DNA of 64,000 bases, taken from Allobosea caraganae (GTDB lineage Bacteria; Pseudomonadota; Alphaproteobacteria; Rhizobiales; Beijerinckiaceae). This document shows positions 1 to 64,000 of this stretch, piece after piece. Numbering within the stretch: the first letter of the stretch is position 1; every line of letters starts with the position of its first letter. Location of the stretch: positions 124,001-188,000 of the forward strand of contig NZ_QQTO01000022.1 in the NCBI RefSeq assembly GCF_003351345.1, read 5' to 3'. The position numbers and the translations under genes are program-made. The notes under the pieces were generated by a model. The model worked only from the letters and a program-made list of their open reading frames with translations. It ran no database searches and was not told where the DNA came from.

Positions 1-204
1 ATGGCCAAGCGCGTCGCCACCGATACCGGCTTCGAGGTCGCCAACCAGGCGCTGCAGATCCATGGCGGCTACGGCTACCTCGCCGATTACGGCATCGAGA
101 AGATCGTCCGCGACCTGCGCGTGCACCAGATCCTGGAAGGCACGAACGAGGTGATGCGAATGATCGTGGCGCGTGGTTTGGTGGGGCGCGCCAAGGGCAA
201 CTGA
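1..204 (+). CDS. Acyl-CoA dehydrogenase, C-terminal end (partial)
   Basis: Only the last 67 residues are in the window; the ATG at base 1 is almost certainly an internal methionine, because acyl-CoA dehydrogenases are about 380 residues long. The stretch [10 protein letters not shown] and the following LEGTNEVMR are the conserved C-terminal flavin-domain motifs of the family (GGYGY near the FAD, EGT close to the catalytic base region). The enzyme removes two hydrogens from an acyl-CoA and passes electrons to electron-transfer flavoprotein. Because mmsB, an enzyme of valine breakdown, starts 32 bases downstream, isobutyryl-CoA dehydrogenase is the most likely member, but the substrate cannot be read from this fragment. 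Confidence 0.9.
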
Positions 205-236
205 ACGTAACGACGACCGGCCGGGAGAGAACGACC

Positions 237-1124
237 ATGACCAGCATCGCCTTCATCGGGCTCGGCAATATGGGGGCGCCGATGGCCGGCAACCTCGTCA
301 AGGCGCAGCACAAGGTCGTCGCCTTCGATCTCGCCCAGGCTTCGATGGACGCCGCCGCCGAGCTTGGCGTCGGGCTCGCCACTTCGGCGCAGGACGCGGT
401 CAAGGAGGCCGAGATCGTCGTCACCATGCTGCCGGCCGGCAAGCACGTTCTCTCCGTCTGGGCCGACATCCTGCCCAATGTGAAGCCCGGCACCTTGCTG
501 ATCGACTGCTCGACCATCGACGTCGACTCGGCCCGCAAGGCCCATGCGATGGCGGCCGAGCTGAGCTGCCTGTCGCTCGACGCGCCGGTCTCGGGCGGCG
601 TCGGCGGCGCCAAGGGCGCGACGCTGACCTTCATGGTCGGCGGCTCGAACGACGCCTTCGCCAAGGGCGAGGAGATCCTTGCCCAGATGGGCCGGCGCGT
701 CGTGCATTGCGGCCCGGCCGGCAATGGCCAGGTCGCCAAGATCTGCAACAACATGATCCTGGGCATCTCGATGATCGGGGTCTGCGAGGCCTTCGTGCTG
801 GCCGAGAAGCTCGGCCTGTCGCATGAGGCGCTCTACGACGTCGCCTCGACCTCGTCGGGCCAGTGCTGGTCGCTGACGACCTATTGCCCGGTGCCCGGCC
901 CGGTGCCGACCTCGCCGGCCAATAACGGCTACAAGGCCGGCTTCGCCTCGGCGCTGATGCTCAAGGACCTCAAGCTCTCGCAGGAGGCGGCGCAAGCGGC
1001 GGGCGCCGCGACGCCGCTCGGCGCGGCGGCGGCGCAGCTCTATGGCCTGCACAATGCCTGGGGCGAAGGCGCGGCGGATTTCTCCGGCATCATCCACCTG
1101 CTGCGCGGCCGCACGGAGGCGTGA
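237..1124 (+). CDS. mmsB: 3-hydroxyisobutyrate dehydrogenase
   Basis: Oxidises 3-hydroxyisobutyrate to methylmalonate semialdehyde with NAD+ in valine catabolism; cytosolic. At 295 residues it has the normal family length. The N-terminal Rossmann motif GLGNMGAPMAGN lies at residues 8-19, the substrate-binding loop DAPVSGGVGGA around 118-128, and GNGQVAKICNNM around 163-174 carries the catalytic lysine. A GGGAGA-like ribosome site precedes the ATG at 237. It follows the acyl-CoA dehydrogenase by 32 bases, so the two are probably co-transcribed as part of a branched-chain amino acid operon that begins upstream of the window. Other beta-hydroxyacid dehydrogenases (for example tartronate semialdehyde reductase) share the fold, but the neighbour favours MmsB. 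Confidence 0.9.
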   Translation: MTSIAFIGLGNMGAPMAGNLVKAQHKVVAFDLAQASMDAAAELGVGLATSAQDAVKEAEIVVTMLPAGKHVLSVWADILPNVKPGTLLIDCSTIDVDSARKAHAMAAELSCLSLDAPVSGGVGGAKGATLTFMVGGSNDAFAKGEEILAQMGRRVVHCGPAGNGQVAKICNNMILGISMIGVCEAFVLAEKLGLSHEALYDVASTSSGQCWSLTTYCPVPGPVPTSPANNGYKAGFASALMLKDLKLSQEAAQAAGAATPLGAAAAQLYGLHNAWGEGAADFSGIIHLLRGRTEA

Positions 1125-1167
1125 GTCGCGCTTGCGCGGCAGGCTCGCGAAGGTCTAGGACGGGGCC

Positions 1168-2127
1168 ATGAACGACGTCTCCCCACGCCACCGCGAACGC
1201 TCCGCCCTGACGGGCTTCGCCACCAGCAACCTCGACCGGAGGGCGGACCTGCGCGACAAGCCGGACGCCGTCCAGGCGCTGCGCCTGCGCTCGGATACGC
1301 GGCTCACCGTCGTCGCCGGCGATACGCCAGTGCTGAAGCGGCTGGGCGAGGAGACGCAGTCGGTCTGGTTCAGCCATTCCGAGAGCGAATTGCTTGGCCA
1401 AGGTTTCGAGGAGGTCTTCCTCGGGCTCGATCCGACTGGGGCGCCGCGCTTCGCCCGGCTGCTCGACAAGACGATGGTCGAGCCGCTGCGCGAGCGGCCG
1501 GAGCTGCTGCTCACCGACCTGCGCTCGGTCGCGTTGAAGCGCCTCGTGCCGAACGAGGAGCTCGGCCCGCTCGGCGAAGGCAAGGCGATGCTCGACTGGC
1601 ATGCGCGCCACCGTTTCTGCGCGCAGTGCGGCGGCCCGACCAGGCTCGATTCGGCCGGCTGGAAGCGGCAATGCGATGCCTGCGGCGCCCAGCATTTCCC
1701 GCGCACCGACCCGGTCGTGATCATGCTCGCCGTGCGCGGCGACAAGTGCCTGCTGGCGCGGCAGTCGCGCTTCGCGCCAGGCATGTATTCCTGCATCGCC
1801 GGCTTCGTCGAGCCGGGCGAGACCTTTGAGGACGCCGTGCGCCGCGAGACCTGGGAGGAAGCGGGCCTGCGCGCCGGCACGGTGCGCTACATCGCCTCGC
1901 AGCCCTGGCCGTTCCCCGGTTCGCTGATGATCGGCTGCCTGGCTGAGTCGCTGAACGACGACATCGTGCTCGATGGCACCGAGCTGGAGGCCGGGCGCTG
2001 GTTCAGCCGCGAGGAGGCGCTCCAGATGCTGGAAGGCAAGCATCCCGAAGGCTTTACCAGCCCCCAGCATCTGGCGATCGCGAATACGATCCTGAAGGCT
2101 TGGGCGGTCGAAGGCGAAGAGCCATAG
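1168..2127 (+). CDS. nudC: NAD+ diphosphatase (NudC-type Nudix hydrolase)
   Basis: Hydrolyses NAD(H) to NMN(H) and AMP; NudC-type enzymes also remove NAD caps from RNA 5' ends. The 319-residue protein has an N-terminal domain, a four-cysteine zinc ribbon (CAQCGG and CDACGAQHF, about residues 151-180), then the Nudix box GFVEPGETFEDAVRRETWEE, which matches GX5EX7REUXEE. SQPWPFPGSLM just after it is the SQPWPFPxS signature that separates NAD diphosphatases from other Nudix proteins. It starts 43 bases after mmsB on the same strand; a functional link to mmsB is not evident. A palindromic repeat follows its stop codon. Confidence 0.93.
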   Translation: MNDVSPRHRERSALTGFATSNLDRRADLRDKPDAVQALRLRSDTRLTVVAGDTPVLKRLGEETQSVWFSHSESELLGQGFEEVFLGLDPTGAPRFARLLDKTMVEPLRERPELLLTDLRSVALKRLVPNEELGPLGEGKAMLDWHARHRFCAQCGGPTRLDSAGWKRQCDACGAQHFPRTDPVVIMLAVRGDKCLLARQSRFAPGMYSCIAGFVEPGETFEDAVRRETWEEAGLRAGTVRYIASQPWPFPGSLMIGCLAESLNDDIVLDGTELEAGRWFSREEALQMLEGKHPEGFTSPQHLAIANTILKAWAVEGEEP

Positions 2128-2133
2128 GGCTTT

Positions 2134-2283
2134 TGCCCTTCTCCCCTTGGGGGAGAAGGTGGCTCGGCGAAGCCGAGACGGATGAGGGAAGTCCCTCAAC
2201 CGAAACAAGAAAAAGGGCCGCCTGCGCGACCCTTCCCTCATCCGTCGCCTGCGGCGACACCTTCTCCCCCGAGGGGAGAAGGA
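2134..2283. repeat. Inverted-repeat element between nudC and pheA
   Basis: Two arms of about 50 bases are inverted copies of one another: the left arm reads ttctccccttgggggagaag then gtggctcggcgaagccga and gacggatgaggga, and the right arm is its near reverse complement (2231-2283). Each arm contains its own small hairpin (cttctcc/ggagaag). The two genes converge here, so the element could also end transcription in both directions. Elements with the same TCCCCTTG-GGGGA core appear in the ligase gene at 32.3 kb and, in a related CTCTCCTT form, at 61.9-62.2 kb. Confidence 0.8.
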
Positions 2284-2290
2284 GGAGTGG

Positions 2291-3145
2291 CTACTCCCCC
2301 GCCTCGGCGAAATTCTCGCGGAACGGGTTCGCCGGGTAGACGCCCAAAACCTTCATCTCGCGCGAGAAGTAGTCCAGCTCGGTCAGCGCCCGCTTCAGGT
2401 CCGGGTCGTCCGGGTGGCCCTCGACGTCGCAATAGAACATCGTCGCCGAGAAATGGCCGTCGACCATGTAGCTTTCGAGCTTTGTCATGTTGATGCCGTT
2501 GGTGGCGAAGCCGCCGAGCGCCTTGTAAAGCGCAGCGGGGATGTTGCGGACGCGGAACATCAGCGTCGTCACGATCTTGGCCGAGCCCTGGCGGGCATAT
2601 TCCGGATATTTCGAGAGCACGACGAAGCGCGTCGTGTTGTGCTTCTCGTCCTCGATATCCTCCATCAGGATGTTCAGCCCGTAGACCTCGGCCGCGATAT
2701 GCGGCGCGATCGCGGCGCGGGTGACGTCCCCGGCCTCGGCGACCTGCCGGGCCGAGCCTGCCGTGTCGGCCGCGACCTCGGCCTTGAGGCCGAGCTTCTT
2801 GATGATCTTGCGGCACTGGCCCAGCGCATGGATGTGGCTCTGCACGGTCTTGAGCGTCGCCAGCGTCGCACCCTGCACCGCCATCAGGTGAAAGCGGATC
2901 GGCAGGAAATGCTCGCCGATGATGTGCAGGCCGGAGCGCGGCAGCAGGTGGTGGATGTCGGCGACGCGGCCGGCGATCGAGTTGTCGATCGGGATCATGC
3001 CATAGCGCGCCGAGCCATCACTGACGGCGGAGAGCGCGTCCTCGAAGGTGGCGCAGGGCAGCAATTCGCAATCGGGGAAGACCTGCAGGGCGGCCTGCGA
3101 GGAGAAGGCGCCGGGCTCGCCCTGGTAGGATACGATGACGGACAT
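2291..3145 (-). CDS. pheA: Prephenate dehydratase
   Basis: Converts prephenate to phenylpyruvate in phenylalanine synthesis. The 284-residue protein is a stand-alone dehydratase with no chorismate mutase domain. The catalytic domain starts with VSYQGEPGAFS, and the diagnostic TRF motif is seen as NTTRFVVLSKY near residue 170. A C-terminal ACT domain with TKLESYM, in place of the textbook ESRP phenylalanine-binding motif, should give feedback control by phenylalanine. It begins 6 bases after kdsB stops, so the two genes are one transcription unit. The kdsB-pheA pair opposite a membrane cytochrome c is a familiar Hyphomicrobiales arrangement. Confidence 0.94.
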   Translation of the reverse strand: MSVIVSYQGEPGAFSSQAALQVFPDCELLPCATFEDALSAVSDGSARYGMIPIDNSIAGRVADIHHLLPRSGLHIIGEHFLPIRFHLMAVQGATLATLKTVQSHIHALGQCRKIIKKLGLKAEVAADTAGSARQVAEAGDVTRAAIAPHIAAEVYGLNILMEDIEDEKHNTTRFVVLSKYPEYARQGSAKIVTTLMFRVRNIPAALYKALGGFATNGINMTKLESYMVDGHFSATMFYCDVEGHPDDPDLKRALTELDYFSREMKVLGVYPANPFRENFAEAGE

Positions 3146-3151
3146 GAGGCT

Positions 3152-3895
3152 TTAGGCTCCGGCGCGGGACTTCAGGATGTCGCGGGCGCGTTCGAGGTCG
3201 TGCGGCGTGTCGACGCCGAGCGGCACGTCGTCGACCACGATGATGTCGATGCGCATGCCGTCCTCGACGGCGCGCAGCTGCTCCAGCCGCTCGCGCTTCT
3301 CCAACGGCGAGGGAGGCAGGCTGACGAAGCGGTCGAGCGCCTTCCGGCGATAGGTGTAGAGGCCGATATGGTGATAGAGCGGCCCCTCCCCGCCCGGCGC
3401 CGTCACCCTGGTAAAGTAGAGCGCGCGCATGCGGCCGGGCGCGACCTCGCTGCCGATCGCCTTGACGACGCTCGGCTCGTATTTCTCGTCCTCGCGGGTG
3501 ATCACCGCGGCGAGCGTGACGATGTCGACTGCGGGGTCGGAGAGCGGCTCGACCGAGGCCGCGATCACCCGCGGGTCGATGGTCGGCAGGTCGCCCTGGA
3601 CGTTGACGATGATGTCGTGGCGGCCCTCGGGATCGACGATATCGGCGGCTTCCTTGATCCGGTCGGAGCCGGTGTGGTGGTCGGCGCGGGTCAGCACGGC
3701 GCGGCCGCCGGCCTTCTCGACCGCCTCGACGATGCGCGGCTCGTCGGTCGCGACCACCGCCTCGCCGACGCCCGATTCCATCGCCCGGCGCCAGACATGC
3801 ACGATCATCGGCTCGCCGAGGATGTCTGCGAGCGGCTTACCGGGCAGGCGCGTCGCCTGCATGCGGGCGGGGATCAGGATGAGCGGCTGGGACAT
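3152..3895 (-). CDS. kdsB: 3-deoxy-manno-octulosonate cytidylyltransferase
   Basis: Activates Kdo as CMP-Kdo for attachment to lipid A in lipopolysaccharide synthesis. The 247 residues are the usual length. The nucleotide-binding signature [15 protein letters not shown] is at the N-terminus, followed by VWRRAMES and [18 protein letters not shown] holds the acidic metal-binding residue region; HIGLYTYRR is also typical of KdsB. It is the first gene of a kdsB-pheA unit transcribed away from cycM, and the 200-base space between them should hold both promoters. Confidence 0.94.
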
Positions 3896-4096
3896 GGGCT
3901 GGAAAGCTCGGCGGGCAGCGTCGCTGCGTTGCGACGGGAAGCGTCAAAAGGTCTCAAAGCGGAGGGTGCTTATACGAGTTGCAATCAAGCGCGCAAAGCG
4001 GTTAAGCAACGGCCGTGCGTCGGCGCTGTCAGGCTCCGGCCAGAGCGCTGTCCGCTTCGTGCGTCCCCGACGACGAGGCTCGAGGGTTTCGATGCG

Positions 4097-4636
4097 ATGA
4101 ATATCGAGCTGAACAAGATCGCTGGCGCGGGCCTCTCCACGCTGCTCGTGGTGATGAGCCTGAACATGATCGCCGGGATCGTCTTCGCGCCGCACAAGCC
4201 GGCCGTGCCGGGCTACGACCTGCCGAGCGAGGAGCCGGCCGGCGCCGCCGGTGCCGCCGCCCCGGCCGCCGACGAGCCGATCGAGGTGCGCCTCGCCAAG
4301 GCCGATCCGGCCAAGGGCGAGAAGGCCGTCGGCGCCTGCAAGGCCTGCCACACCTTCGAGAAGGGCGGCGCCAACAAGGTCGGCCCGCATCTCTACGGCG
4401 TCTACGGCCGCAACGAGGGTTCGGTCGACGGCTTCGGCTACTCGGCCGCGATGAAGGGCCGCAACGACAAGGTTTGGGAGGCCGATGGGCTCGACCACTT
4501 CCTAAAGGGCCCGAAGGCCTACGTTCCCGGCACCGCAATGGCCTTCGCCGGCATCAGCAAGGCCGACACCCGCGCCGACGTCATCGCCTATCTGAACACG
4601 CTCGCCGACGCGCCGAAGCCGCTGCCGAAGCCCTGA
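4097..4636 (+). CDS. cycM: Membrane-anchored cytochrome c (CycM / c552 type)
   Basis: Carries electrons between the bc1 complex and a terminal oxidase while tethered to the periplasmic face of the membrane. The 179-residue protein begins with MNIELNKIAGAGLSTLL, an uncleaved signal-anchor of about 20 hydrophobic residues, then an Ala/Pro/Glu-rich linker and a class I cytochrome c domain with one haem site CKACH; the distal haem ligand is likely the methionine in PGTAMAFAG. The frame is open far upstream, but the domain content and the ATG after gatgcg set the start at 4097. A clear terminator follows. The gene is divergent from kdsB. Confidence 0.88.
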   Translation: MNIELNKIAGAGLSTLLVVMSLNMIAGIVFAPHKPAVPGYDLPSEEPAGAAGAAAPAADEPIEVRLAKADPAKGEKAVGACKACHTFEKGGANKVGPHLYGVYGRNEGSVDGFGYSAAMKGRNDKVWEADGLDHFLKGPKAYVPGTAMAFAGISKADTRADVIAYLNTLADAPKPLPKP

Positions 4637-4679
4637 TCGCTTCGCGCAGCGTCGATCCGACGCATCACGATCAAGCCAG

Positions 4680-4703
4680 GCCGGGCCGTTCAGCCCGGCT
4701 TTT
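4680..4703 (+). terminator. Rho-independent terminator after cycM
   Basis: A 7-base GC stem GCCGGGC/GCCCGGC with a 6-base loop (cgttca) is followed directly by TTTT, 44 bases past the cycM stop codon. Confidence 0.8.
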
Positions 4704-4825
4704 GCTTGTCTGCGCCATGCTGCTGCCGCCAGGATAACGGCGAATCCCGCAATGACTGGCGTCGCCTGCCGCGTTCGACATAATCGGAGCGCGAATCAGG
4801 CGGTGGAGGACAAAGGAGCATGGCG

Positions 4826-6688
4826 ATGCGCATCACCCGCCGCAGATTGCTGGAAGCCGGTGGCGTCGCCCTTGCGGGCGCAAGCCTGCCGCGGCTGAGC
4901 GGCCCGGCGCTGGCTCAGGCGGCCGAGGTGCATGGCCTCTCGACCTTCGGCGAGCTGGCGCTGCCGCCCGACTTTCCGCATTTCGCTTATGTAAATCCCA
5001 AGGCGCCGAAGGGTGGCTACATCACGCTTCAGATCAGGAGCGGGAGCGGCAACCAGACCTTCGACACGTTCAACACCCTGAACATCTATGTTCTGCAAGG
5101 CGACGGCGCGGCCGGCATGGATGCCTGCTTCGACAGTCTGATGGCCGGCTCCGGCGACGAGCCCGGCGCACTCTACGGGCTTCTGGCCAAGAGCGTCGCA
5201 ATCTCGCCGGACAAGCTGACCTATCGCTTCCGGCTGCGCCCCGAGGCCAGGTTCCACGACGGCAGCAGAGTGACGGCGGCCGACGTCGCCTTCTCGATGA
5301 CCATCCTCAAGACGAAGGGCCACCCCTCCTACCGGCTGATACTGAACGAGCTGGTCTCGGCCACCGCCGAGGGCGAGGAGATCGTCGTGGTGCAGCTCTC
5401 GCCGAAGCGGGGCCGCGACCTGCACCTCATCGTCGCGGGGTTGCCGGTGTTCTCGGAGGCATACTGGTCGACCCGCAACTTCGAGGCCTCGACCCTGGAA
5501 CCGCCGCTAGGCTCGGGCCCCTACAAGGTCGGGCGCTTCGAGCAGGGCCGCTTCATCGAGTTCGAGCGCCTCCCGGACTATTGGGGCCGGGATCTGCCGG
5601 TGAATATCGGCACGAACAATTTCGACCGGTGGCGTTGGGAGTATTTCCGCGATCGGCAGGTCGCGTTCGAAGCATTCAAGGCCGGCATCATCACCTTCCA
5701 GGAGGAATACACCTCGCGCATCTGGGCGACGGGCTACGATTTCCCCGCCATCAACGAAGGCAAGGTCAAGAAGGAATCGCTGCCGAGCACAGCGCCGACA
5801 CGCTCGCAGGGCTGGTACTTCAATCTGCGCCGCGACGCCTTCAAGGACATCCGCATCCGCGACGCCCTGAACCTCTGCTTCGACTTCGAGTGGACGAACA
5901 AAAACATCATCTTCGGCTCCTACACACGCATGACGTCGTTCTTCGAGAACTCGGATTCGAAGGCGGCCGGCAAGCCGTCCCCCGAGGAACTCAAGCTGCT
6001 CGAGCCATTCCGCGGCAAGGTGCCAGACGAAGTCTTCGGCGACCCTTGGCTGCCGCCGGTCAGCGACGGCTCCGGCAGCGACCGCGCCCTGCTGCGCAAG
6101 GCCGACGAACTCTTCCGCGCCGCTGGCTGCAAGCGCGAGGGCAATGTGCTGAAGCTGCCCGACGGCAAGCCCTTCGAGATCGAGTTCCTCGACTTCTCGG
6201 CAGCTCTGCAACCGCATACCCAGCCATTCCAGGCCAATCTGAAGCGACTTGGCATCAATGCGACCTCGCGCATCGTCGATGCCGCGCAGTATCAGCGCCG
6301 GCTCCAGGAATTCGACTTCGACATTGCCAGCATGGCGCTGGGCGGAAGCTCCATCCCGAGCGACACGCTGCGCATCATCTACGGCTCAGAAGCCGCAAAG
6401 ACGCGCGGCTCGCGCAATGTCGTCGGCATCGCCGACCCCGCCATCGACGCGATGATCGAGCGCATCGGCCAGGCGCAGAGCTATGCCGAGGTCGTGGTCG
6501 CGGCCAAGTGCCTGGACCGGCTGCTCAGGGCCGGGCGCTACTGGATCCCGATGTGGTGGAACCCGAACGAGTGGCTCGCCTTCTGGGACATGTTCGACCG
6601 GCCGCAGACCAAGCCGAAATACTCCTCCGGCGCACCAGGCATCTGGTGGTACGATGCCGAGAAGGCCAAGCGGATCGGAAAGGCTTAA
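4826..6688 (+). CDS. yejA: Peptide ABC transporter substrate-binding protein (YejA-like)
   Basis: Periplasmic solute-binding protein of the SBP_bac_5 family, feeding the permeases encoded directly behind it. At 620 residues it fits YejA rather than the shorter OppA/DppA proteins. The N-terminus MRITRRRLLEAGG is a twin-arginine signal, with a hydrophobic stretch ending at ALAQA, so export is probably folded and Tat-dependent. RPEARFHDGSRVTAADVAFS is the conserved family signature (about residues 135-155). I chose the ATG at 4826 because AGGAG lies 7 bases upstream; the ATG at 4820 lies one base after it. YejABEF systems import oligopeptides, including microcin C and antimicrobial peptides; the substrate here is inferred from that. 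Confidence 0.88.
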   Translation: MRITRRRLLEAGGVALAGASLPRLSGPALAQAAEVHGLSTFGELALPPDFPHFAYVNPKAPKGGYITLQIRSGSGNQTFDTFNTLNIYVLQGDGAAGMDACFDSLMAGSGDEPGALYGLLAKSVAISPDKLTYRFRLRPEARFHDGSRVTAADVAFSMTILKTKGHPSYRLILNELVSATAEGEEIVVVQLSPKRGRDLHLIVAGLPVFSEAYWSTRNFEASTLEPPLGSGPYKVGRFEQGRFIEFERLPDYWGRDLPVNIGTNNFDRWRWEYFRDRQVAFEAFKAGIITFQEEYTSRIWATGYDFPAINEGKVKKESLPSTAPTRSQGWYFNLRRDAFKDIRIRDALNLCFDFEWTNKNIIFGSYTRMTSFFENSDSKAAGKPSPEELKLLEPFRGKVPDEVFGDPWLPPVSDGSGSDRALLRKADELFRAAGCKREGNVLKLPDGKPFEIEFLDFSAALQPHTQPFQANLKRLGINATSRIVDAAQYQRRLQEFDFDIASMALGGSSIPSDTLRIIYGSEAAKTRGSRNVVGIADPAIDAMIERIGQAQSYAEVVVAAKCLDRLLRAGRYWIPMWWNPNEWLAFWDMFDRPQTKPKYSSGAPGIWWYDAEKAKRIGKA

Positions 6689-6694
6689 CCCAGC

Positions 6695-7789
6695 ATGCTG
6701 AGCTACATCGCCCGGCGCCTGGGGCTGATGGTGCCGACCCTGTTCGGCATCCTGCTGATCTCCTTCACCATCGTGCAGTTCGCGCCGGGAGGCCCGGTCG
6801 AGCGCGTGATCGCGCAGTTGCAGGGCCAGGGCGGCAATGCCACCGACCGCGTCGGCGGCGGCACGGGCGGCGATGCCGGAGCGCAGACGGGAGGCGATTC
6901 CAACTCGGCCTATCGCGGCGCGCAGGGGCTCGACCCCGCCTTCATCAAGGAGCTGGAGAAGCAGTTCGGCTTCGACAAGCCGGCGCCCGAGCGCTTCCTC
7001 AAGATGCTCAACGACTATATCCGCTTCGATTTCGGCCGCTCCTATTTCCGCGACGCGCCCGTATTGCAACTGATCAAGGAGAAGCTGCCGGTCTCGATCT
7101 CGCTGGGACTGTGGATGACCCTGCTCTCCTATGCAATCTCGATCCCGCTCGGCATCCGCAAGGCGGTGAAGGACGGCTCGCGCTTCGACGTCTGGACGAG
7201 CGGCGTCGTCATCGTCGGCTATGCGATCCCGGGCTTCCTCTTCGCGATCCTGCTGGTCGTGCTCTTCGCCGGCGGCTCGTTCTGGCAGATATTCCCACTG
7301 CGGGGCCTCTATTCGGAGAACTGGAGCGATCTCAGCCTCTTCGGCAAGGTCGCCGACTATCTCTGGCACATCGCCTTGCCGATCACGGCGATGGCGCTGG
7401 GCGCCTTCGCCACCTCGACGCTGCTGACCAAAAACTCGTTCCTCGACGAGATCCGCAAGCAATACGTGCTGACCGCCCGCATGAAGGGCCTGTCCGAGCG
7501 CGGCGTGCTCTACGGCCATGTCTTCCGCAACGCGATGCTGATCGTCATCGCCGGCTTCCCCGGCGCCTTCGTGCACGCGCTCTTCACCGGCTCGCTGCTG
7601 ATCGAGACGATCTTCTCACTCGACGGGCTCGGCCTCCTCTCCTTCGAATCGATCGTCAACCGCGACTATCCGGTGGTCTTCGCCAATCTCTACATCTTCT
7701 CGCTGATCGGCCTCATCGTGCACCTCATCACCGACCTGACCTATACCTGGGTCGACCCGCGCATCGATTTCGACACGCGGGAGGCCTGA
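6695..7789 (+). CDS. yejB: Peptide ABC transporter permease (YejB-like)
   Basis: Inner-membrane permease of the binding-protein-dependent family. The 364 residues start with [21 protein letters not shown], the standard first helix of DppB-type permeases, and the cytoplasmic EAA loop appears as [19 protein letters not shown] near residue 265. A Gly/Thr/Asp-rich periplasmic insert (about residues 45-75) distinguishes YejB from DppB. It starts 6 bases after yejA and stops 3 bases before yejE, as expected for one operon. Confidence 0.9.
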
Positions 7790-7792
7790 GGC

Positions 7793-8959
7793 ATGGAGAC
7801 GCTGATCGACCTGCCGCCGCCGGCAACGAGGATGGTGCTGGCTCCGCCGGAAGCTAAGCAAGGCTGGCTCAAGCTCTCGCCGATCAACCGGCGCCGGCTC
7901 GACAACTTCAAGGCGAACAAGCGCGGCTGGTGGTCGCTCTGGCTCTTCCTCGCCCTGTTCGTGCTCTCGCTCTTCGCGGAGCTCATCGCCAATGATCGCC
8001 CGCTCATCGTCCGCTACAAGGGCGAGTGGCTGTTTCCGGTCGCGGTGAACTATCCCGAGGAGAAGTTCGGCGGCTTCTACGCCAATACCGACTACCGTGA
8101 CCCGACGATCGCCAAGGAGATCGACGCCAACGGCTTCGCGCTCTGGCCGCTGATCCGCTACTCCTACAACACCAATAACCGCGACACGCCCACGCCACTG
8201 CCGGCGCCGCCGACCTGGCTGCTCAAGGACGAGCAGTGCCGGCCGATCGCCGAGCGCAGCGGCGGCATGACCTGCCGCGACATCGAGTGGAACTGGCTCG
8301 GCACCGACGACCAGGGCCGCGACGTGGTCGCGCGGCTGATCTACGGCTTCCGCATCTCGATCCTGTTCGGGCTGATCCTGGCGACGATCTCGTCGGTGAT
8401 CGGCATCGCCGCCGGCGCGATCCAGGGCTATTTCGGCGGCTGGACCGACCTGATCTTCCAGCGCGTCATCGAGATCTGGACCGCGATCCCGGCGCTCTAT
8501 CTGCTGATCATCGTCGCCGCGATCATCACGCCGAGCTTCTTCGTGCTGCTCGGCATCCTCCTGCTGTTCTCCTGGGTGGCGCTGGTCGGCGTGGTCCGAG
8601 CCGAGTTCCTGCGGGCGCGCAACTTCGAATATGTCCGGGCGGCGCGCGCGCTCGGCCTCTCCAACCGCAAGATCATGGTCAAGCACCTGCTGCCCAACGC
8701 CATGGTGGCGACGCTGACCTTCCTGCCCTTCATCCTGAACGGCTCGATCACCACCCTGACTTCGCTCGACTTCCTCGGCTTCGGCCTGCCGCCCGGTTCG
8801 CCCTCGCTTGGCGAATTGCTGGCCCAGGGCAAGGCGAACCTGCAGGCGCCCTGGCTAGGGCTCTCCGGCTTCCTGGTGATCGCGCTGATGCTGTCGCTGC
8901 TGATCTTCATCGGCGAGGCGGTTCGGGATGCGTTCGACCCACGAAAGACGTTTGCGTGA
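7793..8959 (+). CDS. yejE: Peptide ABC transporter permease (YejE-like)
   Basis: Second permease of the importer, DppC family. It has 388 residues, longer than DppC because of a periplasmic region of about 90 residues between the first helix (LWLFLALFVLSLFAELI) and NWLGTDDQGRDV, the DppC family signature; this extension is typical of YejE. The EAA loop is RAARALGLSNRKIMVKHLLPN (about residues 283-303). The stop overlaps the GTG start of yejF by four bases, indicating translational coupling. Confidence 0.9.
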   Translation: METLIDLPPPATRMVLAPPEAKQGWLKLSPINRRRLDNFKANKRGWWSLWLFLALFVLSLFAELIANDRPLIVRYKGEWLFPVAVNYPEEKFGGFYANTDYRDPTIAKEIDANGFALWPLIRYSYNTNNRDTPTPLPAPPTWLLKDEQCRPIAERSGGMTCRDIEWNWLGTDDQGRDVVARLIYGFRISILFGLILATISSVIGIAAGAIQGYFGGWTDLIFQRVIEIWTAIPALYLLIIVAAIITPSFFVLLGILLLFSWVALVGVVRAEFLRARNFEYVRAARALGLSNRKIMVKHLLPNAMVATLTFLPFILNGSITTLTSLDFLGFGLPPGSPSLGELLAQGKANLQAPWLGLSGFLVIALMLSLLIFIGEAVRDAFDPRKTFA

Positions 8960-10587
8960 CCGCCCCCCTCCTCTCCGTCGAAGACCTCTCCGTCGCCTTC
9001 CGCCAGGGCGGCAAGGAGACGCTCGCCGTCGACAAGGTCTCGTTCCAGGTCGCCAAGGGCGAGACGCTGGCGATCGTCGGCGAGTCCGGCTCGGGCAAGT
9101 CGGTCTCGGCGCTCTCGATCCTGAAGCTGCTGAACTACCCGGCCGCGCATCACCCGTCGGGCAAGATCATGTTCAAGGGCCAGGACCTGATCGCCGCCGA
9201 CGAGGACGCGATGCGCAAGGTGCGCGGCAACGACATCACCATGGTGTTCCAGGAGCCGATGACCTCGTTGAACCCGCTGCACACGATCGTGCAGCAGATC
9301 GGCGAGATCCTGGAGCTGCACAAGGGCCTGCGCGGCGAGGCGGCGCTCATGCAACGCGTGACCGAGCTGCTCGAACTCGTCGGCATCCGCGACGCCAGGA
9401 GCCGGCTCAGGGCCTACCCGCACCAGCTTTCCGGCGGCCAACGCCAGCGCGTGATGATCGCGATGGCGCTCGCCAATGAGCCGGACCTGCTGATCGCCGA
9501 CGAGCCGACGACGGCGCTCGACGTCACCGTGCAGGCGCAGATCCTGACCCTGCTCAAGGAGCTGCAGAGCCGGCTGGGCATGGCGATGCTGTTCATCACC
9601 CATGACCTCGGCATCGTCAGGCGCATCGCCGACCGGGTCTGCGTGATGCTGAAGGGCAAGATCGTCGAGCAGGGGCCGGTGGCCGAGATATTCGGCAACC
9701 CGCAGCACGCCTATACCAGGCGCCTGCTCGCGGCCGAGCCGAAGGGCCGGCCCGAGCCGGTGGCGGAAGGCGCCGCGACTTTGCTGGAAGCCGGGCCGAT
9801 GAAGATCTGGTTCCCGATCAAGACCGGTTTCCTGCGCCGCACCACCGGCCATGTGAAGGCGGTGGATGGCATCTCGATCAAGGTGCGCGAGGGCGAGACG
9901 CTCGGCGTCGTCGGCGAGTCCGGCTCCGGCAAGACCACGCTCGGCCTCGCCATCCTCCGCCTGATCTCCTCGGAAGGGCCGATCGTCTTCCTCGGCGACC
10001 GCATCGACGGGCTGTCGAGCAAGGCGGTCCGGCCGAAGCGGCGGGACCTGCAGGTCGTCTTCCAGGACCCCTACGGCTCGCTCTCGCCGCGCATGTCGGT
10101 CGCCGACATCGTCGAAGAAGGGCTGACCGTCCAGAACAAGGGCCAGAGCTATGCCCAGCGCCGGGAGGTCGTGGCGCAGGCGCTGGCCGATGTCGGGCTC
10201 GACCCCGCCGCGATGGACCGCTATCCGCACGAGTTCTCCGGCGGCCAGCGCCAGCGCATCGCGATCGCCCGCGCCATGGCGCTCAACCCGAAATTCGTCG
10301 TGCTGGACGAGCCGACCTCGGCGCTCGACATGTCCGTGCAGGCGCAGATCGTCGAGCTGCTGCGCGAGCTCCAGGCGAGGCGCAAGCTCGGCTACCTCTT
10401 CATCAGCCACGACCTCAAGGTGGTCAGGGCGCTGTCGCACCGGGTCGTGGTGATGCAGAACGGCAAGGTCGTCGAAGAAGGCCCGGCGGAAGAGATCTTC
10501 GCCCGGCCGCGCGAGGCCTATACGCAGGCGCTGCTGGCGGCAGCGCTCAACCTCGAGCCGGCGGGTGCTGCCGCCGTGAAGGATTGA
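8956..10587 (+). CDS. yejF: Peptide ABC transporter ATPase, two nucleotide-binding domains (YejF-like)
   Basis: Provides both ATP-hydrolysing domains in one 543-residue chain, so no second ATPase gene is needed. Domain 1 has Walker A GESGSGKS, signature LSGGQRQRV and Walker B LLIADEPT; domain 2 repeats this as [17 protein letters not shown] and FVVLDEPT. The open frame extends far upstream inside yejE, but the GTG at 8956, which overlaps the yejE stop as GTGA, gives the N-terminus [14 protein letters not shown] expected of the family. deoB follows after one base. Confidence 0.92.
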
Positions 10588-10588
10588 G

Positions 10589-11806
10589 ATGGCCCGCGCC
10601 ATCCTGATCGTGCTCGATTCCGTCGGCTGCGGCGCGGCGGAGGACGCGGCCTCCTATGGCGACGAAGGCTCCGACACGCTCGGCCATATCGCCGAGGCCT
10701 GCGCCGCCGGCAAGGCCGACCGCGACGGGTTGCGCCAGGGACCGCTGCGCCTGCCCAACCTTGCCCGGCTCGGCCTCGCCCATGCCTCGGAGGCGTCGAC
10801 CGGCAAGCCTCTCGCCGGCGTCGCCAAACCCGCGGCCCCGGCGGGGCAACACGGCTATGGCGTCGAGACCAGCCAGGGCAAGGACACGCCCTCGGGCCAC
10901 TGGGAAATCGCCGGCTGCCCGGTTCCGTTCAAATGGGGCTATTTCACCGCGCTGGAGAACTCATTCCCGCCGGAGCTGGTCGCGGCGATGATCCGCGAAG
11001 GCGAGCTTCCCGGCATCCTCGGCAACAGGCACGCCTCCGGCACTGCGATCATCGACGAGTTGGCGCAGGAGCACATCCGGACGGGCAAGCCGATCTGCTA
11101 CACCTCGGTCGACTCGGTGCTTCAGATCGCAGCGCATGAACAGCATTTCGGGCTGGAGCGGCTCTACGAGCTCTGCCGCAGGACGCGTGTGCTGGTCGAT
11201 CCTCTCAGGATCGGCCGCGTCATCGCCCGCCCCTTCGTCGGCTTGCCGGAGACTGGTTTCACGCGCACCGGCAACCGCAAGGATTTTGCGATCCCGCCGC
11301 CGAACGAGACCATCCTCGACCGGCTCGCGGCGCAGGGCCGCAGCGTGACCACCGTCGGCAAGATCGGCGACATCTTCGCCCACCGCAATACCGGCGAGGA
11401 GATCAAGCCGTTCGGCAACGCGGCGATGTTCGAGGCTGCGGTCGCGGCCTTCGAGCGCCTGCCCGAGGGCGGCTTCTGCTTCCTCAACCTCGTCGATTTC
11501 GACACCGAGTTCGGCCATCGCCGCGACGTGCCGGGCTATGCCGCGGCGCTGGAAGCCTTCGACGCCATGCTGCCGAAGCTCGAAGCGAAACTACGGCCGG
11601 GCGACCTCGCCATCATCACGGCCGACCATGGCAACGACCCGACCTGGCGCGGCACCGACCATACCCGCGAGCACGTTCCGATCCTCGCCTTCGGGCCCGG
11701 CATCGGTGGTGGTGCGATCGGCCGGCGCGAGAGCTTCAGCGACATCGCCGCGACGATCGGCCAGTGGCTCGGCGTCGGAGCCATGGGACCCGGCCGGGCC
11801 TGGTAG
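10589..11806 (+). CDS. deoB: Phosphopentomutase
   Basis: Interconverts (deoxy)ribose 1-phosphate and 5-phosphate in nucleoside breakdown; a cytosolic two-manganese enzyme of the alkaline-phosphatase superfamily. The 405 residues match E. coli DeoB (407). Metal-ligand motifs are [12 protein letters not shown] at the N-terminus and [21 protein letters not shown] near residue 345; the phospho-acceptor threonine is in [12 protein letters not shown]. The ATG lies one base after the yejF stop, so it is probably read from the importer promoter, an unusual pairing that may simply be read-through. Confidence 0.94.
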
Positions 11807-11807
11807 G

Positions 11808-13265
11808 TCAGGCCACGGCGACCCGCCCGCAGAAGGCAGCGACCTCACGGCGAATGCTGTGAGCCTGCGTGGCGAGCGCATCGGCGGCGCTTTGCAGATG
11901 CTCGGCGGCGCCATGAGTCCGCACGGTCATGACCTCGAAATGATCGACGACGCCGGCGCTGCGCCGCGCCCCTTCGAAGGAAAGCTGCACCTGGCGGGCG
12001 ATCTCCGAGGTCGCCTCGCCCTGCTCGTGGACTGCGACGGAGATCGCCTCCGAAACGCGCTCGACCTCGCCCACCGACGCGACGATGTCGCGGATCGCCT
12101 TCAGCGAGCGCTGCGACGCCATCTGCATCGCCCCGATCTGCTGGGAGACCTCCTCGGTCGCCTTCGCCGTCTGGGCCGACAGCGTCTTGACCTCGCTGGC
12201 GACCACGGCGAAGCCGCGGCCCATCTCGCCGGCCCGAGCCGCCTCGATCGTCGCATTGAGCGCGAGCATGCTGGTCTGCGCGGCGATGCCGCGGATGATC
12301 TCGACCACGGTCCCGACATTCTCGCTGCTATGGACGAGATGCTCGAGCTCACCGCTGGCGTGGCGGGCGAGTTCCGCCGCAGCCTTTGAGCCCTCGGCAG
12401 AGTAGGAAACGTTGCGGCCGATCTCACCGATCGAGGCAGCAAGTTCGTTGCTGGCGGCAGCAAGGTGATCAATGCCCTGCATCGTCGTGTCCGTGGCGTT
12501 CGAAACCAGAGCCGTCTGCTGGCGGACCTGATCGGAGGTACCGGTCAGTTCGCGCGAGCCGCTCTGCATGGCTTCGGCGGAGCGGTCGAGCACCGCCATG
12601 GCATCTTCCATCTGAGCGCGGAAGCTGGCGACGACACCGCGCAGCATCTCCGCGCGCACGCCCAGCTCATCCGCAAGCCGCCGCTCGCGTTCGCCCGCGA
12701 CGCGTTCACGCTCGGCAACGTCCTGAGCCCGCGACAGGCTCTCCGCGTTCATGGCGAACATGCGCGCCATCACGACGGCGATGACGGTCAGGAAGGACGT
12801 CTCGACGATCACGATGACGGCGTGGAGCAGCACGCGCAGCAGGCTGCCGCCCTGGTAGAAGACGGCCGAAGGCAGGAGATATTGCAAGGCGAGATGGTGC
12901 AGCGCCGTCAGGCCGGCACCCATGACTATGGGCCGCCAGTCGCAGAAACCGGCAAGCAGAGCCAGCACCGCGAAATAATACATGTGCATGTCCGGCTGCC
13001 AGGGATGGCCGGCGAAGCCGTAGACCAGCATCGAGACCTGGCCGATCAGCACGACGGCGATCGAGAGCCGCGTGACGGGAGCGGCTCCAAAGCGGGCGTA
13101 GAGAAGCAACGCCCCCGCGGCCAGAAGGAAGGCGAATGCCGCCGGCAGCAGGCTGCTATCCGCCCGCAACCACGTGCAGAGCGCCAGCAGCGGAACATGC
13201 GCGAAGGCGAGCCCGATCAGCGCGCACGCAACGCCACGACGAACGTCGACCAGGTTCCAGTTCAC
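11808..13265 (-). CDS. Methyl-accepting chemotaxis protein with multi-helix membrane sensor
   Basis: A chemoreceptor of 485 residues. The first 190 residues form about six membrane helices with almost no periplasmic domain, including [19 protein letters not shown], whose paired histidines suggest a membrane-embedded ligand, redox or cofactor site. A coiled-coil linker follows, then a cytoplasmic signalling domain whose hairpin tip reads [21 protein letters not shown], which contacts CheA and CheW. No classic HAMP domain is obvious. I chose the GTG at 13265: GGGAAG lies 6 bases upstream and the codon overlaps the stop of the preceding small gene as GTGA. Its 3' end lies one base from the deoB stop on the other strand. 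Confidence 0.85.
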
Positions 13266-13639
13266 GACGATGCTTCCCTTGGCGAGGCGGTATCCAGGCA
13301 ACCCGCGAGCCCGGCCAGCCCGAGCATGAGCCACGCTCCCTCGGGCCTGGACGGCCTGATCGCATCAGCTGCGAGCGGGGCGACGATGACGATGAAGGGC
13401 GAGGCGCCGCTGCGAAGAACGGCGTGCCCCGCGGCAAGACTGCGCGCGACCGCCTCATCCTTCGAGAGCCATGGCGGGTAGACCAGGGCGATCGGCCGCC
13501 CCGGCGTCTCCTCGCCGGGCAGGCTGGCGACGGCTCCGACGAATGCCGTGAGCGAGATGCCCGCGACGATCAGACCATCCCGAAGGTAACGGGCAAGACT
13601 TCGTGTCTGAATGGTCGCTTGTAAGCATCGAGCCGGCAT
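13262..13639 (-). CDS. Small membrane-anchored protein of unknown function, coupled to the chemoreceptor
   Basis: I do not recognise the family. The 125-residue protein has one predicted N-terminal membrane helix ([19 protein letters not shown]) and a remaining domain of about 85 residues with a strand-rich look ([31 protein letters not shown]) and a second hydrophobic stretch near the C-terminus ([15 protein letters not shown]). Its TGA overlaps the GTG of the chemoreceptor by four bases, so the two are translationally coupled and probably work together. Most of the downstream domain would be periplasmic if the first helix is a signal anchor. It could supply a sensing domain that the receptor itself lacks. 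Confidence 0.7.
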
Positions 13640-13703
13640 GGGACCGCTATTTTCCCGAAATGCCAGGCTGGTCGCACGGCCTTCAACGACTTGGAGGATT
13701 TCT

Positions 13704-13715
13704 GTAAAATTTTAC
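13704..13715. promoter_or_regulatory. AT-rich perfect palindrome upstream of the chemoreceptor operon
   Basis: GTAAAATTTTAC is a perfect 12-base palindrome in an otherwise GC-rich region, 65 bases before the small membrane protein gene. Its position suits an operator or part of the promoter of the chemoreceptor operon; which protein binds is unknown. Confidence 0.4.
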
Positions 13716-13778
13716 TTAAACCCGAATTCCGTTTCGTAATCCGTCGATCGCCTCCGGGCGAAGCCTGGATCGGCACCC

Positions 13779-14222
13779 CTATCTCAATCGCTCCGTAACC
13801 CGCCGCATCAGCATGTCGCGGACGTTGCGATAGGCGTCGAGCACCTGCTCGCGCGAGCCCTGGACCAGCGTCGGGTCGGGCGTCGGCCAGTATTCGACAT
13901 CGGCCGCGAGCGTACGGGTCAGTTCGAGCGCCTTGTGGTGCGCCTCCGGCGAGAGCGAGATGATCAGGTCGAAATTCAGCCCCTCCCACTCCTCCAGCTC
14001 CTGGATCGATTTCGGCCGGTGCTTGTGGGCGTCGATGCCGATCTCATCGAGCACCTCGACGACGAAACCATCGGCATCGCCTTTGCGCGCTCCGGCCGAC
14101 TGGACGTAGATCGACTTGCCGAAGAAGTGCTTGGCCACAGCCTCCGCCATCGGCGAGCGCACGGCGTTGTAGGCGCACATGAAGAGCACGCTATGGACCT
14201 TGCGCGGCGGCGAAGGCTCCAA
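13779..14222 (-). CDS. Low-molecular-weight protein-tyrosine-phosphatase / arsenate reductase family protein
   Basis: A 147-residue cytosolic protein with the phosphate loop CAYNAVRS (CX5R-S) at residues 15-22 and the late catalytic aspartate likely in YWPTPDPT. The family includes tyrosine phosphatases and ArsC-type arsenate reductases that share this loop; the sequence alone does not decide. Thioredoxin-linked ArsC usually carries two further cysteines near residues 82 and 89, which I do not see here, so phosphatase is more likely. It is the last gene of the murA-hisD block and starts 5 bases after UPF0262. Confidence 0.85.
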   Translation of the reverse strand: MEPSPPRKVHSVLFMCAYNAVRSPMAEAVAKHFFGKSIYVQSAGARKGDADGFVVEVLDEIGIDAHKHRPKSIQELEEWEGLNFDLIISLSPEAHHKALELTRTLAADVEYWPTPDPTLVQGSREQVLDAYRNVRDMLMRRVTERLR

Positions 14223-14227
14223 CTCGC

Positions 14228-14701
14228 TCAGCCCTTCCAGTGCAGGGCGTAGATCAGGGTGAAGAGCCGGCGCGCCGTGTCATGGTCGATCTCGACCTTG
14301 CCGGAGAGGCGCTCGACCAGGATATGGGCGGCCTCGTCGTGCAATCCGCGCCGGCCCATGTCGATCGCCTCGATCTGGCTCGGCGTCGAGGTGCGGATCG
14401 CGCCGTAATAGCTGTCGCACACCATCTCGTAGTCCTTGATGATGCGCTTGAACGGCGTCAGCGAGAGGTGATGCGTGATGACAGGCGCGCCGTCGGCCTG
14501 CTTGACCTCGAAGACGAGCCGGCGCTCGACCATGGCGAGATGGGCGGTATAGGGCCCGCCATCGAAACCGGGCAAAGCGAAGTGGTTGCGCTCGACCAGA
14601 TCGTAGATCGCGACGGCGCGCTCGTGCTCCTGATCGGCTCCGCCGCGCCCAAGCGAAGCTTCGTCGAGCGTCACGCTGATCAGGCAATGGCTTTCCGACA
14701 T
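14228..14701 (-). CDS. UPF0262 family protein
   Basis: A conserved alphaproteobacterial protein of unknown function, 157 residues with the start chosen here. The ATG at 14701 has GGGAG five bases upstream and gives the N-terminus MSESHCLISVTLDEASLGR expected of the family; an in-frame ATG 48 bases earlier is less likely. Visible family features are HERAVAIYDLVERNHF and PFKRIIKDYEMVCDSYY. It lies between hisD and the low-molecular-weight phosphatase, its usual place in Hyphomicrobiales. Confidence 0.88.
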   Translation of the reverse strand: MSESHCLISVTLDEASLGRGGADQEHERAVAIYDLVERNHFALPGFDGGPYTAHLAMVERRLVFEVKQADGAPVITHHLSLTPFKRIIKDYEMVCDSYYGAIRTSTPSQIEAIDMGRRGLHDEAAHILVERLSGKVEIDHDTARRLFTLIYALHWKG

Positions 14702-14758
14702 CAGGACTCCCATCGCTGGCCGCGGCTCCACCGCGGCCGCGAACGACAATCCCTCGAT

Positions 14759-16051
14759 TCAGAGATTGAGCCTGATCGTCACTGAACGGCCATGCGCCTG
14801 CAAGCCCTCCGCCTCAGCGAGCTGTGTAGCGGCCGGCGCCAGGGCCCGCAGCGACTCGGGACTGCATTTCAGCAGCGAGGTGCGCTTCATGAAATCGGCG
14901 ACGCCGAGGCCGGACGAGAAGCGGGCGGAGCGCGCCGTCGGCAGCACATGGTTGGGACCGCCGACATAGTCGCCGATCGCCTCCGGCGTATGGCCGCCGA
15001 GGAAGATCGCGCCGGCGTTGCGGATCATGCCGGACAGGCGCTCGGGCTCCGCCGTCATGATCTCGAGATGCTCGGGCGCGAGCCGGTCGACCAGGGGGAC
15101 GGCGCCCTCAAGGCTCTCGACCAGCAGGATCGCGCCATAATCCGCCCAGCTCCTGCCGGCGATGGCGGCGCGCGGCAGCGTCGCGAGCTGCGCCGCGACG
15201 GCCTTCTCGACCGCAGCCGCAAGCGCCGCGTCGTTGGTGACGAGGATCGACTGGGCCGATTCGTCATGCTCGGCCTGGGCCAGGAGGTCGGCGGCGATCC
15301 AGTCGGGATTGGCGCTGCGGTCGGCAAGGACCAGCACCTCGGAGGGGCCGGCGATCATGTCGATGCCGACCTGGCCGAAGACGCGGCGCTTGGCGGCTGC
15401 GACATAGGCGTTGCCTGGGCCGACGATCTTCGCCACCGGCGCAATGGTCTGCGTGCCATAGGCCAGCGCCGCCACGGCCTGCGCCCCGCCGATGCGATAG
15501 ACCTCGTCGATGCCGGCGAGCCTGGCCGCGGCCAGCACGAGCGGGTTCGTCGCGCCGCGCGGCGTCGGCGCCACCATGACGAGGCGGCCGACGCCCGCGA
15601 CCTTGGCCGGGACCGCGTTCATCAGCACCGAGGAGGGATAGCTCGCCGTGCCGCCGGGAACGTAGAGGCCGACGGCCTCGATCGCGCTCCAGCGCCAGCC
15701 GCTCTCGACGCCGAGCGCATCGACGGACCAGGAATCGGCCGGCTTGAGGCGCAGGTGATAGGCCTCGATGCGCGCGCGCGCCGTCTCCAGCGCCGCCAGC
15801 AGTTCGGGCGAGCAGGCGGCGACGGCGGCGTCGATCTCGGCCTCACTGATGCGCAGGGTCGCGGGCGTCAGGTCGAAGCGGTCGAAGCGGGTGGTGCAGT
15901 CGATCACGGCGCGGTCGCCCTGCTGCTTGACGGCGTCGATGATCTCAGCGGCGATGCGATCGACGTCTTCCGAGACCTCGCGCTTGGTGGTCAGCAGCGC
16001 GGCGAAGGCGGCGTCGAAGCCCGGGTCGCGTTGATCGAGCCTGATCGGCAT
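14759..16051 (-). CDS. hisD: Histidinol dehydrogenase
   Basis: Carries out the last two steps of histidine synthesis, L-histidinol to L-histidine, using two NAD+ and a catalytic zinc ion. The 430 residues from the ATG at 16051 ([13 protein letters not shown]) match the family; the longer open frame upstream is not needed. Signature segments are [38 protein letters not shown] and LLAQAEHDE, whose histidine and glutamate are metal or active-site residues, and GPNHVLPT near the C-terminus. The other his genes are not in the window. Confidence 0.95.
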
Positions 16052-16080
16052 CGCAAATCCTGGAGTTGGTCTTGACTGGT

Positions 16081-16527
16081 TCAGTCGCCGTTGGGGTGGC
16101 CGGGCGTCGCCACGGCTTCCCAGACCGGGCCAAGATCCTTCATCTGGGCCTCGACGCATTCGACTTCGAGGAGGATCGCGGCGCCGTCCGAGAAATGCAG
16201 CGTGACCTCGCCCGCCGGGTTGGCGGTCTCGGCAAAGGTGATCGCAAGCAGGTTGAGGACGATGCCGGTCGCCTTCGGGTCGACCTTGGTGCTGCGCGCC
16301 TTGACCACGCGCTCGAAATGCAGCGCGGCGAGGCGCCGGCGCTTATGGCCGTGCTCGGCGCCCTCCCAGTCGAAGCGCCGCGCCGCCAGGGCGAAGCGGC
16401 GCTCCGCCGGCAGGTAGGCGATGTCGCCCACCTGCAGGACCGCATCCTGCAAATGGGCGGAGATGATCGCGAGATCTTCGGTGTCGAGCGCGATCAGCTT
16501 GAGCGGTTCTGCGGCGTCATCGGACAT
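16081..16527 (-). CDS. DUF2948 family protein
   Basis: A conserved alphaproteobacterial protein of unknown function, 148 residues from the ATG at 16527. It begins MSDDAAEPLKLIALDTEDL and continues ISAHLQDAVLQVGDIAYLP, which is typical of DUF2948; the rest looks beta-rich and ends in a charged helix. It lies between murA and hisD, 29 bases before hisD. The position is conserved in the order, but no role can be deduced. Confidence 0.85.
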   Translation of the reverse strand: MSDDAAEPLKLIALDTEDLAIISAHLQDAVLQVGDIAYLPAERRFALAARRFDWEGAEHGHKRRRLAALHFERVVKARSTKVDPKATGIVLNLLAITFAETANPAGEVTLHFSDGAAILLEVECVEAQMKDLGPVWEAVATPGHPNGD

Positions 16528-16558
16528 CCCGCTGTTCTGGCGAGCCGCCCGCCCGGCG

Positions 16559-17848
16559 TCAACCGGTGATGCGCTCGACCTGGGCGCCACAGCGGGTCAG
16601 CTTGGCCTCCAGCGCCTCGAAGCCGCGGTCGAGATGGTAGACGCGGTTGATCATGGTATCGCCCTCGGCGGCGAGGCCGCCGATGACGAGCGAGACCGAG
16701 GCGCGCAGGTCGGTCGCCATCACCGGGGCGCCGGTGAGCTTCATAACGCCCTCGACATAGGCGACGTCGCCGTCGAGCCGGATCTTGGCGCCGAGGCGGA
16801 CCAGCTCCTGCACATGCATGAAGCGGTTCTCGAAGATCGTCTCGCGAATGCGCGAGGTGCCCTTGGCCTTGGTCATCAGCGCCATGAACTGGGCCTGGAG
16901 ATCGGTCGGGAAGCCGGGGAACGGATCGGTGTCGACATCGACGGCGGTGATGCCGGCGCCGTTGCGGCGCACGCGGATGCCCTCGTTGGTCTCGGTGATC
17001 TCGGTGCCGGCCTTGACCAGCACGTCGAGCGCCGCCTGCAGCAGGTCGGGCCGGGCGCCTTCGAGCAGCACGTCGCCGCCGGTCATCGCCACCGCCATCG
17101 CGTAGGTGCCGGTCTCGATCCGGTCGGGCAGCACGGTGTGATGCGCGCCGCCGAGGCGCGAGACGCCGGTGACGACGATCCGCGAGGTGCCGGCGCCTTC
17201 GATCTTGGCGCCCATCTTGGTCAGGCAGGCGGCGAGGTCGACGACCTCCGGCTCGCGCGCGGCGTTCTCGATCACCGTCGTGCCGTCGGCCAGCACAGCG
17301 GCCATCAGCGCGGTATGGGTGCCGCCGACCGTCACCTTCGGGAAGACGATCTCGGCGCCCTTCAGCCCCTTGGGCGCTTTCGCCAGGGCATAGCCGTTCT
17401 CGATCTCGATGGTGGCGCCGAGCTTCTCCAGCGCCATCAGCAGCAGGTCGACCGGGCGCGTGCCGATGGCGCAGCCGCCGGGCAGCGAGATCTTGGCCTC
17501 GCCCATCCGGGCCAGGATCGGCGCGATGACCCAGAAGCTGGCGCGCATGGTCGAGACCAGCTCGTAGGGCGCGCAGGTATCGACGATCTGGCGGGCGGTC
17601 AGCGAGATGGTCTGGCCGGTCTCGGCCGACTGGCCGATGCGCTTGCCGGCGACCGTGCGGTCGGCACCGTGGTTGGAGAGGATGCGCGAGAGCGCCGTCA
17701 CGTCCGAGAGGCGGGGCACGTTGACCAGCGTCAGCGTCTCGTCGGTGAGCAGGCTCGCGATCATCAGGGGCAGCGCCGCGTTCTTCGCGCCGGAAATCGG
17801 AATCGTGCCGTTGAGCTGCTGGCCACCGGTGATGCGGATGCGGTCCAT
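16559..17848 (-). CDS. murA: UDP-N-acetylglucosamine 1-carboxyvinyltransferase
   Basis: Transfers enolpyruvate from phosphoenolpyruvate to UDP-GlcNAc, the first committed step of peptidoglycan synthesis. The 429 residues are the usual length. The N-terminus has the substrate lysine in SGAKNAALP; the catalytic-cysteine loop is [15 protein letters not shown], so the enzyme has the fosfomycin-sensitive cysteine, not aspartate. The C-terminal [19 protein letters not shown] is also typical. It heads a block with DUF2948, hisD, UPF0262 and the low-molecular-weight phosphatase, with a small basic protein gene upstream. Confidence 0.96.
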
Positions 17849-17905
17849 CGTGATGCCTTGCTGAAGGCGCCGGCGCGAGGGCCGCGCGGCGCGGAAAGAC
17901 GGGGT

Positions 17906-18070
17906 TCAGGACCGGGGAATATCGGCCTGGGCTGGTGGTGCCGCTTGCTCCGCGTCCGCGTCATCCGCCCGGCGAGCGCGCGCCTGTGCCTTGCGGCGCT
18001 TCAGGTTCTCGCGCAGGGCGGCGGCGAGGCGCGCCCTCTTCTCGTCATCTGCGGCTGCTTGGCGGCTCAA
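17906..18070 (-). CDS. Small basic protein upstream of murA
   Basis: A 54-residue frame opening with TTG at 18070. The product reads MSRQAAADDEKRARLAAAL, then RENLKRRKAQARARRADD and an Ala/Pro-rich tail ending ADIPRS. The central arginine/lysine helix RENLKRRKAQAR is what I remember from similarly placed small genes next to murA in related bacteria, where they are annotated only as hypothetical. No other in-frame start exists before the stop codon at 18083, and no strong ribosome site is seen. It lies 57 bases upstream of murA on the same strand. Function unknown. Confidence 0.6.
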   Translation of the reverse strand: MSRQAAADDEKRARLAAALRENLKRRKAQARARRADDADAEQAAPPAQADIPRS

Positions 18071-18694
18071 GGCATCAACTCGGCTTAAGGTGTTTCAACG
18101 CTCCGATCGCGGCGAATTCGCGGCCATGACTAGCGCCGCACGGCCGCTTGGACAAGTTTTGGGAACGCATAGGCCGGCTCAGGCGATGGCGGCCCTGCGC
18201 CCCATGCCTGTCCGGCTGACGCTATCGCATGACGGGGCCGCGCTGGAAGCCGGCAAGGCACCCCGTCCCCAGTATATCAGCCGCGCCTCCCGACCCGTCC
18301 CAAGCTGGCTCCGGCCGCTACGGAATTGTCCCAGCTTGATGCGTCGGCTTCCAAGCCTCTGAATCGGCCGTCGCCACCCGGCGCAAGAACAACTTAGGCG
18401 CGCACCCGATTTCGGACCGTTCATGTCGTTCCCCGGCCGTCGCGCGCAACTTTAATCAATCACGCGACGCAAGGTCATAAGCGTCAGATCGGCGGAACGG
18501 CGCTTGCCTTCGGCAGGCTGACGCAGTGCCTCGCATTTCATTTCCCTACGGCATGTTGGGATATGAGGCCGCGACGACCGCCTCCCGACCCCAATCGACA
18601 AACGTTAGCGAAATTAACCAATTCCGCGAGTTTGCATTTACAGTTCATTAACTTCACCTACCCTTACGGCATTCCGGGATACGGGGTTTGCGGC
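18071..18694. other. 620-base intergenic region before the RpfF-like gene
   Basis: I see no convincing gene here: the open frames on both strands lack ribosome sites and family features. Two imperfect direct copies of CCyTACGGCATnnnGGGATA (18544-18563 and 18662-18681, 16 of 20 identical) lie 118 bases apart just before the RpfF-like gene, with an AT-rich stretch between them (18600-18655, containing gaaattaacc and ttcattaactt) that suits a promoter. The divergent promoter of the murA block should also lie here. Confidence 0.5.
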
Positions 18695-19648
18695 ATGCTC
18701 CAGGCTTATGGCTCGAATACGCGACCGACTTCGGCGACCACGCTGGAATGCTGCGAAGTCATCGATGCGATCCGCTACAAGGCGGGCTTCCTGCCGGAAG
18801 TGCAGCTCGCCTACGAGGCTGAGATCAAGACGCTCTGGGTGACGATCAAGCCGGAGCTGAAGCCGGTCTTCACGCTGCAGTTGCTGGACAGCCTGGGCAA
18901 GATCCAGCGCGCGATCTTCGCGCTCTGGGGCGCGCCGGACCAATACCACACCGCGCCGGTGCGCTTTCTCGCCTTCCGCGGCACCGGCCCGTTCTTCACG
19001 CTCGGCGGCGACCTCGACTTCTACCTCGACTGCCTGGCCAAGAACGACCGCGCCGCCCTGGCCGAATATGCCCGGCTCTCGATCGAGGGCGCGGTCTGGA
19101 ACGCGAGCGGGCTCAACGGCCTGGTGATCACGCTCTCGACCATCCACGCCAAGGCGATCGGCGGCGGCATCGACGCGCCGCGCTCCTGCAACATCATGAT
19201 CGCCGAGGAGCAGGCCTCGTTCGTCTACCCCGAGATCAAGTTCAACCACTTCCCGATCACGGCGGTGGCGATCCTCTCGCGGCGGATGGGCGCGCGCGCC
19301 GCCGAGCGCATGCTCCTCTCCGGCGAGGAGATGAGCGCGGCCGAGTTCATGGAGGCCGGCGGGCTCGAGGCCGTCGTCCCGGCCGGAAGCGGCGACGACT
19401 GGATCCGCAAATACGCCGCCGACTCGCTGCCGGTCCACGCCGCCAAGACCGCGCTGTTCTCGGCCTTCAACCGCCGGGCCGGCGACCTGCGCGAGGAGCT
19501 GGCGCATCTCGGCCAGATCTGGACCGACTGCATGCTGCGCCTGAACCCGAGCGCGATCTCGAAGCTCCAGCGCATCGCCCAGACGCAGGACCGGATGCTG
19601 GCGCGGGTCTATCAGCGGCCGGCGACCGTGGCGCTGGCCGGCGTCTGA
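18695..19648 (+). CDS. RpfF-like crotonase (candidate DSF-family fatty-acid signal synthase)
   Basis: A crotonase-fold protein of 317 residues from the ATG at 18695; the frame is open 132 bases further up, but that part crosses the AT-rich promoter-like stretch. Segments FTLGGDLDFY (101-110), IHAKAIGGGID (150-160), MIAEEQASFVYPEIKFNHFP (168-187) and the closing LQRIAQTQDRM line up, from memory, with RpfF, which turns acyl-ACP into cis-2-unsaturated diffusible signal factors. Of the two RpfF catalytic glutamates (141 and 161 in Xanthomonas), the second is present (Glu180), but the first is Asp160 at the correct 20-residue spacing. The next gene encodes a PAS-GGDEF-EAL protein, matching the synthase/receptor pairing of RpfF-RpfR. 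A generic enoyl-CoA hydratase is the alternative. Confidence 0.72.
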   Translation: MLQAYGSNTRPTSATTLECCEVIDAIRYKAGFLPEVQLAYEAEIKTLWVTIKPELKPVFTLQLLDSLGKIQRAIFALWGAPDQYHTAPVRFLAFRGTGPFFTLGGDLDFYLDCLAKNDRAALAEYARLSIEGAVWNASGLNGLVITLSTIHAKAIGGGIDAPRSCNIMIAEEQASFVYPEIKFNHFPITAVAILSRRMGARAAERMLLSGEEMSAAEFMEAGGLEAVVPAGSGDDWIRKYAADSLPVHAAKTALFSAFNRRAGDLREELAHLGQIWTDCMLRLNPSAISKLQRIAQTQDRMLARVYQRPATVALAGV

Positions 19649-19670
19649 AGCACGGCCTGCGGTATCCCTT

Positions 19671-19695
19671 CGTGCAACCCTGACCCGGTTGCACG
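19671..19695. terminator. 9-base perfect hairpin between the RpfF-like and GGDEF-EAL genes
   Basis: CGTGCAACC and GGTTGCACG form a perfect 9-base stem with a 7-base loop, 23 bases after the stop codon. No T-run follows, so it may be an attenuator, an operator dyad or a weak terminator rather than a standard terminator. Confidence 0.4.
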
Positions 19696-19801
19696 CGTCC
19701 TCACGAAACATTTACCTGTCGTATCGTAAGGCTTTAGGTGGCGCGGAGTTCGGCGAGTCAATACGCCAGCGCCTCCCCATGGCCGCGCAAGGCAGGAATG
19801 G

Positions 19802-22132
19802 ATGGCGGGCGCTCTGAAAGGGCTTACAGACGGCGGCAGACCGGGCGAAATCCGCGAGGAGTTCGACCTGCCGGGCTACCGCCTGCTGGTCAGTTCGCTG
19901 TTCTCGTCGCCGGGCTCGATCATCCCCGGCGGCATCGCCGGCATCCTGACGCCCTATCTGTGCTGGCTTTCGTCCGGCATGACCATCTTCATGACGCTGA
20001 CCATCGTCGTGGCGGTGGTCGTGGCGCTGAGGATGATGACGGTCGTCACCTATCGCCGGCGCGAGCATGCGGATGACAGCTTCGCCGAGACGCGGCGCTG
20101 GGACCGGGAGTATTTCCTCGGCGCGACCGTGTTCAGCGCGGTGCTCGGCTATAGCTGCTACGTCGCCCTGACCCAGACCGACGACCCCGCGGCGCATATC
20201 ACCTCGGTCTCCTCGACCATCGCGCTCGCCTCGGGCTATGTCGCGCGCAATGCCGGCCGGCCGAAATTCGTGGCCGTGCAGTTGCTCACCTTCTGCGTGC
20301 CGATGGCCTTCGGGCTGATCCAGGCCCACAACGTCTACTACCAGTATATCGGCTATTTCGCCTTCCTCTACGTGCTGGCCAACATCGCCATCACCAACTC
20401 GCTGCACCGCAACCTGCTGGCGCTGAGCGATGCGACCAAGCAGTCCAAGGCGCTGGCCTCGGCCCTGCACTCGCAGAACCTGACGCTCGACGCCGCGCTG
20501 AACACCATGATCCACGGGCTGGCGATGTACGATTCCAGCCTGAAGCTCGCGGTCTGCAATGCACCGCACCGCACGCTCTACGGCATCCCCGACACGCTCG
20601 CCCTGCCGGGCACGCCGCTGACGGCGATCGCGCGCTTCCTGATCGAGCGCCAGGTGATCAGCCCCGACCAGGTGCGCGAGACCAGGCGGGTCCTGGCCGA
20701 GGTCCAGCAATCGCAGCAGGCGGCCAGCCGCGAGCTCCAGACCCGCGGCGGCAGGCTGCTCGTGGTCACCATCGCGCCGGCGGCCGAGGGCGGCGTGCTG
20801 ATGCTGACGGAGGACGCGACCGAGCGGAAGGCGACCGAGGCGCGCATCGAGCAGATGGCCCGCTTCGACGAGCTCACCGGCCTCGCCAATCGCTTCGAGT
20901 TCAACAACCGCCTGGCCGAGGCCTTCGACCGGCTGGAGCGGACGGGCGAGCCCTTCGCCCTGCTCTATATCGACCTCGACGGCTTCAAGCAGGTCAATGA
21001 CAGCCTCGGCCACGATATCGGCGACCGCGTCCTGGTCGAGACCGCGAGCCGGCTGCGCGGCGCCATTCGCGGCGGCGACCTGCTCGCTCGCTTCGGTGGC
21101 GACGAGTTCGTGCTGATCCTGCCCTCGGCGAGCCATAGCGTCGTCACCACGATCGCCCAGCGCATGATCGACGCGATGGGCAGTGCCTTCCAGCTCGACA
21201 CCAAGACCGTCTACGTCACCGCCAGCGTCGGCATCGCCATGGCGCCGCACGACGCCGCGACCCCGGCCGACCTGCTGCGCCATGCCGACACGGCGCTCTA
21301 CAAGGCCAAGGCTGCCGGGCGGAACACGCTGACCTTCTTCAACCCGGCCATGGCCGAGGAGGCGCTCGACCGGCACGAGATCGAGGTCGACCTGCGCATT
21401 GCCTGCGACGAGCGCTCGCTGGAGCTCTACTATCAGCCGATCATCGACCTGAAGACGCAGGAGATCGTGACCCGCGAGGCGCTGATGCGCTGGCGCCACC
21501 CGACGCGCGGCATGATCCCGCCCGGCGTCTTCATCCCGATCGCCGAGCAATCCGGCCTGATCGCCGCGATGGGCGACTGGGCGATCAAGCAGGCCTGCAA
21601 GGACGCCGCCACCTGGCCGAACGAGGTCGGCGTCTCCGTCAACATCTCGCCGCTGCAGTTCCGCGAGCCGCGCCGCATCGTCGAGACCGTCAAGGACGCG
21701 CTGATCACCTCCAACCTCGGCTCGCACCGGCTGACGCTCGAAGTGACGGAATCGCTCCTGATCGAGGACAACAAGGCGACGCTCGCCGTGATCCACGACC
21801 TGCGCGCGCTCGGCGTGAAGTTCGCGCTCGACGATTTCGGCACCGGCTATTCCTCGCTCGCCTATCTCTCGACCTACCCGTTCGCGCAGGTGAAGATCGA
21901 CCAGAGCTTCAGCCGCGACGTCCACGCCAACGAGGCCTCGAAGGCTATCATCGAGGCGGTCTGCCAGCTCGCCCGCCGCCTCTCGATGAACGTCGTGGTC
22001 GAAGGCATCGAGACCGAGTCGCAGCGCATCGCCGTGCAACTGCTCGGCGCGCACCGGGCGCAGGGCTATCTCTTCGGCCGGCCCGAGCCCCTGTCCAGCA
22101 TCACCTCGGACAAGGGGCGCCACGTCGCCTGA
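19802..22132 (+). CDS. Membrane PAS-GGDEF-EAL cyclic-di-GMP enzyme
   Basis: A 776-residue protein predicted to make and/or break cyclic-di-GMP. About residues 28-210 form six or so membrane helices. A PAS-like domain follows (LDAALNTMIHGLAMYDSSLK, about 225-330), then a GGDEF domain with intact GGDEF at 432-436 and a product-inhibition site RGGD five residues before it, and an EAL domain with EALMRW at 559 and DDFGTGYSSL, so both activities look intact. The PAS-GGDEF-EAL order is that of RpfR, the DSF receptor, but the RpfR N-terminal RpfF-binding domain is replaced by a membrane region. It follows the RpfF-like gene on the same strand after 153 bases. Confidence 0.9.
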   Translation: MAGALKGLTDGGRPGEIREEFDLPGYRLLVSSLFSSPGSIIPGGIAGILTPYLCWLSSGMTIFMTLTIVVAVVVALRMMTVVTYRRREHADDSFAETRRWDREYFLGATVFSAVLGYSCYVALTQTDDPAAHITSVSSTIALASGYVARNAGRPKFVAVQLLTFCVPMAFGLIQAHNVYYQYIGYFAFLYVLANIAITNSLHRNLLALSDATKQSKALASALHSQNLTLDAALNTMIHGLAMYDSSLKLAVCNAPHRTLYGIPDTLALPGTPLTAIARFLIERQVISPDQVRETRRVLAEVQQSQQAASRELQTRGGRLLVVTIAPAAEGGVLMLTEDATERKATEARIEQMARFDELTGLANRFEFNNRLAEAFDRLERTGEPFALLYIDLDGFKQVNDSLGHDIGDRVLVETASRLRGAIRGGDLLARFGGDEFVLILPSASHSVVTTIAQRMIDAMGSAFQLDTKTVYVTASVGIAMAPHDAATPADLLRHADTALYKAKAAGRNTLTFFNPAMAEEALDRHEIEVDLRIACDERSLELYYQPIIDLKTQEIVTREALMRWRHPTRGMIPPGVFIPIAEQSGLIAAMGDWAIKQACKDAATWPNEVGVSVNISPLQFREPRRIVETVKDALITSNLGSHRLTLEVTESLLIEDNKATLAVIHDLRALGVKFALDDFGTGYSSLAYLSTYPFAQVKIDQSFSRDVHANEASKAIIEAVCQLARRLSMNVVVEGIETESQRIAVQLLGAHRAQGYLFGRPEPLSSITSDKGRHVA

Positions 22133-22300
22133 GGGCTCCGGCGGCGCATCGCACCATCGCTCACGAGGTGGTGACCCGCTCCCTATGGTTGTCCTGCCCT
22201 ATCGCAGCCGGATAGCCTTGATTCCGTTGATATGGCAACGCATCAGCAAGCGACTGATTTGGCGTGAGTTCTGCCGGATCAGGTAGGGCATGGCCTGCGC

Positions 22301-22323
22301 GAAGAAGCGGTTCCCGCTTTTTC
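22301..22323 (+). terminator. Terminator-like hairpin before the oxidoreductase gene
   Basis: GAAGAAGCG/CGCTTTTTC form a 9-base stem (one G-T pair) with loop gttcc and the T-rich strand on the 3' side. It lies 168 bases after the GGDEF-EAL gene and only 35 bases before the next start, so it could instead be an attenuator or a copy of a dispersed repeat. Otherwise the 225-base gap shows nothing clear. Confidence 0.35.
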
Positions 22324-22357
22324 GCACCATGCTCCGGGCGGATCAGGGAGAAGCAGC

Positions 22358-23818
22358 GTGACCGACAGCTCCGCGACAGCGCCAAAGCCAGCGCCGCTGA
22401 CGCCCGATCTCTGCGTGATCGGCGCCGGCCGGGCCGGGCTCGCGCTCGCCTCGGCCGCGGCGGCCTTCGGGGTGCCCACCGTCCTGATCGCGCGCGACGG
22501 CATGAGCGGCGCCGGGCGGAATGCGGGCGGCCTGCCCTCCGGCGCGCTGATCGCGGCCGCCGCGCAGGTGCGGGCGCTGCGCGAAGCCTCGCGCTTCGGC
22601 ATCGCGGCCGGCGAGCCGCAGGTGAATTTCGCGCAAGTGCACGACCATATGGCGCGGGTCGCTGCGGCGCTCGCACCGAATGCCTCGGCCGAGCGCTTCA
22701 CGGCTTTAGGCGTCAAGGTGATCACCGGCGAGGCGCGCTTCCGCGACCGCAACTCCGTGCTGGTCGGCGACCAGGTGATCAAGGCGCGGCGCTTCGCCGT
22801 CGCCACAGGCTCGCGCCCGGCCATCCCCGCCATTGTGGGGCTGGAGGAGCTTGCCATCCTCAGCGAAGACAGCATCGCGACGCTGACCCGCTGCCCCGAC
22901 CGCCTGATCGTGCTGGGCGGCGAGCCGGCCGCCATCGCGCTCGCGCAGGCGATGCAGCGGCTCGGCAGTGTGGTGACGATCGTGGCGGCGCAGGGCCTGC
23001 TGCCGGGCGAGGACCCCGAGGCGGTCGGGCTCATCCGCCGCGCGCTGCTGCGCGAGGGCGTGACGCTACATGAGGAGACTAAGGTGTTGCGGGCCGAGAC
23101 CGCGGCGAAGGGCCGGGTGCGGCTCGTCCTCGCAGGCGAGCCCGAGCACATCGTCGAGGGCACGCACCTGCTCGTCACGGCGCGCGAACCCGACCTCGCC
23201 GCGCTCGACCTCGAGCTCGGCGGCATCACCAGCGATGCGGCGGGCATTACCGTCAGTACCGGCCTGCGCACCAGCAACCGCCGCGTCTACGCCATCGGCG
23301 CCTGCGCCGGTGGGGCACCAGGCGGGCTGCAGGCGCCGCATGTCGCCGACCATCACGCCAGCCTGGTGCTGCGCCGGGCGCTGTTCCGGCAGCCGGCAAG
23401 GCTCGGGGCGGCCGTGATCCCGCGCATCGTCCAGAGCGATCCCGCGCTCGCCAGCGTCGGTCTCACCGAAGCGCAGGCGCGCGCCAAGAGCCCTGCCATC
23501 AACGTGCTGCGCTGGCCCTATGCCGAGAGCGACAAGGCGCAGGCCGAGCGCAAGACCGAGGGCTTCGTCAAGCTCGTCACCGACAAGAAGGGGCGCATCC
23601 TCGGCGTCACCATCGCCGGCGCTCAGGCAGCCGAACTGATCTTGCCCTGGAGCATGGCGATCCAGAAGGGCTTCGACGTGAAGGAGATGGCGGGCTTCGT
23701 CATGCCCTCCCCGGCCTTCTCCGAGATATCCGCCCGCGCCGCGACCTCGTTCTTCGCGCCGCTCGCGGCAAAACCCGGCCTGCGCCGACTCATCGGCTTC
23801 CTCAGACGTTTCGGGTAA
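22358..23818 (+). CDS. Pyridine-nucleotide oxidoreductase of the lipoamide-dehydrogenase/mercuric-reductase fold lacking the redox cysteines
   Basis: A 486-residue flavoprotein. The FAD motif CVIGAGRAGLALASAAAAFG is at the N-terminus, the NAD(P) motif LIVLGGEPAAIALAQAMQRL near 185, and the FAD ATG-like VYAIGACAGG near 310, followed by the family dimerisation domain. The redox-active disulfide, normally GGTCVNVGCVPSK, is replaced by GRNAGGLPSGA with no cysteine, and the C-terminal HxHPT motif is SPAFSE. It cannot therefore work as a disulfide reductase; it may be an NAD(P)H oxidase, quinone reductase or sensor. GTG start with GGGAG 8 bases upstream. A histidine kinase gene follows after 10 bases. 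Confidence 0.82.
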   Translation: MTDSSATAPKPAPLTPDLCVIGAGRAGLALASAAAAFGVPTVLIARDGMSGAGRNAGGLPSGALIAAAAQVRALREASRFGIAAGEPQVNFAQVHDHMARVAAALAPNASAERFTALGVKVITGEARFRDRNSVLVGDQVIKARRFAVATGSRPAIPAIVGLEELAILSEDSIATLTRCPDRLIVLGGEPAAIALAQAMQRLGSVVTIVAAQGLLPGEDPEAVGLIRRALLREGVTLHEETKVLRAETAAKGRVRLVLAGEPEHIVEGTHLLVTAREPDLAALDLELGGITSDAAGITVSTGLRTSNRRVYAIGACAGGAPGGLQAPHVADHHASLVLRRALFRQPARLGAAVIPRIVQSDPALASVGLTEAQARAKSPAINVLRWPYAESDKAQAERKTEGFVKLVTDKKGRILGVTIAGAQAAELILPWSMAIQKGFDVKEMAGFVMPSPAFSEISARAATSFFAPLAAKPGLRRLIGFLRRFG

Positions 23819-23828
23819 GCTGCGCTCG

Positions 23829-25280
23829 ATGCAGGATCCAAACCTCGACACGAATGCGCTTTCGGTCAGCGTCCCGCGCAGCCTGACGCGGCCCGGCCTC
23901 TCGGCCAAGCTGCTGATGCTGACCGTGCTGTTCGTGATGCTGGCGGAAGTGCTGATCTACCTGCCGTCGGTCGCGAATTTCCGGCGCAACTGGCTGAACG
24001 ACCGGCTCGCCGCGGCGCAGATCGCCGTGCTGGTGCTCGAAGGGGTGCCGGCCGATGGCGGCCTGCCAGAGGGCAGCGAGGCCCGGCTGCTGGCCGGCGT
24101 CGGCGCGCGCGCCATCGCGGCCCGCGTCGGCGGGGCACGGCGCCTGCTCAGCCTCGACACGATGCCGCAGGAGGTCGCTCTGACCGTCGACCTGCGCCAG
24201 CTCGACTGGGTGACCGCGATCTCCGACGCGGTGCAGGTCCTGGTCGCGCCGCCGCACGGCATGCCGATCCGCGTGCTCGGCGAAGCGGTCGGCGGTGCCG
24301 ATTTCGTCGAGATGGTGATCGACGAGGGCCCCTTGCGACGGGCCATGCTGAAATTCTCGGCCAACCTGCTGCTGGTCTCGCTGCTGATCTCCGGCCTCAC
24401 CGCCGTCTTGGTCTATGTCGCGCTGAACGGGCTGATCGTCGGGCCGATCCGCCAACTCGCCGCCAACGTCATGGAATTCGAGGCCGATCCCGAAAACCCG
24501 CACCGGGCGATCACGCCGACCCAGCGCGCCGACGAGATCGGCGAGGCGGAACGCGCCTTGGCCCGCATGCAGCGCACGCTCGCCGGGGAACTCCGCACCA
24601 AGAAGCACCTCGCCGAGCTTGGCCTCGCGGTCAGCAAGATCAACCACGACCTGCGCAACATGCTGGCTGCGGCGCAGCTGATGTCCGACCGGCTGACCGA
24701 GACGCGCGACCCGAAGATCCGGCGCTTCGCCCCGCGCCTGATCGCGACGCTCGACCGCGCCATCGCCTTCTGCCAGGCGACGCTGGCCTATGGCCGCGCC
24801 GCCGAGGCGATGCCGGACCTGCGCGACGTCGCCCTGCGCCAGCTCGTCGCCGACTCGGGCGAGTTGCTCGGCCTGGCCGAGCACCCCGTCGTCGCCTTCG
24901 CCAATGACGTCCCGGCCGAGCTGTCGCTGCCTTGCGACCCCGACCAGATGGCGCGCGTCCTGCTCAACCTGATGCGCAATTCCGTGCAGGCGCTGACCGA
25001 GGCCGGGGCGGAAGCCGGCCGCCGCCCAACGCTGACGGTAACGGCGGGGCGCGAGGCCGCCGATATCGTGCTGCGCGTCGTCGATAACGGGCCGGGCGTG
25101 CCCGATCGGGCACGGGCCAACCTGTTCCAGGCCTTCCGCGGCTCGGTCAGCCCCGGCGGCGCCGGGCTCGGCCTCGCCATCGCCGCCGAACTCGTCCGGC
25201 TCCACGGCGGCACGATCGCGCTCGAACCCTCGCAGGTCGGCGCGGTGTTCAAGGTAGCACTCCCGTTGCGAGCGGCCTGA
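23829..25280 (+). CDS. Membrane sensor histidine kinase
   Basis: A 483-residue sensor kinase. Helix 1 (LLMLTVLFVMLAEVLIYLP, about 28-46) and helix 2 (FSANLLLVSLLISGLTAVLVY, about 177-197) enclose a periplasmic domain of about 125 residues; a HAMP-type linker follows (NGLIVGPIRQLAANVMEFE). The phospho-accepting histidine is probably His273 in KINHDLRNML, and the ATP-binding domain shows NLMRNSVQAL, VVDNGPGVPD and GAGLGLAIAAEL. No response regulator gene is next to it. It begins 10 bases after the oxidoreductase, so the two form an operon and the oxidoreductase may supply or modify the sensed signal. Confidence 0.9.
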   Translation: MQDPNLDTNALSVSVPRSLTRPGLSAKLLMLTVLFVMLAEVLIYLPSVANFRRNWLNDRLAAAQIAVLVLEGVPADGGLPEGSEARLLAGVGARAIAARVGGARRLLSLDTMPQEVALTVDLRQLDWVTAISDAVQVLVAPPHGMPIRVLGEAVGGADFVEMVIDEGPLRRAMLKFSANLLLVSLLISGLTAVLVYVALNGLIVGPIRQLAANVMEFEADPENPHRAITPTQRADEIGEAERALARMQRTLAGELRTKKHLAELGLAVSKINHDLRNMLAAAQLMSDRLTETRDPKIRRFAPRLIATLDRAIAFCQATLAYGRAAEAMPDLRDVALRQLVADSGELLGLAEHPVVAFANDVPAELSLPCDPDQMARVLLNLMRNSVQALTEAGAEAGRRPTLTVTAGREAADIVLRVVDNGPGVPDRARANLFQAFRGSVSPGGAGLGLAIAAELVRLHGGTIALEPSQVGAVFKVALPLRAA

Positions 25281-25297
25281 AACCTCCAGTCTTTATG

Positions 25298-25415
25298 CTG
25301 AAGAACCTCCGCCGTCATTGCGAGGAGGCGCAGCCGACGAAGCAATCCAGGGGGGCGTAGAGCGAACCCCCTGGATTGCTTCGCTTCGCTCGCAATGACG
25401 GCGGAGGTTCTTCAG
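25298..25415. repeat. Long inverted repeat between converging genes
   Basis: Arms of about 50 bases start with ctgaagaacctccgccgtca / tgacggcggaggttcttcag and contain cattgcgagg ... gaagcaatccaggggg and its complement. The 'cattgcgag-gaagcaatcc' type is common between genes in Hyphomicrobiales; a second copy lies at about 62.07-62.15 kb. Placed between two converging stops, it may also act as a bidirectional terminator. Confidence 0.85.
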
Positions 25416-25438
25416 GAGAGGGGTTGAGTTCCAGGCGC

Positions 25439-26068
25439 TTACTGGCTGGCCCAGATCACCCGCGCCATGAAGGCGATCTCGGTGCGCGGCAGCACGCGGT
25501 CGGGATGCTCGGGATTGAGCGAGGCGAGCTCGATCGTCTTGGCCGTCTCGCGCTTGAGCTGCTTGGCCAGCACCTCGCCCTCGACCGTCTTGACCACGAC
25601 GCGGTCGCCGCGCCTCACCGTCGCGGCCGGCGAGACGATGATCGTGTCGCCGTCGCGATAGAGCGGCAGCATCGAATCGCCGGCGATCTCCAGCGCGTAG
25701 GCCTTCTCGTCGGAGGCGCCGGGGAAGGCGACCTCGTCCCAGCCCTGCCCGGCAGGGAAGCCGCCATCGTCGAAGAAGCCGCCGGAGCCGGCCTGGGCGA
25801 AGCCGATCAGCGGGATCGTCTGCGCCGGAGCGGCGCCGGCGCGCATCACCACGCTCATGAACTCGTCGAGCGAGGCGCCGGTCGCGCCGAGGATCTTGGC
25901 GATCGATTCGGTCGAGGGCCAGCGCTCACGCCCATCCGGGCCGATGCGCTTGGAGCGGTTGAAGGTGGTGGCGTCGAGCCCGGCCTTGCGGGCGAGCCCG
26001 GAAGGGGTGAAGCCATAGCGCTGGGCCAGAGCGTCGATCGCGCTCCAGATCTGCTCATGGGACAACAT
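25439..26068 (-). CDS. LexA-like repressor with helix-turn-helix and S24 peptidase domain
   Basis: A 209-residue regulator. The N-terminal half has a helix-turn-helix in YGFTPSGLARKAGLDATTFN; the C-terminal half is an S24 peptidase with the nucleophilic serine in GDSMLPLYRDGD and the general-base lysine in AKQLKRE. LexA and phage CI-type repressors with this layout cut themselves when RecA is activated, or sense other stress. The normal Ala-Gly cleavage site may be AQAGSGG (about residues 90-96). It is not LexA itself, whose winged helix differs. A dyad overlapping its own promoter suggests self-repression. Confidence 0.85.
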   Translation of the reverse strand: MLSHEQIWSAIDALAQRYGFTPSGLARKAGLDATTFNRSKRIGPDGRERWPSTESIAKILGATGASLDEFMSVVMRAGAAPAQTIPLIGFAQAGSGGFFDDGGFPAGQGWDEVAFPGASDEKAYALEIAGDSMLPLYRDGDTIIVSPAATVRRGDRVVVKTVEGEVLAKQLKRETAKTIELASLNPEHPDRVLPRTEIAFMARVIWASQ

Positions 26069-26102
26069 CGGAGAGGCCTTGTCCTGACATTGCCGAGTCG
26101 GC

Positions 26103-26145
26103 GGGGATAGATATAGGAAATATCCCCTATCGCATAAGATTTCAA
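26103..26145 (-). promoter_or_regulatory. Promoter and candidate operator of the S24 repressor gene
   Basis: Read on the minus strand, TTGAAA (26145-26140) and TATTTC (26122-26117) are separated by 17 bases and could be -35 and -10. Across the -10 lies the dyad GGGGATA-N11-TATCCCC (26103-26127), with an inner GATA-AGG/CC-TATC repeat. A repressor bound here would block its own promoter. Confidence 0.55.
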
Positions 26146-26197
26146 TCTTTTTCTACCCAGCACGTCGGCATATCGACACAGGTGGCTACGTCATTCT

Positions 26198-26289
26198 CGT
26201 CATGGTCGGGCTTGTCCCGACCATCCACGTCTTGCGCCGTTCATCGCAAGCAAAGACGTGGATGCTCGGCACAAGGCCGAGCATGACGG
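26198..26289. repeat. Inverted-repeat element before the DUF952 gene
   Basis: Arms cgtcatggtcgggcttgtcc...ccacgtctt (26198-26232) and aaagacgtggatgctcggca...gagcatgacgg (26253-26289) are inverted copies, each with its own small hairpin. It resembles the dispersed 'cgtcatgctcggccttg' repeats of this bacterial group. With the S24 promoter it fills the 318-base gap 26069-26386. Confidence 0.75.
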
Positions 26290-26386
26290 CGGCGCGATGA
26301 AACCCGTTGCACTCCCGGATGACGCGGTTCCGGTTTCACCCAGCATGCTCTATGTCGATCCGACACAGGACCGCCGAGGCCTTCAA

Positions 26387-26731
26387 TTGCCGCTCATCTA
26401 CAAGATTTGCCCCGAGCCGCTCTGGCGCGACGCCGAAACCGCCGGGTACTTTGCCGGTGCGCCGGTCGATCTCGCCGACGGCTTCATCCATTTCTCGACC
26501 GCGGCCCAGGCACGCGAGACGGCGGCGAAGCACTTTGCCGGGCAGAGCGGGCTGCTGCTGATCGCGGTCGACGACGCCAAGCTTGGCCCGGCGCTGCGCT
26601 ACGAGCCTTCGCGCGGCGGGGCGCTGTTCCCGCATCTCTATACGCCGCTCGATTCCAGGGCCGTGCGCTGGGTCGCGCCGCTGCCGCTCGGCCGAGACGG
26701 CAGCCATCTTTTCCCGGAGGACATCGCGTGA
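26387..26731 (+). CDS. DUF952 family protein
   Basis: A small cytosolic protein of unknown function, 114 residues from the TTG at 26387. That start has GAGG seven bases upstream and gives the N-terminus [13 protein letters not shown], exactly where DUF952 proteins begin; upstream ATGs at 26297 and 26345 would add an unrelated tail, partly next to a repeat. Other family features are [20 protein letters not shown] and [12 protein letters not shown]. Its stop overlaps the pyrD start as GTGA, so pyrD translation is coupled to it, a common arrangement in Hyphomicrobiales. Confidence 0.8.
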
Positions 26732-27816
26732 TCGGCAGCCTGTTCAACCTCGCCCGGCCGCTGATCCACAAGTTCGATGCCGAAGCCGCCCATCGCCTGA
26801 CCATCGCCGCCCTCGCCGTCGCTCCGGCATTCAAGCCGGCATCCGACGACCCCGTGCTGGCGACCGAGGCCTTCGGCCTGAGCTTCCCCAATCCGGTCGG
26901 CCTTGCCGCGGGCTTCGACAAGCATGCCGAGGCGATCGACGGTTCACTCGGGCTCGGCTTCGGCTTCGTCGAAATCGGCGGCGTGACGCCGCTGCCGCAG
27001 CCCGGCAACGCCAGGCCGCGCGTCTTCCGCCTGCCGGAGGATGGGGCGGTGATCAACCGCTATGGCCTGAACAGCGAGGGCATGGAGGCAGTCGCGGCCA
27101 GGCTCGCGGCCAGGCGCAAGCGCGGCGGCCTCGTCGGCGTCAATCTCGGCGCCAACAAGGACTCGGCCGACCGCGCCGCCGACTACGCCATTCTGGCGGG
27201 CCGCCTCGCCCCGCTCGCCGATTTCCTGACCATCAACGTCTCCTCGCCGAACACGCCCGGCCTGCGCGACCTCCAGGCCGAATCGGCGCTCGACGACTTG
27301 ATCGCGCGGGCGCTCGCCGCCCGCAATGAGGCGGCGACTGGCGGCAAGCCGACGCCGGTGCTGCTCAAGATCGCGCCCGACCTGACCCTGCCGGAGCTCG
27401 ACGGCATGGTCGCGGTGGCGCGCAAGCGCCGCATCGACGGGATGATCGTCTCCAACACCACCATCGCCCGGCCGGACAGCCTGCGCAGCGCGGCGAAGGC
27501 CGAGACCGGCGGCCTTTCCGGCAAGCCGCTCTTCGCGCCCTCGACCCGGCTGCTGGCCGAGACCTACCGGCGCGTCGAAGGCCAGTTCCCGCTCATCGGC
27601 GTCGGCGGCATCGATTCGGCCGCCACCGCCTTCGCCAAGATCAGGGCCGGCGCGAGCCTGGTGCAGTTCTACTCGGCGATGGTGTTCAAGGGTCCCGGGC
27701 TGATCGGCGAGGTCAAGGCCGGACTCGCCAATGAGGCGCGCAAGGCGGGATTGCCGCGGCTCAGTGTGCTGGTCGGCCGAGATGCCGAGGCGATCGCGAG
27801 GGGTGAGACGATCTGA
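26728..27816 (+). CDS. pyrD: Dihydroorotate dehydrogenase (quinone), class 2
   Basis: Oxidises dihydroorotate to orotate in pyrimidine synthesis, giving electrons to membrane quinone. GTG start at 26728 with a strong CGGAGG eight bases upstream; 362 residues. The N-terminal helices ([21 protein letters not shown]) attach class 2 enzymes to the membrane. FMN and substrate motifs are [26 protein letters not shown] and [12 protein letters not shown], with the catalytic serine in the last, and [15 protein letters not shown] near the C-terminus. Confidence 0.95.
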
Positions 27817-27876
27817 GGCTCGTGCCGCGAGCCGTGAGCGGCAACGTGTCGGCTAAGGGTGGAGAGCGGCCCCTGC

Positions 27877-28260
27877 TCAGGAGCGCAAGCGATGCCGCTG
27901 AGCGACCTGCATCCGGCGCTTCAGCTCATCCATGATGTCCTTGATTTCACAATCTACGACGTAAAGGTCACCGAGAGAGCGCCTGTTAAGCGGGCCGCCG
28001 TACAAGAGCCCTATGGTTCGGTAGAAAATACGAGCGTGCAAAGGCCCTCTGCCGAAGGGGATCGCGATGCCGATGTTGTACAGCCATCGGCTCAAAGCGT
28101 CGCCAGCGTGCGGTGCCAGCCCTTCGCGATCGGCGATGCATTTTTCGAGCTGGGAAGCGAGTTCATCGTCGCCGAGCTTGGCGAGATCGCCACGAAGATT
28201 AAGGCCAAGTCTCAAGCGGCTCTCCGCTACTTCGGCTGGGGGCTTAAATAACGATCTCAC
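27877..28260 (-). CDS. Hypothetical protein, 127 residues
   Basis: I do not recognise it. The frame opens with GTG at 28260 and has no strong ribosome site. The product has helical charged stretches (DDELASQLEKCIADRE, CEIKDIMDELKRRMQVAQ) around a central region AGDALSRWLYNIGIAIPFGR. The opposite strand is also open over nearly the same span (27859-28251), but its product looks less like a protein. The minus strand is preferred on amino-acid composition only. Confidence 0.45.
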   Translation of the reverse strand: MRSLFKPPAEVAESRLRLGLNLRGDLAKLGDDELASQLEKCIADREGLAPHAGDALSRWLYNIGIAIPFGRGPLHARIFYRTIGLLYGGPLNRRSLGDLYVVDCEIKDIMDELKRRMQVAQRHRLRS

Positions 28261-28332
28261 TTAGACGGCCACCAAAACTTGTCGCGCGGCCAATGTCTAC
28301 AACGGGTCGGTAGCCAACGAATCGCGGCCCCC

Positions 28333-29595
28333 TCAGCCTTTCGACCTCCGCTCCGCATCGCGCTGGTAAACCGCATAGAAGGCCTTCCCCATCAGCGAGG
28401 TCTCGCCGTCGATGCATTTTTGCAGGACGCCGGCGCGGAGCGCTTGGATATGCGCGTCTCCCGGAGCGGCGGCACCCGCGAATTCGGCAAGGTGAGCGGC
28501 AAGCCGCGTCTCGCCCTGCCCGGCCAGCGTAGCAGCCCGCTCGGCAAGGTTATGCGCGCCGCCCGCGAGCCGCGCGATCTCCGCAGCCAGATCGGCATCG
28601 CTCGCCGGCTTCAGATGGGCCGGGTTGCCGTCGAACCAGCCCGCATAGAGATGGTAGAGGCTGCGAACGAGGAATTCCGGGTCATCGTATTTAGGCAGGA
28701 GATAGGGCTTCAGGTACCGGGCCGGCACCTTCACCGCATGCAGGATGCGGTCGAGCGTGGCGCCCTGGTTCATCAATCGGAGCGTCTCGCGCGTCAGATG
28801 CTCGAGCGCCTCCGCGCCGTCGCGCAGCATCTGCGCGGCGCGGGCCTCCCCGAAGACGACCGGGCCATGGCCGGGGATCAGGACCGCTGGCTTCAGCTGC
28901 TCCATCCGGCGCAAGGCGACGGCCCAATCCGGCGCGTAGCGCTGGACCTTGCGAGGATTGCCGGCATTCGGGAACACCCAGATGACGAAGTCGCCGCTCG
29001 CCAGGACGCGATGCCGGGGCAGCCAGACGAAGGTCGCATCGTCGGTCTCGCCGCGGCCATGGGCCAGTTCGATCGGCTCGCCGCCGATCGTGAGCGCGAG
29101 GCTCTCGTCATAGACCTCGTCGGGCCGGCGCTGGCCGATCGGATAGACATAGCCCGGCTTGTCGAATTGCTGGCCCTGAACGAGGCTGTTGTAGCCGTGC
29201 GAAGCTTCATAGCGCTCCATTCGGCCGAGAACGTTGCGATGGGCGATGATGCGGGGCCTGGGAATGCCCTTCGCATCGGCCTCCTCGTCGATGAGCTTGA
29301 TGCCGCTGGTGTGGTCGATGTGCCCGTGGGTGTAGATCACCGTGTGGATGGGGTTGTCGTCCCAGGTTCGCACCAGGGCCAGGGTTTGGCTTGCGGTATC
29401 GGGCTTGGCCGTGTCGATCAGCACCAGCCCGTCCGAGGTGCGGATTGCGGTGACGCTCCCGCAAAAATACGTCGTATGGACCGTGATGATGTTTTCGGCG
29501 ACCCGCGTGACGGCGCCCTCGGACACCGCCTCCGTCCATTCCTCCATGTGCGCGGAGCCGTTCCAAAGCCGCTCGAACAACGCGTCCTGAGCCAT
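28333..29595 (-). CDS. Metallo-beta-lactamase-fold hydrolase with alkyl-sulfatase dimerisation domain
   Basis: A 420-residue enzyme. The zinc-binding motif is THGHIDHTSG near residue 109, with further ligands likely in GRGETDDATFVWLP (E/D) and IPGHGPVV. Unlike most metallo-beta-lactamase enzymes it continues with a helical domain (AEALEHLTRETLRLMNQG to the C-terminus) of the alkyl sulfatase (BDS1/SdsA) dimerisation type. SdsA-type enzymes cleave sulfate from alkyl sulfates such as SDS; the substrate here is unknown. It lacks a signal peptide. The ATG at 29595 (AGGGG eight bases upstream) is preferred to the TTG 18 bases earlier. Confidence 0.82.
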   Translation of the reverse strand: MAQDALFERLWNGSAHMEEWTEAVSEGAVTRVAENIITVHTTYFCGSVTAIRTSDGLVLIDTAKPDTASQTLALVRTWDDNPIHTVIYTHGHIDHTSGIKLIDEEADAKGIPRPRIIAHRNVLGRMERYEASHGYNSLVQGQQFDKPGYVYPIGQRRPDEVYDESLALTIGGEPIELAHGRGETDDATFVWLPRHRVLASGDFVIWVFPNAGNPRKVQRYAPDWAVALRRMEQLKPAVLIPGHGPVVFGEARAAQMLRDGAEALEHLTRETLRLMNQGATLDRILHAVKVPARYLKPYLLPKYDDPEFLVRSLYHLYAGWFDGNPAHLKPASDADLAAEIARLAGGAHNLAERAATLAGQGETRLAAHLAEFAGAAAPGDAHIQALRAGVLQKCIDGETSLMGKAFYAVYQRDAERRSKG

Positions 29596-29673
29596 CCCGA
29601 AATCCCCTCTCAACGGAGTTGAGCTCTTCGCTTAGCACCTCCGACAGAGGAGTGAAGCTCAAGCAAGGGAGAT

Positions 29674-29692
29674 GCTGACAGCTCATGTCAGC
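29674..29692. promoter_or_regulatory. Perfect dyad upstream of the alkyl-sulfatase-like gene
   Basis: GCTGACA-N5-TGTCAGC is a perfect 7-base inverted repeat about 80 bases before the minus-strand hydrolase gene. Its position and form suit a regulator operator; no regulator gene is adjacent, and a small RNA-type hairpin is the alternative. Confidence 0.4.
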
Positions 29693-29734
29693 TAAAAATC
29701 GATAGCGAACACCCCTGATTTCTGCGCCTACGAC

Positions 29735-30004
29735 CTAGCGCCGCGAGGCAAACAGGCGCGACAGCAGCCAGAGCGGGATCACGATCAGCGCGCCCGCGAT
29801 GACCCATTGCCCGACCTCGCGCACGGCGCCGAAGCCGAGATCGCCGAGCGAGCGGACGAAGCGCAGGACGGCATCAAGCAGGCCGCGCGGCGAGACGCCG
29901 AGGAAGGCCATCGCCGCCCCGACCAGCAGCGAGATGAAGATCAGCCGGACCAGGACGCTGAGAAGCGATCCGCCGAGAAAACGCTCAAGACTACCGTTGG
30001 CCAT
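29735..30004 (-). CDS. Small inner-membrane protein (DUF6460-like)
   Basis: An 89-residue protein with two membrane helices, LVRLIFISLLVGAAMAFLG and VIAGALIVIPLWLLSRLFA, joined by an amphipathic segment. The opening MANGSLERFLGGSLLSVLVRL resembles proteins I recall under DUF6460 in this order. No function is known. It stands alone between the alkyl-sulfatase-like gene and the response regulator. Confidence 0.7.
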   Translation of the reverse strand: MANGSLERFLGGSLLSVLVRLIFISLLVGAAMAFLGVSPRGLLDAVLRFVRSLGDLGFGAVREVGQWVIAGALIVIPLWLLSRLFASRR

Positions 30005-30128
30005 GGCCGGACACTCTCCTGAACGGTCGTAACATCACGCCACGCTTGAACCGGACCTGAATGCAGTTCCCGTTTGACGGATTTCCTTCACGCGAGCCTG
30101 TCGCCACTTCGCTTGGAAATGCGTTGGC

Positions 30129-30809
30129 TCACGCCGTCGCCGAAGCGCCAGTCGTGGCCCAGGAGGCGCCGGCGATCTTGGCGGCGGCGATGACGGCCTG
30201 GGTGCGGCTGTCGACGTTGAGCTTGGTCAGGATGGCCGAGACATGCGCCTTCACCGTCGCCTCGGAGACGCCGAGCTCATAGGCGATCTGCTTGTTGAGC
30301 AGCCCCTCCGACAGCATCATCAGCACGCGCACCTGCTGCGGCGTCAGGGTCGAGAGGCGGCGGACCATGTCGGCGATCTCGGCATCGACGGGAGCGGTCA
30401 GGTCGACGCCGGGCGGCGTCCAGACGCCGCCGTCGAGCACGGCGCGGATCGCCTCGCCCATCTGCTCCATCTCGGCCGTCTTCGGCAGGAAGCCGAGCGC
30501 GCCAAATTCGATGCAGCGGCGAATCACCGCCGGATCGTCATTGGCGGAGACGACGATGACGGGAATCTCCGGATGGTCGGCACGCAGGAAGAGCAGGCCG
30601 GAAAAGCCCTGCACGCCCGGCATGGTCAGGTCGAGCAGCACGAGATCGGCATCGGCATCCTCGGCCAGCGCCTTGGTCAGCGCCTCCAGCGAGCCGACCT
30701 CGCTGACCTCGGCGCCGGCAAGCGCGTGGGACACTGCCTGGCGCAGGGCGCCGCGGAAGAGCGGGTGGTCGTCCGCGATCACGATATGGGTCGCTGGTTG
30801 CAACTTCAT
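30129..30809 (-). CDS. NarL/FixJ-family response regulator
   Basis: A 226-residue two-component regulator. The receiver domain has the acidic pair in IADDHPLF, the phosphorylated aspartate in VLLDLTMPG and the conserved lysine in LPKTAEM. A LuxR-type DNA-binding domain follows (LTPQQVRVLMMLSEGLLNKQ and SEATVKAHVSAIL). I chose the ATG at 30809, which gives the proper receiver N-terminus. There is no kinase gene beside it, so it is an orphan; the lone kinase at 23.8 kb is a possible but unproven partner. Confidence 0.9.
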   Translation of the reverse strand: MKLQPATHIVIADDHPLFRGALRQAVSHALAGAEVSEVGSLEALTKALAEDADADLVLLDLTMPGVQGFSGLLFLRADHPEIPVIVVSANDDPAVIRRCIEFGALGFLPKTAEMEQMGEAIRAVLDGGVWTPPGVDLTAPVDAEIADMVRRLSTLTPQQVRVLMMLSEGLLNKQIAYELGVSEATVKAHVSAILTKLNVDSRTQAVIAAAKIAGASWATTGASATA

Positions 30810-30943
30810 AGCCTCGCTTCCCTGCACGATTCCCGGCAATGGCCGGGCCGACATCCTGTCCGCAGCCGAGCCTTAGCTCAAGCGCATGTAAGCGCCAACG
30901 CAGACAGCGCGGAGTGTAACATTTTTCGGGAGATAAAGGGGGT

Positions 30944-32755
30944 CTATGCCGGAAGGAGCTGCTCCAGCGCCTCGATCCGGTCGGCCTCGCCGGGCGGCTT
31001 GTCCCAGCGGATGCGGCTGATGCGGGGGAAGCGCATGGCGAGGCCGGATTTGTGCCTGGTGGAGCGCTGCAGCCCCTCGAAGGCGACCTCCAGCACGAGA
31101 CCGCTGCCAGCCTCATGCGTGACCTCGCGCACCGGGCCGAAGCGGTTCAGCGTGTTGCGGCGGACGAAGCGGTCGAGCTCGACGAGCTCCTCGTCGGTGA
31201 AGCCGAAATAGGCCTTGCCGACCGGCACCAGCTCGTCGCCTTCCGGCGTCGCGCGCCAGACGCCGAAGGTGAAGTCGGAATAGAAGGAGGAGCGCTTGCC
31301 GTGGCCGCGCTGGGCATACATCAACACGCAATCGACCAGCCGGGCATCGCGCTTCCACTTGTACCAGTAGCCCTTGGGACGGCCGGGCAAATAGGGCGAG
31401 TCGAGCCGCTTGAGCATGCAGCCCTCGACCGCCTCGGCATCGGCGCCTGCGCCAGCCGAGGCCGGATCGGCGCGGGCGGCGGCCAGCGCATCCCAATCGG
31501 CGAAGGGGATCGGCGGCGAGAGATCGACGACGGGCGAGGCCAGCCTAGAGATGAAGGCCTCCAGCCGCTTGCGGCGCTCGGTGAGCGGCAGCTCGCGGAT
31601 ATCCTCCTCGCCATCGACGAGCAGGTCGTAGGCACGGATATGGGCGGGATACTCGATCAGCATCTTCGGCGTGACGCTCTTGCGGTTCAGGCGCTGCTGC
31701 AACGTGTTGAAGCTCTGCACGGCGTCCTCGCGCCGGACCAGCAATTCGCCGTCGAGGGCGCCGTCCAGCACCAGGGCGTCGAGGATGTCGGGGAAGGAGG
31801 CGCCGATATCCTCGCCGGTGCGCGAATAGAGCCGAGTCACGCGCGTGCCGTCGGGCCTAGTGCCGCTGGCGGCCTGGACGCGGATGCCGTCCCATTTCCA
31901 CTCGGCCTGGAAGGCTGAGGGGTCGAGCTTGTCGAAATCGCCATCCTCGATCGCGTGCGAGAGCATGACCGGGCGGAACGGCGCCGGATCGGTCGCCTCG
32001 GGCCGCGGCGCCCTGCCCTCCAGCCAGGCAAAGAGCTCGGCATAAGGCGGCTCCAGCCCGTGCCAGACCTGCTCGACCTCGTCGGGCGCGATGCCGCCGA
32101 GACTGGCGACCGCCGTCTTGGCGAGGCGGGCGGAGACGCCGATGCGCAGCGCGCCGGTGATGAGCTTCAGCAGTGCCCAGCGCCCGGTCTCGTCGAGCGC
32201 GTCGAGCCAGGAGGCGATCAGGCGAGGCAGCTCCGTCTTGCCGGAGTTGCGCAGGCCGGCGACGACCTCGGTGAGGGTGAGCGGCGGGCGGTTATGGCCG
32301 GGCTCCGACGATGCCGCCCCAGGCTCCTCCCTTCCCCCTTGCGGGGAAGGGTATGGGGATGGGGGGCGAACGACTGGGTGCGACGCGGCTCGTATAAGCG
32401 AAACGGCTGGAATCTCGGCCAAGCGCTCCGACTTTTCACCCCCCACCCCTGCCCCTCCCCGCAAGGGGGAGGGGTTCCCTGGCGAGCTAGGCCACATCAG
32501 CGCGACCGTCTCCGAGAGATCGCCGACATAATCGTAGGAGAGCGCGAACAGCACGGGGTCGGTGCGCTCGGCGATCAGGGCGCGGATCAGCCCGGCCTTG
32601 GCGTTCTGGAAGACGAGGCCGCCGGTCATCGCCGCCAACGCATAGCCGCGATCGGGATCGGGCGTGGTGCGCAGGTAATCCGCGATCAGCGCCAGCTTGG
32701 CGTTGCGGCGCGGCTCGTAGGCAAGGCGGTCGAGCAGCCAGGCGAAGCGGTTCAT
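30944..32755 (-). CDS. ATP-dependent DNA ligase of the Lig-Exo-Lhr-MPE repair cassette, with in-frame repeat insertion
   Basis: Seals nicks in DNA using ATP. The adenylated lysine is in AEWKWDGIRVQ (KxDG), and later nucleotidyltransferase motifs include LDGELLVR and GCMLKRLDSPY; an OB-fold domain follows. The N-terminal domain is interrupted at about residues 91-144 by a Pro/Gly-rich stretch (SPLRGGAGVGGEKSERL ... SPYPSPQGGREEPG) encoded by an inverted repeat, which explains why this protein has 603 residues when relatives have about 530-550. Its ATG overlaps the stop of the exonuclease gene as ATGA. It belongs to the cassette described from Pseudomonas putida as Lhr, Exo, Lig and MPE. Confidence 0.88.
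   Translation of the reverse strand: MNRFAWLLDRLAYEPRRNAKLALIADYLRTTPDPDRGYALAAMTGGLVFQNAKAGLIRALIAERTDPVLFALSYDYVGDLSETVALMWPSSPGNPSPLRGGAGVGGEKSERLAEIPAVSLIRAASHPVVRPPSPYPSPQGGREEPGAASSEPGHNRPPLTLTEVVAGLRNSGKTELPRLIASWLDALDETGRWALLKLITGALRIGVSARLAKTAVASLGGIAPDEVEQVWHGLEPPYAELFAWLEGRAPRPEATDPAPFRPVMLSHAIEDGDFDKLDPSAFQAEWKWDGIRVQAASGTRPDGTRVTRLYSRTGEDIGASFPDILDALVLDGALDGELLVRREDAVQSFNTLQQRLNRKSVTPKMLIEYPAHIRAYDLLVDGEEDIRELPLTERRKRLEAFISRLASPVVDLSPPIPFADWDALAAARADPASAGAGADAEAVEGCMLKRLDSPYLPGRPKGYWYKWKRDARLVDCVLMYAQRGHGKRSSFYSDFTFGVWRATPEGDELVPVGKAYFGFTDEELVELDRFVRRNTLNRFGPVREVTHEAGSGLVLEVAFEGLQRSTRHKSGLAMRFPRISRIRWDKPPGEADRIEALEQLLPA
32325..32480. repeat. Inverted-repeat element inside the ligase coding sequence
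   Basis: The left arm ctcccttccccctt-gcggggaaggg-tatggggatgggggg and the right arm (32436-32475) are inverted copies of about 40 bases separated by about 65 bases. The core CCCCCTTGCGGGGA matches the arms of the intergenic element at 2.1-2.3 kb. It keeps the ligase frame open and encodes about 50 extra residues. Confidence 0.8.
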
Positions 32756-33825
32756 GGGTTGGCCTCGCTCGGCGCCGCCTCGGGCTCCGCCTCGCCCTCG
32801 TCACCGTAGCCGACGAGGTGCAGCGGCTTGGCCTTCAAGCCGACCGTGCCACACCAGTGCGCCAGCGCATCCGCCTCGCCATGGGTGACCCAGATCTCGC
32901 CGGCGCCGGTCTCGCGGATCGTCGCCTGGAGGTGGTCCCAGTCGGCATGGTCGGAGATGATCAGCGGCAGCTCGACGCCCTTCTGGCGAGCACGGGCGCG
33001 CACGCGCATCCAGCCCGAGGCGAAGGCGGTGACCGGGTCGGGGAACTTGCGGGCCCAGAGGTCCTGGATCGCGCTCGGCGGGCAGATCACGATCTCGCCG
33101 CCCAGCGCCTTGCGTTCGGCCGCCACGACGGGGCGGATGTCGCCAACGGGCGCGCCCTCAGCCTCGTAGAACTCCGTCAGCTTCGCGACGGCGCCGTGGA
33201 TGTAGATCGGCCTGTCGTAGCCGGCCTCGCGGATCAGCGCCATGACGCGCTGCGCCTTCCCCAGCGAATAGGCGCCGACGATATGCGTGCGCTCGGGGAA
33301 GAGCCTGACCGATTCCAGCAGCTTGGCGACCTCGGCATGGGCCGGCGGGTGGCGGAAGACCGGCAGGCCGAAAGTCGCTTCGGTGATGAAGATGTCGCAA
33401 GGCACCGGCTCGAAGCCGGCGCAGGTCGGGTCGCGCTCGCGCTTGTAGTCGCCGGAGGCGACGATGCGCAGGCCGTTGCACTCGACCACGATCTGGGCCG
33501 AGCCAAGCACGTGGCCTGCGGGCACGAAGCGGAAATCGACCAAGCCGATGCGCGTCACCGCGCCGGGCTCGGCCACCTGGCGCGAGTTCGTAAAACCCTC
33601 GCCATAGCGCAGCGCCATGATCTCGAGCGTCTCGCGCGTCGCCAGCACGGCGCCATGGCCGGCGCGGGCATGGTCGGAATGGCCATGGGTGATCATGGCG
33701 CGCGCCACCGGCCGCACCGGATCGATATGGATATCGGCGGGCGGGCAATAGAGCCCGGCCGGGGTCGGGATCAGCAGGTCGGATGGGCGCCAATTCTGCC
33801 GGGTGCTCTGTCTGGCCAGTGTCAT
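32752..33825 (-). CDS. Ligase-associated DNA exonuclease (metallo-beta-lactamase / beta-CASP fold)
   Basis: Member of the ligase-associated exonuclease family, predicted metal-dependent and acting on DNA ends. The 357 residues begin near LIPTPAGLYCPPADIHIDP; the metal motif is ITHGHSDHARAG, with further ligands likely in PAGHVLGSAQ and SGDYKRERD; ISDHADWDHL fits the beta-CASP part. It is upstream of and overlaps the ligase by four bases. Its start is only 23 bases from that of the divergent methyltransferase gene, so the two promoters must overlap or lie in coding sequence. Confidence 0.88.
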   Translation of the reverse strand: MTLARQSTRQNWRPSDLLIPTPAGLYCPPADIHIDPVRPVARAMITHGHSDHARAGHGAVLATRETLEIMALRYGEGFTNSRQVAEPGAVTRIGLVDFRFVPAGHVLGSAQIVVECNGLRIVASGDYKRERDPTCAGFEPVPCDIFITEATFGLPVFRHPPAHAEVAKLLESVRLFPERTHIVGAYSLGKAQRVMALIREAGYDRPIYIHGAVAKLTEFYEAEGAPVGDIRPVVAAERKALGGEIVICPPSAIQDLWARKFPDPVTAFASGWMRVRARARQKGVELPLIISDHADWDHLQATIRETGAGEIWVTHGEADALAHWCGTVGLKAKPLHLVGYGDEGEAEPEAAPSEANP

Positions 33826-33848
33826 GCTCCTCAGATAAACCCGCCGCC

Positions 33849-34808
33849 ATGACTGAAAAGGGCAGTAGCGCGCATTCCACCAGCTCCGGCGACCCCAAGC
33901 TCGACCGGCGCTATGCCTGGGCCGAGGCCGCCTTCAAGGAAGGCGACCCGAAAGCCGCGATCGAGATCCTCGATCAAACGCTCGCCGAGGCCTACGGGTT
34001 CACCGCCGCCTGGCATCTCTATGGCCTGGCACAGGAGGCCCTCGGCCATAACGAGGAGGCCGCCACCGCCTGGCGGCAATGCCTGGTGCTCGACCCCGCC
34101 GACCATTTCGGCGCCAGGCTCGACCTCGCCCGGGTCGGCGCCATGCCGGCCGAGGAGGCGACCTCGGAGAATTTCTCCGGCACCTTGTTCGACGGCTATG
34201 CCGACCGTTTCGACAGCCATCTGACCGAGGCGCTGCAATATCGCGCTCCTGCCCTGCTCAAGGAAGCGCTCGGCCGGATTTGCGCGCTGACGAGCCGCAG
34301 CTTCCGCTTCGAGACGGTCTTCGATCTCGGCTGCGGCACCGGGCTGATGGGCGAGGCGATCCGCGCCGAGACCGGCTTCCTCGCCGGCTGCGATCTCTCG
34401 CCGCGCATGATCGAGCGGGCGCGCGCCAAGACCAAGGCCGATGGCGCGCCGCTCTACGACAAGCTCGCGGTCGCCGGACTGACCAGCTTCCTCGCCAGCC
34501 GGCCGGACAAATCGGCCGATCTCGTCATCGCCGCCGACGTCTTCGTCTATCTCGGCGACCTCGGCGCCGCCTTCGCGCAGAGCGCGCGCGTGCTGCAGCC
34601 CGGCGGGCTGTTCGCCTTCACGGTGCAGAGCCATTCTGGCGAGGGCGTCATCGTCGGCGAGGACCGGCGCTTCGCCCATGCCGACCTCTGGCTGCGCGAG
34701 AAGCTGCACGAGGCGCGGCTACGGCCATTGCGCATCGAGGAGGCCAGCACGCGGCAGGATCGCGACCGGCCGGTGCCGGGGCTGCTGGTGGTGGCGGAGC
34801 GGGGCTGA
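33849..34808 (+). CDS. Methyltransferase with N-terminal TPR-like repeats
   Basis: A 319-residue protein. Residues 15-95 look like two tetratricopeptide helices pairs (AWAEAAFKEGDPKAAIEILD, AWHLYGLAQEALGHNEEAAT), then a class I SAM-binding domain with FDLGCGTGLMGEAI near 160 and ADVFVYLGDL. The target is unknown. The Gly-rich SAM motif and the closing LLVVAERG resemble the bacterial contactin/TPR methyltransferases. The ATG at 33849 is preferred over an upstream one that would overlap the exonuclease gene. It lies inside the repair cassette but is not a usual member. Confidence 0.82.
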   Translation: MTEKGSSAHSTSSGDPKLDRRYAWAEAAFKEGDPKAAIEILDQTLAEAYGFTAAWHLYGLAQEALGHNEEAATAWRQCLVLDPADHFGARLDLARVGAMPAEEATSENFSGTLFDGYADRFDSHLTEALQYRAPALLKEALGRICALTSRSFRFETVFDLGCGTGLMGEAIRAETGFLAGCDLSPRMIERARAKTKADGAPLYDKLAVAGLTSFLASRPDKSADLVIAADVFVYLGDLGAAFAQSARVLQPGGLFAFTVQSHSGEGVIVGEDRRFAHADLWLREKLHEARLRPLRIEEASTRQDRDRPVPGLLVVAERG

Positions 34809-34880
34809 CAGCACCGTCAGCGCGATAGCCATTTTTGCGCATATTATGTTATCCTGCTCGCTGTTGAGGAGGAGCCCGGC

Positions 34881-35135
34881 ATGAATGTTTCGATCGGACG
34901 GCGCTGGGAGGAGTTCGTCGCCTCCGCCGTGGAGACAGGCCGTTACGGCTCGGCCAGCGAAGTCGTGCGCGAGGGCTTGCGGCTAGTCGAGGAGCGCGAG
35001 GCAAAGCTTCAGGCGCTGCGGGACTCCCTGAACGCGGCGATCGAAGAAGGCAGCTGGCACACTGACGAGGAAGTCGCCGCCGCAATCGAATCCGCTCTCG
35101 ACGAAGAGGATGCCAACGACGCCGCGAAGCGCTGA
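34881..35135 (+). CDS. parD: ParD-family antitoxin
   Basis: An 84-residue antitoxin. The ribbon-helix-helix N-terminus NVSIGRRWEEFVASAVETGR with SASEVVREGLRL is typical of the ParD/CC2985 family; the acidic C-terminal half wraps the toxin. A strong ribosome site GAGGAGGAG lies just upstream, and the AT-rich stretch at 34831-34851 (with CATA-t-TATG) probably holds the promoter and the operator that the complex itself represses. Its TGA shares a base with the toxin ATG. Confidence 0.88.
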   Translation: MNVSIGRRWEEFVASAVETGRYGSASEVVREGLRLVEEREAKLQALRDSLNAAIEEGSWHTDEEVAAAIESALDEEDANDAAKR

Positions 35136-35446
35136 TGCGCCAGCTGCGCTATGCCAATGCCGTCAGACGCGATCTCGTCGCAATCACGCGATTCATCCGC
35201 AAAGGCAGCGGCAATCGAGCCGTCGCCGAGGCTTTTGCACGGAGCGTTCAAGACCAATGTCAGCAGTTGGCGCGCCTTCCAGGCGAACTCGGGCGACCAC
35301 GGCCTGACTTGCGACCGGACATGCGCAGCTTCGCCTTCAAGGGCTATGTGATCTTTTTCCGATACGCTGGCGATGCCGTCGAGATCGTGCGTGTCATCGA
35401 ACGTCATCGCGACGCTACCGCGCAGTTCGATGATGACAAAAGCTGA
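35135..35446 (+). CDS. parE: ParE/RelE-family toxin
   Basis: A 103-residue toxin of the RelE/ParE fold: opening QLRYANAVRRDLVAITRFI, the helix AEAFARSVQDQCQQLARLP and the strands DMRSFAFKGYVIFFRY and VEIVRVIERHRD all fit. ParE-type toxins poison DNA gyrase; RelE-type ones cut mRNA, and the lack of the RelE catalytic set favours ParE. Translation is coupled to parD (TGATG). The pair stands between the two halves of the DNA repair cassette. Confidence 0.88.
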   Translation: MRQLRYANAVRRDLVAITRFIRKGSGNRAVAEAFARSVQDQCQQLARLPGELGRPRPDLRPDMRSFAFKGYVIFFRYAGDAVEIVRVIERHRDATAQFDDDKS

Positions 35447-35494
35447 TAGCACAACCATTCCCTCAGCCCACCTTCCGTTCTATCTTTGTTCAGA

Positions 35495-37984
35495 ATGGAC
35501 GCGCGCGCCGATCTCCTTCCGCAACACTTCTCCGCTTGGTTCGCCAGCCGCGGCTGGAGCGCGCGGCCGCATCAGCTCGCTCTGCTGGAGGAGGCGCGGG
35601 CCGGGCGCTCGACCTTGCTGGTCGCGCCAACCGGCGCCGGCAAGACGCTGGCAGGCTTCCTGCCTTCGCTAGTCGAGCTCGCCGAGAGCGACGGCAGGTA
35701 TGATGGCCTGCACACGCTCTACATCTCGCCATTGAAGGCGCTCGCGGTCGACATCGCCCGCAACCTGGAAACACCGATCCGCGAGATGGCGCTGCCGGTC
35801 AGCGTCGAGACCCGGACCGGCGACACCTCCGCTGCCAAGCGCACCCGCCAGATCGCCAGGCCGCCCGACATCCTGCTGACCACGCCTGAGCAGCTCGCGC
35901 TGCTTGTCTCGCATCGCGACGCGAAACCCTTCTTCGCCAACCTGAAGCGCGTCGTGCTCGACGAGTTGCACGCGCTCGTCACCTCCAAGCGCGGCGACCT
36001 GCTCTCGCTCGACCTCGCACGCCTGCGGGCGCTGGCGCCGAAGCTCTCGGCCGTGGGGCTTTCGGCGACAGTGCGCGAGCCCGCCGATCTCCAGCGCTTC
36101 CTCGGTGGTTCCGCCACGCCGGCCGGGCTCGTCACGGTGAAAGGCGGCGCCAGCGCCGAGATCGGCATCCTGCATACGGCCAGCCGCATCCCGCTCGCCG
36201 GGCACACCACCGGCCATGCCGTGCGCGATGTTTATAAAGCGATTTTGGACCATCGCCTGACATTGGTCTTCGTCAACACGCGCATGCAGGCCGAGTTCAT
36301 GTTCCAGGCGCTCTGGCACATCAACGACGACAACCTGCCGATCGCGCTGCATCACGGCTCGCTCGACGCACAGCAACGCCGCAAGGTCGAGGCGGCGATG
36401 GCGGCGGGCAAGCTGAAGGCCGTGGTCTGCACCTCGACGCTCGATCTCGGCATCGACTGGGGCGATGTCGACCTCGTCGTCAATATCGGGGCGCCCAAGG
36501 GCGCGAGCCGGCTGATGCAACGCATCGGCCGCTCCAACCACCGCATGGACGAGCCCTCGCAGGCGTTGCTGGTGCCCTCCAACCGCTTCGAGCTGCTGGA
36601 ATGCCGCGCCGCGCTCGATGCGGTGACTGAGGCGGCGCAGGACACGCCGGAGCCGCGCATCGGCGCGCTCGATGTCCTCGCCCAGCACGTGCTCGGCGTC
36701 GCCTGCTCCGATGGATTCGCTCCTGATGCGCTCTATGAAGAGGTGCTGACGGCCTCGCCCTATTCGGACCTGACGCGCGCGGATTTCGACGCCACGGTGA
36801 ACTTCGTCGCGACCGGGGGCTATGCGCTGCGCAGCTACGAGCGCTTCGCCAAGCTCAGGCAAGGCAAGGACGGCCTGTTCCGCGCCAGCAACCCGCGCGT
36901 GATCCAGCAATACCGCATGAATGTCGGCACCATCGTCGAATCGACCATGCTCAAGGTCCGGCTCGGGCGCTTGCGCGCCGGCAGGCCCGGCCAACCCGGC
37001 ATGCTGTCGCGCGGCGGGCGCGTGCTCGGCGAGATCGAGGAGTATTTCGCCGAGACGATGACGACGGGCGACACCTTCGTCTTCGCCGGCGAGGTGCTGC
37101 GGCTGGAGGGCATCGTCGAGAACGAGGTGGTCTGCTCGCGCACCACGACCGGCACCGACCCGAAAGTGCCCTCCTATGCCGGCGGCAAGTTCCCGCTCTC
37201 GACCTTCCTCGCCGCCCGCGTGCGCGCCATGCTGGCCTCGCCGAAGGAATGGGACAAGCTGCCGGACGAGGTCTCGGCCTGGCTGCATGCGCAGCGCCTG
37301 AAATCGCGCCTGCCGAAGCCGGGCGAACTCCTGATCGAGAGTTTTCCGCGCGGCGGGCGCTTCTATCTCGTCGCCTATCCGTTCGAGGGTCGCCTCGCCC
37401 ACCAGACGCTCGGCATGCTGCTGACGCGGCGGCTGGAGCGCGCCCGGATGCGGCCGCTCGGCTTCGTCTGCAACGACTATGGCATTGCTGTCTGGTCGTT
37501 GGGCGACATGTCGGCGGCGATCGCGCGCGGCGCGCTCTCGCTCGACGAACTCTTCGCTCAGGACATGCTCGGCGACGATCTGGAGGAATGGCTGGCCGAA
37601 TCGGCGCTGATGAAGCGGACCTTCCGGGCCTGCGCCGTGATCGGAGGGCTGATCGAGAAGCGCTTCCCCGGCCAGGAGAAGAACGGCCGGCAGGTGACGA
37701 TGTCGACCGACCTCGTCTATGACGTGCTGCGCCGGCACGAGCCGGATCATGTGCTACTGCGCGCCGCACGCGCCGATGCCGCGACGGGCTTGCTCGATAT
37801 CGGCCGACTCGCTCAAATGCTGACACGAATCGGCGGCCATATCGTGCACCAGCCGCTGGACCACGTGTCGCCGCTCAGCGTGGCGGTGATGCTGGAGATC
37901 GGCCGCGAAGCGGTTCACGGCGAGGCGGCGGACGAGATCCTGGCGGAGGCGGAAGCTTTGATGCTCGAAGAGGCGATGGCGTGA
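35495..37984 (+). CDS. Ligase-associated DEXH helicase (Lhr-Core type)
   Basis: ATP-driven 3'-5' DNA helicase, 829 residues, of the ligase-associated Lhr-Core group. Helicase motifs: APTGAGKTLAGF (Walker A), LDELHAL (DEXH variant DELH), GLSATVRE (motif III), TSTLDLGIDWGDVDLV and QRIGRSNHRMD (motif VI). A winged-helix and C-terminal region follow, without the long extension of Lhr proper. I chose the ATG at 35495, since the TTG nine bases earlier is weaker. Its stop overlaps the start of the metallophosphoesterase as GTGA. Confidence 0.92.
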   Translation: MDARADLLPQHFSAWFASRGWSARPHQLALLEEARAGRSTLLVAPTGAGKTLAGFLPSLVELAESDGRYDGLHTLYISPLKALAVDIARNLETPIREMALPVSVETRTGDTSAAKRTRQIARPPDILLTTPEQLALLVSHRDAKPFFANLKRVVLDELHALVTSKRGDLLSLDLARLRALAPKLSAVGLSATVREPADLQRFLGGSATPAGLVTVKGGASAEIGILHTASRIPLAGHTTGHAVRDVYKAILDHRLTLVFVNTRMQAEFMFQALWHINDDNLPIALHHGSLDAQQRRKVEAAMAAGKLKAVVCTSTLDLGIDWGDVDLVVNIGAPKGASRLMQRIGRSNHRMDEPSQALLVPSNRFELLECRAALDAVTEAAQDTPEPRIGALDVLAQHVLGVACSDGFAPDALYEEVLTASPYSDLTRADFDATVNFVATGGYALRSYERFAKLRQGKDGLFRASNPRVIQQYRMNVGTIVESTMLKVRLGRLRAGRPGQPGMLSRGGRVLGEIEEYFAETMTTGDTFVFAGEVLRLEGIVENEVVCSRTTTGTDPKVPSYAGGKFPLSTFLAARVRAMLASPKEWDKLPDEVSAWLHAQRLKSRLPKPGELLIESFPRGGRFYLVAYPFEGRLAHQTLGMLLTRRLERARMRPLGFVCNDYGIAVWSLGDMSAAIARGALSLDELFAQDMLGDDLEEWLAESALMKRTFRACAVIGGLIEKRFPGQEKNGRQVTMSTDLVYDVLRRHEPDHVLLRAARADAATGLLDIGRLAQMLTRIGGHIVHQPLDHVSPLSVAVMLEIGREAVHGEAADEILAEAEALMLEEAMA

Positions 37985-38688
37985 ACTCGGCGGCGAACGC
38001 CCTGCCCGCAGCAGCCGAGGCCTTCATGCTCGGCCGGCTCGCGATCATGCCCGATCTCTCCGGCGCGCTTGTCCTGCCGGAGGAGCGGACGCTGATCGTC
38101 GCCGACCTGCACCTGGAGAAGGGCTCGGCCTATGCGGCGCGCGGCGTCTTCCTGCCGCCCTACGATTCGACCGCGACGCTGGCGGCGCTCGCGGCCGCGA
38201 TCCTGCGCCACGACCCGGCCCGCGTGATCGCGCTCGGCGACAGCTTTCACGACCGCGGCGCGGAAGAGCGCATCAGCGCTGACAATCTCGCCTCGCTGCG
38301 CCTGCTCCAGAAGGGCCGCGACTGGCTCTGGGTCACCGGCAACCACGACCCGCAGATCAGCCGCGCGATGGGCGGCGACAGCGCCGCCATGCTCAGCCTC
38401 GCCGGCGTGGCGCTGCGCCACGAGCCGGACCCGGACGAGCCGGACTACGAGATCGCCGGCCATCTCCACCCCGCCGCCAAGGTCAGGATGCGCGGCCGGG
38501 CCTTGCGCCGACGCTGCTTCGCGCTCTCGGAGCGGCGCTGCATCATGCCGGCCATGGGCGCCTATGCCGGCGGCCTGAACCTGCGTGACGCCGCCTTCCG
38601 GCCGCTGTTCCGCCACGGCGTGACGGCGCATATGCTCGGCGACGGGCGCCTGTTCCGCATCGACAGGCGGTTGCTGTTGGCTGATTGA
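37981..38688 (+). CDS. Ligase-associated metallophosphoesterase (MPE nuclease)
   Basis: A 235-residue calcineurin-type phosphoesterase; the P. putida relative is a manganese-dependent DNA nuclease. All metal-ligand motifs are present: DLHLEK, GDSFHD, GNHDP, and GHLHP. GTG start in a four-base overlap with the helicase stop, so the two are translationally coupled. With ligase and exonuclease at 30.9-33.8 kb it completes the four-gene cassette, thought to work in DNA repair. Confidence 0.92.
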   Translation: MNSAANALPAAAEAFMLGRLAIMPDLSGALVLPEERTLIVADLHLEKGSAYAARGVFLPPYDSTATLAALAAAILRHDPARVIALGDSFHDRGAEERISADNLASLRLLQKGRDWLWVTGNHDPQISRAMGGDSAAMLSLAGVALRHEPDPDEPDYEIAGHLHPAAKVRMRGRALRRRCFALSERRCIMPAMGAYAGGLNLRDAAFRPLFRHGVTAHMLGDGRLFRIDRRLLLAD

Positions 38689-38802
38689 AGACGACGGGTT
38701 GCGTCGGCGCGGTGCTTATGGCATCAGGGCGCCGCTTCGGAACGACGCCGCGCCCGCTTTCGCCACGCGCGATCGACCGGGCGCATCAAGGCTAGCGGTC
38801 CT

Positions 38803-38877
38803 GCTGCGGTAGCTCAGTGGTAGAGCACTCCATTGGTAATGGAGAGGTCGAGAGTTCAATCCTCTCTCGCAGCACCA
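38803..38877 (+). tRNA. tRNA-Thr (anticodon GGT), CCA encoded
   Basis: A full cloverleaf is visible: acceptor GCTGCGG paired with TCGCAGC (38867-38873, one G-T pair), D-arm with AGCTCAGTGGTAGAGC, anticodon stem CTCCA/TGGAG around loop TTGGTAA (anticodon GGT), and T-arm GAGAG-TTCAATC-CTCTC. Discriminator A is followed by encoded CCA at 38875-38877. The 3' end is repeated at 46.7 kb. Confidence 0.95.
38862..38876. repeat. Candidate attL: 3' end of tRNA-Thr, first copy of a 15-base direct repeat
   Basis: CTCTCTCGCAGCACC, covering part of the T-arm, the acceptor strand and CC of the CCA end, occurs again at 46734-46748. tRNA 3' ends are usual integration targets of islands. Confidence 0.5.
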
Positions 38878-39017
38878 GCCCATCCCGTTGATATCACCGA
38901 GACCCCTGAACGCAGGCGTGCCGACAGAACCTGAACCAGGGCAGCGGCGCCCTGCCGCCCCCGCCAAATCCAAGCACCCGCGCCTTTACACGCGCTGGCA
39001 GCGCAGGCCTCGCGCTC

Positions 39018-39935
39018 CTAACCGAGAAGCCCGGTACCCCTGAGAATCGCCTTGATCGCTCCTGCTTCTTCGGCGTTGAGGGAGCGTTGCGGGCGGGCCA
39101 TCGTGTTGGTGTCGATGACGCCGAGAAGCTGCATCGCCGTCTTGAAGGCGCCGACACCGGCGGAGCCCGCGCTGGTGCGGCCGAGCGAGATCCAGACCAT
39201 CTCGAACAGGCGGCAGAGCCGTTCCTGCTCCTTGCGGGCCTCGTCCCATTTGCCGGCCTGGGTCAGCCGCCAGAGCTTGACGTAGCCCTTGGGATCGACG
39301 TTGGCGAGGCCGGGGACCACGCCCTGGGCGCCCATCAGCGCGGCGTTGTCGACCACGATCTCGGACCCCGTCATCGCGAAGAAATCAGGCAGATCCGCCA
39401 GATCCTGCCTGACGAAACGGAAATTGCCGTCGTCGCCGCTGGAATCCTTCAGGCCGGCCACGGTTCCTTCGCGGGCGAGCGTGACGGTCGTCTTGCGCTC
39501 GAGCTTGATGTGGACGCAGACCGGGATGTCATAGGCGATCACCGGGCGGTCGACCGCCTCGCGCACATAGCGGAAATGGTCGATCGTCTCGGCCTGGTTG
39601 GTCCGGGTGTAGAAGGGCGCGGTCACCACCAGCGCGTCGGCGCCGGCGGATTGGGCCACCTTGGCGTGCTGGATGACGCGGTCGGTCGTCGGGTCGATCA
39701 CGCCGGCGAAGATCGGCACGCGGCCATTGTTGATCTTGACGGCGTGCTCGATGATTTTTCGGCGCTCGTCACCGCCGTGGAAGACGACTTCGCTGGTCGA
39801 TCCGAGCACGAACAGCCCGTCGACGCCGCCGTCGAGCAGATGCTCGATGACACGGGTGAAGGAGGGGTAGTCGACCCGGAAATCCTTTGTCAGGGGGGTG
39901 ACGACCGGGGGAACCACTCCGTGGAAGCGTGTCAT
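39018..39935 (-). CDS. Dihydrodipicolinate synthase family aldolase (first copy)
   Basis: A 305-residue class I aldolase of the DHDPS/N-acetylneuraminate lyase family. The Schiff-base lysine is in GLKDSSGD (about residue 165) and the catalytic tyrosine in AYDIPV (about 136); FVLGSTSEVVF takes the place of the GTTGE substrate loop. This family includes 5-dehydro-4-deoxyglucarate dehydratases and 2-keto-3-deoxy-sugar-acid aldolases. As it is the last gene of an import operon next to an acid-sugar dehydratase, a catabolic role is much more likely than lysine synthesis. Confidence 0.85.
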   Translation of the reverse strand: MTRFHGVVPPVVTPLTKDFRVDYPSFTRVIEHLLDGGVDGLFVLGSTSEVVFHGGDERRKIIEHAVKINNGRVPIFAGVIDPTTDRVIQHAKVAQSAGADALVVTAPFYTRTNQAETIDHFRYVREAVDRPVIAYDIPVCVHIKLERKTTVTLAREGTVAGLKDSSGDDGNFRFVRQDLADLPDFFAMTGSEIVVDNAALMGAQGVVPGLANVDPKGYVKLWRLTQAGKWDEARKEQERLCRLFEMVWISLGRTSAGSAGVGAFKTAMQLLGVIDTNTMARPQRSLNAEEAGAIKAILRGTGLLG

Positions 39936-39959
39936 GAACCGAGACTTTCTCTGCTTGAA

Positions 39960-40862
39960 TCACTTGAGGTCTGTGCGGGGGTCGAAGGCGTCGCGAAGGC
40001 CGTCTCCGATGAAATTGATGGCGAGCACGGTCGCCACGAGCGCCGCGCCCGCCGGCATCCACTGCGTGGGGTGCAGTTCGAGCACGACGGTCGAGCGCGC
40101 CGCCCTCAGCATGTTGCCCCAGCTCGCTTCGGGCGGAACGATGCCCATGCCCAGGAAGGAGAGGCCGGCTTCGAGCAGGATCGCATTGGCGAATTGCAGG
40201 GAGGCGTAGACCACGAGGATGTCGAGCGAGTTCGGCAAGGCATGGCGGAAGAGCAGATGGCCTAGACCAGCGCCAAAGCCGCGGGAGGCGACGACGAAAT
40301 CGCGCTCGCGCAGTTCCAGCAGCCGAGCCCGCACCATGCGCGACAGCACCGGCCAGGACAGGAGCGAGATCACGAAGATCGTCGGCAGGATGCCAGGGCC
40401 GGTGATCGAGGCGAGTACCAGCAGCAGGATGACCGGCGGCAGCGTCATGGCGAGATCGACGAAGCGCATGATCGCGTTGTCGACGGCGCGCCCGCCAAAG
40501 GCGGCGAGCGCGCCGACGACGAAGCCGATCATAAGCGAGATCGCGACCGAAACCGACGCGATCAGCAGCGAGATCCGCCCGCCCTGGAGCAGGCGGGCCA
40601 GCGTATCGCGGCCGACGCCGTCGGTGCCGAGCCAATGGGAGGCCGTCGGCCCGGAGTTGAGCGCCCGCAGATCGATGCTGTTGGGGGCATAGCGCCACCA
40701 GAGCGGATAGGTCAGCACGGCGAGCAGCACCGGCGCCAGGATGAGCAGGCCTGCGATCGCCACGCGATTGCGGAAGAAGCGGCCGAGCGCGCGTTGCAGC
40801 GGGCTCCGGCTGAGGCTTTGCAGGGGGGCCGCGCTGGCGGCGATGGGGGCGTCCGCGATCAT
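39960..40862 (-). CDS. Peptide/opine-type ABC transporter permease (DppC family)
   Basis: A 300-residue inner-membrane permease with the DppC signature [18 protein letters not shown] near residue 75 and the EAA loop [21 protein letters not shown] near 190. The frame is open far upstream, but the ATG at 40862 overlaps the stop of the dppB-like gene by one base (TGATG) and gives a normal N-terminus. Second permease of the minus-strand import operon. Confidence 0.9.
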
Positions 40863-41821
40863 CAGTTCACCTGGATGCGCGGATCGACCACCGCATAGGC
40901 GAGGTCGGTCAGGAGGTTGACCAGGATGACGCCGGCGCCGACCAGCAGCGTCGCACCCATGATCACCGGGTAGTCGCGGGTCTCGACGGCCTTGACCATC
41001 AGGAGCCCCATGCCCGGCCAGTCGAAGACGCTTTCGATGAAGATCGCGCCGCCAATCGCGACGCCGATGGTCGAGCCAATCAGGGTGATCACCGGCAGGA
41101 TGGCGTTGCGCAGCGCGTGCCTGACGATCACCGCGAACTCGTCGACGCCCTTGGCCCGGGCCGTGCGCAGGTAGTCCTGGTTCAACACCTCGATCATCGA
41201 GGAGCGCATGTAGCGCATGAACAGCGCGGAATAGCCGACGGCGAGCAGCGAGGCGGGCAGGATGAGGTGAGCCAGCAGATCGGAGAGCGAGAAGGGCGCG
41301 CCCGGCGTCAGCATCCCGCCCGAGGGGGCCCAGCGCAGTATCACCGCAAAGACGTAGAGGCCGAGCAGGGCGTTGAGGAAGGCCGGGGTCGAGATGGCGA
41401 TGAAGGCAAGCACGCCGAGCCCGAGATCGATGGCGGAGTTGCGCTTGACCGCTCCGGCGACGCCGGCCGCGATGCCCAGCACGATCGCCATGGCAAGGCC
41501 GGTCAGCATCAGCAGCAGCGTCGGCCCGGTGCGCTCCATCAGGAGCGGCAGCACGCGCACGCCGGCCCGGTCGATCGAATAGCCGAGATCGCCGCCCAGC
41601 GCCGCGCGCAGCCAGGCGAGATATTGCACCGGCCAGGGTTGGTCGAGGCCGAGCCGCTGGCGCAGCGCGTCCATCTCGACCTGGCTCAGCGGGGCCAGCG
41701 GATTGAGGTAGGCATCGACCGGGTCGCCGGGGGCCAGGCGCAGCAGCACGAAGACCATGATGCTGAGCGCGATCAGCATCATCAGCCCGGCGGCGAGCCG
41801 CTTCAGATAGAAGCCAAGCAT
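40862..41821 (-). CDS. Peptide/opine-type ABC transporter permease (DppB family)
   Basis: A 319-residue permease opening with [20 protein letters not shown], the usual first helix, and [14 protein letters not shown]; the EAA loop is [21 protein letters not shown] near residue 200. It follows the substrate-binding protein gene after 55 bases and overlaps the second permease by one base. Confidence 0.9.
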
Positions 41822-41876
41822 GGGTCAGTCCGTCGTCGAGGGGACGAGGGAGGGCGTTTGGCACCCTCCCGCCGGC

Positions 41877-43454
41877 TCAGGGCGCGATCGACCATTTTTC
41901 CGGCGTGGCCGCGAACGGCCCGCCGCCCGGCGCCGGCGTCCAGACGAAGTCCTTGAGCTTGACCGAGGCGACGCCGTAGCGGTTGGCGACCCACATCGTG
42001 CCCCAGGGCAGGGTCTTGTTCATGACGGCGCAGACGTCCTGGTATTTCGTCGTCGCCTTGGCCTGATCGGTCTCGGCGACGGCCGCATTCAGCGCGGTGT
42101 TGAGTTCGGGGATCTTGATCTGCAGGAAGTTCTGGCCGACGGGCGGCATCTGACTCTCGTTCAGCCCGAGATTGAGCGTTCCGGGATCGGGGCCGTTCTG
42201 CAGGCCGGCATAGACCAGCGGGAAATCGGCCGGGTTCGGCGTCCGGGACATGACGATGCCGTTATAGCCGGCGGGATCCAGCGCGCGCGGCACGACGTTG
42301 ATGCCGACCTGGGCGAGCATGGACTGGACTGCGGCCATGACGTTGGCGGTCAGCGGGTTGTTGTAATAGGTGATCCACGAGATCGGCTTGGTGCCGTTGA
42401 TCTTGTCCCAGCCGGCATCCTTGAGCAGCTTTGTCGCCTTGGCCGGGTCGTAGGCATATTCGTCGAGGCCCTTCGGGATCAGGCTCCCTTCGACGTAGCC
42501 GCAATCGGCCTTCTTGGCCGCGCCCTTGTAGAGGCTGTCGATGATCGCGTTGCGGTCGATCGCATGCATCACCGCCTGACGGACGCGGATGTCGTTCCAG
42601 AGCGGCACCTGGTTGTTGAAGCCGATATAGTTGGCGACGTAGGAGGCGCCTTCGATGATCGTGTAGTCCTTGTTGCCCTTGAAGGTCGGGACGTCGTCGG
42701 ACTCGATATAGGTGAACTGGATTTCGCCGGCCCGCAGCGCCGAGATCGCCGCGGCCGCATTGGCGAAGTAGCGGTTGATCAGCCGGTCGACTTTGGGCCT
42801 GCCGCCGCGATAGGTCTCGTTGGCGGCGAGTTCGACGAAGCGGTCGGTCTCGTAGCGCACGAACTTGAACGGGCCGGTGCCGATCGGCTTGGTCGACCAC
42901 ATCGCGTTCTTCGCCATGTCCTCAGGCGCGATCGCCGCGAGCGCATGCGCCGGCAGGATCATCATCTTGGTCAGGCTGACGATCAGGGCGTTGTCGGGCC
43001 TGGAGAGCTTGAGGACGACGGTGCGCGGGTCTTTGACCTCGACGCTGTCGACGGCCGCCAGGCGCGCGGAGAGCAGGCTCGCGGTCTTCGGGTTCTTGTT
43101 GAGCTCGATGGTGAACTTGACGTCGGCCGCGGTGAATTTCTGGCCGTCATGCCAGGTCTCCTCGGCCAGCTTGAAGGTATAGCTCAGCTTGTCGTCGCTG
43201 ATCTCCCAGCTCGTCGCCAGCGCCGGCACGAGCTTGGTCAGGCCGGCATCATAGGTGACGAGCGGCTCGAAATAGGTGCTCAGCCACGTGTAGCCGGCCG
43301 GCGCCGTCATCGGGTTGAAATTGCCCTGCAGGCCGCCGGGGCCGACGTCGAAGCCGCCGGTGATCGTCTTCGTCTGGGCGAAGGCCGGCGTCATCATCGT
43401 GCCGGCCAGCAACGCTGCGCAGATCAGCGCCTTACGATACGTCCTCATGATCAT
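41877..43454 (-). CDS. ABC transporter substrate-binding protein (SBP_bac_5 family)
   Basis: A 525-residue periplasmic binding protein with a Sec signal (KALICAALLAGTMMTPAFA, cleavage probably before QTKT). ETWHDGQKFTAADVKFTIEL is the family signature (about residues 92-111). Start at 43454 with GGGAGG five bases upstream. It overlaps the end of the GntR regulator gene by 23 bases. The ligand is unknown; dipeptide-type importers of this class also carry opines, sugar acids and oligosaccharides, which would suit the enzymes encoded around it. Confidence 0.9.
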   Translation of the reverse strand: MIMRTYRKALICAALLAGTMMTPAFAQTKTITGGFDVGPGGLQGNFNPMTAPAGYTWLSTYFEPLVTYDAGLTKLVPALATSWEISDDKLSYTFKLAEETWHDGQKFTAADVKFTIELNKNPKTASLLSARLAAVDSVEVKDPRTVVLKLSRPDNALIVSLTKMMILPAHALAAIAPEDMAKNAMWSTKPIGTGPFKFVRYETDRFVELAANETYRGGRPKVDRLINRYFANAAAAISALRAGEIQFTYIESDDVPTFKGNKDYTIIEGASYVANYIGFNNQVPLWNDIRVRQAVMHAIDRNAIIDSLYKGAAKKADCGYVEGSLIPKGLDEYAYDPAKATKLLKDAGWDKINGTKPISWITYYNNPLTANVMAAVQSMLAQVGINVVPRALDPAGYNGIVMSRTPNPADFPLVYAGLQNGPDPGTLNLGLNESQMPPVGQNFLQIKIPELNTALNAAVAETDQAKATTKYQDVCAVMNKTLPWGTMWVANRYGVASVKLKDFVWTPAPGGGPFAATPEKWSIAP

Positions 43455-44196
43455 GGTATCCTCCCGTTAGCTCGCCGCCTTTGTTGGCCGCGATTATTTT
43501 TGAGATGCCGTGATAGTGGTGGTCGAGGCGCTCGCGCGCCGTCTCGGCGTCGCGTTTGGCGACGGCTTCGACGATCTCGTGGTGATCGCGCCAGGTTGCG
43601 ACGGGATCGCGATTTTCGAGATTGATGAAATCCGAGGCCTTGATGAAGGCCTGCCAGAAGATGTCGAGCAGCTTCAGCAGCAGCTGGTTGTTCTGGCAGC
43701 GGAACAGGGTGCGGTGGAAGCGCCGGTCCTCCTCCAGGAAGCTTTTGCCGGCATCGACCCGGGCCTTCATCTGGCCGGTGATGGCGCGCAGCTCGGCGAT
43801 GTCGTCGGCGCCGATCACCTCCACCGTCCTGCCGATCAGCGCTCCTTCCAGGGCGCGGCGGATGGTCAGGAGCTCCTCGAAATCAGCGAACCGGCCGCGC
43901 AGGCCGAAGGCGAGGTTGTCGAGCAGCGGGGCGAAGGAGAAGTCGCTGACGAAGATGCCGATGCCCCGCCTGGTTTCGAGGATGCCGACGGATTCCAGCG
44001 CCTTGACCGCCTCGCGCACCGAATTGCGGCTGACGCCGAGCTGCTGGGCGAGGTCGTTCTCCGGCGGAAGCTGGCTGCCCGGAGGCAGGTCGCTCTCGTC
44101 GATATAGGCCTTGACGCTTTCGAGCACCGAGACGTGCAGCGATTGCGGCTTCACCAGGGGCCTGATCGTCCGGTTCACAGCCTTCGACCTCGTCAT
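43432..44196 (-). CDS. GntR-family regulator (FadR subfamily)
   Basis: A 254-residue repressor-type protein. The winged helix shows LPPENDLAQQLGVSRNSVREAVKALESVGILETRRG, and the helical ligand domain (FCD) has ETARERLDHHYHG near its end with metal-type histidines (DRRFHRTLF, RDHHEIVEAV). I chose the ATG at 44196 because the upstream 55 residues look non-coding. It heads the minus-strand import operon and lies opposite the second aldolase gene, so it most likely controls both units and senses a substrate or intermediate. Confidence 0.9.
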   Translation of the reverse strand: MTRSKAVNRTIRPLVKPQSLHVSVLESVKAYIDESDLPPGSQLPPENDLAQQLGVSRNSVREAVKALESVGILETRRGIGIFVSDFSFAPLLDNLAFGLRGRFADFEELLTIRRALEGALIGRTVEVIGADDIAELRAITGQMKARVDAGKSFLEEDRRFHRTLFRCQNNQLLLKLLDIFWQAFIKASDFINLENRDPVATWRDHHEIVEAVAKRDAETARERLDHHYHGISKIIAANKGGELTGGYHDHEDVS

Positions 44197-44311
44197 TGGG
44201 CGCGGACAGCACGCTGCCAGGGAGCGCAGTTGGATGCCGTTCGTCTGTTGAACGATATTTACTTGTAGGATATCCCTGAAGTCAACAAGGTGGTGAGGCG
44301 GGGAAACGGCG
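44197..44311. promoter_or_regulatory. Divergent promoter region of the catabolic cluster
   Basis: This short AT-rich gap separates gntR (minus) from the aldolase gene (plus). On the plus strand TTGAAC (44248-44253) and TATCCC (44271-44276) are 17 bases apart. An 8-base palindrome GGATATCC (44268-44275) overlaps the -10, and TGTTGA/TCAACA (44246-44251 and 44282-44287) form a wider inverted repeat; either may be the GntR operator. Confidence 0.45.
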
Positions 44312-45265
44312 ATGGCCGGGAAGCTCGAACGAGCAGGCAGGTGGGGCAAGCTGCGCGGCAACTGGGCGACTCTGCTGCTGCCGATCGAGCCCGATGGGGC
44401 GATCGACCTGTCTAGGCTGGCCGACGAGATCGACGTGCTGATCGCCGCCAGGGTTGATGGGATCTATTCGAACGGCACCGCCGGCGAGTGCCACAACCAG
44501 ACCGAGACCGAGTTCGACGCGATCCAGCGCGTCCTGGCCGAGCGCTGCAGCCGCGCGAAGACGCCCTTCGTGATCGGCGCCTGCCAGCCCGACCCCAGCG
44601 TCGCCCTCGACCGGCTACGCCGGGCCGTCGCACATGCGCCCGATGGCATCCAGGTGATCCTGCCGGATTGGTGGCCGGTCACCGACCCTGAGGCGGTGGA
44701 CTTCCTGCAGATGGCGGCCGAGGCGGCGGGAGACATCCCGCTCGTGCTCTACAATCCGCCGCATGCGAAGCGCGTGCTGTCGCCGGCGACGCTCGCTGCC
44801 GTGCTGAAGCAGGTGCCGCAGGTCGTAGGCATCAAGCTCGCCGATGGCGATGCGGCCTGGTATTCGCAGGCTCAGGCGCATCTGGACGATTGGGCGCTCT
44901 ACCTGCCGGGCCACCACCTTGCGACCGGGGTCCAGGCAGGCGTCGCGGCCGGGGCCTTCTCCAACGTCGCCTGCCTCAGCCCGCGCGGCGCGCAACTGTG
45001 GACCGACATGATGCGGACGGACATCGCGGGCGCCCGCGAGATCGAGCAGCGCATCTGCACTTTCATGGACGAGCACATCCTGCCGTTCCGGCGCGACCAT
45101 GGCTATTCCAACGCCGCGCTCGACAAGCTGCTCGCCGCCGTCGGCAATTGGGCGCCCGTCGGCCCGCGCCTGCGCCGGCCCTATCGCTGGATCGACAATG
45201 CCGAGGCGGAGCGGCTGCGGCCGATCGCCCGGCGCATGATGCCGGAGATCATGGACGCGCGCTGA
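44312..45265 (+). CDS. Dihydrodipicolinate synthase family aldolase (second copy)
   Basis: A 317-residue aldolase of the same family as that at 39.0-39.9 kb but clearly different in sequence. Schiff-base lysine in GIKLADGD (about residue 173), catalytic tyrosine in VLYNPPH (about 148); the substrate loop reads SNGTAGECHNQ. It is read with the enolase-superfamily gene 39 bases downstream, so it probably acts on the dehydrated sugar acid that enzyme makes. Confidence 0.87.
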   Translation: MAGKLERAGRWGKLRGNWATLLLPIEPDGAIDLSRLADEIDVLIAARVDGIYSNGTAGECHNQTETEFDAIQRVLAERCSRAKTPFVIGACQPDPSVALDRLRRAVAHAPDGIQVILPDWWPVTDPEAVDFLQMAAEAAGDIPLVLYNPPHAKRVLSPATLAAVLKQVPQVVGIKLADGDAAWYSQAQAHLDDWALYLPGHHLATGVQAGVAAGAFSNVACLSPRGAQLWTDMMRTDIAGAREIEQRICTFMDEHILPFRRDHGYSNAALDKLLAAVGNWAPVGPRLRRPYRWIDNAEAERLRPIARRMMPEIMDAR

Positions 45266-45304
45266 GTTTGACCATGCCCTGACCATCGCCCAAGCGAGGG
45301 ACCC

Positions 45305-46504
45305 ATGCCTGAGATCACCGGAATTCGCTGCGTCCTGCTGAGTTCGCCCTACGCCGACGCGGATGAGCGCGAGATCAAGGCCTGCTTCCCGAACGGGCCG
45401 AAGCGCACGATCGGCATGGTCGAGGTGACGCTGGACAATGGCGTGACCGGCATCGGCGAAGGCTATCTCGCGGTGTTCGCACCGCTGGTCTTCAAATCGA
45501 TCGTCGATCTCTGCACGCCGCTGATGCTGGGCAAGGACGGCTTCGACATCCCGCGGCGGGTCAAGGACCTGCGCTCGCTCTGCGATTACTGGTCGCTCCA
45601 GGGCGCGGCGCGCCATGTCATCAGCGCGTTCGAGGCGGCCTTGCAGGACGCCAAGGGCAAGAGCCTCGGCGTGCCGGTCTATGAGCTGCTCGGCGGCGCC
45701 AGGCGCGACTCGATCCAGATCTACGGCAGCGGCGGCTGCTGCGACGCCAAGCACCAGTTCAACCGCGAGCTCGACCTTCTGGGTGCGAAGGGCATCGGCA
45801 TCTACAAGATCCGCTCGGTCAAGCGCGACGTCTGGCGCACCGTCTGGGCGCTGGACGAGGCGGCCAGGCGCGGCATCCGCGTCGCCGTCGACATGTGCCA
45901 GAATCTGGCCGATCCGCCGCAGCCCGTGGACGATGTCGTCGCCTTCGTCGAGGCAGTCCACGCCAAGACGGAGCAGCGCATGCTGTTCGTCGAGGAGGCC
46001 GTCGGCCCCGACAGCCCCGAGGCGTTCCGCGAGCTGCGCCAGCGCATCGACGTGCCCGTCTGCGGCGGCGAGATCATCACGACGCCGAAGGAGATGATCG
46101 AGCGCATGCGCGCCGGCGCCTATGCCTTCGTTCAGCCCGACGCCTCGGTGATCGGCGGCATCAGCGCGGTGATGGAGATCTTCGCCGTAGCGGACGAGCT
46201 CAAGATCGACGTCGTCGTGCATGCCTGGGGCGGAGCGGCGGCGATCATGGCAAACTACCATGCCGCCTTTGCCGGCGGCGGCAAGCTGGTGGAGTTCCCG
46301 ATGCTCGACTTCCCGCTCGGCCGCGAGATGATCGGCGGCCAGGGGCGGATCGAAGGCGGCCGCTTGCTGCGCCCCACCGCGCCCGGGCTGGGCCTGACGC
46401 TGACGCCCGAGATGGAAGCGCGCTACCCCTTCGACGAGAGCGCCGTCTATAGCTGCGTCCTGAACGACTGGAACCCGCCGCCGGACGCCTATTGGGAGCA
46501 GTGA
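45305..46504 (+). CDS. Mandelate racemase / enolase superfamily acid-sugar dehydratase
   Basis: A 399-residue TIM-barrel enzyme that should abstract the proton alpha to a carboxylate. Expected residues: lysine in YKIRSVKR (KxR in place of KxK), magnesium ligands in AVDMCQN (D), FVEEAV (E) and CGGE (E), and a histidine base in VVHAWGG. This set fits the sugar-acid dehydratases of the mandelate racemase group. The substrate cannot be read. Two DHDPS-family aldolases nearby could take the 2-keto-3-deoxy product further. Confidence 0.87.
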   Translation: MPEITGIRCVLLSSPYADADEREIKACFPNGPKRTIGMVEVTLDNGVTGIGEGYLAVFAPLVFKSIVDLCTPLMLGKDGFDIPRRVKDLRSLCDYWSLQGAARHVISAFEAALQDAKGKSLGVPVYELLGGARRDSIQIYGSGGCCDAKHQFNRELDLLGAKGIGIYKIRSVKRDVWRTVWALDEAARRGIRVAVDMCQNLADPPQPVDDVVAFVEAVHAKTEQRMLFVEEAVGPDSPEAFRELRQRIDVPVCGGEIITTPKEMIERMRAGAYAFVQPDASVIGGISAVMEIFAVADELKIDVVVHAWGGAAAIMANYHAAFAGGGKLVEFPMLDFPLGREMIGGQGRIEGGRLLRPTAPGLGLTLTPEMEARYPFDESAVYSCVLNDWNPPPDAYWEQ

Positions 46505-46822
46505 TGCGCTGCTGGTGCGTTTCGCGTCTAAATGGAGACATCACGTCCCGTGAACCGGCGCCGCAAGCAGACGTTTCGAGAATCTGCGACAGGCCAGTTT
46601 CGGAGCGCCTGAAGTGGTCGACAGTGAAAGCTTTGTTCCAGCGGCCCTGCCTGTGAGTGGACCATTGCACCTGTCTCCACATCGATATAAAGTGTATAAA
46701 CCATTGTTTTTGCTTATCTATAAGCCAATTTGACTCTCTCGCAGCACCCGCCCGCATCATTGCTCCCGCGACCTGCACGTTGTCCGGCCTCAGCCGCCCG
46801 CAGCCACAGGCCCTGCCCGCTC
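46505..46822. other. Intergenic region with a low-GC stretch and the second tRNA end repeat
   Basis: No gene seen in these 318 bases. Bases 46675-46735 are unusually AT-rich for the window (gatataaagtgtataaacca, gtttttgcttatctataagc). They are followed directly by the 15-base copy of the tRNA-Thr end (46734-46748). This looks like a junction left by insertion or deletion. Confidence 0.5.
46734..46748. repeat. Candidate attR: second copy of the tRNA-Thr 3' end repeat
   Basis: CTCTCTCGCAGCACC is identical to 38862-38876 and in the same orientation, 7.87 kb away. Confidence 0.5.
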
Positions 46823-47755
46823 TCAGAAGCTCATCTTCGCCGCGCTGAAGGGTAGCGCGGCGATGTTTTCGTAGCTTCCCGCCATCATCGTGACGTTCGA
46901 GACGGGCAAATAAGCGTAGAGCTCGGCGGCGTAGTCCTCGTCATTCCACTGAATGCGGAGCGATGGCCCCTGGCCGGCCGAGAAGCGTCCGGAATTCGCC
47001 TCGGTCGGGAGCGGGCAATTGGGATATGCCGGCGCGATCTTCTTATAGACGACCGTGCCGTCCGGGTAGAAGTAGTAGTAATATCTGGCCATGAGGTCGG
47101 TTACGACCCACCAGCCGATGAGCCAGGGCGGAGCGATGAAGGCCGGCCGCTCCGGCACGACCTCCCAGAAATAGATGCTAGGGCGGGCCCACATCCAGTT
47201 GGCGTCGATCGTGGCGACACCGCTGCTGTTATTGCCGATCGGGGCGCCGTTCTGGAGGACCCTGGTCTTGTCCCAGATCTCGGTATGCGCCCCGGCATAA
47301 CCCTCCCTGAAGGCGAGGATGCCTTGCCGGCCGGCGAGATAGGCCTCCATGGTTTTTCGCGTGTTGCGGGAGCCGGCCTTCACGGTCTCGCCCTGGCCGT
47401 ATTTTCCGTTCAGGTAATTCTCCAGCTCGTCGACGGCGCCGAGATGATAGCCGCCGCCGAAATGCGCGTTCGGCCTCGGCCGCGGGCTCGCCGCGGGAAC
47501 CGTGTGGTCGCCGCCGACGGCGTTCAGCGCCCAGCTGACCTGGAAGCAGCAAGGCGTGTTCAAGGCCTGCTTTTTCTTCGGGTCATCGGGATGGGCCAGG
47601 TTCCACGCGTCGACCTCCTTGTTGTGCTTGACGGCCGACGCGTTGAGCCCGTCGACATAGGTCTTCATCGGCGCCGGCAGAGATCTGTAGGTTGGGTAGC
47701 TCTGGATCAGCTTGGCCGCGTCCAGCCGCAGCTTGCCGTCTTGCTCGTTCGCCAT
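46823..47755 (-). CDS. Putative type VI secretion amidase effector (Tae4-like) with C-terminal extension
   Basis: A 310-residue protein without signal peptide. Residues 18-170 resemble Tae4 amidases, which cut the peptide stems of peptidoglycan in rival cells: YPTYRSLPAPM at the start, a cysteine motif NTPCCFQVSWALN (Cys69 in the CxxxxSxALN register) and a histidine motif AGAHTEIWDKTR (His157). About 140 residues follow that Tae4 lacks, rich in aromatic residues (RYYYYFYPDGTVVY, LRIQWNDEDYAAELYAYLP), and may be a binding domain. The ATG at 47755 has GGGAGG about ten bases upstream. No immunity gene (signal peptide, about 120 residues) is next to it. A phage-like or housekeeping amidase is the alternative. 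Confidence 0.6.
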   Translation of the reverse strand: MANEQDGKLRLDAAKLIQSYPTYRSLPAPMKTYVDGLNASAVKHNKEVDAWNLAHPDDPKKKQALNTPCCFQVSWALNAVGGDHTVPAASPRPRPNAHFGGGYHLGAVDELENYLNGKYGQGETVKAGSRNTRKTMEAYLAGRQGILAFREGYAGAHTEIWDKTRVLQNGAPIGNNSSGVATIDANWMWARPSIYFWEVVPERPAFIAPPWLIGWWVVTDLMARYYYYFYPDGTVVYKKIAPAYPNCPLPTEANSGRFSAGQGPSLRIQWNDEDYAAELYAYLPVSNVTMMAGSYENIAALPFSAAKMSF

Positions 47756-47919
47756 CGGACACTGCCTCCCGCAGGATGCGCAGCCGGCGCTGGGATGGTC
47801 GAGCCAATCCGACCGATCACGCGGCTGCCTCTGCCCTTCAGTAAGCCCTCCGGCGAATGCGATGGTCATCCCTCATTCGAAGGACGAAATCCGCTCGCCT
47901 TCAAGACCACCGCGCAGTC

Positions 47920-48366
47920 TCAATGCGCCTCGTGGCTACACAGGCCGTGATCGGCCAGCGCCTCGATGATGGCGCAGTCGCAAGCTTTGACGCCGCCGGC
48001 GCAGGTCGTGGCGATGCGGGCGAGCTCGGTCTCCAGCGAGCGCAGCCGGGCGATCTTGCGCCGGACGTCGTCGAGATGGCCCGCCGCGATGGCGTGGGCC
48101 TCGTCGCAGGCGATCTCCGGCGTGTCGGAGAGATGCAGCAGGGTGCGGATGCCCTCGACCGGGAAGCCGAGGTCGCGCGCATGCTTGATGAAGGCGAGGC
48201 GCTCGACATGCCTGCGGCCATAGCGGCGCTGGTTGCCCTCCGAACGCTCCGGCGGCGGCAGCAGGCCGACCTGCTCATAGTAGCGGATGGTCTCGACCTT
48301 GACGCCGGTCTCATCCGACAGCGCGCCGATCGGGACGACGCGCTCGAGTTTTTTCGCGGCGAGCAT
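47920..48366 (-). CDS. MerR-family heavy-metal regulator (CadR/PbrR/ZntR type)
   Basis: A 148-residue activator. N-terminal MerR helix-turn-helix: IGALSDETGVKVETIRYYEQ and GNQRRYGRRHVERLAFI. Metal ligands probably are the cysteine in EIACDEAH and those in CAGGVKACDCA plus the C-terminal CSHEAH, as in regulators of zinc, cadmium and lead. It is divergent from the metal ATPase gene and should twist the 19-base-spacer promoter between them into an active form when metal is bound. Confidence 0.92.
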   Translation of the reverse strand: MLAAKKLERVVPIGALSDETGVKVETIRYYEQVGLLPPPERSEGNQRRYGRRHVERLAFIKHARDLGFPVEGIRTLLHLSDTPEIACDEAHAIAAGHLDDVRRKIARLRSLETELARIATTCAGGVKACDCAIIEALADHGLCSHEAH

Positions 48367-48376
48367 GATTTTCCTC

Positions 48377-48407
48377 TTGAACCTCTAGTCACTCCAGCTT
48401 GTACATA
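48377..48407 (+). promoter_or_regulatory. MerR-type metal promoter of the ATPase gene
   Basis: TTGAAC (48377-48382) and TACATA (48402-48407) are separated by exactly 19 bases, the overlong spacer of MerR-controlled promoters, and the imperfect dyad CTCTAG-tca-CTCCAG lies inside the spacer. It is 35 bases before the ATPase start. Confidence 0.8.
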
Positions 48408-48441
48408 AGATGTCTCAAGGCGGCGACAAGCGGAGACGAGC

Positions 48442-50760
48442 ATGGCCAATCGCAGCGAAACCGAGCTCCTGAGCTGGAAAGTCGGCGGCATGGACTGCCC
48501 GAGCTGCGCCGCGACGATTCGCGCCGCGGTCGAGAAGCTGCCCGGCGTCAGCGAGGTAAAACTCTCGGTGATGACGGAGACGATGACGCTCGCGCTCGAT
48601 CGGCAAGCGGGCGCGGTCGAGGCCGTCGAGCGCCGCGTCATCGGGCTCGGCTATACCGCGACGCCGATCGCGGCCAAGGCGGCGGCCAAGTCCTCCGCTC
48701 CGGAAGCTGCCAGTTGCTGCGGGCACGATCACGACCATGGCCACAGCCACGATCATGAAGACCACGACCAGCATGGCCACGATCACAGCCATGAAGGCCA
48801 TGATCACGGCCACAAGCATGAGCACGTCGCCGCCAAGGCCGATCCGGGCCACGGCCTGCCCGGCCATGTCCATGAGGTCACGCCGGACGGCGCGAGCTGG
48901 TACCAGACCAACAAGGGCCGGCTCGTCCTCGTCACCGGCGCGCTGCTCGCAGCCGCCTGGAGCGCGAGCCTGCTCTGGCCGGCGGCGGCGCATTGGGCCT
49001 TCATCCTCGCCTGCCTGATCGGCGTGGCGCCAATCGCGCGACGCGCCTTCGCCGCCGCGAGCGCCGGCCTGCCCTTCACCATCGAGATGCTGATGACGAT
49101 CGCCGCCATCGGCGCGCTGTTCATCGGCGCGGCCGAGGAGGCGGCGCTGGTCGTCTTCCTCTTCGCCGTGGGCGAGGTGCTGGAGGGCGTCGCGGCCGAC
49201 CGGGCCCGCGCCTCGATCCGCGCGCTCGGCGAGCTCGTGCCGAAGACGGCGCTGGTCGAGGAGAACGGCGCGACGAAGCAGGTCGATGCGGCCGCGCTCA
49301 GGATCGGGCAGACCGTGCTGGTCCGGCCCGGCGACCGCATTCCGGCCGATGGCGAGATCACGGACGGCATCTCCGGCATCGACGAGAGCCCGGTGACCGG
49401 CGAGTCGGTGCCGAAGACCAAGGGCGTCGGCGAGCCGGTCTTCGCCGGCTCGGTCAACCGCGAGGCTGCCCTGCGCGTGCGCGTCAGCAAGGCCGCCGAG
49501 GACAACACGATCTCGCGCATCATCCGGCTGGTCGAGGAGGCGCAGGAGGCGCGGGCGCCGACAGAGCGCTTCATCGACCGCTTCTCGCGCATCTACATGC
49601 CGGCGATCGTCGGGCTGGCGCTGCTGGTGCTGCTGGTGCCGCCGCTGCTCTTCGGCGGCGAATGGTCGGTCTGGATCTACCGTGCGCTGGCGCTGCTGCT
49701 GATCGGCTGCCCCTGCGCGCTGGTGATCTCGGTGCCGGCGGCGATCGCGGCCTCGCTCTCGGCCGGCGCGCGCAGCGGCCTGCTGATGAAGGGTGGCGTC
49801 GTGATCGAGGCCGCCGCCCGCACCGGCCTCGTCGCCTTCGACAAGACGGGGACGCTGACGCAAGGCACCCCGCGGGTGACGGATGTCGTCGGCCTGGGGC
49901 GGCCGGAGCGCGAGGTCGTCGCGCTGGCGGCTGCCGTCGAGACCGGTTCGAGCCATCCGCTGGCGCAGGCCGTGCTGGAGCGGGCCAAAGCCGATGCAAT
50001 CAGCGTCGTGCCTGCCTCCGGCGCTGCGGCGATCGCCGGCCAGGGCGTCACCGGCACGGTCGGCGGCGAGGAGGTCTTCGTCGGCGCGCCGCGCCATGCG
50101 ACCAGCCGCGCCAGGTTCGACGATCAGGCCAACGCCCAGGTCGCGCAGCTCGAAAGCGCCGGCAAGACCGTCGCGGCGGTGATCGCCGGCGGCAGGCTCG
50201 CCGGGCTGATCGCGCTGCGCGACGAGCCGCGTGAGGATGCGGCGCTGGCGGTGGCCGAGTTGAAGCAGCTCGGCATCCGCTCGGTGATGCTGACCGGCGA
50301 CAATGCCCGCACCGGCGCTGCCATCGCCGGTGCGCTCGGCATGGAGCACAAGGCCGAGCTGATGCCGGACGGCAAGGTCGCGGCGATCAAGGACTACGCG
50401 ATCGAAACACCGGTGATGATGGTCGGCGACGGCATCAACGACGCGCCGGCGCTCGCCGCCGCCACCATCGGCGTGGCGATGGGCTCGGGCACCGACGTGG
50501 CGCTGGAGACGGCCGATGGCGCGCTGCTCAAGAGCCGGGTCCGCGACGTGCCGGCGATGATCCGGCTGGCGCGGGCGACGATGGGCAATATCCGCACCAA
50601 CATCGCCATCGCGCTGGGCTTGAAAGCCGTGTTCCTGGTGACGAGCGTGCTCGGCTATACCGGGCTCTGGGTCGCGATCCTGGCCGATACAGGCGCGACC
50701 GTGATCGTCACCGCCAACGCGCTGCGCCTGCTGCGCTTCGACGCCGGCAAGACCGGCTGA
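48442..50760 (+). CDS. zntA: Zinc/cadmium/lead-exporting P1B-type ATPase
   Basis: A 772-residue inner-membrane pump that expels divalent soft metals. Order: an HMA domain with GMDCPSCAAT (Cys19, Cys22); a histidine/aspartate-rich linker (about residues 92-135, with many H-D-H and H-G-H units) that could hold many metal ions; membrane helices with the ion motif CPC in GCPCALV (about 422-428); phosphorylated aspartate in DKTGTLT (Asp467); SSHPLA; and GDGINDAPAL. The linker is unusually long for ZntA. Controlled by the divergent MerR regulator. The symbol is by type; cadmium or lead may be the main substrate. Confidence 0.92.
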   Translation: MANRSETELLSWKVGGMDCPSCAATIRAAVEKLPGVSEVKLSVMTETMTLALDRQAGAVEAVERRVIGLGYTATPIAAKAAAKSSAPEAASCCGHDHDHGHSHDHEDHDQHGHDHSHEGHDHGHKHEHVAAKADPGHGLPGHVHEVTPDGASWYQTNKGRLVLVTGALLAAAWSASLLWPAAAHWAFILACLIGVAPIARRAFAAASAGLPFTIEMLMTIAAIGALFIGAAEEAALVVFLFAVGEVLEGVAADRARASIRALGELVPKTALVEENGATKQVDAAALRIGQTVLVRPGDRIPADGEITDGISGIDESPVTGESVPKTKGVGEPVFAGSVNREAALRVRVSKAAEDNTISRIIRLVEEAQEARAPTERFIDRFSRIYMPAIVGLALLVLLVPPLLFGGEWSVWIYRALALLLIGCPCALVISVPAAIAASLSAGARSGLLMKGGVVIEAAARTGLVAFDKTGTLTQGTPRVTDVVGLGRPEREVVALAAAVETGSSHPLAQAVLERAKADAISVVPASGAAAIAGQGVTGTVGGEEVFVGAPRHATSRARFDDQANAQVAQLESAGKTVAAVIAGGRLAGLIALRDEPREDAALAVAELKQLGIRSVMLTGDNARTGAAIAGALGMEHKAELMPDGKVAAIKDYAIETPVMMVGDGINDAPALAAATIGVAMGSGTDVALETADGALLKSRVRDVPAMIRLARATMGNIRTNIAIALGLKAVFLVTSVLGYTGLWVAILADTGATVIVTANALRLLRFDAGKTG

Positions 50761-50776
50761 GCGGGGAGCACTACGC

Positions 50777-51406
50777 ATGACCGCGATGGAGGCGATGAGC
50801 TACCTGATGGTGCTCGTCTACGTCATCAGCTTCCTGGCCATGTCGGCGATCCTGGCCAAGGAGGCGGGGCGGCCAATCTGGCTCTTCGGCAAAGGCAGCG
50901 ACAGGCAGAAAGTGCCCGCCCTGCTCTTCCGCGTCGCCTTCGCCGGCAGCGTGCTCTGGCCGCTCGTGATCGCGACGCTTGGCGACCCGATCAGGGGCGA
51001 CCCGCTGGCGCGCTGGTTCGACGGCCCCTGGTACGATCTCCTCGGCCACCTGCTCTGCGTCATCGGCGCCTGCATCGCCATCATCTCGCAGCGCTACATG
51101 GGCGCCTCCTGGCGCATCGGCGCGGCCGAGGGCGAGCAAGGGCCGATCGTCGACACCGGCCCGTTCGCGATCTCGCGCAACCCGGTCTTCGTCGGCCAGG
51201 CCGTGCTGTTCACCGGGCTGTTCATCGTGCTGCCCAACCTGATGCAGGCGGCCTTTACGCTGGCGCTCTTCGTCGCCATCGCGCTGCAGGTCCGGATCGA
51301 GGAGCGCGTACTGGCGGCCTCGCTCGGCGAGCCCTATCTCGCCTACCAGCGCAAGGTGAAACGCTGGATCGGAACCTACCCGCCGCGACCGGACCAAGCC
51401 CCGTAG
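50777..51406 (+). CDS. Membrane methyltransferase of the isoprenylcysteine carboxyl methyltransferase (ICMT/PEMT-like) family
   Basis: A 209-residue protein with four to five membrane helices. The conserved C-terminal block GASWRIG ... GPFAISRNPVFVGQ ... IEERVL ... YQRKVKRWI is that of the ICMT/PEMT family, which methylates lipids or small thiols at the membrane. It starts 16 bases after the metal ATPase gene, with GGGGAG upstream, so it is in the same operon and under the MerR regulator. Its substrate in metal resistance is unknown. Confidence 0.85.
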   Translation: MTAMEAMSYLMVLVYVISFLAMSAILAKEAGRPIWLFGKGSDRQKVPALLFRVAFAGSVLWPLVIATLGDPIRGDPLARWFDGPWYDLLGHLLCVIGACIAIISQRYMGASWRIGAAEGEQGPIVDTGPFAISRNPVFVGQAVLFTGLFIVLPNLMQAAFTLALFVAIALQVRIEERVLAASLGEPYLAYQRKVKRWIGTYPPRPDQAP

Positions 51407-51587
51407 TCTCCCATTCCTTAGCGTTGCCCATACGTCTATGCTGCCGGGATCGAAGCGGCTGCGGCCGCGCTTCGACGGGTGCCGAGGCCACACCCGACCG
51501 GCCGACAATCACGTCCACGACGAATTCCGGAATCATCCGAACACGTTGCGCGGGTTTATCCGCCCGCAGCCACCATGAGGGGACGGC

Positions 51588-51935
51588 ATGTCGATCTATG
51601 TGGAATTCGGCGAGCCTTTGGACAAAAACTGCCAGGCGACATCTGCCAGCCTCGGAACGACATCCCCGCCGATCGCGGGCGGAATCTCGCATAGAGCGCA
51701 GTCGAAGGATTTCTCCTTCACCAAGACGCGCGACTCACTGAGCCCGGAATTGTCGAAGCATATGGTCCAGGGAACGAGATTCGGCACCGTCGTGATCGAA
51801 TTCTACAAGAATGACGAGACGCTCTATGCCGTCTACACGATGAGCGATGTCATGATCGCTTCCTGGCAAAGCAGTGGGGAATCGGAAGGGATCGGCCTGA
51901 ACTTCGGGGGCATTTCGACAAAGTACTACGGATAG
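51588..51935 (+). CDS. Short Hcp-like type VI secretion tube protein
   Basis: A 115-residue protein. The opening MSIYVEFGEP, the stretch FSFTKTRDSLSPELSKHMVQ, the pair GTVVIEFYKND and YAVYTMSDVMI, and the closing GIGLNFGGISTKYYG follow the Hcp pattern in order. Hcp rings stack into the tube of the type VI system and carry effectors. Normal Hcp is about 160 residues; here a loop after residue 30 is shortened. A good ribosome site GAGGGGAC lies upstream. There is no vgrG, tssB/C or other secretion gene in the window. Flanking bases 51407-51587 show nothing. Confidence 0.7.
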   Translation: MSIYVEFGEPLDKNCQATSASLGTTSPPIAGGISHRAQSKDFSFTKTRDSLSPELSKHMVQGTRFGTVVIEFYKNDETLYAVYTMSDVMIASWQSSGESEGIGLNFGGISTKYYG

Positions 51936-52024
51936 CCAACCTGCCCGCACGCGTTGCCCGCTCCGCCGCAATGCCATAGGCTCTGACGCCACGAGCGCAT
52001 CCGCCTGCTGCCCAGACCGAGTTC

Positions 52025-53665
52025 ATGCGAGCCAAGACCGTAGCGATCGCGGGATGCGGACCGGCCGGCCTGGCGGCAGCCCTGCTGCTTCAGCGCGACG
52101 GCCATCGCGTCACCATCTACGAGCGCTTCGAGGCGGCCGGCCCGGTCGGCTCCGGGCTGATGATCCAGCCGACCGGGCTCGCCGTGCTGCGCGAGCTGGG
52201 GCTGGCCGAGGAAATCCTTGCAGCCGGCGCGCGGATCGACCGGCTGTTCGGACGCTCCGTGCCCTCCGAGCGCATCGTGCTCGACGTGCGCTATGCCGCG
52301 CTCGGGGATGGGGCGGGCCATGGCATCGGCATCCACCGCGCCGCACTGTTCAACGCTCTCCACGCCGCCGCGGTCGCCGCGCAGATTCCCATCATCACCG
52401 GACGCAGCGTGGCTTCGGCCGAGCCGACCGCGGCTGGCGCTCGCATGTTGATCTTCGCTGATGGCGAGCCGGCCGGACCGTTCGACCTCGTCGTCGATGC
52501 GCTGGGCACGTCGAGCCCGCTTGCGCCGCCAACCGGACGCGCCCTGGCCTATGGCGCGTTCTGGGCGAGCCTCGACTGGGTGGAGGGCGCCGGCTTCGAC
52601 AAGGCCGCGCTGGAGCAGCGCTATGTCCGGGCGAACCGCATGGTCGGCATCCTGCCGATCGGCCGCCCCTCGCCCACAGACGCGCCGAAGGCGACCTTCT
52701 TCTGGTCGCTGCGCACCGACCAGCTCGACGCCTGGCGGCAGGCGGGGCTTGCCTCGTGGAAGGCGGAGGTGCTGAAGCTCTGGCCGGCGACGGCGCCCTT
52801 CCTCGATCAGGTCACGGCCCCGGAGCAGCTGACCTTCGCGCGCTATGCGCACCGCACGCTGCCGCAGCCGGCTCAGCCCGGCCTGATCCATCTCGGCGAT
52901 GCCTGGCACTCGACCAGCCCGCAGCTCGGCCAGGGCGCCAACATGGCGCTGCTCGATGCCTATGCACTGGCCAAGGCGCTGCGCGAGAGCGCTGACCTGG
53001 CCATCGCGCCCGCCCGCGCCGTGGCGCTGCGCCAGCGGCATGTCCGGCTCTACCAGGGCATGAGCGCGCTGTTCACGCCGGTCTATCAATCGGACAGCCA
53101 AGCCCTGCCTCTGCTGCGCGACCGCATCGCCGGGCCGCTCTCGCGCATCCCGCCGGCGCCATGGATCCTGGCGGCGATGGTGAGCGGGCTGATCGGCTGG
53201 CCATTGCGGTCGCTCGGGCTGAACGCGCAGGCTCCACCCGATCTCGGCCCCGCGCTGGCGGCCGGGACGCGCGACCGGCCCCTGATCGTCTTCGACGGCG
53301 ATTGCGTGATGTGCTCGGCGCAGGCGCAGTTCGTGATGCGCAACGACCGCGCGCGCCGCTTCAACCTGACCACGGCGCAGGGGCCGCTCGGGCAGGAGCT
53401 CTATCGAAGGCTCGGCCTGCCGACGGAAGATTTCGAGACGATGCTGCTGGTCGAGAATGGCCGGGTGCAGAGCCATTCCGACGCCGCGATCGGCATCGCC
53501 GCCGGGCTCGGCTGGCCATGGCGGGCGGCGCTCGTCGCAAAACTCATCCCGCGTGCGCTACGCGACCGGCTCTATCGGCTCATTGCACGCAACCGCTATC
53601 GCTGGTTCGGCCGGCGAGAGACCTGCTGGCGGCCGACGCCGGATGTCGCGGACCGCATCCTGTGA
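52025..53665 (+). CDS. FAD-dependent monooxygenase fused to a DCC-family thiol domain (DUF393)
   Basis: A 546-residue two-domain protein. Residues 1-375 are a PHBH-type flavin monooxygenase: FAD motif IAGCGPAGLAAALLLQRDG, the second FAD motif LIHLGDAWHSTSPQLGQGAN, between them a substrate domain. After a short linker with a hydrophobic stretch, residues 415-540 form a DCC domain with FDGDCVMCSAQAQFVM, which keeps the DxxC-x-xC cysteines (CVMC) of a thiol-disulfide oxidoreductase. Aromatic compounds are the usual substrates; here unknown. The stop overlaps the start of the next gene as GTGA, indicating joint function. Confidence 0.85.
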   Translation: MRAKTVAIAGCGPAGLAAALLLQRDGHRVTIYERFEAAGPVGSGLMIQPTGLAVLRELGLAEEILAAGARIDRLFGRSVPSERIVLDVRYAALGDGAGHGIGIHRAALFNALHAAAVAAQIPIITGRSVASAEPTAAGARMLIFADGEPAGPFDLVVDALGTSSPLAPPTGRALAYGAFWASLDWVEGAGFDKAALEQRYVRANRMVGILPIGRPSPTDAPKATFFWSLRTDQLDAWRQAGLASWKAEVLKLWPATAPFLDQVTAPEQLTFARYAHRTLPQPAQPGLIHLGDAWHSTSPQLGQGANMALLDAYALAKALRESADLAIAPARAVALRQRHVRLYQGMSALFTPVYQSDSQALPLLRDRIAGPLSRIPPAPWILAAMVSGLIGWPLRSLGLNAQAPPDLGPALAAGTRDRPLIVFDGDCVMCSAQAQFVMRNDRARRFNLTTAQGPLGQELYRRLGLPTEDFETMLLVENGRVQSHSDAAIGIAAGLGWPWRAALVAKLIPRALRDRLYRLIARNRYRWFGRRETCWRPTPDVADRIL

Positions 53666-55287
53666 AGGTGCTCTTGCTCGGCGGCTATGGCGGCTTCGGC
53701 GCCCGGATCGCGCGGCGGCTTGCCGCGGCCGGGCATGAGGTGCTGGTCGCCGGGCGCAGCCGCGAGAAGGCCGAGCGCTTCTGCGAGGGGCAGCCCAGCC
53801 TCACCCCGCTCGGGCTCGATCGCGATCTTGGGCTCGCGGCGGCGCTGGCGGAGCACCGCCCCTTTGCGCTGATCGATGCGGCCGGGCCTTTCCAGGGCAC
53901 CGGCTATGACGTGGCGCAGGCCTGCATCGCGGCGGGCTGCCATTATCTCGACATTGCCGATGGACGGGAGTTCGTCGGCGGCATCGGTGTGCTGGATGAG
54001 GCGGCGCTAGCGGCAGGCGTCGCGGTCATTGCCGGCGCCTCCAGTGTACCTGCCCTCTCGGGCGCGGTGGTGCGCGAGCTTGCAGTGGGGGTGGAGCGCA
54101 TCAGCGCCGTCGAGATGGCGATCAGCGCCTCGAACCGCGCCACAGCCGGGCCTTCGGTCACCAAGGCGATCTTCTCCTATATCGGCAAGGCGATCCCGCT
54201 CTGGCGCGGGCGCCGCCCCCATACCGGCCATGGCTGGCAGGATCTGCAACGGCTCGACTTCTCGATCACGGGCGAAGCGACGCTGCGCGGCCGTGTGGTA
54301 GGCCTCGCCGATGTGCCCGACCTTGCCCTGCTGCCCGAGCGGCTGCCGGGCAGGCCTGCTGTGACGTTCCGGGCTGGCACCGAGCTGGCCGTGCAGAACC
54401 TCGCGCTCTGGCTGGCGAGTTGGCCGGTGCGCTGGGGTTGGCTCGCCGATCTCTCGCGCTTCGTGCCGCTGGTGCTGCGGGCGCAGAAGTTGACCTCGGG
54501 CTTCGGCAGCGACCGCTCCGGCATGATGGTGCGGCTGTTCGGCCTGGCCGGCGGCAGGCGCGTCGAGCGGCGCTGGACTCTGATTGCGAGCGGCGGCGAC
54601 GGGCCGGAGATTCCTGGCCTGGCAGCGGCGATCCTCGTCGACAGGCTGGCCGCCGGAAGCATCGCGCCCGGCGCGCGCGATGCCGGGGAGTTGCTGGCGC
54701 TGGCCGAGTTCGAGCCGGCTTTCTCCGCCCTCGCCATTCGCCATGAGGCAACCGAGTGGCCGCAACCGGCGGCGCTCTATGAGCGGGTGTTGGGCGCGCG
54801 TTTCCTAGCGATGCCGGCTTCCGTCCGTGCCATGCATGGCGTGCTGCGCGACGATGGCGCGAGCGGCCGGGGCACCGTGACGCGCGGCAACAACCCAGTG
54901 GCCCGGCTCGTCGCGGCTGTCTTCGGCTTTCCGGCTGAAGGCGAGCACGTGCTGCATGTCTCCTTCACGGAGAAGGACGGCGCCGAGACGTGGACGCGCG
55001 ATTTTTCGGGGAACCGCTTCACCAGCGAACTCTCGCAGCACGGCGAACACCTCGTCGAGCGCTTCGGACTGTTGCGCTTCGGCTTCCATCTCGAAGCCGA
55101 TGACAGAGGGCTCGCGATGCATCTCAAGCGCTGGTGGCTGGGGCCTGTTCCCCTCCCCCTTGCGCTCGCGCCGCGCTCGCTGGCGCGGGAATGGGAGGCG
55201 GATGGACGCTTCCAGTTCGACGTGCCGATCGCGCTGCCGCTGGTCGGGACGGTGGTGCACTACCGCGGCTGGTTGGAGCGCAAATGA
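53662..55287 (+). CDS. Saccharopine-dehydrogenase-fold oxidoreductase with DUF4166 domain
   Basis: A 541-residue protein. Residues 1-370 form an NAD(P)-binding domain, opening VKVLLLGGYGGFGARIARRL, with PFALIDAAGPFQGTGYDVAQ and CHYLDIADGREFV as in saccharopine dehydrogenase-like proteins. The last 165 residues are DUF4166 (MPASVRAMHGV, GNNPVARLVAAVFGFP, RFGFHLEADDRGLAM). The GTG at 53662 overlaps the monooxygenase stop; the open frame runs further up but only inside that gene. A clear terminator follows. The substrate is not known; a shared pathway with the monooxygenase is inferred. Confidence 0.83.
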   Translation: MKVLLLGGYGGFGARIARRLAAAGHEVLVAGRSREKAERFCEGQPSLTPLGLDRDLGLAAALAEHRPFALIDAAGPFQGTGYDVAQACIAAGCHYLDIADGREFVGGIGVLDEAALAAGVAVIAGASSVPALSGAVVRELAVGVERISAVEMAISASNRATAGPSVTKAIFSYIGKAIPLWRGRRPHTGHGWQDLQRLDFSITGEATLRGRVVGLADVPDLALLPERLPGRPAVTFRAGTELAVQNLALWLASWPVRWGWLADLSRFVPLVLRAQKLTSGFGSDRSGMMVRLFGLAGGRRVERRWTLIASGGDGPEIPGLAAAILVDRLAAGSIAPGARDAGELLALAEFEPAFSALAIRHEATEWPQPAALYERVLGARFLAMPASVRAMHGVLRDDGASGRGTVTRGNNPVARLVAAVFGFPAEGEHVLHVSFTEKDGAETWTRDFSGNRFTSELSQHGEHLVERFGLLRFGFHLEADDRGLAMHLKRWWLGPVPLPLALAPRSLAREWEADGRFQFDVPIALPLVGTVVHYRGWLERK

Positions 55288-55289
55288 AA

Positions 55290-55317
55290 AACGCGCCGGG
55301 GACCAGCCCGGCGCGTT
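55290..55317. terminator. Bidirectional terminator
   Basis: AACGCGCCGGG and CCCGGCGCGTT make a perfect 11-base stem with a 6-base loop (gaccag), preceded by AAAA and followed by TTCTC. It lies two bases after the DUF4166 gene and 30 bases after the end of the opposite RND permease gene, serving both. Confidence 0.85.
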
Positions 55318-55347
55318 CTCGAACGGCTTGAGGTCGTGCGGAGAACC

Positions 55348-58300
55348 TCAGGCCGCCTTTGGCACGTCGTGCTGCTGCGCCAATTCCTGCTCGATGTTCT
55401 TCAGCGGCTTGTTGCCGGTGAGCTTGCGCATCAGCACGTAGAAGACCGGCGTCAGGAAGATGCCGAAGGCGGTGACGCCGATCATGCCGGCGAAGACCGC
55501 GACGCCCATCGCATGACGCATCTCGGCGCCGGCGCCGGTCGAGGTCACCAGCGGAACCACGCCCATGATGAAGGCGAGCGAGGTCATCAGGATCGGCCTG
55601 AGGCGCAGGCGGCTGGCCTCGATCGCGGCCTCGACCGGCGTCCTGCCCTCGAATTCGAGCTCGCGTGCGAATTCGACGATCAGGATCGCGTTCTTGGCCG
55701 ATAGCCCCACTAGGACGACGAGGCCGATCTGGGTGAAGACGTTGTTGTCCCCGCCCGTGTACCAGACGCCGGTCATCGCCGCGAGCAGGCCCATCGGGAT
55801 GATCATGATGATCGCGATCGGCAGCGTCAGGCTCTCGTACTGGGCGGCGAGCACCAGGAAGACGAGCAGGATCGCCAGCGGGAAGACGAGCAGAGACGAG
55901 TTGCCGGCCAGGATCTCCTGATAGGTCAGCTCGGTCCATTCGAAGGCGAAGCCCTTGGGCAGCGTCTCGTTGGCGATGCGCTCGGCCGCGGCCTGGGCCT
56001 GGCCGGAGGAATAGCCGGGGGCGGCGCCGGCGTTGATGTCGGCGCTGAGGAAGCCGTTATAGCGCATGGCGCGTTCCGGGCCGGTGTCGTTGCGCACGTT
56101 CAGCACGGCGTTGAGCGGCACCATCTCGCCCGAGCTCGAGCGGACCTTCAGCTTGCCGATATCCTCGGCATAGGCGCGGAAGGGCGCATCGGCCTGGACG
56201 CGCACGGTGTAGGTGCGGCCGAATTTGTTGAAGTCGTTGACATAGGACGAGCCGAGATAGATCTGCAGCGTCTCGAAGACATCGGTCACGGCGACGCCGA
56301 GCTGGCGCGCCTTGGTGCGGTCGATATCGGCATAGAGCTGCGGGACGTTGACCTGGAAGCTCGAGAACATGCCCGCCAGTTCAGGAGCAGTGGCGGCCTT
56401 GGCCATGAAGGCCTTGGTCACCTCGTCCAGCGCCTTGTAGCCGAGGCCGGCGCGGTCCTCGATCTGCAGCTTGAAGCCGCCGATCGTGCCGAGGCCCTGG
56501 ACGGGCGGCGGCGGGAACATGGCGATGAACGCCTCCTTGATGCCGGCGAACTCCTTGTTGAGCTGCATGGCGATAGCGGCGCCGTTCAGGTCGGGCGTCT
56601 TGCGCTGGTCGAAGGACTTCAGCCCGACGAAAACGATGCCGGCATTGGACGAGTTGGTGAAGCCGTTGATCGACAGGCCCGGGAAGGAGATCGCGTTCTC
56701 GACGCCGGGATGCTTCAGGGCGATCTCGTCCATGCGCCGGATGACGTCCTCGGTGCGGTCGAGCGTGGCGGCATCAGGCAGCTGGGCGAAGCCGACGAGG
56801 TACTGCTTGTCCTGGCCCGGCACGAAGCCGCCGGGAATGGTGCGGAACAGGCCGACCGTCAGGGCGACGAGGCCGACATAGACCACCATCATCACGGTCT
56901 TGCGGCCGAGGATGCGCTTCACGCCGCCGCCATAGGCCTGCGAACTGCGGTTGAAGAAGCGATTGAAGCCGCGGAAGAACCAGCCGAAGGCGCCGTCCAT
57001 GACGCGTGTGAGCAGGTCCTTCGGCGCATGGTGCGAGCGCAGCAGCAGCGCGGCGAGCGCAGGCGAGAGCGTCAGGGAGTTGATCGCCGAGATCACCGTC
57101 GAGATCGCGATGGTGAGCGCGAACTGGCGATAGAACTGGCCGGTCAGGCCGCTGATGAAGGCGAGCGGGACGAAGACCGCGACGAGCACGAGTGCGATCG
57201 CGATGATCGGACCGGAGACCTCGCGCATCGCCTTGTAGGTCGCCTCGCGCGGCTCCAGGCCGTTCTCGATGTTGCGCTCGACATTCTCGACCACGACGAT
57301 GGCGTCGTCGACGACGATGCCGATCGCCAGCACCAGGCCGAACAGGCTGAGCGCGTTGATGGAGAAGCCGAAGAGATACATCACCGCGAAGGTGCCGATG
57401 ACCGAGATCGGCACGGCGACGAGCGGGATGATCGAGGCGCGCCAAGTCTGCAGGAAGATGATGACGACGAGCACGACGAGCGCGATCGCCTCCAGCAGCG
57501 TGTGGACGACGGCCTCGATCGAGGCGCGCACGAACTGCGTGGTGTCGTAGACGATCGAGTAGTCGACGCCCTCGGGCATGTTCTGCTTGATCTCGTGCAT
57601 CACCTCCCGCACGCGGTCGGCAATGGCGATGGCGTTCGAGTTCGGCGCCTGGAAGACCGGGACGGCGACGGCCGACTTGCCGTTGAGCAGCGAGCGCAGC
57701 GAGTAGTCGGCAGCGCCGAGTTCGAGGCGGGCAACGTCGCGCAGGCGGGTGACGGCGCCGGTCGCGCTGGTCTTGATGATGATGTCGCCGAACTCCTCCT
57801 CGTTCTGGAGGCGGCCCTGCGCATTCACCGAAAGCTGCAGGTCGAGGCCGGGGGCGTTCGGCGAGGAGCCGATGACGCCGGCGGCGGCCTGGACGTTCTG
57901 GGCGCGGATCTCGTTGACGACATCGCTCGGCGACAGGCCATGCTCGGCCATGCGCTGCGGATCGAGCCAGACGCGCAGCGAATAGTCGCCCGAGCCGAAG
58001 AGCTGGACCTGGCCGACGCCGTCGATGCGCGCCAGCCGGTCCTTGACGTTGAGGACGGCGTAGTTGCGCAGATAGGTCATGTCGTAGCGACCGTTCGGCG
58101 AGGTGATGTGCACCACCATCGTCAGGTCGGGCGAACTCTTGATCGTGGTGACGCCGAGGCGGCGCACCTCCTCCGGCAGCCGCGGCTCGGCCTGGCTGAC
58201 GCGGTTCTGGACGAGCTGCTGGGCCTTGTCGGGATCGGTGCCGAGCTTGAAGGTGACGTTCAGAGTCATCACGCCGTCGGTCGTCGCCTGGCTCGACATG

Positions 58301-58536
58301 TAGAGCATGCCCTCGACGCCGTTGATCTGCTCCTCGATCGGCGTCGCGACGGTCTCGGCGATGACGCGCGGGTTGGCACCCGGGTACTGCGCGCGCACCA
58401 CGATGGTCGGCGGCACGACCTCGGGATATTCCGAGATCGGCAGCACGCGCAGCGAGAGCAGTCCCGCGATCAGGATCAGGACGGAGAGAACGCCCGCGAA
58501 GATCGGGCGGTCGATGAAGAATTTTGAGAGGTTCAT
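55348..58536 (-). CDS. RND multidrug efflux permease (AcrB/MexB, HAE1 family)
   Basis: A 1,062-residue inner-membrane proton-driven pump. It opens MNLSKFFIDRPIFAGVLSVL, the HAE1 signature, and the membrane aspartate pair appears in AIGIVVDDAIVVVENVERN; the two homologous halves each have six helices and large periplasmic loops (for example GFVPGQDKQYLVGFAQLPDA). Twelve helices are expected. It is the third gene of an operon with an alpha/beta hydrolase and the adaptor. No outer-membrane channel gene follows, so a shared TolC/OprM-like channel must come from elsewhere. Confidence 0.95.
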   Translation of the reverse strand: MNLSKFFIDRPIFAGVLSVLILIAGLLSLRVLPISEYPEVVPPTIVVRAQYPGANPRVIAETVATPIEEQINGVEGMLYMSSQATTDGVMTLNVTFKLGTDPDKAQQLVQNRVSQAEPRLPEEVRRLGVTTIKSSPDLTMVVHITSPNGRYDMTYLRNYAVLNVKDRLARIDGVGQVQLFGSGDYSLRVWLDPQRMAEHGLSPSDVVNEIRAQNVQAAAGVIGSSPNAPGLDLQLSVNAQGRLQNEEEFGDIIIKTSATGAVTRLRDVARLELGAADYSLRSLLNGKSAVAVPVFQAPNSNAIAIADRVREVMHEIKQNMPEGVDYSIVYDTTQFVRASIEAVVHTLLEAIALVVLVVIIFLQTWRASIIPLVAVPISVIGTFAVMYLFGFSINALSLFGLVLAIGIVVDDAIVVVENVERNIENGLEPREATYKAMREVSGPIIAIALVLVAVFVPLAFISGLTGQFYRQFALTIAISTVISAINSLTLSPALAALLLRSHHAPKDLLTRVMDGAFGWFFRGFNRFFNRSSQAYGGGVKRILGRKTVMMVVYVGLVALTVGLFRTIPGGFVPGQDKQYLVGFAQLPDAATLDRTEDVIRRMDEIALKHPGVENAISFPGLSINGFTNSSNAGIVFVGLKSFDQRKTPDLNGAAIAMQLNKEFAGIKEAFIAMFPPPPVQGLGTIGGFKLQIEDRAGLGYKALDEVTKAFMAKAATAPELAGMFSSFQVNVPQLYADIDRTKARQLGVAVTDVFETLQIYLGSSYVNDFNKFGRTYTVRVQADAPFRAYAEDIGKLKVRSSSGEMVPLNAVLNVRNDTGPERAMRYNGFLSADINAGAAPGYSSGQAQAAAERIANETLPKGFAFEWTELTYQEILAGNSSLLVFPLAILLVFLVLAAQYESLTLPIAIIMIIPMGLLAAMTGVWYTGGDNNVFTQIGLVVLVGLSAKNAILIVEFARELEFEGRTPVEAAIEASRLRLRPILMTSLAFIMGVVPLVTSTGAGAEMRHAMGVAVFAGMIGVTAFGIFLTPVFYVLMRKLTGNKPLKNIEQELAQQHDVPKAA

Positions 58537-58628
58537 GTCGGCCCCCTTGGCCAGACCTCCGGCAGCGCCGCGGGCCTCAGGGGCTCCGCGGCTAGGATGT
58601 GCCGGGGTTATGTTTCCGGATCACGGCG

Positions 58629-59864
58629 TCAGCGCTGGGCGACGTCCGTGCTTTCGTTGGGTTGGTTCTTGGCGACCTGCTGGCGCAGCTCGGTCTTCTC
58701 GGCCATCGGCACCTGCTCGGGCGCGACGGTCGCGCCAGGGCGGACGCGCTGCAGGCCGTTGACGACGATCTGCTCACCCGCCTTCAGACCGCTGGTGACG
58801 ATGCGCAGTCCCTCGGCGCCGGCGCCGAGCGTGACCTCGCGCCAGGAGGCCTTGCTGTCGGGGCCGACCACGAAGACGAACTTCTTGTTCTGGTCGGTGC
58901 CGACGGCGCGCTCATTGATGACCAGCGCCGGTTCGGAGCGGGCCTGGCCGAGGCGGATGCGGACGAACTGGCCCGGCATCAGCGCACCATCGGGGTTGTC
59001 GAAGATGGCGCGGACGCGCACCGTGCCGCTGCCGGCATCGACGGCGTTGTCGACGAACTGGAGCTTGCCGGTGATCGGCGTGCCCTCGTTCGTCACCGTG
59101 CTCATCTGGACCGGGATCAGGTCGAGCCGGCGCGGACCGCCATTGGCCGGCGGCAACGTTGCCAGCGCCAGGAGCACGGTCTTCTCGTCGGCATTGAAGC
59201 TGGCATAGATCGGATCGACCGAGACCAGCGTGGTCAGCAGCGAGGAGCCGGCGCCGGCGGCGATGAGATTGCCGATCGTGACCTCGAGCCGGCCGATGCG
59301 GCCACTGATCGGGGCGCGGATCTGCGTGTAGTCAAGGTTGAGCCGGGCTGTCCGCACGGCTGCTTCAGCGGCCTTCTGGTTGGCCTGGGCTTCACGCAGC
59401 GCGTTCAACCTCGTGTCGAGATCGCGTTGCGAGACGTTCTGCGTCGACATCAGGCGCTGGCCGCGCTCATGCTCGGTGGCGGCAAGCGCCACGCGAGCCT
59501 CGGCCGCCACGACCTGCGCCTGGGTGCGCTCGAACTCGGCCTGGTAGGGCGCCTGGTCGATGCTGAAGAGCAGGTCGCCCTGCTTGACCAGGCTGCCCTG
59601 CTGGAAATGCACGGCCTCGACGACGCCGGAGACGCGCGAACGCAGCTCGACGCGCTCGACCGCCTCCAGCCGGCCGGAATACTCGCCCCAGTTGATGAGG
59701 TCGCGCTGCTCGACCGTCGCGACCGAAACCGGGGTCGCGGGCGGCGCAGGCGGGGTGGTGTCGCCCTGCGCCGAGCCATTCATCACGAGCAGCACGGCGG
59801 CGACGGAGACGGAGGCGGCGAGGCTACCGCCCAACAAGGCGCGACGGATCGTTCCCTGAATCAT
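58629..59864 (-). CDS. RND efflux periplasmic adaptor (MexA/AcrA-like)
   Basis: A 411-residue membrane-fusion protein with an N-terminal signal or anchor (ALLGGSLAASVSVAAVLLV) and no lipobox cysteine, so not a lipoprotein. Barrel-sandwich halves show ELRSRVSGVVEAVHFQQGSL and APISGRIGRLEVTIGNLI around a coiled-coil hairpin rich in Ala/Glu (about residues 105-170). It joins the pump to an outer-membrane channel. It lies 92 bases upstream of the pump gene and 54 bases after the hydrolase gene. Confidence 0.93.
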   Translation of the reverse strand: MIQGTIRRALLGGSLAASVSVAAVLLVMNGSAQGDTTPPAPPATPVSVATVEQRDLINWGEYSGRLEAVERVELRSRVSGVVEAVHFQQGSLVKQGDLLFSIDQAPYQAEFERTQAQVVAAEARVALAATEHERGQRLMSTQNVSQRDLDTRLNALREAQANQKAAEAAVRTARLNLDYTQIRAPISGRIGRLEVTIGNLIAAGAGSSLLTTLVSVDPIYASFNADEKTVLLALATLPPANGGPRRLDLIPVQMSTVTNEGTPITGKLQFVDNAVDAGSGTVRVRAIFDNPDGALMPGQFVRIRLGQARSEPALVINERAVGTDQNKKFVFVVGPDSKASWREVTLGAGAEGLRIVTSGLKAGEQIVVNGLQRVRPGATVAPEQVPMAEKTELRQQVAKNQPNESTDVAQR

Positions 59865-59918
59865 GGGTTCATTCCTTCCGAGAGATTGAAAAACGAAATA
59901 GCGGCCGCGGCGTCCGGA

Positions 59919-60755
59919 TCAGGACGGTGCGGTGGCTTCGAAGAACTTGCTTACATGGTCACGTGCCAGACAGAGGCAGGAGCCTTCCTTCGGACCCTCG
60001 GCATAGGCCTCGGGCCAGTTGCTGGGCGCAGGTTGCAGATGGCTGCGGACGAAAACACCCGCTTCCTGCAACCGGTGCCCGTAATCGGCTGTTTCATCGC
60101 GCATCGGATCATCCTCGGCGGTGATCAGCAGCGCAGGCGCCAGCCCGGCCAGGCGCGAGGCGCCAAGCGGGCAGGCATAGGGATGGGCCGCCTTGTCGGG
60201 CGAGCCGAGATAATCGTGCCAGCCATCGGCCCAGCGGCAGCCGACGGGGCCGCCTTCGGCCGCGCGCAGCGAATAGGTGCCGAGGCAGGAATCGAGCATC
60301 GGCGAAAGCAGGATCTGGCCGGCGAGCGGCGGACCCTGACGATCGCGCGCCATCATCGCCAGCGCGGCGGCGAGGTTGCCGCCGGCCTCCTCGCCCGCGA
60401 CATAGAGCGGCGCATGCTTCGCGGCCCAGCGGCTGCGGTTCTTGTAGACGGCCTGGAGCCCGCTGAAGGCGGCTTCGAGCACATCCGGGAAGCGATGCTC
60501 GGGCGCGAGCGGGTATTCGACGGAGACCACGGCCGCGCCGGAGCGGGCCAGCATGGTCGCAACGGCCTCACCGCAATCCAGTGAGCCGTCATTGAAAGTG
60601 CCGCCATGCAGATGCATCACCAGCACGGGGCTTTTGCCCGGGGCCTCCGATACATAAATGCGGGCGGCGAGCGAAACCGGCTTGGCCGCAAGCGTCACCT
60701 CGCGCCGCGAAATCGCGGCGGGGCGGCTTTCCGAAATGGTCGGCAGAGCGGACAT
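59919..60755 (-). CDS. Alpha/beta hydrolase of the hormone-sensitive lipase family, nucleophile missing
   Basis: A 278-residue protein from the ATG at 60755 (an upstream ATG at 60806 is also possible). The oxyanion motif HLHGGTF is intact, as is the acid region TAEDDPMRDE, but the nucleophile elbow, normally GDSAGG, reads GEEAGGN, with glutamate in place of serine, and no histidine in the usual HGF context near the C-terminus (QPAPSNWPEAY). It is thus probably not an active esterase; it may bind a ligand or use other chemistry. It heads the RND efflux operon and is divergent from a LysR regulator. Confidence 0.8.
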   Translation of the reverse strand: MSALPTISESRPAAISRREVTLAAKPVSLAARIYVSEAPGKSPVLVMHLHGGTFNDGSLDCGEAVATMLARSGAAVVSVEYPLAPEHRFPDVLEAAFSGLQAVYKNRSRWAAKHAPLYVAGEEAGGNLAAALAMMARDRQGPPLAGQILLSPMLDSCLGTYSLRAAEGGPVGCRWADGWHDYLGSPDKAAHPYACPLGASRLAGLAPALLITAEDDPMRDETADYGHRLQEAGVFVRSHLQPAPSNWPEAYAEGPKEGSCLCLARDHVSKFFEATAPS

Positions 60756-60890
60756 GACAGGGCTCGGCGGCGGTGTTGCGATGCAGCATGATTTAAGCGA
60801 GGGCATATTCGGAATAAACTGCCTCTTTGCTCATTCATTATTTCCAGATAGAAATAATCACGCGATCTCGCTTCACATCCGGAGATGGTG

Positions 60891-61835
60891 ATGGACCAGC
60901 TCAGCGCCATGCGTGCCTTCACCCGCGTCGTCGAGGCCGGCAGCTTCAGCCGCGCCGCCGACCTGCTGGACATGCCGAAGCCGACGGTGACCAAGCACAT
61001 CCAGCAACTGGAGACGCATCTGCGCGCCAAGCTGCTGAACCGCACGACGCGGCGCGTCACCGTGACGATGGACGGCGCCGCCTATTACGAGCGGGCGCTG
61101 CGCGTGCTCAACGAGATCGACGAGCTCGACGGCAGCATGGCCTCGTCGCAGGCGCGGCCAAGCGGGCGGCTGCGCGTCGATTGCAGCGCGCAGCTGGCGC
61201 TCAGGGTGATCATTCCCAACCTCGCCGAATTCCACGAGCGCTATCCCGAGATCCAGCTCGACCTCGGCCTGAGCGACCGGCCGGCCGACCTGCTGGCCGA
61301 GAACCTCGACTGCGCCATCCGCGCCGGCGAGATCACCGACCAGAACCTGATCGCCCGGCGCATCGGCGAGATGTACATGGAGACCTCGGCCTCGCCCTCC
61401 TACCTCCAGCGCCATGGCGTGCCGCAGCACCCGACCGACCTGGAGAAGGACCATTTCGTCATCGGCTATCGCTATGCGGGCACCAGCCGCACCGCGCCCT
61501 TCACCTATGCCGACGGCAAGGAGACGCATGAGGTCAGGGGCAACTACATCGTCTCGCTGAACGAGGGCACCGGCTATATCGCCGCCGGGCTGGCCGGGCT
61601 CGGCGTCATCCAGGCCCCGACCTTCATGGTGCAGGAGCATGTCGCGTCGGGCGCGCTGGTGCCGGTCCTGACCAATTGGTGCTCGGCGCCCAAGCCGCTG
61701 CACATCATCTACCCGCCGAACCGGCACCTTTCCAACAAGGTGCGTGTCTTCGTCGACTGGCTGGCGGTGCTGTTTGCCAAGGACGACCTGATCCAAAGGC
61801 GCTCGGCGCTGCCGCATGACGGGCATCGGCCGTAA
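60891..61835 (+). CDS. LysR-family transcriptional regulator
   Basis: A 314-residue regulator. The winged helix MDQLSAMRAFTRVVEAGSFS and PTVTKHIQQLETHLRAKLLN is typical, followed by a periplasmic-binding-type effector domain (RLRVDCSAQLALRVIIPNL, LPDRPADLLAENLDCAIRAG-like). The ATG at 60891 has GGAG six bases upstream. It faces the hydrolase-adaptor-pump operon across about 135 AT-rich bases (60756-60890, with taaatcatgc and tatttccagatagaaataat), which should hold both promoters, so it is the likely efflux regulator. Confidence 0.92.
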   Translation: MDQLSAMRAFTRVVEAGSFSRAADLLDMPKPTVTKHIQQLETHLRAKLLNRTTRRVTVTMDGAAYYERALRVLNEIDELDGSMASSQARPSGRLRVDCSAQLALRVIIPNLAEFHERYPEIQLDLGLSDRPADLLAENLDCAIRAGEITDQNLIARRIGEMYMETSASPSYLQRHGVPQHPTDLEKDHFVIGYRYAGTSRTAPFTYADGKETHEVRGNYIVSLNEGTGYIAAGLAGLGVIQAPTFMVQEHVASGALVPVLTNWCSAPKPLHIIYPPNRHLSNKVRVFVDWLAVLFAKDDLIQRRSALPHDGHRP

Positions 61836-61860
61836 CCAACCTTGCCGAACAAGGCGCGGG

Positions 61861-62209
61861 AGCCCTCTCCTTCCAGGGAGGGCGATCGCATATGGAGAAG
61901 GAAAGGGGAACATTGCCTGTCGGAGTAGCGCAACCTTCGCGCTTCGATTCGGTTTTGTTCCCGTTCCGATTCCGGTCGCAAGAGCCGGCTTTTTCCGTAT
62001 GCGATCGCCCTGCCTGTAAGGAGAGGGTTGGGTGAGGTGTCGGCCCTTTGACGCTGCTGCCGTGACCCCGTCATTGCGAGCGCAGCGAGGCAACCTAAGG
62101 GGTCTCGCGCAATCCCCATGGGTTGCGTCGCTGCGCTCGCAATGACGGCGTTCAGCCTCACTGGTCCAACGGCCTACACCTCACCCTGCCCTCTCCTTAC
62201 AGGAGAGGG
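61861..62209. repeat. Composite of nested inverted repeats
   Basis: Three layers are visible. Outer: ccctctccttcc-agggagggcgatcgcatatgg (61862-61894) inverted at 61997-62030 (gtatgcgatcgccctgcctg...). Inner, separate: ccgtcattgcgagcgcagcgaggcaacc / ggttgcgtcgctgcgctcgcaatgacgg (62069-62096 and 62118-62147), related to 25.3 kb. Last: gagagggttgggtgaggtgtcggcc (62022-62046) inverted at 62171-62209. The end of the composite lies inside the TetR-family gene. Confidence 0.8.
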
Positions 62210-62896
62210 TTCCCCGCGCTCGACCTCTTGCTGCCGCAACTCCGCCGCCACTGCGGCGATGCCGCCGAAGGCGAAGCGCTGGAAATGCGCGACGATCTCC
62301 TCGATTCCCGCCGGCCCCGAGGCCAGCCCGGGAAAGACCTGACTGAGGATCTGCCGGTCGCCGACCAGCATGACGACGAAGGGCGCGACCACGCTGAGCG
62401 CGCAGCGGGCGACGGCGTCGTGATCATGCGGCAGGCCCAGAATGTCGCCGATGAGGCCGGTGACGATGCGCTTCTTCGGCAGGATCTCGCGCTCGCGTAG
62501 CACGACGAAGGCCGGCGACGGCGCCAGTACCTCGCGGCTCAGCACCCGCAGCGGCCAGGAGGCCGGGCCGGTCACCGTCAGCACCACCATGCGGATGATG
62601 ATGCGCAGCTTGTCGGCGGGTTCGCCCGGCGCCTCGGCCAGCGCGCGCAAGGTGTCGTAGGTCACCAGCCGGCGATGCGCCTCGACCAGCACCTCGGCAT
62701 GCAGCCCGTCGATACCGCCATAATAGTAGTTCACCGCGGCGGAATTGGTGCCGGCCCGCTCGGCGATCTCCTTGCCGGTCGTGCGGTCAAAGCCCTTCTC
62801 GGCGAAGACTTCACCGGCCGCCTCCAGAATCTGGGCCTTGGTCGCGGCGCCGTCCTCGCGGCGGCCGGAAACCTTTCGGGGTGATTTGCGTATCAT
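62174..62896 (-). CDS. TetR-family regulator (CecR/YbiH type)
   Basis: A 240-residue repressor. N-terminal helix-turn-helix: TKAQILEAAGEVFAEKGFDR and GTNSAAVNYYYGG. The ligand domain with PLRVLSREVLAPSPAF and AVARCALSVVAPFVVMLVGD fits the CecR/DUF1956 group. The last 16 residues (ERGEPSPVRRGQGEV) are encoded by the inverted repeat, so the native end was probably around residue 224. It is divergent from a YbhG-like gene, as in E. coli, where CecR controls ybhGFSR. Confidence 0.88.
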   Translation of the reverse strand: MIRKSPRKVSGRREDGAATKAQILEAAGEVFAEKGFDRTTGKEIAERAGTNSAAVNYYYGGIDGLHAEVLVEAHRRLVTYDTLRALAEAPGEPADKLRIIIRMVVLTVTGPASWPLRVLSREVLAPSPAFVVLREREILPKKRIVTGLIGDILGLPHDHDAVARCALSVVAPFVVMLVGDRQILSQVFPGLASGPAGIEEIVAHFQRFAFGGIAAVAAELRQQEVERGEPSPVRRGQGEV

Positions 62897-62938
62897 GCCT
62901 TGAGCATAGCGCCTCGCAGCGACAAATCAAAGATAGAG

Positions 62939-62953
62939 TTTAAATTTAAATTT
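62939..62953. promoter_or_regulatory. AT-only palindrome between the TetR gene and the YbhG-like gene
   Basis: TTTAAATTTAAATTT contains two overlapping perfect 12-base palindromes in the 91-base gap between divergent genes. It is the likely operator of the TetR-family repressor and overlaps the promoter region. Confidence 0.6.
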
Positions 62954-62987
62954 GACTTCCGATGCGAGGCGCTTATCCTGACCAACC

Positions 62988-64000
62988 ATGAGCAAGCCAA
63001 TCCGCATCCTCCTTCTCCTGATCCTCCTCGGCGCCGCCGGCGGCGGAGCGTGGTGGTACCTGCATCGCCCGAAGACGAGCGACGAGCTCACGCTCTACGG
63101 CAATGTCGACCTGCGCCAGGCCTCGCTCGCCTTCAACGGCAACGAGCGCATCGCCGCGGTGCTGGTCGAGGAAGGCGACATCGTCCGCGCCGGGCAGGTG
63201 CTGGCGCGGCTCGACACGTCCCGGCTGAAGCCGCAGGTCGCGCAGGCGGAGGCCTCGCTGGCCTCGCAGAAGGCGGCGCTGCTGAAGCTGCGCAACGGCA
63301 GCCGGCCGGAGGAGATCGAGCAGGCGCGCTCCAACCTGAATTCGGCCCGGGCCGATTCCGTCAACGCCTCGGCGCAGTATGACCGGCGGCGCGCGCTCTC
63401 GGCCAATGCCGTCAGCCAGCAAGACCTCGACGCCGCCAAGGCGGCGGCCGAGGTCGCCACGGCCAAGGTCGCAGTGGCCAAGAGCTCGCTCGACCTGGCG
63501 CTGGTCGGGCCGCGAATCGAGGATATCAAGCAGGCGGAGGCGCAAGTCCTAGCCAGCGAGGCGCAGCTTGCGTTGATCAGGCAGCAACTGGCCGATGCCG
63601 AGCTGATGGCGCCGTTCGACGCGATCGTGCGCTCGCGCCTGATGGAACCAGGCGAGATGGCCTCGCCGATGCGGCCGGTCTTCTCGCTGGCCGAGCGCAG
63701 CACGAAATGGGTGCGCAGCTACGTGCCCGAGCCGAAGCTCGGCCATATCCGCTCGGGCGAGCGCACCAAGGTGATCTCCGACAGCTTCCCCGACAAGCCG
63801 CTCGACGGCTGGATCGGCTTCATCTCCCCAGTCGCCGAGTTCACGCCGAAGACCGTGCAGACCGAGGATTTGCGCACCAGCCTGGTCTACGAGGTGCGCG
63901 TCTTCGTCGAGGACCCTAACGACGTGCTGCGGCTGGGCATGCCGGCGACGGTGCGGCTGCTGCCGGATGCCGAGCCGAAGGCGCTGCCGCCGGGCCAAAC
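62988..64000 (+). CDS. HlyD/YbhG-like membrane fusion protein (partial, runs off the window)
   Basis: At least 337 residues, no stop before the edge. N-terminal anchor IRILLLLILLGAAGGGAWWY; barrel-sandwich segments ERIAAVLVEEGDIVRAGQVL and LADAELMAPFDAIVRSRL flank a coiled-coil hairpin of about 110 residues (EASLASQKAALLKLRNGSRP onward). This is the adaptor of a YbhFSR-type ABC exporter; ATPase and permease genes should follow outside the window. The divergent CecR-type repressor supports this. Confidence 0.9.
   Translation, partial: MSKPIRILLLLILLGAAGGGAWWYLHRPKTSDELTLYGNVDLRQASLAFNGNERIAAVLVEEGDIVRAGQVLARLDTSRLKPQVAQAEASLASQKAALLKLRNGSRPEEIEQARSNLNSARADSVNASAQYDRRRALSANAVSQQDLDAAKAAAEVATAKVAVAKSSLDLALVGPRIEDIKQAEAQVLASEAQLALIRQQLADAELMAPFDAIVRSRLMEPGEMASPMRPVFSLAERSTKWVRSYVPEPKLGHIRSGERTKVISDSFPDKPLDGWIGFISPVAEFTPKTVQTEDLRTSLVYEVRVFVEDPNDVLRLGMPATVRLLPDAEPKALPPGQ

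Follow-up and report, generated by a model that had tools for sequence, protein, structure and literature searches.

The closest described relatives of the locus reported here are signalling systems built around crotonases of the RpfF superfamily. In the RpfF/RpfR system of Burkholderia and Cronobacter, which uses BDSF, the crotonase lies beside a PAS-GGDEF-EAL protein with cyclic-di-GMP output. RpfR is soluble; its FI domain binds RpfF and its PAS_9 domain binds BDSF, as stated in excerpts of PMC6361424, PMC4504480 and PMC8846402. The RpfF/RpfC/RpfG system of xanthomonads (DSF) combines the enzyme with a multi-helix membrane sensor, uses kinase, receiver and HD-GYP domains, and acts via cyclic-di-GMP breakdown. 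A membrane part joined to GGDEF-EAL domains is also found in RbdA of Pseudomonas and in CdgB of Azospirillum. Dispersion induced by cis-DA requires RbdA, the sensor being the kinase DspS rather than RbdA according to the excerpted text of PMC10746223, and the CdgB gene is flanked by a lysR gene and a gene of unknown function (PMC9683572, in excerpt).

The window, a 64,000-nucleotide stretch of the Allobosea caraganae genome, encodes a superfamily crotonase followed by a membrane PAS-GGDEF-EAL protein (the partner), both where the sequence-only reading had placed them and on the same strand (Table 1). The arrangement resembles RpfF/RpfR in its superfamily crotonase beside a PAS-GGDEF-EAL protein and in its predicted cyclic-di-GMP output. 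It differs in the membrane helices that the partner carries in place of a soluble FI-domain architecture, in its PAS family, in a GGDEF-EAL region outside the RpfR-type clade, in the common direction of both genes and in an altered crotonase active site. With RpfF/RpfC/RpfG it shares a superfamily enzyme, a multi-helix membrane protein and a predicted output through cyclic-di-GMP breakdown, but the pair lacks kinase, receiver and HD-GYP domains. RbdA differs in that cis-DA is sensed by DspS and not by RbdA itself, and CdgB in its MHYT membrane part and lysR neighbour. We consider it fairly probable that crotonase and partner together constitute a DSF-like module for fatty-acid signalling, which acts on cyclic-di-GMP via a membrane receptor. 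The crotonase, which is a divergent sister to the DSF synthases, would be an active enzyme that releases from an acyl-thioester a free fatty acid, unsaturated or modified in some other way, to serve as the signal. The membrane protein would sense this product, most likely by its membrane domain, and sensing would alter the phosphodiesterase activity of the EAL domain, with breakdown of cyclic-di-GMP as the inferred main output.

Table 1. Features of the crotonase–partner locus (positions within the window)
Feature	Position	Strand	Basis
Crotonase, RpfF superfamily, "Asp clade", 317 aa	18695..19648	+	NCBIfam scores, trees, fold ranking
Asp160 codon at the position of Xcc RpfF catalytic Glu141; GGGID vs GGGFE	19172..19174	+	Alignment
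Glu180 (= Xcc Glu161, kept) to His185 (= Xcc Leu166), then FP[IV] replacing FPGMG	19232..19249	+	Alignments
Intergenic gap, 153 bp, crotonase to partner	19649..19801	.	Coordinates
Membrane PAS-GGDEF-EAL protein, 776 aa	19802..22132	+	Pfam, alignment of 18 partners, structure model
Membrane domain, about six helices (37-58, 61-86, 94-125, 129-150, 154-174, 178 onward)	19910..20416	+	Model, hydropathy
PAS_7 domain	20498..20839	+	Pfam 69.1 bits, cut-off 27
GGDEF domain, RGGDLLARFGGDEF	20861..21325	+	Pfam 166.9 bits; motif and I-site
EAL phosphodiesterase domain, catalytic residues intact	21389..22084	+	Pfam 241.2 bits

A longer crotonase ORF begins at 18563; the start given in Table 1 is likely because an in-frame stop lies 18 bp upstream of the equivalent position in four related loci (L032, L033, L045 and L051). 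Pfam by itself labels the product ECH_1. Its best NCBIfam match, NF006452 (PRK08788), falls narrowly below threshold (173.2 bits, cut-off 177) and is titled "crotonase/enoyl-CoA hydratase family protein", a name that gives no function. The NCBI equivalog RpfF model NF053515 failed (106.7 bits, cut-off 550); this is a narrow model, because crotonases adjoining RpfC and HD-GYP genes (356–370 bits) fail too.

In a careful tree the crotonase lies within the RpfF superfamily and not in a hydratase clade, split from the 16 ordinary crotonases taken from its own genome with support of 100/100 and a branch of 2.98. Its own group, the Asp clade, is separate (100/100, branch 1.61). Other clades contain the RpfF rows of xanthomonad type and those linked to RpfR, both assigned from RpfF model score and neighbouring genes, and the nearest lean of the Asp clade is to the crotonases of L110–L114 (81/93) and to neither RpfF clade. 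A quick tree gave the same groups; the trees comprise 120 rows, leaving aside L001–L030, L082–L109, 33 of L031–L070, L074, fragment L078, the repeats L158–L163, L167, L168, L180 and L185, and identical sequences. Fold comparison with VIA-align and Foldseek, which covered the crotonase, returned RpfF/DfsA structures as the best 12 matches (leading entries 5fus, 6dgn, 3m6n, 3m6m and 7zq7). In the VIA alignments the RpfF/DfsA folds reached Z of 32.0–33.7 and rmsd of 1.8–2.1 over 261–269 residues, and the next entry, a hydratase, reached 28.3. An ordinary enoyl-CoA hydratase that neighbours a GGDEF-EAL gene by chance would account for the shared crotonase fold and the ECH_1 label and for nothing further; trees and fold ranking reject such an enzyme, and we regard this explanation as extremely improbable. 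The crotonase is nearer to RpfF than to ordinary hydratases, yet it is not a canonical RpfF.

The main departure concerns the active site. Asp occupies the Glu141 position in all 52 loci L031–L082 and in 30/30 of L001–L030, and Glu is kept in the examined relatives outside the clade. GGGID, listed by the sequence-only reading as an RpfF motif, was mistaken for one: RpfF has GGGFE with the catalytic Glu, and GGGID is precisely what distinguishes the clade. The motif FPGMG, including Met170, lines the substrate pocket of RpfF. None of the 18 Asp-clade rows has it, against 77 of the 86 superfamily rows outside the clade (of the remaining nine, one has YPGMG and eight lack the motif), where it is common, not universal; NHFP[IV] is present in 21/21 rows. 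The alignment shows that the Glu161 equivalent, glycines 85/86 and 138, an acidic residue at 141 and Trp258 are retained. The earlier description of the enzyme as RpfF-like holds for superfamily and fold, and does not extend to Glu141, the pocket motif or the RpfF model.

According to excerpts of PMC9864630 and PMC9040811, Glu141 and Glu161 are the two catalytic glutamates of RpfF, and the latter source assigns glycines 85/86 and 138 to the oxyanion hole and thioesterase activity; two Glu also distinguish hydratases from pure isomerases (PMC5834635, in excerpt). DSF synthase chemistry cannot be assumed for the Asp clade, because Glu141 is replaced clade-wide and FPGMG is lost. The product could plausibly be of the cis-2 type, like DSF, and a different product is about as likely, given that Asp is found clade-wide and the pocket is rebuilt. 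As a sub-case of the signalling module, a true DSF synthase making cis-2-enoic acid exactly like RpfF, with Asp simply substituting for Glu141, is possible, if doubtful. Superfamily position, fold and the retained Glu161 equivalent and glycines fit it, while Glu141 in the relatives outside the clade and the lost FPGMG speak against it, as does the DspI Glu126Ala mutant, in which swarming was abolished (the excerpt of PMC5834635 covers Ala only, with no Asp variant). It is also conceivable, if less likely than not, that the Asp clade comprises fatty-acid signal synthases of a new type (Asp for Glu141, His near the second Glu, rebuilt pocket), whose product is a signal other than DSF-family cis-2-enoic acids. 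The receptor would then be the membrane domain without a Pfam family, and in Bosea, Methylocystis, Enterovirga, Jiella and relatives a lipid signal would act on cyclic-di-GMP in a single step at the membrane.

The structure model of the partner (mean pLDDT 84.4, pTM 0.39) places six long helices before the PAS domain, and Pfam finds PAS_7, GGDEF and EAL, in agreement with the helix count and domain order previously read from the sequence. A simple hydropathy scan flagged every helix except 129-150, which stayed below threshold, so "about six" is fair wording. Residues E559, N614, E647, D677, D678, K698, E734 and Q754 of the EAL domain are invariant in 18/18 aligned partners. The earlier statement that all motifs are intact is correct for the window (GGDEF motif, RxxD site and these eight EAL positions); the RxxD site is not conserved in every part of the partner clade. 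In the Methylovirgula partner (L072) the PAS domain was not found and the membrane domain is retained. Between the two genes, a consensus scan of the gap found no sigma-70-type promoter and no same-strand terminator.

A quick, midpoint-rooted GGDEF-EAL tree gathers the five RpfR-type rows, so labelled by position beside a crotonase and with a Pfam scan for L193, into one branch (support 100) on the opposite side from the partner. The PAS families differ as well: the partner has PAS_7, the RpfR-type L193 protein PAS_9. With the GGDEF-EAL region outside the RpfR-type group and a PAS_7 domain, an RpfR whose FI domain was replaced by a membrane part, as the sequence-only reading had it, is an unlikely history.

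The pairing itself is conserved and recurs in many soil bacteria. A partner of this type, with the membrane domain, lies within 5 kb of the crotonase in 51/51 related loci, down to 46% identity, always on the same strand and either downstream (47) or upstream (4). In more distant relatives, the two genes are convergent (as in G134) or directly adjacent, gene order thus varying between lineages. As a control, a GGDEF-EAL match within 1.5 kb was found for 0/16 ordinary crotonase loci of the same genome versus 30/30 for this crotonase in the genus. The 51/51 pairing with varying gene order and the control reject chance neighbours; the pair is real, beyond chance adjacency. With the crotonase outside the hydratase clade and co-occurrence found in relatives, the best reading is still the one originally proposed, a DSF-type system whose partner is a membrane PAS-GGDEF-EAL protein. 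Crotonase and partner protein distances correlate (r 0.89 for 28 chosen pairs, a value reached in 0/2000 permutations), an agreement also expected because the genomes share descent. Two exceptions were seen: a partner homologue in G385 (39% identical and grouping within the partner clade) has no crotonase in the 16 kb examined, and the Asp-type crotonase of L150 has no partner within 5 kb. Both the crotonase and the partner-type gene of G217 lie close to contig ends. A PADLOC search gave no match, and a defence system was rejected.

Tight co-inheritance, together with Asp for Glu141 and FPGMG loss throughout the clade, would also suit a crotonase acting mainly as a protein regulator, which makes no signal and instead adjusts the cyclic-di-GMP activity of the membrane protein by binding to it. 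The analogy is with RpfF, whose binding to its receptor (RpfR, or the RpfC receiver) is established according to excerpts of PMC6361424 and PMC9864630; the complexes 3m6m and 6dgn are among the fold matches. We nevertheless consider a mainly regulatory crotonase unlikely: the second Glu, the oxyanion-hole glycines, the acidic residue at 141 and Trp258 are more than a dead scaffold requires, the Pfam scan finds no receiver domain in the partner, and membrane helices stand at the place of the FI domain.

For the signalling module, the membrane domain is the candidate receptor. R77, G107, G116, R149-N150, R153-P154, Q160 and P167 are invariant in 23/23 membrane-domain rows. Against Pfam nothing exceeded the cut-off, MHYT included, and hhalign found no sequence relation to the RpfC input domain (probability 2%, alignments of 33 and 36 rows). 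The idea that it is a diverged RpfC input domain, suggested by an N-x-x-R pattern common to the two, thus gained no support. The membrane domain occurs in 117/397 genomes, and in 87 of these no crotonase match reached the search threshold, so the domain does not mark the pair alone. Crotonase adjacency was assessed for 45 membrane-domain matches, among the matches listed: 17 of the best 19 adjoin a crotonase, a ranking that is circular because search alignment A1 was made from pair members, and none of 26 weaker matches (≤188 bits) does. The domain, widespread and mostly without a crotonase, therefore need not be a fatty-acid receptor.

Superfamily crotonases were found in 55/397 genomes of the sampled order. 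In 40 of these 55 places (the others being three of the genus that carry the window's own type at 80–100% identity, G134, G217 and ten more), an RpfC-type kinase lies within 5 kb in 22 cases, the partner type described here in 13 and neither in five. The generality of the membrane domain in the order, and a nearest NCBI model carrying only a generic crotonase title, could point to a lipid-metabolism enzyme co-regulated with a sensor of the membrane or fatty-acid state, with no cell-to-cell signalling. The RpfC-type kinases near same-order relatives argue against such a role and, to our knowledge, the characterised superfamily members (RpfF of Xcc, Burkholderia and Cronobacter) make DSF signals; we regard metabolism of this kind as quite improbable. 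The RpfC-type loci resemble the present pair in crotonase superfamily, order and GGDEF-EAL end (receiver-PAS-GGDEF-EAL by Pfam scan of L115 and L121), but there the signal passes via a hybrid kinase and the crotonase retains Glu141.

Titles and abstract openings of the open-licence PMC literature yielded, among the matches listed, no RpfF relative that has a membrane GGDEF-EAL protein as its partner and no such pair described in Bosea or relatives, which is weak evidence of absence. Our results suggest that the pair joins an altered enzyme to a receptor type absent from known systems. If it works as proposed, DSF-like signalling reaches the sampled order in at least two architectures, one of them a membrane receptor that is itself a cyclic-di-GMP enzyme. 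The clade-wide active-site change (same fold, Glu to Asp, one pocket motif lost) makes the chemistry directly testable.

Within the genus, 34/37 genomes carry a crotonase copy at 80–100% identity. The other three, and G413, have only a copy at 31–34%, with Glu (L151–L153, L117), and next to these copies lie genes for a receiver-GGDEF-EAL protein and an RpfC-type kinase. One module seems to stand in for the other, and this apparent replacement inside a single genus offers a natural test of whether both modules have equal function. An rpfB-like acyl-CoA synthetase gene was detected in L110 and L113 and not in L111, L112 or L114; found in only two of these five loci, it is not considered part of the module.

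In the window, which comes from a Bosea-like genome, a crotonase gene (gene 1) and the gene of a PAS-GGDEF-EAL protein (gene 2) are separated by 153 bp, and in the predicted model of the latter six long helices lie N-terminal to its domains, all but one of them flagged by a simple hydropathy scan. The pair differs from both core DSF pathways described in PMC4504480, which employ either RpfC/RpfG or the soluble receptor RpfR. In its treatment of cyclic-di-GMP enzymes, a 2022 review names RpfR as the DSF receptor and places its system in Beta- and Gammaproteobacteria (PMC8846402). A literature search yielded, among the matches listed, no paper on an RpfF relative paired with a membrane GGDEF-EAL protein.

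Genes of the pair in the window
Feature	Position	Strand	Product length	Domains (Pfam)
Gene 1, crotonase	18695-19648	+	317 aa	
Gene 2, partner protein	19802-22132	+	776 aa	PAS_7, GGDEF, EAL

The gene 1 product belongs to the RpfF superfamily. Among NCBIfam models NF006452 scores highest (173.2 bits; cut-off 177), followed by RpfF (106.7 bits against a cut-off of 550) and a third model scoring 53.4; the closest solved structures by sequence are 7zq7, 3m6m, 5fus and 6dgn. The sequence-only reading had placed the crotonase nearer to RpfF than to ordinary hydratases, and both phylogeny and fold bear this out. In a 120-row tree, 104 superfamily rows (window included) split at 100/100 from 16 ordinary crotonases that the window's genome encodes, a separation also recovered in a quick tree. 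With the predicted model (mean pLDDT 86.8, pTM 0.85), RpfF and DfsA chains fill the 12 top Foldseek matches; VIA-align 2 gives Z 33.7 to 32.0 for RpfF/DfsA entries (rmsd 1.8-2.1, 261-269 residues aligned), the first entry after them being a hydratase at Z 28.3.

Within the 120-row tree, the window crotonase and its close relatives (18 rows sampled) form a single clade (100/100, branch 1.61), to which neither xanthomonad-type nor RpfR-linked RpfF sequences belong. The motif GGGID, previously counted as a match to RpfF, in fact distinguishes this Asp clade: it occurs at 52/52 loci of L031-L082 and 30/30 of L001-L030, whereas RpfF and the aligned relatives outside the clade carry Glu there, the catalytic Glu141 of Xanthomonas RpfF (PMC9864630, PMC9040811). 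In Pseudomonas DspI, replacement of the first Glu abolished swarming, the substitution being to Ala and not to Asp (PMC5834635). FPGMG is found in none of the 18 Asp-clade rows versus 77/86 other superfamily rows, and is replaced by NHFP[IV], one residue shorter, in 21/21 rows; in the alignment, His occupies the Leu166 position close to the retained Glu161 equivalent. Because of the separate clade, the Glu141-to-Asp change and the loss of FPGMG, the description "RpfF-like" holds for superfamily and fold but not for canonical RpfF, and gene 1 encodes a predicted enzyme that may differ from DSF synthases in its chemistry.

A lack of co-occurrence in related genomes, named earlier as a refuting condition, was not observed. 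A genome-contig scan returned 51 loci (93% to 46% identity; titled Bosea, Methylocystis, Methylovirgula, Enterovirga, Methylorubrum, Jiella and others), and at all 51 a partner carrying the membrane domain of the gene 2 product lies within 5 kb on the same strand, downstream of the crotonase in 47 and upstream in four (L073, L074, L075 and L079; L073 and L074, identical in their match statistics, possibly represent a single organism). With 1.5 kb flanks, a GGDEF-EAL match lies beside the gene 1 type crotonase at 30/30 loci of the genus versus 0/16 ordinary crotonase loci of the window's genome. Crotonase and partner distances correlate (r 0.89, 28 chosen pairs; reached by 0/2000 permutations), an agreement that common descent of the genomes would partly produce too. 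More distant crotonases, with Glu141, also have this kind of partner, in several arrangements: it precedes the crotonase in the same orientation in L110-L114, is convergent with it in loci such as L124, L142-L145 and L148, and follows it directly in L146 and L149.

An acyl-CoA synthetase-like gene, resembling one near the crotonase in L188-L192, precedes the membrane protein and crotonase genes in two of these loci (L110:5-1525, L113:98-2320); no match to it was found in L111, L112 or L114. The Jiella locus L080 has GGDEF-EAL genes on both sides of the crotonase (~5.7-11.7 kb), with the membrane domain in the downstream one only. Two genomes of the genus, G024 and G009 (L150, L154-L157), hold 4 and 3 superfamily crotonase matches, respectively, only part of which have a membrane GGDEF-EAL gene of their own within 5 kb. 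The crotonase match of L027 (G016) contains one in-frame TGA.

The partner had been read as having all catalytic and inhibitory motifs intact. In the window this stands. Across the aligned partners, the eight EAL catalytic positions are invariant in 18/18 and the GGDEF letters are retained in 17/18, and some partners have lost the inhibitory site. Together these residues suggest that the steady output is probably phosphodiesterase activity. The idea of an RpfR with a membrane part swapped in is unlikely: in a quick tree the GGDEF-EAL part clusters with membrane PAS-GGDEF-EAL proteins from elsewhere in the order, apart from RpfR-type proteins, and the partners of Asp-type crotonases fall together in one clade, which also holds one orphan (G385). 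The membrane domain had no Pfam match over cut-off and no detected relation to the RpfC input domain. It is present in 117/397 genomes of the order, 87 of them without a crotonase match at E ≤ 1e-20. Among its matches, L245-L255 and L260-L275 included, it heads PAS-GGDEF-EAL proteins of ~780 aa and shorter proteins of ~400 aa, the latter with a matched GGDEF part in L272-L275. In a genome titled Methylovirgula, the partner lacks PAS, the membrane domain being fused directly to GGDEF-EAL with the crotonase still adjoining (L072:9110-11053); this single case points to the membrane domain, rather than PAS, as the putative essential input. RpfR, in contrast, uses its PAS, which binds BDSF (PMC6361424).

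Most likely, the crotonase would act on an acyl-thioester and release a fatty-acid product, which the membrane protein would sense, thereby altering cyclic-di-GMP breakdown. The analysis establishes family, pairing and residues; product, sensing and direction are inferences. The main rival is that the crotonase serves as a protein regulator of its partner; we consider this rather improbable and favour a sensed fatty-acid product.

Across the order, superfamily crotonases occur in 55/397 genomes (E ≤ 1e-20). Long flanks were retrieved for 40 of the 55 loci; within 5 kb these have an RpfC-type hybrid kinase at 22, the membrane PAS-GGDEF-EAL type at 13 and neither at five. Within the genus, 34/37 genomes have a crotonase copy at 80-100% identity. 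One signalling module seems to have been replaced there by another of similar use, since the remaining three genomes, like G413, carry only a 31-34% Glu-type copy beside an RpfC-type kinase (L151-L153, L117). The kinases of L115 and L121, the two scanned with Pfam, contain HisKA, HATPase, receiver and Hpt domains, as in the xanthomonad-type RpfC of L188, and are followed by a receiver-PAS-GGDEF-EAL gene; L203 has receiver-HD-GYP there. A receiver-PAS plus GGDEF-EAL match at RpfG's place, with no HD-GYP protein, was assigned in L115-L123, L126, L127, L129, L130, L133, L134, L136, L137, L139 and L141 (Pfam-scanned only in L115 and L121), and these RpfC-type systems run convergent with their RpfF-superfamily crotonase.
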